Source: Lachnospiraceae bacterium (GTDB lineage: Bacteria; Bacillota; Clostridia; Lachnospirales; Lachnospiraceae). Taken from it: DNA of 36,069 nt. A program made the translations under genes and the position numbers. The stretch lies in assembly GCA_022781395.1 (NCBI GenBank), contig JALETS010000021.1, positions 1 to 36,069 of the forward strand, given 5' to 3'. This document shows, one piece after another, positions 1-36,069 of the stretch (the first letter of the stretch is position 1; the number at the start of each line of letters is the position of its first letter). The notes beneath the pieces were generated by a model. The model saw nothing but the letters and a program-made list of their open reading frames with translations, was not told where the DNA came from and made no database searches.

Positions 1-911
1 TGTATGAGACTACTTCTGTTAAGATTGATGCGGCAGGACAGCGTTTTACGGTGGCTGCCTCCAAGGTAAAATTTGATGGTTTTATGAGTGTGTATACACA
101 AGAGGAAGACAAGGAAGAGAGTAATACGCTGGTTAAGGGAATTACCAAGGATACGAAGCTGTCTTTTGTTTCCTTGGAAGAGAAGCAGCACTTTACCCAG
201 CCGGCACCTCATTATACAGAAGCTTCACTGGTTAGAGCGATGGAGGAGCTGGGAATCGGACGTCCGAGTACCTATGCGCCTACAATCACAACGATTCTTG
301 CCAGAAGATATATTGTAAAAGAGAATAAGAATCTCTATGTGACGGAACTTGGAGAAGTGGTAAATGCCATGATGAAGGAAGCCTTTCCGTCTATTGTGGA
401 TGTAAACTTTACCGCTACGATGGAGGCATTGCTGGATGGTGTGGAAGAAGGCAATGTGAAATGGAAAACCGTAGTACAGAATTTCTATCCGGATCTGGAA
501 GAAGCAGTGCAGAAAGCGGAGAAAGAGCTGCAGGAAGTGGAAATTGCTGACGAACTGTCCGATGAATACTGCGATATGTGTGGCAGACAGATGGTAATCA
601 AGTATGGTCCACACGGCAGATTCTTAGCATGTCCGGGCTTCCCGGAGTGTCGAAACACCAAGCCCTATTTTGAGAAGATCGGTGTACCGTGTCCGAAATG
701 CGGCAAGGATATCGTTCTTAAGAAGACGAAGAAGGGCCGGAAATATTCTGGTTGTATCGGTAATCCCGAATGTGATTTTATGGTATGGCAGAAGCCGGTA
801 AATGAGAAGTGTGACAAATGCGGCTCTATCCTTTTGCAGAAGGGAAATAAGCTGGTCTGCTCCAGTGAAACATGTGGATTTATCAAGGATGCACCTAAGG
901 CAGAAGCATAA
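1..911 (+). CDS. topA: DNA topoisomerase I, C-terminal part (5' end outside window)
   Basis: Type IA topoisomerase that relaxes negative supercoils through a transient 5'-phosphotyrosine link. Only the C-terminal part is present; the reading frame is open from the window edge (first full codon at base 3), so the start at 51 in the ORF track is an artefact. The visible part has the conserved motif GIGRPSTYAPTI, which ends the catalytic core. Three four-cysteine zinc ribbons follow, beginning CDMCGRQ, CPKCGKD and CDKCGSI, as is common in Firmicute TopA. The active-site tyrosine lies upstream of the window. topA also lies a few genes upstream of codY in Bacillus subtilis, so this is ancestral gene order. 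Identification is secure. Confidence 0.95.
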   Translation, partial: YETTSVKIDAAGQRFTVAASKVKFDGFMSVYTQEEDKEESNTLVKGITKDTKLSFVSLEEKQHFTQPAPHYTEASLVRAMEELGIGRPSTYAPTITTILARRYIVKENKNLYVTELGEVVNAMMKEAFPSIVDVNFTATMEALLDGVEEGNVKWKTVVQNFYPDLEEAVQKAEKELQEVEIADELSDEYCDMCGRQMVIKYGPHGRFLACPGFPECRNTKPYFEKIGVPCPKCGKDIVLKKTKKGRKYSGCIGNPECDFMVWQKPVNEKCDKCGSILLQKGNKLVCSSETCGFIKDAPKAEA

Positions 912-943
912 TTTTCTTATTTTGCCCGGAATGTCAGAAAATT
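910..943 (+). terminator. Weak AT-rich stem-loop after topA, possible terminator
   Basis: AATTTTCT (910-917) and AGAAAATT (936-943) form an 8-bp inverted repeat with an 18-nt loop just past the topA stop. No clean T-run follows, so termination is doubtful. The right arm is also part of the CodY box at 929-943, so the symmetry may reflect operator sequence instead. Confidence 0.25.
929..943 (+). promoter_or_regulatory. Candidate CodY-binding box upstream of codY
   Basis: GAATGTCAGAAAATT matches the CodY consensus AATTTTCWGAAAATT at 12 of 15 positions, with a perfect right half. It lies about 50 bp upstream of the -35 element of the putative codY promoter. CodY is known to control its own gene in several Firmicutes, so autoregulation is a reasonable inference. 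The position is rather far upstream for simple blocking of RNA polymerase. Confidence 0.5.
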
Positions 944-988
944 TCAAACAATATATACAAATTGTGGATTAATTGCGCGGAAAACACA

Positions 989-1017
989 TTGAAAACGCTC
1001 AAATAGTATGATAAAAT
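989..1017 (+). promoter_or_regulatory. Sigma-A promoter of codY
   Basis: TTGAAA (989-994) and TAAAAT (1012-1017) are separated by 17 bp, and the -10 carries a TGA extension (1009-1011). A start site would fall near 1024, giving a leader of about 60 nt before the codY ATG. This is the best promoter in the topA-codY gap. Confidence 0.7.
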
Positions 1018-1084
1018 CAATATGTATTGAATTGTGTATCAACAGGCACTTAAGTTACGGTGCAACATATTGAGGAGTAAGGAT

Positions 1085-1870
1085 ATGAGTAGTGTTCAAT
1101 TATTGGATAAGACCAGAAAGATTGGCAAACTCTTGCACAATAACAATTCGGGCAAGGTTGTTTTCAATGACATTTGTGATGTATTGAAGGAAATTTTGGT
1201 TTCTAATGTTCTGGTTATCAGCAGGAAGGGCAAGGTTCTCGGCATCGGAGATATTGCTTCGGTGGAATCTATTACAGAACTGATTGTGGATCACGTGGGC
1301 GGTTTTATTGATCCTATGCTAAATGAGCGCCTTCTGGGAGTTCTTTCTACAAAGGAAAATGTAAATCTGGAGACGCTTGGTTTTGAGAATATTGACACGA
1401 AGCGGTTTGGAGCAGTGATTACGCCGATTGAGATATCGGGTGAGCGGCTCGGCACACTGTTTATCTACAAATGTGATGAGCAGTATGATATCGATGATAT
1501 TATTTTATGTGAGTATGGCACAACCGTTGTGGGTCTGGAAATGCTCCGTGCTGTCAGCGAGGAAAATGCGGAAGAAAACCGTAAGATTGCGGTGGTCAAA
1601 TCAGCGATCAGTACGTTATCCTTCTCTGAGATGGAAGCTATTACCCATATTTTTGACGAACTGAATGGTATGGAAGGCATCCTGGTGGCCAGCAAGATCG
1701 CGGATAAGGTAGGAATTACCCGCTCGGTTATCGTGAATGCACTGCGCAAGTTTGAGAGTGCCGGTGTCATCGAGTCCAGATCTTCCGGTATGAAAGGCAC
1801 ATATATTAAGGTGTTGAATGATGTCGTGTTCGATGAAGTGGAGAGGCTCAAGGAGCAGGGCAGATATTAA
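1085..1870 (+). CDS. codY: GTP-sensing global transcriptional repressor CodY
   Basis: CodY senses branched-chain amino acids and GTP and represses starvation genes, including motility genes in Bacillus. The chosen start gives MSSVQLLDKTRKIGKLL, the usual CodY N-terminus, and a 261-aa protein of normal length. The ORF-track start at 1034 (GTG) adds 17 residues without family support. ATG 1085 follows a GAGGAG-type ribosome site. The N-terminal part is the GAF ligand domain. The C-terminal part is the winged helix, with the near-invariant recognition segment GITRSVIVNALRKFESAG. A terminator follows directly, so codY appears separated from flgB transcriptionally although adjacent to it. It is not preceded by codV-clpQ-clpY as in B. 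subtilis. Confidence 0.97.
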   Translation: MSSVQLLDKTRKIGKLLHNNNSGKVVFNDICDVLKEILVSNVLVISRKGKVLGIGDIASVESITELIVDHVGGFIDPMLNERLLGVLSTKENVNLETLGFENIDTKRFGAVITPIEISGERLGTLFIYKCDEQYDIDDIILCEYGTTVVGLEMLRAVSEENAEENRKIAVVKSAISTLSFSEMEAITHIFDELNGMEGILVASKIADKVGITRSVIVNALRKFESAGVIESRSSGMKGTYIKVLNDVVFDEVERLKEQGRY

Positions 1871-1917
1871 CTGAATATCAGACAATGGATTGTCGGGCGG
1901 ATTTTCCGTCATGAGAG

Positions 1918-1964
1918 AAAGGATTTACACAAAGCGGCATAGAACTGCGCAGTAAATCCTTTTT
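1918..1964 (+). terminator. Rho-independent terminator after codY
   Basis: AAAGGATTTAC (1918-1928) and GTAAATCCTTT (1952-1962) form a perfect 11-bp stem, with GCG/CGC pairing possible inside the loop. A T-rich tract follows (TTTTTATATTTTTT). It lies 47 nt past the codY stop and before the flgB promoter. Confidence 0.85.
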
Positions 1965-2017
1965 ATATTTTTTGTATTATTATGGCGATAAGAATTGTGA
2001 AAATAAATCGAAAAAAC

Positions 2018-2045
2018 TTGTATTTTTCAAGAATTACTTTATAAT
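2018..2045 (+). promoter_or_regulatory. Sigma-A-type promoter of the flgB unit
   Basis: A consensus -10 TATAAT (2040-2045) lies 16 bp after a weak -35 TTGTAT (2018-2023). The start site would be near 2052, about 30 nt before flgB. The spacer holds a degenerate CodY-like palindrome (2021-2036). No good SigD element (TAAA-N15-GCCGATAA) was seen. Confidence 0.65.
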
Positions 2046-2082
2046 GGATTATGGATTGTACTAATGTGGAAGGAGTATGACT

Positions 2083-2478
2083 ATGAGTTTAGTGGATACT
2101 AATGCATTTGACTATATTAACGTGTTGGATAAGGCAGCGGATGCTTCCTGGCTTCGAAATGATGCGATTTCCAATAACATTGCCAATGCAGACACACCCG
2201 GATATAAGAGACAGGACGTGAATTTTGAGACACAGCTTGCCAAGGCGCTTAGAAGCTCCAGATATACATCAATGGACAGCAAGGTTGCCAATGTAAAGAT
2301 GAATCGTCTGAATCCGATTACCTATACGGATTATTCCGGATATTCCTACCGCATTGACGGCAATAATGTGGACCCGGATACAGAGGGAGTATATCTGGCA
2401 AAGAACCAGGTGGTGTATCAGGGATTGACACAGAGTATTAATCAGGAATTTAAGAACTTACAGTCAGTTATGAAATAA
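2083..2478 (+). CDS. flgB: Flagellar proximal rod protein FlgB
   Basis: FlgB is one of the rod subunits that cross the cell wall at the base of the flagellum. ATG 2083 lies 7 nt after GGAAGGAG, while the ORF-track ATG at 2077 would be 1 nt from it, so 2083 is preferred (131 aa, normal size). The N-terminal motif LRNDAISNNIANADTPGYK is the flagellar rod/hook family signature. The C-terminus (VYQGLTQSINQEFKNLQSVMK) is the usual FlgB helix. It is the first gene of the hook-basal body unit, 27 nt before flgC. Confidence 0.95.
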   Translation: MSLVDTNAFDYINVLDKAADASWLRNDAISNNIANADTPGYKRQDVNFETQLAKALRSSRYTSMDSKVANVKMNRLNPITYTDYSGYSYRIDGNNVDPDTEGVYLAKNQVVYQGLTQSINQEFKNLQSVMK

Positions 2479-2505
2479 ATGATTCGGACAGAAAGGATAT
2501 AAGAT

Positions 2506-2952
2506 ATGGGAATGTTTACATCTTTTGATATTAATGCGACCGGTATGACAGCAGAGCGTTACCGCATGGACATTATATCCGAAAATGTTGCCAATGCTAA
2601 TACAACACGTACAGAGGATGGCACACCGTACCGCAGGAAAGTGGTAGTTTTTGAGGAGAAGAATTCTCAGACTCCTTTCCATCAGGTGCTGAATAAGGCA
2701 ACAGACCGTTACTCCGGAACAGGTGTTAAGGTAACGGGAGTTTATGAAGACAAGTGGACGGAGGGTAATATGGTGTATGATCCTTCCCATCCTGATGCAG
2801 ACGAGAATGGCTATGTAATGTATCCCAATGTCAATATCGTGACGGAGATGACCAACCTGATTGATGCGAGTCGTGCTTATCAGGCCAATGCAACAGCATT
2901 CCAGGCAAGCAAGAGCATTGCGACGACCGGGCTGAATATGCTGAACGGTTGA
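2506..2952 (+). CDS. flgC: Flagellar proximal rod protein FlgC
   Basis: A 148-aa rod subunit that assembles with FlgB, FlgF and FlgG. The N-terminal signature is MDIISENVANANTTRTEDG. The central region carries the FlgC-type sequence YPNVNIVTEMTNLIDASRAY, and the end is the conserved helix TTGLNMLNG. AGAAAGGA precedes the ATG. Length and sequence are normal for the family. It lies between flgB and fliE, as in other Firmicutes. Confidence 0.96.
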   Translation: MGMFTSFDINATGMTAERYRMDIISENVANANTTRTEDGTPYRRKVVVFEEKNSQTPFHQVLNKATDRYSGTGVKVTGVYEDKWTEGNMVYDPSHPDADENGYVMYPNVNIVTEMTNLIDASRAYQANATAFQASKSIATTGLNMLNG

Positions 2953-3011
2953 TGGCATTAAGAGAATTATCAGGGGGAATAATAGACTGACGGAATTTTG
3001 GAGGAAGAGAA

Positions 3012-3338
3012 ATGGCATTAGATATTACTGCTTTATATAATGTGACTTCGGGAGCGGTCAAGGAGGCTGCCAAAGCGGCTCCTACAACCAAAACGGAGAC
3101 ATATGAAGCACAGGGATTTGACAATTTATTACATACTGCAATTGATAACCTGAATACAACAAACAGTTATCTGTCAGATGCAGAGAATGAAGAGATTAAA
3201 TGGGCACTTGGAGAGACCGACAATACCCATGACCTGAGTATTGCATTACAGAAGGCTTCCACGTCGCTGCAATATACTGTAGCGATCAGGGACAGGCTTT
3301 TAGAGGCTTATCGTGAACTTATGCAGATGCAGATTTAG
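3012..3338 (+). CDS. fliE: Flagellar hook-basal body complex protein FliE
   Basis: FliE joins the MS ring to the rod and caps the export gate. The protein is 108 aa, typical for FliE. The C-terminal half has the family pattern (DLSIALQKASTSLQYTVAIRD, then a helix ending YRELMQMQI). A strong GGAGGAAG site precedes the ATG. The gene sits between flgC and fliF, its usual place. Confidence 0.93.
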   Translation: MALDITALYNVTSGAVKEAAKAAPTTKTETYEAQGFDNLLHTAIDNLNTTNSYLSDAENEEIKWALGETDNTHDLSIALQKASTSLQYTVAIRDRLLEAYRELMQMQI

Positions 3339-3385
3339 CACTTGCCTAAGCGTGTGAGGGATATACTGAAGGAGATTGGGTTGTT

Positions 3386-4996
3386 GTGGATAAATTAGTA
3401 GATAAACTAAAGGAATTTGGGAACCGTCTGCTGGAGTGGTGGAACCGGTTCACAACGAAACAAAAAACATTGATCATTGCGATTGTCTGTGGTGTTGTGC
3501 TGGCACTTGTTACCATTGTAACTGTGTTGAGACAGCCGCAATATGTGTTGTTACGAGAATGTGAAACGACGGCTGAGGCAGCAGAGGTCAGGGATCTGTT
3601 AGAGGGTGAAGGGCTTGATTTCAATGTATCGGATGACGGTTTGACTGTATCAATCCTGAAAACCCAGCAGTCAGATGCAAACCTGCTGCTTGGCGCAAAT
3701 AATATTCAGGCTGCAAGCTATGGCATAGAAAATGTAACGGACGGAAGTTTTTCAACAACAGAATCCGATAAGCAGAAGAAATACGTGGTATATCTGCAGA
3801 AATACCTGGAACATGATGTGATTTCCAAGTTTACGGCAGTGCAGAGTGCCAGCGTTACACTGAATATTCCTGAAAATGACGGCACTTTGATTTCAACAGA
3901 GGAGGAGTCCTATGCGTGGATTCTTCTGGAATTGAAGGATGAATTTAGTTCAGAGAGCGCGGCCTATCTGGCACGTGCGGTGGCAACTGCAATCGGTAAT
4001 GATACAACGAATAACATTGTAGTCATGGATACGGAAGGCAACATGCTCTTTACCGGTGATGACAATTATACAGTATCCGGCACTGCCAATGCACAGCTTT
4101 CCGTAAAGAGTGAGGCAGAACGTCTTGTGACCGGTGAGGTGCGCAAGGTGATTTTGGGAACCAATGAGTTTGATAATGTTGAGGTAGCAAGTAATCTGGT
4201 ATTGGATTTCTCTACCAAGGACAAAACAGAACATACCTATACACCGGCAGATGGACAGACGCAGGGTGTGTTAAGCCATGAGGATGTATATAATTCCGAA
4301 AATACCAGCGGTACAGGCGGTGTACCGGGTACGGATTCCAATGATGATGATACAACATATGTATTGGAGGATGACACCAATTCTTCCTCCACGGTCAGCG
4401 AAGAATCCCGTGACTACCTGCCTAATGAGACAATCACTACCACGACTACACCGGCAGGTCTGATTGATTATGATAAATCATCTCTGGCGGCATCTTTGAT
4501 TCGCTATAACGTGATCAGAGAAGAGGATGCCGAAACACAGGGACTTTTGGATGGTATTACCTGGGAAGAATATAAGCTGGCCAATAAAGAACGTACCAAA
4601 CTGGAAGTGGATGAGGATTTCTATACGGCAGTATCCAATGCTACGGGCATTTCGGCAGAAAGTATTACGCTGGTAGCTTACAGCGAGAATGTGTTCTTTG
4701 ACAAAGAGGGCTCGAGTATTACCGCAACCGATATCCTGCAGATCATATTGATTGTTGTGATCCTGGCGTTGCTTGCTTTCGTTGTTCTGCGGAGCATGCG
4801 TGGCGAGAAGCACGAAGAGGAAGAAGAAGAGTTATCGGTGGAAAACTTACTGCAGTCCACACCCGAAGTACAGTTAGAAGATATTTCGCTTGAAAATGAA
4901 TCGGAAGAGCGGAGACTGGTCAATAAATTTGTGGAAGAAAATCCGGAAGCGGCAGCAAATCTGCTGCGTAACTGGTTGAATGAAGAGTGGGGGTAG
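3386..4996 (+). CDS. fliF: Flagellar MS-ring protein FliF
   Basis: FliF forms the membrane MS ring on which the flagellum is built. The start is GTG 3386, downstream of GAAGGAG. The 536-aa protein has an N-terminal membrane helix (about 29-49), YscJ/FliF-type ring-building domains, and a low-complexity Thr/Ser/Asp region around 300-355. A second membrane helix lies at about 451-468. An acidic cytoplasmic tail ends in a helix (NPEAAANLLRNWLNEEWG), the conserved FliG-binding segment. fliG starts 5 nt downstream, which fits coupled translation of the two partners. Confidence 0.97.
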   Translation: MDKLVDKLKEFGNRLLEWWNRFTTKQKTLIIAIVCGVVLALVTIVTVLRQPQYVLLRECETTAEAAEVRDLLEGEGLDFNVSDDGLTVSILKTQQSDANLLLGANNIQAASYGIENVTDGSFSTTESDKQKKYVVYLQKYLEHDVISKFTAVQSASVTLNIPENDGTLISTEEESYAWILLELKDEFSSESAAYLARAVATAIGNDTTNNIVVMDTEGNMLFTGDDNYTVSGTANAQLSVKSEAERLVTGEVRKVILGTNEFDNVEVASNLVLDFSTKDKTEHTYTPADGQTQGVLSHEDVYNSENTSGTGGVPGTDSNDDDTTYVLEDDTNSSSTVSEESRDYLPNETITTTTTPAGLIDYDKSSLAASLIRYNVIREEDAETQGLLDGITWEEYKLANKERTKLEVDEDFYTAVSNATGISAESITLVAYSENVFFDKEGSSITATDILQIILIVVILALLAFVVLRSMRGEKHEEEEEELSVENLLQSTPEVQLEDISLENESEERRLVNKFVEENPEAAANLLRNWLNEEWG

Positions 4997-5001
4997 GATA
5001 A

Positions 5002-6021
5002 ATGGCAGCAAGGGCAGCAGAGGAAAAACTTACCGGACTGCAGAAAGCGGCTGTTTTATTGATCGCTCTGGGGCCGGAGAAATCCGCATCAATTTTTAAA
5101 CATCTTAAGGAAGAAGAAATTGAAAGTTTAACATTAGAGATAGCCAACACCAGAAGCATTACACCACAGGTAAAGGAATCAGTGGTCAGTGAATTCTATC
5201 AGGTGTGTCTGGCACAGCAGTATATTGCGGAAGGCGGTATCAACTACGCCAAAGAGCTTTTGGAGCAGTCTTTTGGTGCCGAGAAAGCAATGGATGTTAT
5301 CGGCAAACTGACGGCATCCTTACAGGTAAAACCTTTCGAGTTTGTCAGAAAGACGGATGCAACACAGCTGCTTAACTTTATTCAGGATGAGCATCCGCAG
5401 ACGATTGCCCTGATCCTGTCTTATCTGTCTGCGGCACAGTCGGCACTTATTATATCAGCACTTCCGCCGGATAAGCAGTCCGACGTGGCAAAGCGTATTG
5501 CGATTATGGATAGAACAAGCCCGGATGTTATTAAGGAAGTGGAGAAAGTATTGGAATCGAAGTTATCTTCTCTGGTCAATCAGGATTACACCATTATCGG
5601 TGGTGTGGACGCTATCGTAGATATCCTGAATACGGTAGACCGTGGTACAGAGAAACACATTATGGAGACTCTGGAAATCGAAGAGCCGGAGCTTGCAGAC
5701 GAGATCAGAAAGAAGATGTTCGTATTCGAAGATATCCTGCTGCTTGATGACAGGGCGATTCAGCGTGTGTTGCGAGATGTGGATAACAGTGATCTTGCGA
5801 TTGCCCTGAAAGGTTCCAATGAGGAAGTACAGAATGCAATCTTTAATAACTTGTCCAAACGTCTGGCTGTCATGATTAAGGAAGATATGGAATTCATGGG
5901 TCCTGTACGTATGAAGGATGTGGAAGAGGCACAGCAGAAGATTGTAAATATTATCAGAAAACTGGAAGACTCTGCTGAAATTGTTATCTCCAGAGGCGGA
6001 GGTGACGAGATCATTGTCTAG
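5002..6021 (+). CDS. fliG: Flagellar motor switch protein FliG
   Basis: FliG couples the stator to rotation and switches direction with FliM and FliY. It has 339 aa with the three usual domains. The N-terminal FliF-binding domain begins LTGLQKAAVLLIALG. The middle domain carries the EHPQ motif (residues 130-133) for FliM binding. The C-terminal domain contains the charged torque helix region (about 236-300: KKMFVFEDILLLDDRAIQRVL and MIKEDMEFMGPV). Its 3' end overlaps fliH by 8 nt. Confidence 0.98.
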   Translation: MAARAAEEKLTGLQKAAVLLIALGPEKSASIFKHLKEEEIESLTLEIANTRSITPQVKESVVSEFYQVCLAQQYIAEGGINYAKELLEQSFGAEKAMDVIGKLTASLQVKPFEFVRKTDATQLLNFIQDEHPQTIALILSYLSAAQSALIISALPPDKQSDVAKRIAIMDRTSPDVIKEVEKVLESKLSSLVNQDYTIIGGVDAIVDILNTVDRGTEKHIMETLEIEEPELADEIRKKMFVFEDILLLDDRAIQRVLRDVDNSDLAIALKGSNEEVQNAIFNNLSKRLAVMIKEDMEFMGPVRMKDVEEAQQKIVNIIRKLEDSAEIVISRGGGDEIIV

Positions 6022-6907
6022 GAATCTATATAAGTCGTATTGGGTAGCAGTAGACGAAGATGACAAATGTATTATTGACAGTAATTCCCGTGTCTCGCAG
6101 AGAATTGAGGAATGGGAAGCTATTCATCAGAGACAGCAGGCACAAAATGCTGAATATGATGAGAATGGTGAAGAAGATGCTGAATTTGTAAGCGGTCTGG
6201 GTGGAGAAGCCATTGATGCACTGCTTGCTGATGGGGAAGCCGGTGAAGAAAGCAGAGGCGGTGTTATTAAGGCGGCATCTGTCGACCAGGGACCGGATCT
6301 GGAAGAAATAAGGGCGCAGGCGCAGGAGATAATTGATTCGGCGCAGGCAGAAGCAGACGAAATCAAAGAAGCAGCCCGGCACGAGATAGAGACTGAGCGC
6401 CGCACGGCGATTGAAGCGGGCAGACAACAGGGTTATAACGAGGGCTATCAGCAGGGACTTTCAGAAGCTGATGAAATGAAGCAAGCTGTGGAAGCTGAGA
6501 AACATGAGCTGGAAGCAGACTACGAACAATTGGTGGAGGAACTGGAGCCCCGGTTTGTTGATGCCATTACTGCAGTTTATAATCATATTTTTAATGTGGA
6601 TCTGTCAGACAACAGAGATATCCTGGTGCATTTGATCGATTCTACCTTGAGGAAGGTGGAGAGCAGCAGGACTTTTATTGTACATGTTTCTTCAGAGGAT
6701 TATCCTTATGTAAATATGCAGAAGCAGTCCCTGGTGGAAGGAGCAATAGCAGGAAGAGGTATTATTGAGATCATAGAGGATATTGCGCTTTCCAAAGGTG
6801 CATGTCTGATTGAAACGGATGGCGGAATCTTTGATTGCGGTATTGGTACGCAGTTGGAAGAACTGACGAAAAAATTACGTGTGTTATCTTTTGAAAACGA
6901 CACATGA
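6014..6907 (+). CDS. fliH: Flagellar export apparatus regulator FliH
   Basis: FliH binds the export ATPase FliI and tethers it to the C-ring. The likely start is TTG 6014, 8 nt after a near-perfect GGAGGTGA (5998-6005) inside the end of fliG. It gives MSRNLYKSYWVAVDEDDK and 297 aa. The ORF-track start at 5981 has no such site. The middle is highly charged and alanine/glutamate rich with coiled-coil character (about 95-180) and Gly/Gln repeats (EAGRQQGYNEGYQQG), a FliH hallmark. The C-terminal domain (FVDAITAVYNHIFNVDLSD onward) is FliH/HrpE-like. It precedes fliI. Confidence 0.9.
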   Translation: MSRNLYKSYWVAVDEDDKCIIDSNSRVSQRIEEWEAIHQRQQAQNAEYDENGEEDAEFVSGLGGEAIDALLADGEAGEESRGGVIKAASVDQGPDLEEIRAQAQEIIDSAQAEADEIKEAARHEIETERRTAIEAGRQQGYNEGYQQGLSEADEMKQAVEAEKHELEADYEQLVEELEPRFVDAITAVYNHIFNVDLSDNRDILVHLIDSTLRKVESSRTFIVHVSSEDYPYVNMQKQSLVEGAIAGRGIIEIIEDIALSKGACLIETDGGIFDCGIGTQLEELTKKLRVLSFENDT

Positions 6908-6932
6908 CCGTTATGCGAGAGTGATGTGACCG

Positions 6933-8243
6933 ATGGAAGCAGCGATTAATTTTGATAAATACAGTAAAATAGCGGATGAAACTTTTTTTAAAAAGATGGG
7001 ACGGGTCGAAAATGTGGTCGGGCTTACCATTGAGTCAGCAGGACCGGAAGCCAAACTTGGAGATCTGTGCAGGATATATCCGGCGGATGAAGCTTATGCT
7101 CCAATTGCGGCAGAGGTGGTCGGATTCAAAGACCGCAAAACACTTCTGATGCCCTGTGATAAGACGGATGGTATCGGACTTGGATGTGTGGTGGAAAACA
7201 CAGGTGAACCTTTGACGGTTCCTATAAGTAATGACCTTTTGGGCAAAGTGCTGGACGGACTGGGAAGAATTGACGGACAGTATTTGCAGGGGACATCCTA
7301 TCCGGTAGAGGCGCAGCCTCCGGACCCAATGAGCCGTGAGATCATTTCCGAAGTTCTGCCCCTTGGTGTTAAGGCCATAGATGGTCTGATGACTGTGGGA
7401 AAAGGACAGCGTATCGGCATTTTTGCCGGTTCCGGTGTGGGTAAATCGACTTTGATGGGTATGTTTGCCCGCAACACGAAAGCGGATATTAATGTCATTG
7501 CTCTGATCGGAGAGCGTGGCAGAGAGGTGCGTGAGTTTGTAGAGCGTGACCTTGGAGAAGAAGGTATGAAACGTTCTGTCGTCGTTGTGGCGACTTCCGA
7601 TAAATCAGCATTGGAGAGAAACAAGGCTGCCAAAACGGCTACTGCAATCGCGGAGTATTTCAGGGATCAGGGCAAAGATGTTCTGCTTATGATGGACTCT
7701 TTGACCCGTTTTTCCATGGCACAGCGGGAGATTGGACTTGCCAGCGGAGAACCGCCGGTATCCAGAGGGTATCCGCCCAGTGTATATTCCGAAATGCCCA
7801 AACTTCTGGAGAGAGCCGGTTGCGCAAGCAGAGGCTCCATTACCGGATTGTATACGGTGCTGGTAGACGGTGATGACATGAATGAGCCGATTACGGATAC
7901 TGCAAGAAGTATTCTGGATGGTCATATTATGCTGAACCGTAAGCTTGCCCATAAGAACCATTATCCGGCGATTGACGTGTTACAGAGTATTTCCAGATGT
8001 ATGAGCCAGATTGTGGACAAGGAACACAAGAGTCTTGCCGGTAAATTAAAGAATGTGCTGGCAACCTATAATGAGGCCGAGGATCTGATCAATATCGGCG
8101 CTTATAAGAGTGGCAGTAATCCGAATATTGACTATGCGATATCGAAGATTGATGCCGTTAATGAATTCCTGTTACAGGATGTAGATGCCAAATATGACTA
8201 TGAACAGGCAGTAGACCTACTCCGGGAACTTTTTGCAGAATAG
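6933..8243 (+). CDS. fliI: Flagellum-specific export ATPase FliI
   Basis: FliI is the cytoplasmic ATPase that drives unfolding and docking of export substrates. The 436-aa length is normal. The Walker A motif GSGVGKST is at residues 166-173 and the Walker B stretch VLLMMDSLTRF is at about 250-260. IGERGREVREF (about 192-202) and SRGYPPSVYSEMPKLLERAG are signatures of the T3SS/FliI ATPase family. The ribosome site is weak (GAGAGTGA). It forms the export ATPase set with fliH and fliJ. Confidence 0.98.
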   Translation: MEAAINFDKYSKIADETFFKKMGRVENVVGLTIESAGPEAKLGDLCRIYPADEAYAPIAAEVVGFKDRKTLLMPCDKTDGIGLGCVVENTGEPLTVPISNDLLGKVLDGLGRIDGQYLQGTSYPVEAQPPDPMSREIISEVLPLGVKAIDGLMTVGKGQRIGIFAGSGVGKSTLMGMFARNTKADINVIALIGERGREVREFVERDLGEEGMKRSVVVVATSDKSALERNKAAKTATAIAEYFRDQGKDVLLMMDSLTRFSMAQREIGLASGEPPVSRGYPPSVYSEMPKLLERAGCASRGSITGLYTVLVDGDDMNEPITDTARSILDGHIMLNRKLAHKNHYPAIDVLQSISRCMSQIVDKEHKSLAGKLKNVLATYNEAEDLINIGAYKSGSNPNIDYAISKIDAVNEFLLQDVDAKYDYEQAVDLLRELFAE

Positions 8244-8276
8244 AGCACCGTGGCAGGAAAATAAGAGGTATCGGTC

Positions 8277-8729
8277 ATGGCGAAATTCAGATATAGAATG
8301 CAGAGCATTCTGAATATCAAGTATCAGCTGGAGAATCAGGCCAAGATGGACCTTGGCAGGGCACAGGTCAGACTGATGGAGGAAGAAGAGAAGCTTCAGA
8401 CGCTCATAGACAGGAAAGAAGCGTATCTTGAAGAGGGACGACGGATGAGGAGTAAGACGCTCCACGTCAGCGAGCTTCGGGATAACAGCAATGCTGTGAG
8501 TGTTATGGATGAAATGATCGACAGGCAGAAAGAACAGGTTGCCAAGGCAGAGGAAGCTGTGGAGGCGGCAAGAGTCAGACTGCAGGAAGTCATGCAGGAA
8601 CGTAAGATGCATGAGCGGCTCAAGGAGAAAGCGTTAGAGCAGTTCAGGCGTGAGGAGAATGCTGCAGAGTTTAAATCTGTGGATGAACTGACCAGTTATA
8701 CTTACGGACAGCGTGGAAAAGAGGAATAA
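8277..8729 (+). CDS. fliJ: Flagellar export chaperone FliJ
   Basis: FliJ is the coiled-coil stalk of the FliI ATPase ring and helps couple the proton motive force to export. The 150-aa protein begins MAKFRYRMQSILNIKYQLE, a typical FliJ N-terminus. It is almost entirely charged heptad-like helix. Position right after fliI supports the call. The next gene starts 2 nt after the stop, so the two are probably translated together. Confidence 0.92.
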   Translation: MAKFRYRMQSILNIKYQLENQAKMDLGRAQVRLMEEEEKLQTLIDRKEAYLEEGRRMRSKTLHVSELRDNSNAVSVMDEMIDRQKEQVAKAEEAVEAARVRLQEVMQERKMHERLKEKALEQFRREENAAEFKSVDELTSYTYGQRGKEE

Positions 8730-8731
8730 AG

Positions 8732-9607
8732 ATGGCAGATGAACTTTTAAACAGCCAGGTGGATACCAAGGCGGAGAAGAAACGTTTAAAAGATGAACGA
8801 AAGAAAATAAAGGAAGAACAGAAAGCACAGAAGAAAGAAGCAAAGCAGCGTGCCAAGGAGATTTCACAGCAGGAGGCTAAGCTTTCCGAGGATGAAGAAG
8901 CCGGTGGTGTGTCTGTATTTCTGGTAACAGTTGTTATTGTTGTAATCTGGATTGCAATTTTGTGTCTGTTGATCAAACTGGATGTAGGCGGCTTCGGTTC
9001 GGGTGTGCTGGCACCGGTGCTTAAGGATGTACCGGTCATTAACAAAATACTGCCGGCCGAATCAGTGGTAACCACCGATGATGAAGAGGCTTATGGCGGT
9101 TATACAAGTCTGAGAGAAGCAGTGGATTATATCAAGGAACTGGAATTAGAGTTGGAAGAGGCACAGTCTGCCAGCAATGTGAATTCGGAAGAGGTTGAAC
9201 AGCTTCAGGCAGAGGTTGAAAGATTGCAGACTTTTGAGGATGCACAGGTTGAATTTGAGCGTATCAAGACGGAATTTTATGAGGAAGTAGTATATGCTGA
9301 GAATGGTCCGGGACCGGAGGAGTATCAGAAGTATTATGAATCCATGGACCCCGCTACGGCAGAATATCTGTATAAACAGGTGGTACAGCAGGTAGAAGAA
9401 GATAAGGAAATACAGGATTATGCCCAGGCATATGCGGAGATGAAGCCGAAAGAAGCTGCGGGAATTTTTGAATCCATGACAGACGATCTGGAACTGGCAG
9501 CGAAGATACTGGATCAGATGAGCGCCGAGGACAGAGGTAAGATCCTGGGTGTTATGGACCCTGAGGTAGCTTCCCGCCTGACAAAGATCATGGACCCTGA
9601 TTCATAG
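8732..9607 (+). CDS. ylxF: YlxF/MotE-like flagellar protein with MgtE_N-type domain
   Basis: A 291-aa membrane protein in the place of B. subtilis ylxF (between fliJ and fliK). The N-terminus (1-55) is strongly charged Lys/Glu helix and presumably cytoplasmic. One membrane helix follows (about 60-83). A coiled coil (about 125-180) comes next. The C-terminal part (about 195-290) has the repeated pattern YYESMDPATAEYLY, AEMKPKEAAGIFESM and QMSAEDRGKILGVMDPEVASRL. Such helical repeats are typical of the MgtE intracellular N-domain fold found in MotE-type proteins. In alpha-proteobacteria MotE is a periplasmic chaperone for MotC. The exact role here is unknown; an extracytoplasmic role near the stator or rod is inferred. 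Confidence 0.75.
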   Translation: MADELLNSQVDTKAEKKRLKDERKKIKEEQKAQKKEAKQRAKEISQQEAKLSEDEEAGGVSVFLVTVVIVVIWIAILCLLIKLDVGGFGSGVLAPVLKDVPVINKILPAESVVTTDDEEAYGGYTSLREAVDYIKELELELEEAQSASNVNSEEVEQLQAEVERLQTFEDAQVEFERIKTEFYEEVVYAENGPGPEEYQKYYESMDPATAEYLYKQVVQQVEEDKEIQDYAQAYAEMKPKEAAGIFESMTDDLELAAKILDQMSAEDRGKILGVMDPEVASRLTKIMDPDS

Positions 9608-9629
9608 AAAATTTCTATTGAAAAGGCAA

Positions 9630-9658
9630 TTCGAATCGTCAAACAGTTGTGATAAAAT
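9630..9658 (+). promoter_or_regulatory. Probable internal sigma-A promoter before fliK
   Basis: TAAAAT (9653-9658) with a TGA extension (9650-9652) lies 17 bp after TTCGAA (9630-9635). The -35 is weak (3/6), but the block TCAAACAGTTGTGATAAAAT closely resembles TCAAATAGTATGATAAAAT in the codY promoter. It sits in a 161-nt gap within an otherwise tightly packed operon. The start site would be near 9665. Confidence 0.45.
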
Positions 9659-9684
9659 GCTTTAGGAAATTGGATAAAAAGCCG

Positions 9685-9718
9685 ATATATTTCATGTGGA
9701 CAACCACATGTGATATAT
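9685..9718 (+). other. Stem-loop in the fliK leader
   Basis: CATGTGG-ACAA-CCACATG (9693-9710) is a perfect 7-bp stem with a 4-nt loop. It is flanked by ATATAT on both sides (9685-9690 and 9713-9718), which can extend the stem across a 2x2 internal loop. No T-run follows, so it is not a terminator. It would lie near the 5' end of a transcript from the putative fliK promoter and could stabilise or regulate the mRNA. Confidence 0.6.
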
Positions 9719-9768
9719 AGATGCCGTGAGGCAGAGAACCTTGAAAATTAAAGAAAGGAGGAAGAGGA

Positions 9769-11244
9769 ATGACTGTAAACAATGTGAACGCTCTATTGAA
9801 TTATACCGCTGGTCAGAGTACTCAGACAGGAAATGGTCGGGAAGCGGCAGTCAGTGAAAGCTTTGACAAGCTTATGACGAAGATGAGTGATCAGCTTACA
9901 GATTTGCAGTCCGTGACAGATGGCAGCCGGAAGGAAGTGCAATCAACCGTTACAGCCGCCAATGCGCAGAAGGATACGATGTCTGAAGACGGTGGCAGGC
10001 AGATTTCCAAAACGGATTCCACACAGTCGGACAAAACCCGGGATACAGAGCAACAGGATGGAAAGAAAGAAGTTGCGAAGGATACTGAGGATGTCAAAGC
10101 TGAAAATGTGCAGGAAGAAGTTGAGAGAAAAGGCGAAGAACTGGTACAGGACATCGCAGAGGAGATGGATGTGACACCGGAAGAGGTAGAAGCAGCCATG
10201 GAAGTGCTTGGTCTGACAGTGATGGAGCTTTTTGATCCGGATAATCTGAAACAAGTGTTATTGCAGCTTACAGGCAGTACAGACGAGTTATCGCTTGTGA
10301 CCAATGAGACACTTTATGACAGTCTGCAGACTTTGTTACAGACATCAGAGGAAGACCTTGGTATGTTAGCCGAGGAACTTGGTATCAGCACGGAAGAACT
10401 GAAGTCGCTGCTGGAACAGATGGTTTCCGAACCGGTTGAATCCGAGATGCCCAATGTACAGGACGTAACAGCCGATCAGGAGCTCCCTGAGTTGAATCTG
10501 GAGGGTATGAAAGATTATACGGTATCCGTTCATCGGGATGGCGAGACAGTGCAGATGAAAGTTACTGTAGATGATGCAAGCGGAGCAAAGAGTGTTGCCG
10601 AAACAGTAACAGATACGCCTAAGACTGAGGCAAATGGATTTTCCGGGAATAAGGGAAACGGTGCTTCTGATCCGGGTAATCATTCAGAAGGCAGCACAGC
10701 AGGAAATGCCTTATTGCAAACGAACGGACAACAGCCTGAGATTACTGAGGCACAGACATCAGAACCTGTATTCCAATCATCCCAGACCCAGGAAATCATG
10801 GATCAGATTGTGGAGTACATGAAGGTCAATTTAAAGGCTGATACACAGGAAATGGAAATGCAGCTTCATCCGGCAAGCCTTGGTACGGTAAATGTACAGG
10901 TTGCGGCTAAGGATGGAATACTCACAGCACATTTCACAACGCAGAATGAAGCAGTTCGTGCAGTAATTGAAACACAGTTAATTCAGTTGAAGGCCCAGTT
11001 TGAAGAACAGGGAATTAAAGTAGATGCGGTAGAAGTTACAGTTGCCAACCATGCTTATGGCGAACAGTATTCAGAGCAGAATGAGAATACTGAGCAGGAG
11101 CAGGGCAAAGCCGGGAAGAAAGCCAGAAGGATCAATCTGGATGAAATGAATGCAGAGGTTGATCTGGAAGAAATGGAAGATTCCGAGCGCATTGCTGTAG
11201 AGATGATGCAGGTAAACGGCAACACAGTGGACTATATGGCATAG
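9769..11244 (+). CDS. fliK: Flagellar hook-length control protein FliK
   Basis: FliK is a secreted molecular ruler that measures hook length and, through FlhB, switches export from hook to filament proteins. The 491-aa protein has a long low-complexity Thr/Gln/Glu/Ser-rich N-terminal and middle region, as expected of a ruler. The globular C-terminal Flg_hook domain (about 340-430) contains MEMQLHPASLGTVNVQVAAK and the helix AVIETQLIQLKAQFEEQGI. An AAAGGAGGAAGAGG site precedes the ATG. fliK opens the hook-assembly subset fliK-flgD-TIGR02530-flgE and is preceded by a probable promoter and a hairpin. Confidence 0.93.
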   Translation: MTVNNVNALLNYTAGQSTQTGNGREAAVSESFDKLMTKMSDQLTDLQSVTDGSRKEVQSTVTAANAQKDTMSEDGGRQISKTDSTQSDKTRDTEQQDGKKEVAKDTEDVKAENVQEEVERKGEELVQDIAEEMDVTPEEVEAAMEVLGLTVMELFDPDNLKQVLLQLTGSTDELSLVTNETLYDSLQTLLQTSEEDLGMLAEELGISTEELKSLLEQMVSEPVESEMPNVQDVTADQELPELNLEGMKDYTVSVHRDGETVQMKVTVDDASGAKSVAETVTDTPKTEANGFSGNKGNGASDPGNHSEGSTAGNALLQTNGQQPEITEAQTSEPVFQSSQTQEIMDQIVEYMKVNLKADTQEMEMQLHPASLGTVNVQVAAKDGILTAHFTTQNEAVRAVIETQLIQLKAQFEEQGIKVDAVEVTVANHAYGEQYSEQNENTEQEQGKAGKKARRINLDEMNAEVDLEEMEDSERIAVEMMQVNGNTVDYMA

Positions 11245-11271
11245 ACCTGACGAACAGAAAGGAGTGAGAAA

Positions 11272-11985
11272 ATGGGTGTCGTAGGACAAGTAGAAGACGG
11301 TAAATTGGTACAATCCAATTCAGCAGCTTCCATAGCAAATAAGAGCAGTGAAGTCAAGACCGGCAATTCCAGTCTGGATAAGGATGCTTTCTTGCAGCTT
11401 CTGGTAGCACAGATGAAATATCAGGACCCGCTGGAACCGACTTCAAACACAGAGTATATTTCCCAATATGCAACTTTCTCAGAACTTGAACAGATGCAGA
11501 ACATGAGCGCATCTTTGGAATTATCCAGAGCATCTGCACTGGTAGGTGAAACGGTACTGATGAAGATTACAGACAGTACAGGCAGAACCACATCTGTACA
11601 GGGTAATGTGGATTATGTTGTATATGAGAATAATAAAGCATATCTTTCCATCAACGGAGAGTTATATTCCATGGATGATCTGGATACAGTAGCAGATCCT
11701 ACTTATCTGGAAGCCTATAAGCTTGCAGCAGAGTTCCTGAATATATTCAATAAACTTCCTGCAATCGGCGCTTTATCCTTAGAGGACAGAGAGAAGGTAG
11801 AGAAGCTGGATGAAATGTATCAGAACATGACCGATTATCAGAAGAACTTTATTACCGATGATCAGGTAGATGATCTGGAGGAATACGTCAGCAAGATGAG
11901 AGATATTGTAGCAATTGCCAAAGCAGACGGAACTCTTGAAGAAGAGGAAACGGCTGAGGAAGAGGAAACCACTGAGGAAGTATAG
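11272..11985 (+). CDS. flgD: Flagellar hook-assembly scaffold FlgD with extra C-terminal helical domain
   Basis: FlgD caps the growing hook and is needed for FlgE polymerisation. The N-terminal FlgD domain is clear: DKDAFLQLLVAQMKYQDPLEP (37-57) and EYISQYATFSELEQMQNM (61-78). A short beta-rich segment follows (about 90-140). In place of an Ig-like domain there is a helical region (about 145-215) with NKLPAIGALSLEDREKVEKL and MTDYQKNFI. This resembles helical repeats seen in Gram-positive surface proteins. An acidic tail of Glu and Thr (221-237) ends the protein. B. subtilis FlgD is much shorter (about 140 aa), so the last 95 residues look like an addition. Confidence 0.92.
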   Translation: MGVVGQVEDGKLVQSNSAASIANKSSEVKTGNSSLDKDAFLQLLVAQMKYQDPLEPTSNTEYISQYATFSELEQMQNMSASLELSRASALVGETVLMKITDSTGRTTSVQGNVDYVVYENNKAYLSINGELYSMDDLDTVADPTYLEAYKLAAEFLNIFNKLPAIGALSLEDREKVEKLDEMYQNMTDYQKNFITDDQVDDLEEYVSKMRDIVAIAKADGTLEEEETAEEEETTEEV

Positions 11986-12020
11986 TGGAGAACTTGTAGT
12001 TATCTCAAGGAGGAGAGAAT

Positions 12021-12425
12021 ATGAAGGTTCAAGGCAATCAATTCCTTTCCATAGAGCAGCTGCAGGATCAGTATTTTAATCGTAACAGACAGCAGAGCGC
12101 AGCACTGACTAGTGACGGACGAAGCTTTCAGGATATTCTGACAGGTAAGACTGACAGTGCGAAAGAGGCAGAAGAGATTAAATTCTCCAAGCATGCTGCC
12201 AATCGTCTGGTAGACAGAAATATTGAGTTGACCAAAGACCAGGTGGAACGCCTGAATCAGGGAGCAGCCAAGGCAGGCGCGAAAGGAATTAATGAATCAC
12301 TGGTTATAGTCGATTCTCTCGCATTTATTGTGAATGTACCGAACCATACGGTGATCACAGCGATGGATCAGACAGAAACCAATGAAAATGTATTTACTAA
12401 TATTGATGGAGCCGTAATTATGTAG
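12021..12425 (+). CDS. TIGR02530-type flagellar operon protein
   Basis: A 134-aa protein found between flgD and flgE in many Firmicutes and of unproven function. The family is recognised by the C-terminal part KFSKHAANRLVDRNIELTK and SLVIVDSLAFIVNVPNHTVITAMD. No signal peptide or membrane segment is visible. The N-terminal third is Gln/Asn/Ser rich and probably flexible. AAGGAGGAGAG precedes the ATG. Placement in the hook set suggests a role in hook assembly or export, but this is inference from context only. Confidence 0.85.
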   Translation: MKVQGNQFLSIEQLQDQYFNRNRQQSAALTSDGRSFQDILTGKTDSAKEAEEIKFSKHAANRLVDRNIELTKDQVERLNQGAAKAGAKGINESLVIVDSLAFIVNVPNHTVITAMDQTETNENVFTNIDGAVIM

Positions 12426-12506
12426 CCGGACCTTTACGGAGGCTTATGTTCCTGACTGACAGAGGGAACAGGACGGTTTCGATTAGAATAAGGAGGTCAT
12501 TTCACT

Positions 12507-14555
12507 ATGATGAGATCACTTTTCTCTGGTGTGGCAGGTCTTAAAACACATCAGACAAGAATGGACGTTATCGGTAATAACATTGCCAACGTCAATACAA
12601 CTGCATACAAGTCACAGTCCATGGTATTCAGTGACTTATTATACCAGACAACACAGTCCGCATCCGGTGCCAATGCAGCAACCGGACGAGGCGGTATCAA
12701 CCCGAGACAGATTGGTCTCGGTTCTAAGACAGGTGCTATCTCTACTGCAATTACGCAGCAGGGTTCTGCACAGTCTACCAACAACCCGTTTGATATTATG
12801 ATTACGGGAGAATCCTTCTTCATTGTAAGCAATGGTTCCCAGAACTTCTTTACAAGAGATGGTTCCTTTACCGTTGATGGTGCAGGTAATCTGGTTATGT
12901 CTACTACCGGTTATAAGGTAATGGGATGGCAGGTAGATCCGGAGACAGGAGATATCAAGGCTGATACCGTATCCGCACTGCAGATCATGAGCGAGAAGAA
13001 TCTGGTGGCAGATCCGGAAGCTACTTCCAAGGCATATGTGGCAGGTATTCTGGATAAATATGATACCAATGTCAACAGTACATCCGGTAAGATTTTGACC
13101 TTATCTTTCTTTGATAATTTGGGATATACCTATACGGCTAAGTTCAGTATCCACAGCAAGGGCTCTGAAGGAAAGTATCGTGTACAGCTTGACGATATCA
13201 TCGACAGTGATGGCGTATCTCTGGTGAAGAGATATAATCTGTCCAGTATTGATCAGATTGCCAGTTTTGGTAGCGATTCTGTTAAGACAACTACCAGTCT
13301 GTATGGTATGGATGAGAATGCGGAATATAAGCTGGATGGTGGTAAGAATGTATTTAAGATGAAGCTGGCAATGTCTGAGATTCTTGATAAATTTTCAGAT
13401 AATGCTATGGTTACAGCGGCTGGCAATGATGTTGAGGTTACAGGTATTACTGAGGGGAGCACTGTTGCTGCCGGTACCGATGTAACTGTAAAGGGAAAAG
13501 TAACACTGAGCCAGAGCCAGTTAGAGAGTGAGCCCTATAACCTGATTTATTATAATAATGAATATTATACCAAGAAAAGTGGAGTGCCTGCTGACGCACC
13601 GATAGCAGACAAAATTGCAGATAAGGTTGTAAATGGTACAGCTAATACAGGGGAAGTTTCATGGAAGGACGCTCTTGCCAGCATGAAAGGATTGGATTCT
13701 GTAGACAGCATCAATGTAACAACCGGTGCCAATGGTACAGACCGTACGCTGGAATTCACGGCAAAGTTTGCAACCAAACAGGAATCCGTATATTCCACAG
13801 GTAGCTTTGGTGTAACCTTAACAGATGAGAAGGACATTTTGAAGCAAGTATATCACTTGGAAGATGGAGATGGCAAAACTTATTCCATCGATTACGTGGC
13901 TCCGGACGGTTCCGCACAGATTATTACCACGGAGAATAATCGTGGTTACGAATTGGTATTTGATGTTGACAATGGTCATTTCTCCTATGTGGGAAGCCAG
14001 GATAATGATACAGTGGCACTGACTTTTAATGCGTCTGCATCATCTTTGTCTGGCGACAACGTCAGCCTGACTCATTTCAGCAATATAGACATTGATTTCT
14101 CAAGCTCCAACATGTTTAACAATGGTGGTACTTCTACCATTGGTGCAACAAGCGGTGCAGGAGATGAGAACAACACGGGCAGCGGCCGTAAGCGTGGTGA
14201 GATGATTGGTATTGAAGTAGGACAGGATGGTAGGATTACCGCTTCTTATGACAACGGTATGAGCAAGCTGTTGGGACAGATTTCGGTAGCTAATTTTGCG
14301 AATGCATCCGGTCTTGCCAAAGCAGGAGACAACCTGTACTCTGCAACGATGAACTCCGGTGAGTTCGATGGTGTAGGCGTGGATATTACTTCCGGTGACG
14401 GCTCCATGACATCCGGTGTACTGGAGATGAGTAACGTGGATCTGTCTTCCGAGTTTACCACAATGATTACCACCCAGCGTGGTTTCCAGGCAAACAGCCG
14501 TATTATCAGCGTGTCTGATACAATGCTGGAGGAACTTGTTAATCTGAAGAGATAG
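12507..14555 (+). CDS. flgE: Flagellar hook protein FlgE (large form)
   Basis: FlgE builds the curved hook that joins rod and filament. The N-terminus MMRSLFSGVAGLKTHQ and NNIANVNTTAYKSQSMVFSD are diagnostic. The C-terminus (VDLSSEFTTMITTQRGFQANSR) is the conserved coiled-coil zone. At 682 aa it is far longer than the 403-aa Salmonella protein; the extra length is in the middle (about 290-560), rich in Gly, Thr, Asn and Asp, the surface-exposed variable domains. An AAGGAGG site precedes the ATG. Two adjacent ATGs (12507, 12510) are both possible. A strong terminator follows. Confidence 0.96.
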   Translation: MMRSLFSGVAGLKTHQTRMDVIGNNIANVNTTAYKSQSMVFSDLLYQTTQSASGANAATGRGGINPRQIGLGSKTGAISTAITQQGSAQSTNNPFDIMITGESFFIVSNGSQNFFTRDGSFTVDGAGNLVMSTTGYKVMGWQVDPETGDIKADTVSALQIMSEKNLVADPEATSKAYVAGILDKYDTNVNSTSGKILTLSFFDNLGYTYTAKFSIHSKGSEGKYRVQLDDIIDSDGVSLVKRYNLSSIDQIASFGSDSVKTTTSLYGMDENAEYKLDGGKNVFKMKLAMSEILDKFSDNAMVTAAGNDVEVTGITEGSTVAAGTDVTVKGKVTLSQSQLESEPYNLIYYNNEYYTKKSGVPADAPIADKIADKVVNGTANTGEVSWKDALASMKGLDSVDSINVTTGANGTDRTLEFTAKFATKQESVYSTGSFGVTLTDEKDILKQVYHLEDGDGKTYSIDYVAPDGSAQIITTENNRGYELVFDVDNGHFSYVGSQDNDTVALTFNASASSLSGDNVSLTHFSNIDIDFSSSNMFNNGGTSTIGATSGAGDENNTGSGRKRGEMIGIEVGQDGRITASYDNGMSKLLGQISVANFANASGLAKAGDNLYSATMNSGEFDGVGVDITSGDGSMTSGVLEMSNVDLSSEFTTMITTQRGFQANSRIISVSDTMLEELVNLKR

Positions 14556-14577
14556 TGATTGCTATGAATCACGGTAA

Positions 14578-14620
14578 AGAGGAACTTTCTTGTCGAATTA
14601 TGGGAAAGTTCCTCTCTTTT
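14578..14620 (+). terminator. Strong Rho-independent terminator after flgE
   Basis: AGAGGAACTTTC (14578-14589) and GAAAGTTCCTCT (14604-14615) form a perfect 12-bp stem with a 14-nt loop, followed by CTTTTT. It lies 22 nt past the flgE stop and should end the hook-basal body transcript. Confidence 0.92.
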
Positions 14621-14672
14621 TATGCTTTTGGAATGACTGTATATATTTTAACGGTGTTTGTACAAAAAAATT

Positions 14673-14701
14673 TTGCAGTTTCTGTAGATGTATGGTAAAA
14701 T
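14673..14701 (+). promoter_or_regulatory. Sigma-A promoter of the swrD-mot-fli-che unit
   Basis: TTGCAG (14673-14678), a 17-bp spacer and TAAAAT (14696-14701) with a TGG extension form a good sigma-A promoter just after the flgE terminator. The start site would be near 14708, about 50 nt before swrD. Confidence 0.65.
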
Positions 14702-14758
14702 AAGAACGTTCTATAGTGTTTATTGCTATGGAGTTGAATTTACATATAGGGGTATACA

Positions 14759-14944
14759 ATGATAGAAGTTACGAAAATTAATGGTGTCAAAGTGCTTGTT
14801 AATCCGGATCTGTTGGAGTTGGTCGAGGAAACGCCTGACACTGTCTTGTCTTTTACAACCGGGCGGAAAATAATTGTAAAAGAAAGTAGACAAGAAGTGA
14901 AAAATTTAGTAAAATCGTATAGAAAGGATATTTTTGCAAATTAG
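14759..14944 (+). CDS. swrD: SwrD/FlbD family flagellar protein
   Basis: A 61-aa protein with the FlbD-family pattern: MIEVTKINGVKVLVNPDLLE, then TPDTVLSFTTGRKIIVKES and a short C-terminal helix. In B. subtilis the equivalent SwrD, located after flgE, raises motor torque and supports swarming. Here it directly precedes motA and motB, which fits a stator-related role. AGGGG lies upstream of the ATG. It is the first gene after the new promoter. The family call is firm; the function is by analogy. Confidence 0.88.
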   Translation: MIEVTKINGVKVLVNPDLLELVEETPDTVLSFTTGRKIIVKESRQEVKNLVKSYRKDIFAN

Positions 14945-14965
14945 TGTAAAAACGGGTGGATATAG

Positions 14966-15763
14966 ATGGATATAGCTTCAATTCTAGGTTTGGTAATATG
15001 TTTTATCCTGATGATTTTCGGTATCGTTTATGGTAAGGAATTCTCGGTTATCATTCGTTTCCTGGATGCACCGTCCGCACTTATTACCTTTGGCGGTTCT
15101 TTCATGTGTATTCTTGCAAGTAATACGCTTCAAAGTTTTGTAGCCGGTCTTAAGAGTATTACTTTGATTTTTAAGACATCAACGATGAATGTTCCTGAAA
15201 TTATTCAGAAAATTATAGATTTATCCAATGTAGCACGTAAGGAAGGTCTTCTTTCATTGGAAGAAGCCGCGGGAGATATTGATGATGAGTTCCTTAAGAA
15301 AGGAATCCTGCTGATCGTCGATGGTACTGATCCTGAATTAGTACGTGCGATTATGGAAACTGAACTTGTCAGCGTAGAAGATCGACACAAAGAGAAGATC
15401 GGATTCTGGGAGAACCTTGGAGCAATGGGTCCTGCCTGGGGTATGATTGGTACTTTGATCGGTCTTGTTAACATGTTACAGGATATGAACGATCCTTCAT
15501 CAATCGGTCCTTCTATGGCGGTTGCCCTTATTACCACATTATATGGTTCTATTCTTGCCAACTGGATTTGTGCACCGGTGGCTACTAAGCTGAAAAGCAA
15601 GAATGCGGAAGAAATGATGATGAAGGAAATAGAGATAGAGGGTCTTTTATCTATTCAGGCAGGAGAGAATCCTCGTGTTATTGAGGAGAAGCTGAAATCC
15701 TTCTTAGCACCGAAGGACAGACAGACTCCGAATGAGGAAGGCGGAGGTGAGGCAGATGGCTAA
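14966..15763 (+). CDS. motA: Flagellar stator protein MotA/PomA type
   Basis: Stator subunit that with MotB forms the ion channel and pushes on FliG. The 265-aa protein has four predicted membrane helices (about 4-24, 32-52, 150-172, 182-202) and a cytoplasmic loop with charged residues. The motif GPAWGMIGTLIGLVNML and the later segments SIGPSMAVALITTLYG and SIQAGENPRVIEEKL are closer to PomA/MotP (sodium stators) than to B. subtilis MotA. Its end overlaps motB by 8 nt. Confidence 0.93.
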   Translation: MDIASILGLVICFILMIFGIVYGKEFSVIIRFLDAPSALITFGGSFMCILASNTLQSFVAGLKSITLIFKTSTMNVPEIIQKIIDLSNVARKEGLLSLEEAAGDIDDEFLKKGILLIVDGTDPELVRAIMETELVSVEDRHKEKIGFWENLGAMGPAWGMIGTLIGLVNMLQDMNDPSSIGPSMAVALITTLYGSILANWICAPVATKLKSKNAEEMMMKEIEIEGLLSIQAGENPRVIEEKLKSFLAPKDRQTPNEEGGGEADG

Positions 15764-16562
15764 GAGAAAGCCGGAAGAACCCCCAAAAGGCGCACCTGCG
15801 TGGCAGTCGACTTTTGCGGATCTGATGAATCTGTTACTCTGCTTTTTCGTGTTGCTGTTTTCCATGTCTACAGTGGATGCAAAGAAATTTGATGAAGTGG
15901 TAGCATCCTTTAACCAGACATTTTCGATTTTTACGGCAGGAGCAACGGCAATAGGCGACGGTATCTTGATCAGCAATGGTGTCAGCCAGTTGAATGAGCT
16001 GGATGAGTATATTAACAGTACCGGTAAGATGGATAACGGTGAGATCGTATCTGAGGATGTAGCGAAAGCACAGAAGCAGTTGGAAGAAGCTCAGATGGAA
16101 GAAGCTGAGAAAATGGCTGAACAGATACAGGAAGCTGTGGATGAGCGGGAAATGGATGAGAATGTTGATGTGGAATTTACTGCTCAGTATGTACAGCTTA
16201 CATTAAAAGGTGCATTGTTATTTGATTCCGGAAGCGCACAGCTGAAGGAAGAAGCCAAGCCGGTATTGGATCAGGTTGGCGTGATTTTGGAGAAATATGC
16301 ACAAGGCACTGTTGAGATAGAAGGACATACGGATAATGTACCAATGTCGGGTGCCAAGTATTCGAATAATGATGAATTAAGTGATGGACGATCTTTATCG
16401 GTGTTCAATTATCTTTTGTCTATTACTGATTTAGATCCGGCAATGTTTAAGCATGCCGGCAGAGGTGAATATGTACCAATTGCAGACAATGCTACAGCTG
16501 AGGGACGTGCAAAGAACAGAAGAGTTGAAATCAAGATATATACTCCTCTCAGCTCTTATTAA
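15756..16562 (+). CDS. motB: Flagellar stator protein MotB/PomB type
   Basis: Stator subunit anchoring the channel to peptidoglycan. ATG 15756 follows GGAGGTGA within the motA end and gives MAKRKPEEPPKGAPAWQSTF (268 aa). The track start at 15732 lies before that site and is unlikely. The single membrane helix contains the ion-binding Asp22 in FADLMNLLLCFFVLLFS, a sequence very like PomB. A Glu/Gln-rich linker region follows (about 100-135). The C-terminal OmpA-like peptidoglycan-binding domain has LFDSGSAQL and VEIEGHTDNVPM. Pairing with motA is clear. Confidence 0.95.
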   Translation: MAKRKPEEPPKGAPAWQSTFADLMNLLLCFFVLLFSMSTVDAKKFDEVVASFNQTFSIFTAGATAIGDGILISNGVSQLNELDEYINSTGKMDNGEIVSEDVAKAQKQLEEAQMEEAEKMAEQIQEAVDEREMDENVDVEFTAQYVQLTLKGALLFDSGSAQLKEEAKPVLDQVGVILEKYAQGTVEIEGHTDNVPMSGAKYSNNDELSDGRSLSVFNYLLSITDLDPAMFKHAGRGEYVPIADNATAEGRAKNRRVEIKIYTPLSSY

Positions 16563-16589
16563 TATAGGTAGAAGGAGAATGGTACAGTT

Positions 16590-17114
16590 ATGAAGAAGAA
16601 TATGATTTCCATTATTATTTTAGCCTTGCTTGTTGTAAACATTGTGCTGACAGCGATCATGATGTTTAGTGTAACGAGCGCTTCTAAGAAGACAGCTGCG
16701 CTGGTGGATAATATCGCTACAGCGCTTGATCTGGAACTGACAGCCCGGAATGGAGATGAAGAAGAGGCTGAAGCGGTAATTCCGATGACCGATACAGAGA
16801 CCTATCAGATTTCAGAATCTATGACGATTCCACTGAAGGCAAGTGAAGGAGACGACAAGGCTCATTATTGTTTAGTGTCAGTTACTTTATCTATCAATAC
16901 CAAGGATGAAGGCTATAAAACATATGGTTCTGACCTGTCGGCGCAGGAGAGCCTGATTAAGAGCGAGATTAATAATATTATTTCAAGCTATACAATGGAA
17001 GAGGTCAGAGATAATCAGGAACAGATCAGACAGGAAATTCTTGAGAAAGTACAGACCATGTTTGACTCCGAGTTTATCTACAATGTGTCCTTTAGTGACA
17101 TTATGTTCCAATAG
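16590..17114 (+). CDS. fliL: Flagellar basal body-associated protein FliL
   Basis: FliL surrounds the stator and supports its activity. The 174-aa protein has one N-terminal membrane helix (about 5-27) and an extracytoplasmic FliL domain ending NVSFSDIMFQ, the usual C-terminal pattern. The region MTIPLKASEGDDKAHYCLVS starts the beta-rich core, and the helix with IKSEINNIISSYTMEEV is typical of the family. It lies between motB and fliM, matching a stator-to-switch order. Confidence 0.9.
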   Translation: MKKNMISIIILALLVVNIVLTAIMMFSVTSASKKTAALVDNIATALDLELTARNGDEEEAEAVIPMTDTETYQISESMTIPLKASEGDDKAHYCLVSVTLSINTKDEGYKTYGSDLSAQESLIKSEINNIISSYTMEEVRDNQEQIRQEILEKVQTMFDSEFIYNVSFSDIMFQ

Positions 17115-17135
17115 AACCACAGGAGGTGAACTTTC

Positions 17136-18116
17136 GTGGGCGAGGTACTATCTCAAAATGAGATTGATAATCTGCTCGCCGCGCTAAGCAGCGGTGAATT
17201 AGATGCAGATGATATGAATGATGCCAGTGACAAACAGGTCAAGAACTATGATTTTAAGCGTCCGACAAAGTTCTCCAAAGAGCATCTGCGTACACTGGAA
17301 ATTATATATGAGCATTACGGAAGATTACTCTCAACGAATCTTCCGGTTTACCTTAGAAAGAATATACAGGTTTCCGTAGCAAGTTCCGAGACGGTTATTT
17401 TTTCGGAATTTACCAACGCTCTTTCCAATCCCGTAATATTAGGAATTGTAAACTTTCAACCGTTGGGAGGTACAATCCTGATAGAGTTGGCAGCGCAGTT
17501 GGGATTTGCGATTATAGACAGAATGTTAGGCGGTGCGGGAGATCCTCTGGAAAAGAACAGGGATTTCACGGAAATAGAGATGACGATCATAGAGAAAATG
17601 ATGGTAGTCTGTATGCAGCTTATGCGTGAACCGTGGAAAAATGTGGTTGACATTAATCCGGTCATGGAACGGATTGAGACCAATTCCCAGTTTGCACAGG
17701 TTATTGCACCAAATGATATGATTGCAATTGTTACTTTGAATATGAAAATAGGGGATGTAGAGGGCTTCATGAATGTATGTCTTCCCTTCTTCACATTAGA
17801 GAATGTTATGGATAAGCTGAATACCAAATACTGGTACGCTAACATGCAGGAGAAGAATGAGGAAGAGTTCCAGGAGAATATAGAAGCGCTTATCAAGAGA
17901 GTTGATGTTCCGGTCAAAGCAGCACTTGGCAAAACGAATATATCTGTTAATGATTTTGTCAATCTGCAGATCGGCGATATCATACGATTAGATACCGATG
18001 TAGATCAGGATTTGACAGTTTATGTCGGTAATATTAAAAAATTCACCGCATTACCGGGCTCCAGCAAAGATAAATATGCTGTCAGAGTAACGTCGGTAAT
18101 TAGAGAGGGGGAATAG
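17136..18116 (+). CDS. fliM: Flagellar motor switch protein FliM
   Basis: C-ring protein that binds phosphorylated CheY and sets rotation direction. The start is GTG 17136 after AGGAGGTG. The N-terminal CheY-binding peptide LSQNEIDNLLAAL is present. The middle CheC-like domain includes LEIIYEHYGRLLSTNLPVYLR and GGTILIELAAQLGFAIIDRMLGG. The C-terminal SpoA-like FliN-type domain is about 245-320. The 326-aa length is normal. fliY starts 6 nt later. Confidence 0.97.
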   Translation: MGEVLSQNEIDNLLAALSSGELDADDMNDASDKQVKNYDFKRPTKFSKEHLRTLEIIYEHYGRLLSTNLPVYLRKNIQVSVASSETVIFSEFTNALSNPVILGIVNFQPLGGTILIELAAQLGFAIIDRMLGGAGDPLEKNRDFTEIEMTIIEKMMVVCMQLMREPWKNVVDINPVMERIETNSQFAQVIAPNDMIAIVTLNMKIGDVEGFMNVCLPFFTLENVMDKLNTKYWYANMQEKNEEEFQENIEALIKRVDVPVKAALGKTNISVNDFVNLQIGDIIRLDTDVDQDLTVYVGNIKKFTALPGSSKDKYAVRVTSVIREGE

Positions 18117-18122
18117 AAAAGC

Positions 18123-19385
18123 ATGGACGGAATGTTATCACAAGATGAAATAAATGCGCTCTTAAGCGGTATGGATGCACCAAGTGATGTAAATGAAACC
18201 GAGGAGCCGGCAGCGGCACCTGCAGAGGAACCGATCTCATCCGGCGGTGCCAAGGTAGATGAATCGCTCTTGTCAGACATTGAGAAGGATGCGATTGGTG
18301 AAGTGGCCAATATCAGTATGGGTTCTTCAGCAACCACGCTGTATTCACTTGTTAACCGTAAGGTAAATATTACAACTCCTATTGTTACACTGGCAACATG
18401 GGAGAATGTATTGTCAGAATATGAGAAGCCATGTGTATTTATTCAGATTAAATATACGGTAGGTTTAGATGGATCAAATATTCTTGTATTGAAAGAGCAT
18501 GATGTAAAGGTCATCACGGATCTGATGATGGGTGGTGATGGCAGTAATACAGACGGAGAACTGGGAGAATTACATCTGAGTGCAATCTCTGAGGCGATGA
18601 ACCAGATGATGGGTTCAGCAGCCACATCTCTTTCTACCATGCTTGGTAAGATGATTGATATCAGCCCGCCGGATGCAAGCCTTGTTGATCTTACCGCTTT
18701 CAAATCCGGTGGCGATATAGCTGAATTCCTGGAGGGAACCTTCGTTAAGATTGCATTCCGTATGCAGATCGATGACCTGGTCGACTCCACAATCATGCAG
18801 CTATATCCGATTGATTTCGCAAAAGAACTATACAACACCTTTATAAGTAGTCAGAGTGGTGGAGAAACACCTGCATCTGCACCGGAACCCACACCCACAC
18901 CTGCACCGCAGATGGCAGCACCAACACCTGCACCTACAGCTGCACCACAGATGGATATGAGCCAGATGGGTATGGGACAGATGGGAATGCCGCAGATGCA
19001 AATGGGAATGCCGCAGATGGGGATGCCTCAAATGCAGATGGGAATGCCACAGATGCAAATGGGAATGCCGCAGATGGCAATGCAGCCTAATATGAATATA
19101 CAACCTGCACAGTTCCAGAGTTTTACCAATGATTTTAATCCGATGCAGAGTCAGGAGAATATTAGTCTGATCAAGGATGTACCCTTGGAGGTTACCGTAG
19201 AACTGGGTAGAACTTCTAAATCCATTTCGGATATTCTGGATTTTGCTCCGGGTACTATTATCGAATTGGATAAGATTGCCGGCGAACCGATTGATGTATT
19301 GGTTAATGGCAAATTCGTTGCAAAAGGTGAAGTCGTAGTAATCGAAGAAAGCTTTGGTGTTCGAGTAACTGAAATTATCAAATAA
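18123..19385 (+). CDS. fliY: Flagellar motor switch phosphatase FliY (CheC-like plus FliN domain)
   Basis: FliY is both C-ring subunit and CheY-P phosphatase in Firmicutes. It begins with a FliM-like CheY-binding motif (LSQDEINALLSGM). A CheC-like phosphatase domain follows, with both active-site helices: EVANISMGSSATT and EAMNQMMGSAATS (each with the ExxN pair). A long linker (about 240-335) is Pro/Ala/Thr rich, then a repeat of MGMPQMQ units. The C-terminal FliN domain starts IKDVPLEVTVELGRTS and ends FGVRVTEIIK. The 420-aa length exceeds the 378 aa of B. subtilis, mostly because of the linker. Confidence 0.96.
   Translation: MDGMLSQDEINALLSGMDAPSDVNETEEPAAAPAEEPISSGGAKVDESLLSDIEKDAIGEVANISMGSSATTLYSLVNRKVNITTPIVTLATWENVLSEYEKPCVFIQIKYTVGLDGSNILVLKEHDVKVITDLMMGGDGSNTDGELGELHLSAISEAMNQMMGSAATSLSTMLGKMIDISPPDASLVDLTAFKSGGDIAEFLEGTFVKIAFRMQIDDLVDSTIMQLYPIDFAKELYNTFISSQSGGETPASAPEPTPTPAPQMAAPTPAPTAAPQMDMSQMGMGQMGMPQMQMGMPQMGMPQMQMGMPQMQMGMPQMAMQPNMNIQPAQFQSFTNDFNPMQSQENISLIKDVPLEVTVELGRTSKSISDILDFAPGTIIELDKIAGEPIDVLVNGKFVAKGEVVVIEESFGVRVTEIIK
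18981..19083 (+). repeat. In-frame 21-bp tandem repeat in the fliY linker
   Basis: The string ATGGGAATGCC (one copy ATGGGGATGCC) starts at 18981, 19002, 19017, 19038 and 19059, with spacings of 21, 15, 21 and 21 bp. The units encode MGMPQMQ, with one shortened to MGMPQ. All spacings are multiples of three, so unit gain or loss would keep the frame and only change linker length. Confidence 0.9.
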
Positions 19386-19405
19386 TGTGAAATAGGAGAA
19401 GAAAG

Positions 19406-19768
19406 ATGGCAAAAAATATTTTAGTATGTGATGATGCAGCGTTCATGCGTATGATGATCAAAGATATCCTTACAAAAAATGGATATAATGTAGCCGGAGA
19501 AGCTGAAAATGGAGCTAAGGCAGTTGAGAAATACAATGAACTGAAACCTGATCTTGTGCTGATGGATATTACAATGCCTGAAATGGATGGCATCCAGGCA
19601 CTCAAGAAAATCAAAGAGTGTGACCCGGCTGCTATGGTTATTATGTGCTCTGCGATGGGACAGCAGGCCATGGTTATTGAATCTATTCAGTCCGGCGCCA
19701 GAGACTTTATTGTAAAGCCTTTCCAGGCAGACCGTGTGTTAGAGGCTGTTAAGAAGGTAGTGGGATAA
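19406..19768 (+). CDS. cheY: Chemotaxis response regulator CheY
   Basis: Single-domain receiver that, when phosphorylated by CheA, binds FliM and FliY. The 120-aa protein has the acidic pair D9/D10 (LVCDDAAFMR), the phosphoacceptor D54 (VLMDITMPEMDG), S82 (IMCSAMGQQ) and K104 (FIVKPFQ). No output domain is attached. Its place between fliY and fliO is that of B. subtilis cheY. Its stop codon shares one base with the fliO start. Confidence 0.97.
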   Translation: MAKNILVCDDAAFMRMMIKDILTKNGYNVAGEAENGAKAVEKYNELKPDLVLMDITMPEMDGIQALKKIKECDPAAMVIMCSAMGQQAMVIESIQSGARDFIVKPFQADRVLEAVKKVVG

Positions 19769-20151
19769 TGATACTTGCAGTATCGGACAGAACAGACTCC
19801 TATATACAGTTCCTTACTGTATTGATTATCTTTGTATTTGTGTTGGCCCTTACCTATTGGGTTACCAAATGGACGGCGGGATACCAGAAGAGTAAATCCA
19901 CTGGTGCAAATATGGAGCTGATTGATGCCATGCGGCTGACCAACAATAAGTATGTCCAGATTATCAGAATCGGACAGAAATATCTGGCGGTTGCGGTCTG
20001 TAAAGATACTGTTACAATGTTGACAGAAATTCCTGAGGATGAACTGTGCATATCCGAGGGAGAGGTGACGAAAATATCTTCTTTTCAAGATATTTTATCA
20101 AAAGTACAAAGAAGTAATGTTCTGGAAAAAGAAGATGGGCGAGACGAATGA
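19768..20151 (+). CDS. fliO: Flagellar biosynthesis protein FliO
   Basis: FliO is a small membrane protein that helps assemble the FliP ring of the export gate. The 127-aa protein has one N-terminal membrane helix (about 13-33, FLTVLIIFVFVLALTYWVTKW). A small cytoplasmic FliO domain follows (MELIDAMRLTNNKYVQIIRIG, LAVAVCKDTVTMLTEI). The gene overlaps cheY by 1 base and fliP by 4 bases (ATGA), which indicates coupled translation. The family is weakly conserved, so position is part of the evidence. Confidence 0.88.
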   Translation: MILAVSDRTDSYIQFLTVLIIFVFVLALTYWVTKWTAGYQKSKSTGANMELIDAMRLTNNKYVQIIRIGQKYLAVAVCKDTVTMLTEIPEDELCISEGEVTKISSFQDILSKVQRSNVLEKEDGRDE

Positions 20152-21032
20152 AGAAATATTTTTCCGGATTTAATTTGGCAAAGTTGGTATGCCTGCTGTT
20201 AATGGCAGGCATATTGTGTCTTAGTCAGAAAACAACGGCATATGCAACAAGTGATACTCCTTACCGGGAGTCCAATCTGACAGGTACCAATGAAGAGAGG
20301 ACCAATATAGAAGAACCCGGAACATCTGAAAATGCCGACGATTTATCTGAATTGAATATTGCCAATACGGTGACGGTTACATACAACAATGGTAATGGTA
20401 GTGTGAATGGCGCCTTGCGTATTCTTGTGATCCTTACCTTAATTGCTATTGCACCGTCATTGATTATTATGTTAACCTCGTTTACCAGAATTATCATTGT
20501 TCTGCATTTTACGAGGCAGGCACTTAATACACAGACGGCACCGCCTAACACAGTTTTGATAGGCATTGCCCTCTTTTTGACGTTCTTTATTATGCAGCCT
20601 ACATTAACCACAATCTATACAGAGGCGGTTGTTCCATTTGAGGCGGGAGAACTGGATCAGGAGGAAGCGATTGAGAAAGCAGCCGAACCGCTTAGGGAGT
20701 TTATGTACCGGCAGACCCAGAAGAAGGATGTCAGTCTTTTTATGGAACTGAACCGGACACAGTGGAATGGCGAATTGTCTGAAATTCCAATGAGTGTTCT
20801 GGTTCCCAGTTTTATAATCAGTGAGCTGCGGACGGCTTTTATCATTGGATTTCTGATTTATATACCTTTCATAGTGATAGATATGGTTGTGGCATCTACC
20901 TTGATGAGCATGGGTATGATGATGCTGCCGCCGACTACCATTTCCATGCCGTTTAAGATTTTGCTCTTTGTGTTGGCAGATGGCTGGTATCTGGTAATTA
21001 AAGGGCTGGTAGAAAGCTTCTATGTTTATTAG
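20148..21032 (+). CDS. fliP: Flagellar export gate protein FliP
   Basis: FliP forms the core of the export gate with FliQ and FliR. The 294-aa protein has a likely cleavable signal peptide (about 1-33, ending TTAYAT). A polar 50-residue stretch comes next (about 34-83). The conserved body follows: APSLIIMLTSFTRIIIVLHF, NTQTAPPNTVLIGIALFLTF and the C-terminal LMSMGMMMLPPTTISMPFKI. It is longer than the 221-aa B. subtilis protein, mainly in the polar N-terminal stretch. It starts by an ATGA overlap with fliO. Confidence 0.97.
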   Translation: MKKYFSGFNLAKLVCLLLMAGILCLSQKTTAYATSDTPYRESNLTGTNEERTNIEEPGTSENADDLSELNIANTVTVTYNNGNGSVNGALRILVILTLIAIAPSLIIMLTSFTRIIIVLHFTRQALNTQTAPPNTVLIGIALFLTFFIMQPTLTTIYTEAVVPFEAGELDQEEAIEKAAEPLREFMYRQTQKKDVSLFMELNRTQWNGELSEIPMSVLVPSFIISELRTAFIIGFLIYIPFIVIDMVVASTLMSMGMMMLPPTTISMPFKILLFVLADGWYLVIKGLVESFYVY

Positions 21033-21067
21033 TCGTATGAATAAAGCTTGGGAAAGGAAGGAAAGAC

Positions 21068-21337
21068 ATGACAGTAAATGACGTCACCGCCATTGCCTCA
21101 GAGGCACTTTATACGATCATTAAATGTGCAGCGCCGCTTCTGCTTGTGTCATTGATTGTAGGTCTGATTATCAGTATCTTTCAGACAGTTACTTCCATTC
21201 AGGAGCAGACACTTACTTTTGTTCCGAAGATTCTGGCAATTTTCTTAACCCTTATCCTGCTGGGACACTGGATTATGAATACAATAGTGGAATATATGAC
21301 GAATCTGTGGCTGAACTTTAGTACCTATATCAGATAA
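21068..21337 (+). CDS. fliQ: Flagellar export gate protein FliQ
   Basis: An 89-aa membrane protein with two helices (about 16-38 and 53-75), normal for FliQ. The motif LIVGLIISIFQTVTSIQEQTLTFVPKI is diagnostic. AAGGAAGG precedes the ATG. It lies between fliP and fliR, as in most flagellar operons. It joins the export gate as the lateral helices of the FliPQR channel. Confidence 0.95.
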   Translation: MTVNDVTAIASEALYTIIKCAAPLLLVSLIVGLIISIFQTVTSIQEQTLTFVPKILAIFLTLILLGHWIMNTIVEYMTNLWLNFSTYIR

Positions 21338-21351
21338 AAGAAAGTGACAGA

Positions 21352-22131
21352 ATGATAAATATTACTTTTACATATGCAGATTTAGAATATTTTTTATTGA
21401 TTCTTGTCAGGATTTCCTGTTTTATCTTTATATCACCTTTCTACGGTATGACAGGAGTACCAAGAAGGGTAAAGATAGGACTTAGTATTTTCATCGCGTA
21501 TTTGGTATTTAATGCGATTGACCACAATGCAGTGGTCTACGACAGCCTGCTTGAGTATGCGATTATTGTCATGAAGGAAGCGCTTACAGGATTTTTGATT
21601 GGCTGGGGTGCTCAGATATGCACTGCGGTAACGTCCCTTGCCGGTAGCATTGCGGATATGGAGATAGGTGTTTCCATGGTATCTTTGTTAGATCCGGCTA
21701 CGAAAGAGCAGGCAACCTTCAGTGGTGTGTTTTATCAATATCTTTTTACTTTATTTATGATTACTACAGGTATGTACCGGTACCTGTTACAGGCATTGAT
21801 AGATACCTTTACTTTAATACCGATTAATGGTGCAGTTTTTAAGACGGAGTCTTTAACGGAATCGGTTATTATGTTTATGTCGGATTATATTACGATCAGT
21901 TTCCGCATTATTCTTCCGATTTTCTGTACCATGATTATTCTCAACGTAATTCTTGGTGTACTTGCCAAGGTATCTCCGCAGCTTAATATGTTTGCTGTGG
22001 GTATGCAGCTTAAGATACTGGCAGGATTGGGAATTATGTTTTTGACAGTCAGAATGCTGCCCGGAGCAGCAGATTTTGTATTTACGGAAATGAAAAGAAT
22101 GATTGTATCTTTTGTGGAGGGGATGATGTGA
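21352..22131 (+). CDS. fliR: Flagellar export gate protein FliR
   Basis: A 259-aa integral membrane protein with about six hydrophobic helices. Family signatures include RISCFIFISPFYGMTGVPRR near the N-terminus and SPQLNMFAVGMQLKILAGL near the C-terminus. FliR completes the FliPQR gate and contacts FlhB. The stop overlaps the flhB start by four bases (GTGA), which supports translational coupling of these partners. Confidence 0.95.
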   Translation: MINITFTYADLEYFLLILVRISCFIFISPFYGMTGVPRRVKIGLSIFIAYLVFNAIDHNAVVYDSLLEYAIIVMKEALTGFLIGWGAQICTAVTSLAGSIADMEIGVSMVSLLDPATKEQATFSGVFYQYLFTLFMITTGMYRYLLQALIDTFTLIPINGAVFKTESLTESVIMFMSDYITISFRIILPIFCTMIILNVILGVLAKVSPQLNMFAVGMQLKILAGLGIMFLTVRMLPGAADFVFTEMKRMIVSFVEGMM

Positions 22132-23240
22132 TCCTACAATATAATCTCCAGTTCTTTGCCAAGGATGGTCCCGGCGGAGAGAAAACAGAAGAGCCTACCT
22201 CCAAGAAATTGGAGGATGCCCGTAAGGAAGGACAGGTTGCCAAGAGTAAGGAGGTAACCAGTGCCTTTGAGCTGATGGCGGTTTTTGCATTACTATACAT
22301 CTGGGTTGAGAGCATGGGTACCTATTTTATCGGGAATATATATGATATTTATTCCCAGATCCCGGAAACGATCAAGATGTATGACGGCAATGTACCGGAA
22401 CAGACCATCAGTGCTATTTTTATTAAGTCAATGACCAGGGTGCTGTTGATTTTAGCGCCCTTTCTGATAGTTGGTGTGATCGTAGCATTTGTGTGCAGTG
22501 TGGTACAGGTTAAATGGAAACCGACCAGTAAGCCAATGCAGCCGAAATTTAGTAAATTGAATCCGGTCAGTGGATTTAAGCGTATTTTCTCGGTTAATTC
22601 CCTGGTGGAGCTTTTGAAATCCATCTTAAAGATCGGACTGATATCCTATGTTGTGTATTCTTATCTGAAGAAGAATATGCCGCCCATATATCTTTTTTAT
22701 GATATACCGCTGCAGCAGGGAGTTGCGATGGTAGGTTCACTGGTCGTCAATCTGGGACTTCGTATTGCAGCATGGTATATGATCATTGCTATTCTTGACT
22801 TTGCTTATCAAAAGATCAAGTTCAAGAAAGATATGAGGATGACCAAGCAGGAAGTGAAGGATGAGTATAAGAATCAGGAAGGTGATCCCCAGATAAAGGG
22901 TAAACAACGTCAGAGAATGCAGGAAGCATCCAGACGACGTATGATGCAGAAGCTTCCTGAGGCAGATGTAGTCATTACAAACCCGACACATTTTGCAGTG
23001 GCGATAAAATATGATCCGGATCTGTATGATGCTCCTTATGTAGTAGCGAAGGGCGCCGATTATCTTGCACAGAAGATTAAGGATACTGCGAAAGAACATC
23101 ATATAGAGATTGTAGAGAACAAACCGTTGGCGCGTATGTTGTACGCCAATGTAGAAGTGGGCAGCGTTGTGCCGCCGGAGTTATATCAGGCGGTGGCAGA
23201 GGTACTGGCCTTTGTATACCATTTGCAGGGTAAAGTATAA
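22128..23240 (+). CDS. flhB: Flagellar export switch protein FlhB
   Basis: FlhB controls substrate specificity and is cleaved after hook completion. The GTG start at 22128 overlaps fliR and gives MILQYNLQFFAKDGPGGEKTE, the usual opening; 370 aa in all. Four membrane helices span about 48-68, 105-127, 165-182 and 203-225. The cytoplasmic domain has the autocleavage motif NPTH at residues 285-288, followed by FAVAIKYDP. All key residues are present. Confidence 0.97.
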   Translation: MILQYNLQFFAKDGPGGEKTEEPTSKKLEDARKEGQVAKSKEVTSAFELMAVFALLYIWVESMGTYFIGNIYDIYSQIPETIKMYDGNVPEQTISAIFIKSMTRVLLILAPFLIVGVIVAFVCSVVQVKWKPTSKPMQPKFSKLNPVSGFKRIFSVNSLVELLKSILKIGLISYVVYSYLKKNMPPIYLFYDIPLQQGVAMVGSLVVNLGLRIAAWYMIIAILDFAYQKIKFKKDMRMTKQEVKDEYKNQEGDPQIKGKQRQRMQEASRRRMMQKLPEADVVITNPTHFAVAIKYDPDLYDAPYVVAKGADYLAQKIKDTAKEHHIEIVENKPLARMLYANVEVGSVVPPELYQAVAEVLAFVYHLQGKV

Positions 23241-23286
23241 AGGTGAGAAAAGGATCAATACAGAATAGGGAAAGGAGGAACATAAG

Positions 23287-25329
23287 ATGGGAAATCTGAA
23301 GAAAGCTGATATCGGCGTAGCTGCATATGTGCTTGCCGCATTTATTATGCTGATCGTGCCGATTTCATCGGGACTTCTGGATGTGCTTCTGGCTTGTAAT
23401 ATCGCCATAGCATTTACCATCATGTTTGGCTGTATGTTTGCCAATGAAGTGTTGAATATGTCCTATTTCCCTACGATTCTCTTGTTTACTACGGTATTCA
23501 GAATTGCACTGAATGTTTCTTCTACCCGTTTGATTCTGACCACCGGTGATCCCGGTAACGTGGTACAGACCTTCGGTCAGTATGTTGGTGGCGGTGATCT
23601 GATTATTGGCGCCATCGTCTTTATTATTCTGATCATTATTCAGTTTATGATTATCAATAAAGGTTCTGAGCGTGTAGCTGAGGTTACTGCCAGATTTACA
23701 CTGGATGCGATGCCCGGTAAGCAGATGGCAATTGACGCCGACCTGAATACCGGAGCTATTACGGATGCCGAGGCTAAGAAGCGAAGAGATAAGATTCAGG
23801 AAGAATCCAGCTTCTTCGGTTCCATGGATGGTGCGGTTAAGTACGTTAAAGGAGATGCTACTGCCGGTCTTATTATTACTGCCGTTAATATCGTAGGCGG
23901 TATCGCCATGGGTATAACCCGTCAGGGAATGGAACTGAATGATGCTTTGAATAAATATACGATTCTGACTATTGGTGACGGTCTGGTCAGCCAGATCCCT
24001 TCCCTGTTGATTTCTTTGTCCACAGGTATTCTCGTTACCAAGGGCTCCAAGGATGCGGATTTTGGTACGGTACTGATCAGACAGTTGTTTGGTGTGCCGA
24101 GGGTACTGTATCTTGTAGGTGCGGTTATTGCGGGACTTGGTATCGTTACACCGTTAAACACAGTGATTTTCGTTGCCCTTGGTCTTATTTTTATTATCGT
24201 TGGCAGAATTATGGCAGGCACTATAGAAACGGCTGAGATCGAGCATGAAGCAGATCAGGAAGAGGCAGCGGCGGAAGAGATCAGGCAGCCGGAGAACGTT
24301 ACTTCTTTATTACAGGTTGATCCTATCGAGCTGGAGTTTGGTTATGGTATCATTCCGCTTGCCGATGTGAACCAGGGAGGAGATCTGTTAGATCGTGTTG
24401 TTATGATCCGTCGGCAGATTGCATTGGAGCTTGGTACGGTGGTTCCTATTATTCGTCTGCGTGATAATATCCAGTTGAATCCAAATCAGTACATTATTAA
24501 GATTAAAGGTGTACAGGTCAGTGAGGGAGAGATACTGTTTGACCACTATATGGCAATGAATCCCGGATATGTGGAGGAAGAGATCACAGGTATTCCTACT
24601 TTTGAACCGTCTTTCCATCTGCCCGCCATCTGGATAACGGAGGGACAGAGAGAACGTGCGGAGAGTCTTGGGTACACAGTGGTAGATCCACCGTCTATCA
24701 TAGCAACCCACCTGACGGAGATTATCAGGCAGTACATAGCCGAACTGCTTACAAGGCAGGATGTACAGAATCTGGTCAACAACTTAAAAGAGTCCAATCC
24801 TTCACTTGTGGAGGAGCTGGTACCCAAGCTGCTTGGACTTGGTGAAATACAGAAGGTATTGCAGAATCTGTTGCGGGAAGGTATTTCCATCAGAGATCTG
24901 CTTACGATATTTGAGACGCTTGCTGATTATGCAGCGACGACAAGAGATACGGATATCCTGACTGAATATGTCAGACAGAGCCTGAAGAGAGCGATTTCCA
25001 ATAAATTCTTCCCAGCCAATGAGACAACCAGTGTGGTAACGCTTGATCCGAAGCTGGAGCAGGAGATTATGGCAAGTGTGAAGCAGACAGAGCAGGGTGC
25101 ATACCTGACGCTTGACCCTGCCAAGACGAAAGCGATTATGGATTCTGTTGGTGTAGAGGTCAAGAAGTTGGAAGATCTGGGTAAGATGCCTATTGTGATC
25201 ACTTCACCGATCGTGCGTGTGTACTTTAAGAAATTGACGGAAGATTATTATAAAGATCTGGTAGTTGTATCTTATAATGAGATTGAGTCTAATATTGAAT
25301 TACAGTCTGTTGGGATGGTGACAGCATAA
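23287..25329 (+). CDS. flhA: Flagellar export gate protein FlhA
   Basis: FlhA is the large export-gate protein whose cytoplasmic ring receives chaperone-substrate complexes. It has 680 aa, with about eight N-terminal membrane helices (to residue 315) and a large cytoplasmic domain. The FHIPEP-family segment ARFTLDAMPGKQMAIDADLNTGAI and the preceding NVSSTRLIL and GSERVAEV are clear. GAAAGGAGGAAC precedes the ATG. The stop shares one base with the flhF start. Confidence 0.98.
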   Translation: MGNLKKADIGVAAYVLAAFIMLIVPISSGLLDVLLACNIAIAFTIMFGCMFANEVLNMSYFPTILLFTTVFRIALNVSSTRLILTTGDPGNVVQTFGQYVGGGDLIIGAIVFIILIIIQFMIINKGSERVAEVTARFTLDAMPGKQMAIDADLNTGAITDAEAKKRRDKIQEESSFFGSMDGAVKYVKGDATAGLIITAVNIVGGIAMGITRQGMELNDALNKYTILTIGDGLVSQIPSLLISLSTGILVTKGSKDADFGTVLIRQLFGVPRVLYLVGAVIAGLGIVTPLNTVIFVALGLIFIIVGRIMAGTIETAEIEHEADQEEAAAEEIRQPENVTSLLQVDPIELEFGYGIIPLADVNQGGDLLDRVVMIRRQIALELGTVVPIIRLRDNIQLNPNQYIIKIKGVQVSEGEILFDHYMAMNPGYVEEEITGIPTFEPSFHLPAIWITEGQRERAESLGYTVVDPPSIIATHLTEIIRQYIAELLTRQDVQNLVNNLKESNPSLVEELVPKLLGLGEIQKVLQNLLREGISIRDLLTIFETLADYAATTRDTDILTEYVRQSLKRAISNKFFPANETTSVVTLDPKLEQEIMASVKQTEQGAYLTLDPAKTKAIMDSVGVEVKKLEDLGKMPIVITSPIVRVYFKKLTEDYYKDLVVVSYNEIESNIELQSVGMVTA

Positions 25330-26540
25330 TGATAATCAAAAAATATACGGCAAAAACTGAAAATGAGGCAGTCGAGGCTGCCAAGAGAGAATTAGGAGAA
25401 GGCGTAGTCGTCATGAATGTCAAGAATGTGAAGAAAAAGGGATTCCTGGCATTTCTGAAACCACCTTTAGTTGAGGTTACGGTTGCACTGGAAGAAGAAA
25501 GCGAGAAGTACACAGCGGCGGTGTCTGCCATTAACAGTGTAATTGCTTCCAGTCAGAGCAGGGAAGCAGAACAGGATAAGGGAGTAGTGTCTGCACCGGC
25601 TGAGACTGCTGTAAAGAAAGAAAGCAGCGCTATAGAAGAGAAGCTGGACAGTTTACAATTACTGTTGGAGCAGCAGCTGCAGAAACCGGAAGAAGATAAA
25701 GAGGAAAAGGAAGGTAAAGCAGAAGCACCAAAGGAAGAAACGGAAACAGATAAATTCATGAAGCTTCTTCACCGTACCATGCTGGATAATGAAGTAGATG
25801 AGAAGTATGCCAGTGAGATTATTGAAGAGATCGGAGAGCTTAACAAGCCCAATCTGCCCTTTGACTATGCACTTGCCAATATCTATCAGAAGATGATCCT
25901 CAAATTCGGCAAGCCAAACGGTATTACCCCGGCACGAAACGGCATTAAGCTTGTGTTTTTTATTGGCCCTACCGGTGTGGGTAAGACTACCACGATTGCC
26001 AAGATCGCTTCCAAGTTCCGTGTGGATGAAAAGAAGAAGGTGGCACTTCTGACAGCAGATACTTATCGTATTGCAGCGGCTGAGCAGCTGCGTACTTATG
26101 CCAACATCCTTGAAGTTCCTTTCCGGGTAATCTATACTGTGGAAGAACTGGAAAAAGCAATGGAGGATTTCAGGGATTATGACTATCTTCTGGTGGATAC
26201 GGCAGGACATTCCCATCAGAATACAACACAAAAAGATAACATGAGCGAATTTATTCATTCCATTGATGACAAGGTTGAAAAAGAGGTATATCTGGTTTTA
26301 AGCGCTACAACAAAATATCGTGATCTGATCAGTATTGCAGATTCTTATAAAGAGATGGCAGATTACAAGCTTATTTTTACAAAGCTGGATGAGACAACGA
26401 CATTGGGGAATTTAATGAATTTGAGACTGTATACAGGAGCGTCTTTATCTTATGTCACTTATGGGCAGAATGTACCGGATGATATTGAAGATTTTAACCC
26501 ACAGAAGACAGTTAAGAGATTGCTCGGAGGCAAGAACTAA
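25329..26540 (+). CDS. flhF: Flagellar placement GTPase FlhF (SRP family)
   Basis: FlhF is an SRP-type GTPase that marks where the flagellum is built. The 403-aa protein has an N-terminal basic B region (MIIKKYTAKTENEAVEAAKRELG), then a Glu/Lys/Ala-rich linker (about 70-140). The NG domain follows: P-loop GPTGVGKTT (213-221), G3 DTAGH (290-294) and G4 TKLD (351-354). The G3 residue after Gly is His (H294) where Ffh, FtsY and B. subtilis FlhF have Arg. flhG follows 12 nt downstream, its known regulator. Confidence 0.96.
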   Translation: MIIKKYTAKTENEAVEAAKRELGEGVVVMNVKNVKKKGFLAFLKPPLVEVTVALEEESEKYTAAVSAINSVIASSQSREAEQDKGVVSAPAETAVKKESSAIEEKLDSLQLLLEQQLQKPEEDKEEKEGKAEAPKEETETDKFMKLLHRTMLDNEVDEKYASEIIEEIGELNKPNLPFDYALANIYQKMILKFGKPNGITPARNGIKLVFFIGPTGVGKTTTIAKIASKFRVDEKKKVALLTADTYRIAAAEQLRTYANILEVPFRVIYTVEELEKAMEDFRDYDYLLVDTAGHSHQNTTQKDNMSEFIHSIDDKVEKEVYLVLSATTKYRDLISIADSYKEMADYKLIFTKLDETTTLGNLMNLRLYTGASLSYVTYGQNVPDDIEDFNPQKTVKRLLGGKN

Positions 26541-26552
26541 GGAGGAGGCCTT

Positions 26553-27428
26553 ATGGATCAGGCTGAACAACTAAGAAATATTATTAAGGCAAGCAGTCGT
26601 CCACAGCGCCCTCTGGCAAGGGTGATTACGGTTACCAGTGGCAAGGGTGGTGTCGGCAAATCCAACACAGCCATTAATCTTGCTATTCAGTTTCGTAAGA
26701 TGGGGCAGAGAGTCATTATCCTGGATGCTGATTTTGGATTGGCTAATATAGAGATTATGTTTGGAACAGTACCAAAACATAACTTGTGTGATTTAATATA
26801 TCAGGGTAAGAATATCAAGGATATTATTACCTGGGGACCAATGGAGGTTGGTTTTATTTCCGGAGGTTCCGGTATTGCCGGAATGTCTAATCTAAGTAGG
26901 GACTATTTGAATTATATCATCCAGAATCTGGCAGAACTGGATGAAATGGCCGATACTATTATTGTAGATACGGGGGCGGGAATATCGGATGCGGTACTGG
27001 AATTTTTGGTTGCCAGTGGAGAAATCCTTCTTGTGACTACGCCGGAGCCTACTTCTATTACAGATTCCTATTCCCTGCTTAAAGCTTTGGGCAGGCATCC
27101 GCGCTATTCCAGTGAAACGACACAGATTAAAGTGATTGCCAATAAAGTGATGAATGAAACAGAGGCAGAGGCTTTGTATGCCAAACTGGAAGCAGTAGTT
27201 GATCGTTATTTAAAGGTGCCTATTTCTTATCTTGGGATGATACCACAGGACATTCAACTGGCCAGGGCAGTTATGCAGCAGACCCCGGTGTCCTTGGATA
27301 ATCCTAAGGCAAGGTCAGCGGTGGCTTATGAGGTGATAGCGGCAAAGCTGATGAATAAAGAACTGAATAAGAATGTAACAAGACGTGGTATGGCAGCGTT
27401 TTTTTCGCATATGATATCAAAAAGATAA
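26553..27428 (+). CDS. flhG: Flagellum number regulator FlhG (MinD-like ATPase)
   Basis: A 291-aa MinD/ParA-type ATPase (also called YlxH or FleN) that limits flagellum number and stimulates FlhF. The extreme N-terminus has DQAEQLR (2-8), matching the DQAxxLR activator motif known to stimulate the FlhF GTPase. The deviant Walker A is SGKGGVGKSN. IVDTGAGISD is the switch II area. The C-terminus (RGMAAFFSHMISKR) looks like an amphipathic membrane-targeting helix. AAGGAGGAGG precedes the ATG. Confidence 0.96.
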   Translation: MDQAEQLRNIIKASSRPQRPLARVITVTSGKGGVGKSNTAINLAIQFRKMGQRVIILDADFGLANIEIMFGTVPKHNLCDLIYQGKNIKDIITWGPMEVGFISGGSGIAGMSNLSRDYLNYIIQNLAELDEMADTIIVDTGAGISDAVLEFLVASGEILLVTTPEPTSITDSYSLLKALGRHPRYSSETTQIKVIANKVMNETEAEALYAKLEAVVDRYLKVPISYLGMIPQDIQLARAVMQQTPVSLDNPKARSAVAYEVIAAKLMNKELNKNVTRRGMAAFFSHMISKR

Positions 27429-27475
27429 TTGTAACTTAAGGGAAAGAAACAGCAGTATAATAAAGGAGAAGTGAT

Positions 27476-28210
27476 ATGGCGAATCTTATATCCAAATATG
27501 TTGTGCCGGGATGCAGAGTTGATCTTCAGGCAATCCAGCACGCCACATCTCCGGAGGAGATAGAAGGACCGCGCAGGAGTCATCAAAGTCAGGTCTTGGA
27601 TATCCTCTCAGAAGACAGGATTGAAATCTCCATGCCGATGGAAAAATCTAAATTGATTTTGCTGCCGGTAGACGGAGAGTATGATCTGTATTTCTATAGT
27701 GATAATGGTCTGTACCAATGTTATGCGAGAGTGGTAGACAGATATAAAAACAACAATTTATATGTTCTGGTGATGGATTTAACCAGTAACCTGCGCAGAT
27801 ATCAGCGAAGAGAATATTATCGATTCAGCTGTGCACTGGCGATGAATTCCAGACAGCTGGAGGAAGAAGAGATCTCTTTTGCAGACAAAGGAGTGGATAA
27901 GCTGATTCCGGAGCTGCCCCTGAAAAGCAGCGTTGTGGTGGATATTAGCGGAGGAGGGCTCAGGTTTGTGGCTAATTATGCCTATGAAGCACAGAGCATA
28001 ATCCTTTGTAAGTACCGTTTGCTGAACAATGGCCAGGCAAAGGAATACAGTCTGCTGGGCAGAGTACTGTCAGTAAGAGAACTGGAGAACCGCAAGGGTA
28101 TTTATGAACATCGTGTCCAGTATGTCAATATGGATTCAGAGGATCGGGAAGAGATCATAAAGTATATTTTCGATGAGGAACGTAAGACGTTGAAGAATCA
28201 AAAAAATTGA
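27476..28210 (+). CDS. PilZ-domain c-di-GMP flagellar brake (YpfA/YcgR type)
   Basis: A 244-aa protein with an N-terminal YcgR-like beta domain (about 10-100) and a C-terminal PilZ domain (about 105-240). The c-di-GMP-binding motifs are intact: RREYYRF, giving the RxxxR pair R112/R116, and DISGGG, giving D156-x-S158-x-x-G161. YcgR and B. subtilis YpfA (DgrA) slow the motor when c-di-GMP is high. An AAAGGAGAAG site precedes the ATG. The location between flhG and cheB, inside the motility operon, supports a motor role. Confidence 0.9.
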   Translation: MANLISKYVVPGCRVDLQAIQHATSPEEIEGPRRSHQSQVLDILSEDRIEISMPMEKSKLILLPVDGEYDLYFYSDNGLYQCYARVVDRYKNNNLYVLVMDLTSNLRRYQRREYYRFSCALAMNSRQLEEEEISFADKGVDKLIPELPLKSSVVVDISGGGLRFVANYAYEAQSIILCKYRLLNNGQAKEYSLLGRVLSVRELENRKGIYEHRVQYVNMDSEDREEIIKYIFDEERKTLKNQKN

Positions 28211-28274
28211 CGGATAAAAGAGTGAAAAGCTTCGATTGGAAATAATGCAAAAGAAAATAAATGAGAGGCATAGT

Positions 28275-29351
28275 ATGATGAAAAAAAATATATTACTTGT
28301 TGACGACTCTGCACTTATGAGAAGGGTACTGTGTGATATAATTAATAGTGATGAGAGATTTCAAGTACAGGATCGGGCCGTCAATGGGTTGGAGGCATTG
28401 GATTTACTCAGCAGAAAGACCTATGATGCGGTTGTGCTGGATGTTAATATGCCTCAGATGAACGGGCTGGAATTATTAAAAGAGTTACAGAAACGTAAGA
28501 TTTCAGCAAGAATAATGATGGCAAGCACCGATACCAAGGAAGGCGCCAAGACAACATTGGATGCTTTGGAACTGGGAGCTCTTGATTTTATACATAAGCC
28601 CAATAATGCAATGGACTGTAGAAACGGTGCTTTTAAGGAAAAGATGCTTAGCATTCTGGCGGTAGTGGCAGATTCTAAAGTGCCTACTATAGGAAAGACA
28701 TTTACCATGGAGGAACTGAAAACCTCCAAGAAGATGGTAGAGCTGGTCAGCAAACATGCTTCCGGTGTATTGGGTAATAAGATCGTGGCACTGGCAAGCT
28801 CCACAGGGGGTCCCAAGGCATTACAGGCGGTCATTCCAAGACTGCCCAAGAATCTGAAAGCGCCTGTTGTAGTGGTACAGCATATGCCGGCAGGTTTTAC
28901 GGCATCCTTAGCTGAGAGGCTGGATTCCTTAAGCGAGGTTCATGTGAAGGAAGCGGCAGAAGGCGATATTCTGGAGGCGGGAACTGTTTATATTGCAATG
29001 GGAGGCAAACACCTGAATGTTCTGACCATGGCAAGTAAGTACAGCATTCATTACACGGACGAGCCTTCCAGAGAAGGCGTTAAGCCTTGCGCCAACTATA
29101 TGTATGAGTCCTTGTGTGACAGTAAATATGATCAGATCGTATGTGTTGTTATGACAGGGATGGGAGCCGATGGTACGCAGGGTATCCAAAACTTGAAGGC
29201 AAAGAAAAAAGTCCATGTAATTGCGCAGGAGGCAAATACATGTGCGGTATACGGAATGCCTAAGAGCGTTGTAAATGCCGGATTGACAGACCAGATTGTA
29301 CCGCTTGAGCAGATTGCACAGGAAATTATAATGAACGTGGGGGTAAAGTAA
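28275..29351 (+). CDS. cheB: Chemotaxis protein-glutamate methylesterase CheB
   Basis: CheB removes methyl groups from chemoreceptors and deamidates them. The receiver domain has D10/D11 (LLVDDSALMRR) and phosphoacceptor D56 (VVLDVNMPQMNG). The methylesterase domain has the catalytic triad S176 (ASSTGGPKAL), H203 (VVQHMPAGF) and D299 (MTGMGADGTQG). I prefer ATG 28275, 6 nt after GAGAGG, giving MMKKNILLVDD and 358 aa. The track start (TTG 28236) adds 13 residues. No cheR is in the window. Confidence 0.96.
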   Translation: MMKKNILLVDDSALMRRVLCDIINSDERFQVQDRAVNGLEALDLLSRKTYDAVVLDVNMPQMNGLELLKELQKRKISARIMMASTDTKEGAKTTLDALELGALDFIHKPNNAMDCRNGAFKEKMLSILAVVADSKVPTIGKTFTMEELKTSKKMVELVSKHASGVLGNKIVALASSTGGPKALQAVIPRLPKNLKAPVVVVQHMPAGFTASLAERLDSLSEVHVKEAAEGDILEAGTVYIAMGGKHLNVLTMASKYSIHYTDEPSREGVKPCANYMYESLCDSKYDQIVCVVMTGMGADGTQGIQNLKAKKKVHVIAQEANTCAVYGMPKSVVNAGLTDQIVPLEQIAQEIIMNVGVK

Positions 29352-29352
29352 T

Positions 29353-31482
29353 ATGGATGTAAGTCAATATCTTGAGATTTTCCTTGATGAAACAAATGAA
29401 CATTTACAGAACTTAAATACGCAGATCCTTTCTCTGGAGCAGGATCCTGAGAATATGGATACTATTAATGAGATCTTTCGTGCAGCACATTCCCTGAAGG
29501 GTATGGCAGGCACAATGGGCTATAAGAGAATGCAGACACTCACTCATGATATGGAGAATGTATTTTCTGAGGTTCGTAACGGCAATATCAAGGTAAATGC
29601 CGGTATGATAGATGTGCTGTTCCAGTGTCTGGATGCTTTGGAAGAGTATAATACCAATATCAGGGAAAGTTCCGATGAAGGACAGAACGACAATGAACCG
29701 CTGATCAAACAGCTGAATGCTATCCTTAAGGGAGAGAGTGTTGATGGCGCGGTAACGGAAGCAGCTCCTGCTAAAACGGAGCCTGCAGCTGAGAAAGCGC
29801 CTGCTGCAGAAGCGAACACGGAAGGTGCAAAGTGGCTTTCCATCAAACTGAATGAGAGTCAGCAGACTGTTTTAAAAGAAGCTGCAAAGCAGGGCAAGAA
29901 GGTATACGGTCTTACCGTTAAGGTACAGGAGTCCTGTATCTTAAAGGCTGCCAGAGCATTTTTGGTATTTAAAGCAATCGAAGAAACCAGTGAAATCATT
30001 GTTTCCGAACCTTCTACACAGGATATTGAGGATGAAAAATTTGAACTGGATTTCAGTTTGATTATCATATCGGATGCAGAATTGGATACGGTAAAAAAGG
30101 CAGCAAAGAATGTATCTGAAATTGAGGATGTTATCGGTGGTGCGATGGATATGGATTCTCTGGCATCTTCTGCTCCGGAAACTGCAGCAGAGAAAACAGC
30201 AACTACGGCTGTAGAAGCTAAGACACCTGCAGTAGCGGCAGAACCGGTTCCGGCAGAAGATGAGCATCAGCCTGCTGCGGCGGCAGCGCCTACTCCGGCG
30301 GCCAAGAAACCGGCAGCCAATAAGCCGGTGGTAAATCGGACTGTCAGAGTTGATATTGAGAAGCTGGATACGTTGATGAATCTGGTAAGTGAGCTTATCA
30401 TTGCCAAGAACTCACTGGTGTCTGCTTCCACCATGACCGGAACCTCAAGTCCGGCAGTTAATGAGCAGATTGAGTATTTGGAGAGCGTTACCACATCCCT
30501 GCATGAATCTGTCATGAAGGTCAGAATGGTACCTATCGAAAGCACAGTAAATAAATTCCCACGTATGGTTCGTGATCTGCAGAAGAAATTAGGCAAGAAG
30601 ATGGAACTGTACATGACCGGTGAAGACACTGAGTTAGATCGTACGGTAGTTGATCAGATTGGCGATCCTTTGATGCATCTGCTCCGTAATTCAGCGGATC
30701 ATGGTCTTGAGTCTGCAGAAGTGCGTAAGGAGAGAGGTAAGCCGGAGGTCGGCTCCATTTTCCTGGATGCTTATCAGGACGGCAATAATGTAGTCATTGA
30801 AGTAAGAGATGATGGTAACGGTATTGATACGGAAGCCGTTAAGAAAAAGGCTGTTGAACGTGGAATTATTACACCTGAACAGGGAGAGAATATGAGCGAG
30901 AAGGAGATTATCAATCTTCTGTTTAACGCAGGCTTCTCTACCGCTAAGGTGGTATCCGATGTATCAGGCCGAGGCGTAGGTCTGGATGTTGTAAAATCCA
31001 TGATTGAATCCTTAAGTGGTGAGGTAGAGGTTAAGTCCAAACTGGGAGAAGGAAGCTCATGGATTATCAGACTTCCGCTTACTTTGGCAATTATCCAGGC
31101 TCTTATGGTAGATATTGGTAATGAGAAGTATGCGATTTCCCTTGGCTCTATTCAGACCATTGAGGATATCTCACCTTCTGATGTGAAATTAGTACAGGCT
31201 AAGGAAGTCATTCAGTTAAGAGATCTTGTTATTCCGCTGATTCGTCTGAATGAGATTCTGGACATTGAGAGCAAGAAAGACCCGAATGATAACTTAGTTG
31301 TTGTCATTGTGAAGAAGGGTGACAAACTTGCAGGATTGGTAGTAGATGAACTGATCGGACAGCAGGAAATTGTTATCAAGTCACTTGGTAAATATATCAA
31401 CAAGTGTAAAATTATCAGCGGTGCGACTGTCCTGGGTGATGGTGAAGTGGCATTGATTCTGGATGCCAATGCACTCATTTAA
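29353..31482 (+). CDS. cheA: Chemotaxis histidine kinase CheA
   Basis: Kinase that transfers phosphate to CheY and CheB. Domains in order: HPt with phosphorylated H46 (AAHSLKGMAGTMG); Ala/Pro/Glu linker (about 137-157); P2 response-regulator docking (about 158-262); a second Ala/Pro-rich linker (about 272-328); dimerisation helices (NRTVRVDIEKLDTLMNLVSEL); ATP-binding domain with the N box HLLRNSADHG (442-451), G1 DDGNGID (486-492) and GRGVGLDVV (539-547); then a CheW-like regulatory domain. The 709-aa length is normal. It starts 1 nt after cheB. Confidence 0.98.
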   Translation: MDVSQYLEIFLDETNEHLQNLNTQILSLEQDPENMDTINEIFRAAHSLKGMAGTMGYKRMQTLTHDMENVFSEVRNGNIKVNAGMIDVLFQCLDALEEYNTNIRESSDEGQNDNEPLIKQLNAILKGESVDGAVTEAAPAKTEPAAEKAPAAEANTEGAKWLSIKLNESQQTVLKEAAKQGKKVYGLTVKVQESCILKAARAFLVFKAIEETSEIIVSEPSTQDIEDEKFELDFSLIIISDAELDTVKKAAKNVSEIEDVIGGAMDMDSLASSAPETAAEKTATTAVEAKTPAVAAEPVPAEDEHQPAAAAAPTPAAKKPAANKPVVNRTVRVDIEKLDTLMNLVSELIIAKNSLVSASTMTGTSSPAVNEQIEYLESVTTSLHESVMKVRMVPIESTVNKFPRMVRDLQKKLGKKMELYMTGEDTELDRTVVDQIGDPLMHLLRNSADHGLESAEVRKERGKPEVGSIFLDAYQDGNNVVIEVRDDGNGIDTEAVKKKAVERGIITPEQGENMSEKEIINLLFNAGFSTAKVVSDVSGRGVGLDVVKSMIESLSGEVEVKSKLGEGSSWIIRLPLTLAIIQALMVDIGNEKYAISLGSIQTIEDISPSDVKLVQAKEVIQLRDLVIPLIRLNEILDIESKKDPNDNLVVVIVKKGDKLAGLVVDELIGQQEIVIKSLGKYINKCKIISGATVLGDGEVALILDANALI

Positions 31483-31502
31483 TCAGAGGGAGGAACAGTG
31501 AT

Positions 31503-31955
31503 ATGGAAGAATTAAAAACAGTTAGTGACGTTACACAGTTCATTGTGATCAAGCTGGGCGAGGAACAGTATGGTATCGATATCAAATACATAGACAATAT
31601 TGTCAGAATGCAGCATATTACCAGAGTACCTAAGGTGGACGCATATATCAAAGGCGTGATTAATCTGCGCGGTGAGGTTATTCCTGTTATGAGTATCCGC
31701 ATTAAGATGGGACTGGAGCCTGATGTGGAGACAAAGTCCAGTCGTATTATCATTCTGAAGATGGAGCAGCAGGGTACTATCGGTGTGATCGTGGATGAAG
31801 TAAAAGAGGTTGTAACGCTGGAGAGCGATCAGATTGAGAAGATTGCATATGATTCTAAAGATGACAGGGACAGTTTCCTGTGCGGCATCGGTAAATGTGA
31901 TGATGGCCTGATTTCTCTGTTGGATCTGAATGCAGTTGTTTTTGAAGGAGTTTAG
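31503..31955 (+). CDS. cheW: Chemotaxis coupling protein CheW
   Basis: CheW links chemoreceptors to CheA. The 150-aa protein is a single CheW domain with the usual motifs: QYGIDIKYIDNIVRMQHITRVP, KGVINLRGEVIPVMSIRIKMG and IGVIVDEVKEVVTL. A GAGGGAGGAAC site precedes the ATG. It follows cheA, as in B. subtilis. Confidence 0.96.
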   Translation: MEELKTVSDVTQFIVIKLGEEQYGIDIKYIDNIVRMQHITRVPKVDAYIKGVINLRGEVIPVMSIRIKMGLEPDVETKSSRIIILKMEQQGTIGVIVDEVKEVVTLESDQIEKIAYDSKDDRDSFLCGIGKCDDGLISLLDLNAVVFEGV

Positions 31956-31966
31956 GAGGAACTGTT

Positions 31967-32581
31967 GTGGGTGAAATTACCTTAGAAAAAATGTCTGATG
32001 AATATTTCGATGTCCTGAAAGAAATTGGAAATATCGGGGCAGGAAATGCCACTACGGCATTGGCACAGATGATGCAGTGCAAGGTAGATATGGCAGTGCC
32101 GCAGGTTAAGCTGTTGGAATTCAAGGAACTCGGTGAGATAATGGGCGGCGAGGAGCTGATCATGGCAGGAATCTATCTCGGTATAGAGGGAGATATTACG
32201 GGCAGTATCATGTTCCTTTTAGAGAAGCAGGCTGCCAGACATCTGGTATCTAAACTGATGGGAATGGCATCAGAGGGAGAGGAGTTTACGGAGATGGAGT
32301 TCTCTGCCCTGAAAGAGGTAGCCAACATCATTACAGGTGCATATCTGAATTCCTTATCCAGCCTGACAAATCTGTGTATTTATCCTTCTGTCCCCGATCT
32401 GTGTGTAGATATGGCAGGAGCAATCTTAAGCGTACCGGCAATCGAATTCGGAGCGCTCGGTGATAAAATGTTATTGATTCAGACACAGTTTTTTGATGAA
32501 ATGATTTTGGATGGATATTTTATCCTGATACCGGATTTAGAATCCTATGGTAAAATATTATCAGCACTGGGACTTGGATAA
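31967..32581 (+). CDS. cheC: CheY-P phosphatase CheC
   Basis: CheC dephosphorylates CheY-P and, with CheD, takes part in adaptation. The start is GTG 31967 after AGGAGGAAC. The 204-aa protein has two phosphatase helices: DVLKEIGNIGAGNATTAL and SALKEVANIITGAYLNSL, each with the D/SxxxExxN pattern. It lacks a FliN domain, which separates it from FliY. The pairing with cheD downstream is the standard Firmicute order. Confidence 0.96.
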   Translation: MGEITLEKMSDEYFDVLKEIGNIGAGNATTALAQMMQCKVDMAVPQVKLLEFKELGEIMGGEELIMAGIYLGIEGDITGSIMFLLEKQAARHLVSKLMGMASEGEEFTEMEFSALKEVANIITGAYLNSLSSLTNLCIYPSVPDLCVDMAGAILSVPAIEFGALGDKMLLIQTQFFDEMILDGYFILIPDLESYGKILSALGLG

Positions 32582-32628
32582 GGGCCACACTGATAAACTG
32601 ATAAGTGTAAACAGGAGATGGCAGTGGT

Positions 32629-33114
32629 ATGGGCAATATGATAAAGGTCGGGATGGCCGATTTAAACGTGTGCGTCAGTCCTGATAGTATTACAACATTG
32701 GGACTGGGGTCCTGTGTCGGGATTGCGCTTCGTGACCCGGTTACGAAGATTGGCGGATTGGCACATGTTATGCTTCCGGATAGTACAACAATCCGTAATA
32801 ATACAAATATTCCTAAATTTGCGGATACCGGAATAGAAGAACTGGTGAGGCAGGTAGTAGCCAAGGGTGCTAACAGGGGGCGTCTGGTTGCAAAAATTGC
32901 AGGGGGTGCGCAGATGTTTGCATTCCAAAGTAAAAATGAGATGGTTCGTGTAGGTGAACGGAATGTGGAGGCGACCAAGAAGAAGCTTGCGCAGCTTAAG
33001 ATTCCGATTCTGGCAGAAGATACAGGTAAGAATTATGGTAGAACCGTTATATTTTATCCGGAAACGGGAGATTTTGTAATTCGTGCGGTCGGTAAGCAGG
33101 AGTATTCAATCTAA
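32629..33114 (+). CDS. cheD: Chemoreceptor glutamine deamidase CheD
   Basis: CheD deamidates chemoreceptor glutamines and stimulates CheC. The 161-aa protein has the catalytic residues in the expected spacing: T23 and C29 (TLGLGSCVGIALRD) and H46 (GGLAHVMLP). These sit two residues later than the Thermotoga numbering I recall (T21, C27, H44). CAGGAGA lies upstream of ATG 32629. Length is normal. Confidence 0.95.
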   Translation: MGNMIKVGMADLNVCVSPDSITTLGLGSCVGIALRDPVTKIGGLAHVMLPDSTTIRNNTNIPKFADTGIEELVRQVVAKGANRGRLVAKIAGGAQMFAFQSKNEMVRVGERNVEATKKKLAQLKIPILAEDTGKNYGRTVIFYPETGDFVIRAVGKQEYSI

Positions 33115-33147
33115 CCGAAGTAAGAGTGAGGCTGGAAGGAAAGTAAA

Positions 33148-33588
33148 TTGGCTATTGAAGAAACAAATATCAAGGAAGAAAATACTGCAAATATGTCTGA
33201 CAATGAGAATGAGGTAAGTGAGAACGAAAATCAGACAGAGCCTGAGACGGCTGCGCAGCGAGAGGCAAGAGAAAAGAAAGAAGCAAAGGAGAGGGAAGCA
33301 AAAGCAAGAAAACGCAGATTGATCCCTCCTTTTGTTATGCTGACAGCCGGTGCAGTTACCAGTATTACGATGCGGCTGCTGCACTATGAAATGAAGACGA
33401 TGTTGATTGTCTTATTATGTGTACTGTTAGGTTTTTATATGGCCGGCTGCGTTTTAAAGTATATGCTCGACCGGTTTGAGCACCAGATCGAAGAAGCGGC
33501 TATGGAAGAGGGAGAAGTTATAGAGAAGGAACTCCGGGAAGAAGAAACAGCGCAAGGTGCAGTTGTGAGTGAAAAGGGTGAAATGTAA
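33148..33588 (+). CDS. Unrecognised two-helix membrane protein between cheD and sigD
   Basis: A 146-aa protein I do not recognise. The TTG start at 33148 lies 7 nt after GGAAGGA; the next in-frame ATG (33193) has no ribosome site. Residues 1-58 are acidic (Asn/Glu rich) and then strongly basic (EAREKKEAKEREAKARKRR). Two hydrophobic helices follow, at about 59-76 and 84-105, joined by a short loop. A Glu-rich tail (110-146) ends the protein. The basic stretch before helix 1 predicts both ends in the cytoplasm. It is not SwrB, which has a single N-terminal helix and follows sigD in B. subtilis. Tight spacing (5 nt before sigD) implies cotranscription with the motility genes. Confidence 0.8.
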   Translation: MAIEETNIKEENTANMSDNENEVSENENQTEPETAAQREAREKKEAKEREAKARKRRLIPPFVMLTAGAVTSITMRLLHYEMKTMLIVLLCVLLGFYMAGCVLKYMLDRFEHQIEEAAMEEGEVIEKELREEETAQGAVVSEKGEM

Positions 33589-33593
33589 TACAT

Positions 33594-34379
33594 ATGGATG
33601 AAGCAGGCAGAAAGAGACTTTGGGATGAATATTCAAGGACAAAGTCTCCTGAGATCAGGGAAAATATTATATTGGAGTATGCTCCGCTAGTCAAAGTAGT
33701 TGCCGGTCGACTCAGTATGTATCTGGGATACAATGTAGAGTATGAAGATCTGGTGAGCTATGGAATTTTCGGGCTGATTGATGCAATTGACAAATTTGAC
33801 TGTCTTAAGGATGTAAAGTTTGAAACTTATGCCAGTCTTCGTATAAGGGGTGCTATTCTGGACCAGATTCGAAAGATGGATTGGATTCCGCGTACCATCA
33901 GACAGAAACAGAAGCGGATTGATGCGGCTATCAGGGAGATTGAGGCACAATCCGGTCGAAGCGCTACTGATGAGGAGATTGCAGAAAGTCTTGGCATTTC
34001 GAATGATGAATATCTGGAATGGCAGTCTCAGATGAAAATTACGAATGTTGTGTCTCTCAATGAGTTCTTAGAGCAGGGTAGTGAAGTGCCAAATGAGGCA
34101 AACCGCAGCAAGAGTTCCCAGTTTGACAGCCCGGAAGAGGTGCTAGAGAAGGATGAACTGAAGAAGATTCTTGCGCAAGCGCTGGAACTTCTGACAGAGA
34201 AAGAACGGAAGGTTATTTTATTATATTATTATGAGGAATTGACGTTAAAGGAAATCAGTAACATCTTGGAGGTGTCCGAGTCCAGGATTTCCCAACTTCA
34301 TACAAGAGCACTTCAAAAAATGAAAGGAAAGCTGGGAAATTATATTGGGATTCTGACAGAGGCAGATAGTAGAAAATAG
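33594..34379 (+). CDS. sigD: Motility sigma factor SigD/FliA (sigma-28)
   Basis: Alternative sigma factor that directs RNA polymerase to late flagellar and chemotaxis genes and is normally held by the anti-sigma factor FlgM. The 261-aa protein has region 2 (YEDLVSYGIFGLIDAIDKFD, FETYASLRIRGAILDQIRKM and DWIPRTIRQKQKRI), region 3 (about 100-150) and region 4 with a helix-turn-helix (LTLKEISNILEVSESRISQL). It is near the 3' end of the operon, as in B. subtilis. No flgM is visible in the window. Confidence 0.97.
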   Translation: MDEAGRKRLWDEYSRTKSPEIRENIILEYAPLVKVVAGRLSMYLGYNVEYEDLVSYGIFGLIDAIDKFDCLKDVKFETYASLRIRGAILDQIRKMDWIPRTIRQKQKRIDAAIREIEAQSGRSATDEEIAESLGISNDEYLEWQSQMKITNVVSLNEFLEQGSEVPNEANRSKSSQFDSPEEVLEKDELKKILAQALELLTEKERKVILLYYYEELTLKEISNILEVSESRISQLHTRALQKMKGKLGNYIGILTEADSRK

Positions 34380-34387
34380 GGGTACAT

Positions 34388-35977
34388 ATGAACGGTTATT
34401 TCAGACTGGTAAATGAGAAGGGAAAGTCAAGCATTAAGCTGATACCGCCGACAGAGAACGGTAAGGTAGTTGATTTGAATGATGTGATAGAGTATCTGAC
34501 AATGAAGGATTATGCCTGTGATCTGCCCCCGTTGAAGAAAGCGGTAGAGACGGCAGCAACGCAGGAAACAACCATGGTGCTCAATCATGAAACCAGGTTT
34601 GTGGAAAGAGAATGTTATAAACTGACCGTGACACCGGATAAAATGAAGGCTTATGCGAGATTTTATGCAGCCTCCGAGGGCGGGGAAGAGCTGACGGCAG
34701 AGGAGGTTATACATGACTTGGAGTTGAAAGGCATCCGAAATGGTCTAATGCGTGATGAGATTGAGGCTTTCTTTGCGCATCGCGAGTACTGTGAGGATGT
34801 ACTGGTGGCAAAAGGAACTGCACCGGTGCAGGGAAAGGATGCTTATATAGAGTATAAATTTAATACGGACAGGAAGGCAAAACCTACACTATTGGAAGAC
34901 GGAAGTGTGGACTTCTTTAATCTGAATATTCTGAATCTTTGTGCTGAGGGTCAGGAGCTTGCAGTTCTACATCCTGAAGAACCCGGTGTGCCGGGAGAAA
35001 ATCTGTATGGAGAACCAATCAGAACTAATGATGTCAGGAAGGCTGTCCTGAAATATGGCAGAAATATTGAAGTTTCGGAAGACGGTAATGTACTTACCTC
35101 TATGGTAAACGGTCATGTGGAGCTTGTGGAGGGCAAGGTCTTTGTTTCAGATGTATTGGCGATAGAAAATGTTGATAACGCTACCGGTAATATAGAATAT
35201 GAAGGAAATGTCCAGATCAATGGTAATGTAAGAACGAACTTCAGCGTCAGGGCCAAAGGGGATATTGTGGTCAAAGGCGTGGTAGAAGCTGCAACGTTGT
35301 ATGCAGGCGGTAATATTATTATTGCCAGGGGCATGAATGGTATGGGCAAGGGTACTTTGTATGCAGAGGGAAATATTGTTGCAAAGTTCCTTGAGAATGT
35401 CACGGCAGAAGCGAAAGGGTATGTAACTTCCGAGTCTATTCTGCACTGCAAGGTTATGGCAGGTGGAGAAATCAATGTAGACGGTAAGCGTGGGTTTATC
35501 ACCGGTGGGAAGGTATGTGCAACAGGCTGCATCAATGTTAAGATGCTGGGTTCTGAGATGGGTGCTGATACGATTGTGGAAGTCGGCGTTGATCCCGGGA
35601 TCAAAGAACATATTGCTGAACTTCAGAAAAAGATCAATGAAGATATGAAGACGCTTCAGTCTATCCAACCGATACTGGTATCTACCAAGCAGAAATTGGC
35701 GCAGGGTGTGAAGCTTACGCCGGAGCAGATGAAATATATACAGTCTCTGGCTCTTGCCAATAAACAGAAGACAGAGGAAATAGAGTCCGCTACAGCAGAA
35801 GTGAAAGAACTGCAGCAGGGAATCAATGATGCTTCAGATACTGTCATCAGGGTCAAAGGAACAGTGTATCCCGGAACGAAGATCTGTATGGGTGATGTAT
35901 CCATGATCGTCCAGAAGAGTGCACAGTACTGCCGCTTTGTAAAGGAGCGGGGCGATGTGAAAATAGCACCGTTTTAG
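34388..35977 (+). CDS. FapA/DUF342 domain protein
   Basis: A 529-aa cytoplasmic protein of the DUF342 (FapA, flagellar assembly protein A) family. The N-terminal domain covers about 1-170. The central part has the repeated beta-helix pattern typical of the family: NIEYEGNVQINGNVRTNFSV, KGDIVVKGVVEAATLYAGGN and GEINVDGKRGFITGGKVCA. A coiled coil (about 400-485) and a short final beta segment follow. AGGGGT lies before the ATG, 8 nt after sigD. Members occur near flagellar and other polar assembly genes; the mechanism is not settled, though polar localisation roles have been reported. Confidence 0.85.
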   Translation: MNGYFRLVNEKGKSSIKLIPPTENGKVVDLNDVIEYLTMKDYACDLPPLKKAVETAATQETTMVLNHETRFVERECYKLTVTPDKMKAYARFYAASEGGEELTAEEVIHDLELKGIRNGLMRDEIEAFFAHREYCEDVLVAKGTAPVQGKDAYIEYKFNTDRKAKPTLLEDGSVDFFNLNILNLCAEGQELAVLHPEEPGVPGENLYGEPIRTNDVRKAVLKYGRNIEVSEDGNVLTSMVNGHVELVEGKVFVSDVLAIENVDNATGNIEYEGNVQINGNVRTNFSVRAKGDIVVKGVVEAATLYAGGNIIIARGMNGMGKGTLYAEGNIVAKFLENVTAEAKGYVTSESILHCKVMAGGEINVDGKRGFITGGKVCATGCINVKMLGSEMGADTIVEVGVDPGIKEHIAELQKKINEDMKTLQSIQPILVSTKQKLAQGVKLTPEQMKYIQSLALANKQKTEEIESATAEVKELQQGINDASDTVIRVKGTVYPGTKICMGDVSMIVQKSAQYCRFVKERGDVKIAPF

Positions 35978-36034
35978 TGTCAGACCGGAATAGAGATTGA
36001 ATGGAAGAGGATAATAGAGAAGAAGGCGTATAAT

Positions 36035-36069
36035 ATGGCGATAGGATTTGTGGAGATGCAGGGGCAGAT
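36035..36069 (+). CDS. Start of a further gene, cut by the window edge
   Basis: ATG 36035 follows GAGAAGAAGG and opens a frame starting MAIGFVEMQG that runs off the window. The spacing (57 nt after fapA) suggests it belongs to the same unit. Too little is visible to name a family. Confidence 0.6.
   Translation, partial: MAIGFVEMQGQ

Follow-up and report, generated by a model that had tools for sequence, protein, structure and literature searches.

A small membrane protein, here called X, encoded between cheD and sigD in a Lachnospiraceae flagellar cluster, probably belongs to the swimming apparatus and has so far been overlooked. Gene context and co-occurrence both point this way: most of the flagellated gut Clostridia that we examined carry the gene at one fixed place in the flagellar cluster, and their relatives without flagella lack it. 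We read X, with a probability of roughly 55%, as a membrane-hairpin protein that is accessory to the canonical clostridial flagellum and whose tail recruits or holds a soluble flagellar protein. The gene, its family and position, its co-occurrence with flagella, the purifying selection and the conserved tail motifs are established; the role in motility is one that we infer from gene context, as we do the topology, the scaffold role, the site of action and the partner.

A small gene between cheD and sigD

The window, that is, the whole stretch of DNA analysed, is a complete contig of 36 kb. Its plus strand carries the order flhA-flhF-flhG-pilZ-cheB-cheA-cheW-cheC-cheD-X-sigD-fapA, some of these names being assigned by order and homology. 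The features relevant to X are as follows.

32629..33114, plus strand: cheD, immediate upstream neighbour of X (Pfam CheD, 5.9e-39)
33134..33140, plus strand: ribosome-binding site of X, GGAAGGA, with 7 nt spacing to the TTG; a similar site is found in congeners
33148..33588, plus strand: gene X, encoding a 146-aa flagellar-locus membrane protein with two transmembrane (TM) helices, TTG start (sequence, conservation, dN/dS)
33148..33315, plus strand: charged N-terminal arm of X, residues 1-56, special to the genus and close relatives, probably cytoplasmic (alignments)
33319..33381, plus strand: transmembrane helix 1, RLIPPFVMLTAGAVTSI..., with conserved P60 and a small-residue AGA..S pattern (alignments, AlphaFold)
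33394..33459, plus strand: transmembrane helix 2 with F96-Y-x-x-G100, the F and G being at least 90% conserved family-wide (alignments, AlphaFold)
33508..33531, plus strand: C-tail motif EGEVIEKE, in which G122, E123, V124 and K127 do not vary among 52 relatives; it may serve for docking in this lineage
33594..34379, plus strand: sigD/fliA, immediate downstream neighbour of X (FliA_WhiG TIGR02479, 1.7e-80)
34388..35977, plus strand: fapA (Pfam FapA, 1e-66)

X begins 33 nt after the end of cheD (33114) and stops 5 nt before the ATG of sigD (33594). A preliminary description of this DNA had proposed a two-helix membrane protein at this place, with a TTG start, a good ribosome site and a tight fit against sigD, and the sequence agrees. 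A matching frame lies between cheD and sigD in 30 loci (the window and 29 congeners), nearly all of them with a GTG or TTG start after a GGAAGGA-like site, and X was detected in 36/36 congeners searched. Comparison with relatives gives dN of ~0.15-0.26 and dS above 1, hence a dN/dS of ~0.1-0.15, the mark of purifying selection; the membrane core is the slowest-evolving part of X, and both cheD and sigD evolve more slowly than X. Given this dN/dS and its presence in every congener searched, X is not a chance reading frame.

A break of the transcript within the cheD-X-sigD stretch was considered and rejected: a pattern scan detected no forward terminator there, and promoter-like matches were near the shuffled expectation. 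In nearly every one of the loci examined from the window's genus (L001-L030), X probably starts at GTG or TTG and not ATG, perhaps so that its translation stays low. Downstream of fapA, Lachnospiraceae encode a conserved protein of ~105 aa beginning MAIGFVEMQGQ (window 36035-36069, where it is cut; L031:6938-7264; L041:6715-7032), which matches no Pfam family above cut-off and is another unnamed gene of the operon.

Within the protein, hydrophobic helices at about residues 58-78 and 83-104 precede a Glu-rich tail. An AlphaFold model of low confidence (pLDDT 61, pTM 0.30) places helices at 60-77 and 82-142, which form a hairpin with a long helix 2 extending into the tail; a Foldseek search of the PDB with this low-confidence model returned no match. 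The helical hairpin and the Glu-rich tail of the first account are thus both present. Because basic residues precede helix 1, the loop is short and the tail acidic, the two short helices are predicted to make a hairpin through the membrane, N- and C-terminus both being cytoplasmic.

An unnamed family across the Clostridia

X belongs to a wide family that has no name and no entry in Pfam, NCBIfam or the PDB. Searches of these three resources with the X protein and with a 66-member profile returned no family covering X, whether housekeeping or other, in line with the initial impression that no known family is recognisable; scattered sub-threshold matches to unrelated membrane or low-complexity families were set aside as chance. 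The word 'orphan', however, has to be withdrawn. A narrow profile trained solely within the genus (A1) retrieved X from 99/299 Lachnospiraceae genomes (98 genera). For flagellates that A1 missed, we fetched the loci by position: wherever cheD lay upstream of sigD (24/24), the gap held an ORF with two TM helices and an acidic tail. A broad profile (A2), partly trained on loci from this same Lachnospiraceae sample, raised the count to 127/299 genomes, leaving 172 X-negative.

When 391 genomes of the class were searched out of sample, 36 of the 37 non-Lachnospiraceae loci inspected, spread over ten families, proved to be cheD-X-sigD, the remaining locus being a false match; we counted as false L257 and the weak class-level matches (E above about 1e-5, long ORFs). 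With a third profile, run on 330 genomes of the phylum, two genera (two genomes) of one further class showed the cheD-X-sigD arrangement too and nothing else was convincing, but the profile misses the window's own genome and is therefore not sensitive to every branch. The Lachnospiraceae profile and that of the other members align by hhalign with an E-value of 7.7e-18. In the window, in congeners, in other families and in the further class, X lies on the same strand between cheD and sigD. No published study of X was found in searchable papers, and the family appears unnamed and unstudied in that literature.

The two hydrophobic helices are present throughout the family. Lachnospiraceae members typically consist of an N-terminal flank (median 7 residues), two TM helices separated by a loop of ~9 residues, and a tail (median 46 residues) of net charge ~-10. 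The long charged N-terminal arm noticed at first is thus real in X but peculiar to the genus and its close relatives. The proline at the start of TM1 and the F-x-x-x-G of TM2 (P60, F96 and G100 in the window) are among the most conserved positions in alignments A2, A3 and A4. A tail phenylalanine is as invariant as these in a selected non-Lachnospiraceae alignment from which a few divergent members were left out. A strict C-terminal motif, [DE]F.PL.[VIL], occurs in 13/22 non-Lachnospiraceae genera, against 0.04 expected in shuffled tails, a comparison uncorrected for the kinship of the genera. This motif is typical only outside Lachnospiraceae and is absent from the window's X, where EGEVIEKE is conserved instead. 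EGEVIEKE marks the window's genus and its neighbours; the tail is variable, and most Lachnospiraceae members have neither motif.

X follows the flagellum rather than CheC or CheD

X is almost confined to flagellated genomes. FlhA accompanies it in 98/99 X-positive Lachnospiraceae genomes by A1 (Fisher p 3e-36) and in 126/127 by A2, against 30/172 X-negative genomes (p 1e-53; 299 genomes in all), figures that count genomes and not independent events, since a gene within a flagellar operon is inherited along with the operon. The A1 figure is the cleaner, because A2 includes sequences from the same sample. Homologues residing mostly in non-motile genomes, the outcome that the preliminary description named as refuting its proposal, are not what we see. 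The sole X-positive genome lacking FlhA (G295) retains an intact cheAWCD-X-sigD-fapA stretch, and its missing FlhA is probably an assembly gap.

The 30 FlhA-positive genomes without X (A2) are of several kinds. In 13 of them whose loci were read, gene order differs and sigD is not preceded by cheD; four examined closely carry flgF/flgG-type genes after sigD. In G102 the contig stops within cheA, and some X-negative cases are assembly gaps. G115 (L267) is a genuine exception and the only clear case of a canonical-type flagellum that does without X: it reads flhA-flhF-flhG-cheC-cheD-sigD, has cheA elsewhere and lacks X genome-wide. X is therefore dispensable in at least one lineage. A second type of Lachnospiraceae flagellar locus, in which sigD is followed by flgF/flgG-type genes and X is missing, is represented by L133, L149, L150 and L162; in three of these four, sigD is only ~35% identical.

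Natural deletions separate the modules of the cluster. Two genomes without FlhA, G128 (L265) and G180 (L266), keep cheA, cheW, cheC and cheD and have no X; their che loci have lost X, sigD and fapA along with the flagellar genes. The next gene after cheD in G180 encodes a 183-aa protein with a single hydrophobic segment, at its N-terminus; then come the gene of another membrane protein and rpsB. In the opposite sense, X is retained in L170 and L186 (genomes G157 and G168), where no cheC separates cheW from cheD, and L282 (G1047, from another class) reads pilZ-cheC-cheD-X-sigD with no cheB, cheA or cheW alongside. From the FlhA-less cheAWCD genomes without X and the cheC-less loci with it, it follows that X tracks the flagellum more than CheC or CheD, though it is not indispensable to the flagellum. 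That Lachnospiraceae genomes without FlhA can retain a chemotaxis operon, in G128 together with PilZ, is an observation in its own right.

These deletions bear on a possible role of X in chemotaxis itself, such as anchoring CheD or CheC in the membrane or serving as their substrate. CheD is present in 127/127 X-positive genomes, X stands directly 3' of cheD on the same strand in 126/126 same-contig cases (A2), and flagellates without CheA or CheD (G075, G209, G222) also lack X, although these three are confounded, since they may carry the other type of flagellar locus, which was read in G209 and G222. However, 31 CheD-positive genomes have no X, as have the two cheAWCD genomes without FlhA, and X survives the loss of cheC. 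A strict link to CheC/CheD is ruled out, and we regard a chemotaxis function as quite improbable; of the earlier proposal of a flagellar or chemotaxis component, the flagellar half is supported by the genomic context and the other is disfavoured.

In a third idea, X would be the membrane partner of a flagellar brake, acting with the PilZNR/YcgR-type c-di-GMP protein of the same operon. pilZ lies upstream in 24/24 unbiased X loci, and among the six genomes in which PilZNR was sought genome-wide, it was absent from 4/4 X-negative flagellates tested (G115, G343, G098, G209). Yet G128 has PilZNR and no X, and two X loci of another family (L273, L275) keep X with no pilZ between flhG and cheB. A strict link to PilZ, good within Lachnospiraceae, is weakened by the latter loci, and we find the brake partner very doubtful.

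X and sigD are always adjacent and are jointly missing in flagella-less genomes, which makes a membrane-bound regulator of SigD the best rival: the acidic tail would bind or release SigD, a membrane checkpoint added to control by FlgM. In the loci with X that were examined, which come from two classes, X immediately precedes sigD, the gap being often short (5 nt in the window, median 32 nt), and X, sigD and fapA are lost together from the che loci of the flagella-less L265 and L266. On the other hand, adjacency to cheD is equally strict, L267 retains sigD without X, and X ends in a short, variable, mostly acidic tail; searches of Pfam and NCBIfam recognise neither an anti-sigma nor an FlgM domain in the protein. 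Moreover, related genomes are reported to have FlgM, in an flgM locus described in PMC3720852. A SigD regulator is on balance unlikely, and the CheD-anchor and PilZ-partner readings are weaker than it.

Possible function and known systems

As an accessory protein of the flagellum, X may be made together with the late flagellar genes and assemble at the basal body or close to it, within the membrane. Helix 2 would continue into a charged cytoplasmic tail bearing a docking motif that differs between lineages (EGEVIEKE in that of the window, [DE]F.PL.[VIL] in most other Clostridia), and through this tail X might recruit or hold a soluble flagellar protein, in the manner of a membrane scaffold. 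We propose more tentatively, at somewhat under even odds, that X is a core accessory component: a hairpin of the basal body whose tail motif, varying by lineage, would bind a factor of the C-ring, of export or of positioning. Flagella would then be poorly assembled, or run poorly, in its absence.

Lists of flagellar parts derive mostly from Salmonella and Bacillus. X is widespread in flagellated Clostridia, including motile gut Lachnospiraceae, yet has neither a name nor a family model; should it prove needed, the clostridial flagellum could have a component of its own. The conserved tail motif would offer a direct handle on the partner.

X may have been glimpsed before. A figure of Roseburia and Eubacterium motility loci in PMC3720852 marks hypothetical genes with a grey '?', with no family or function given in its text; these belong to the same locus and bacterial family as X and may include it.

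Among characterised proteins, SwrB (YlxL) of Bacillus subtilis is the natural comparison, since its gene too neighbours sigD towards the end of the fla/che operon and encodes a small membrane protein with a charged cytoplasmic part. SwrB is needed for assembling the hook and for activating export. On these grounds X could be imagined to do in Clostridia what SwrB does and to activate the flagellar export gate; the early suggestion was that X is perhaps placed like SwrB, though with a different topology. SwrB presumably belongs to DUF6115. PF19610 (DUF6115) matches neither X nor its family members in Pfam, and it matches a separate downstream protein at 1.1e-35. This DUF6115 protein has a single TM helix, at its N-terminus, and is encoded 3' of fapA in the loci with X that were checked (L041, L128 and L145), at SwrB's end of the operon; because it coexists with X, X is not SwrB. 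SwrB also follows sigD and is a single-pass membrane protein (PMC4526659), whereas X precedes sigD and has a hairpin of two TM helices. Membership of X in SwrB/DUF6115 is rejected, and we consider even a functional counterpart highly improbable.

FliQ-type export-gate proteins, encoded in the same operon, are likewise two-helix hairpin membrane proteins, of ~90 aa. X resembles them in its hairpin but shows no sequence match to them; it has in addition a long, charged tail in the cytoplasm, and not all flagella have it.
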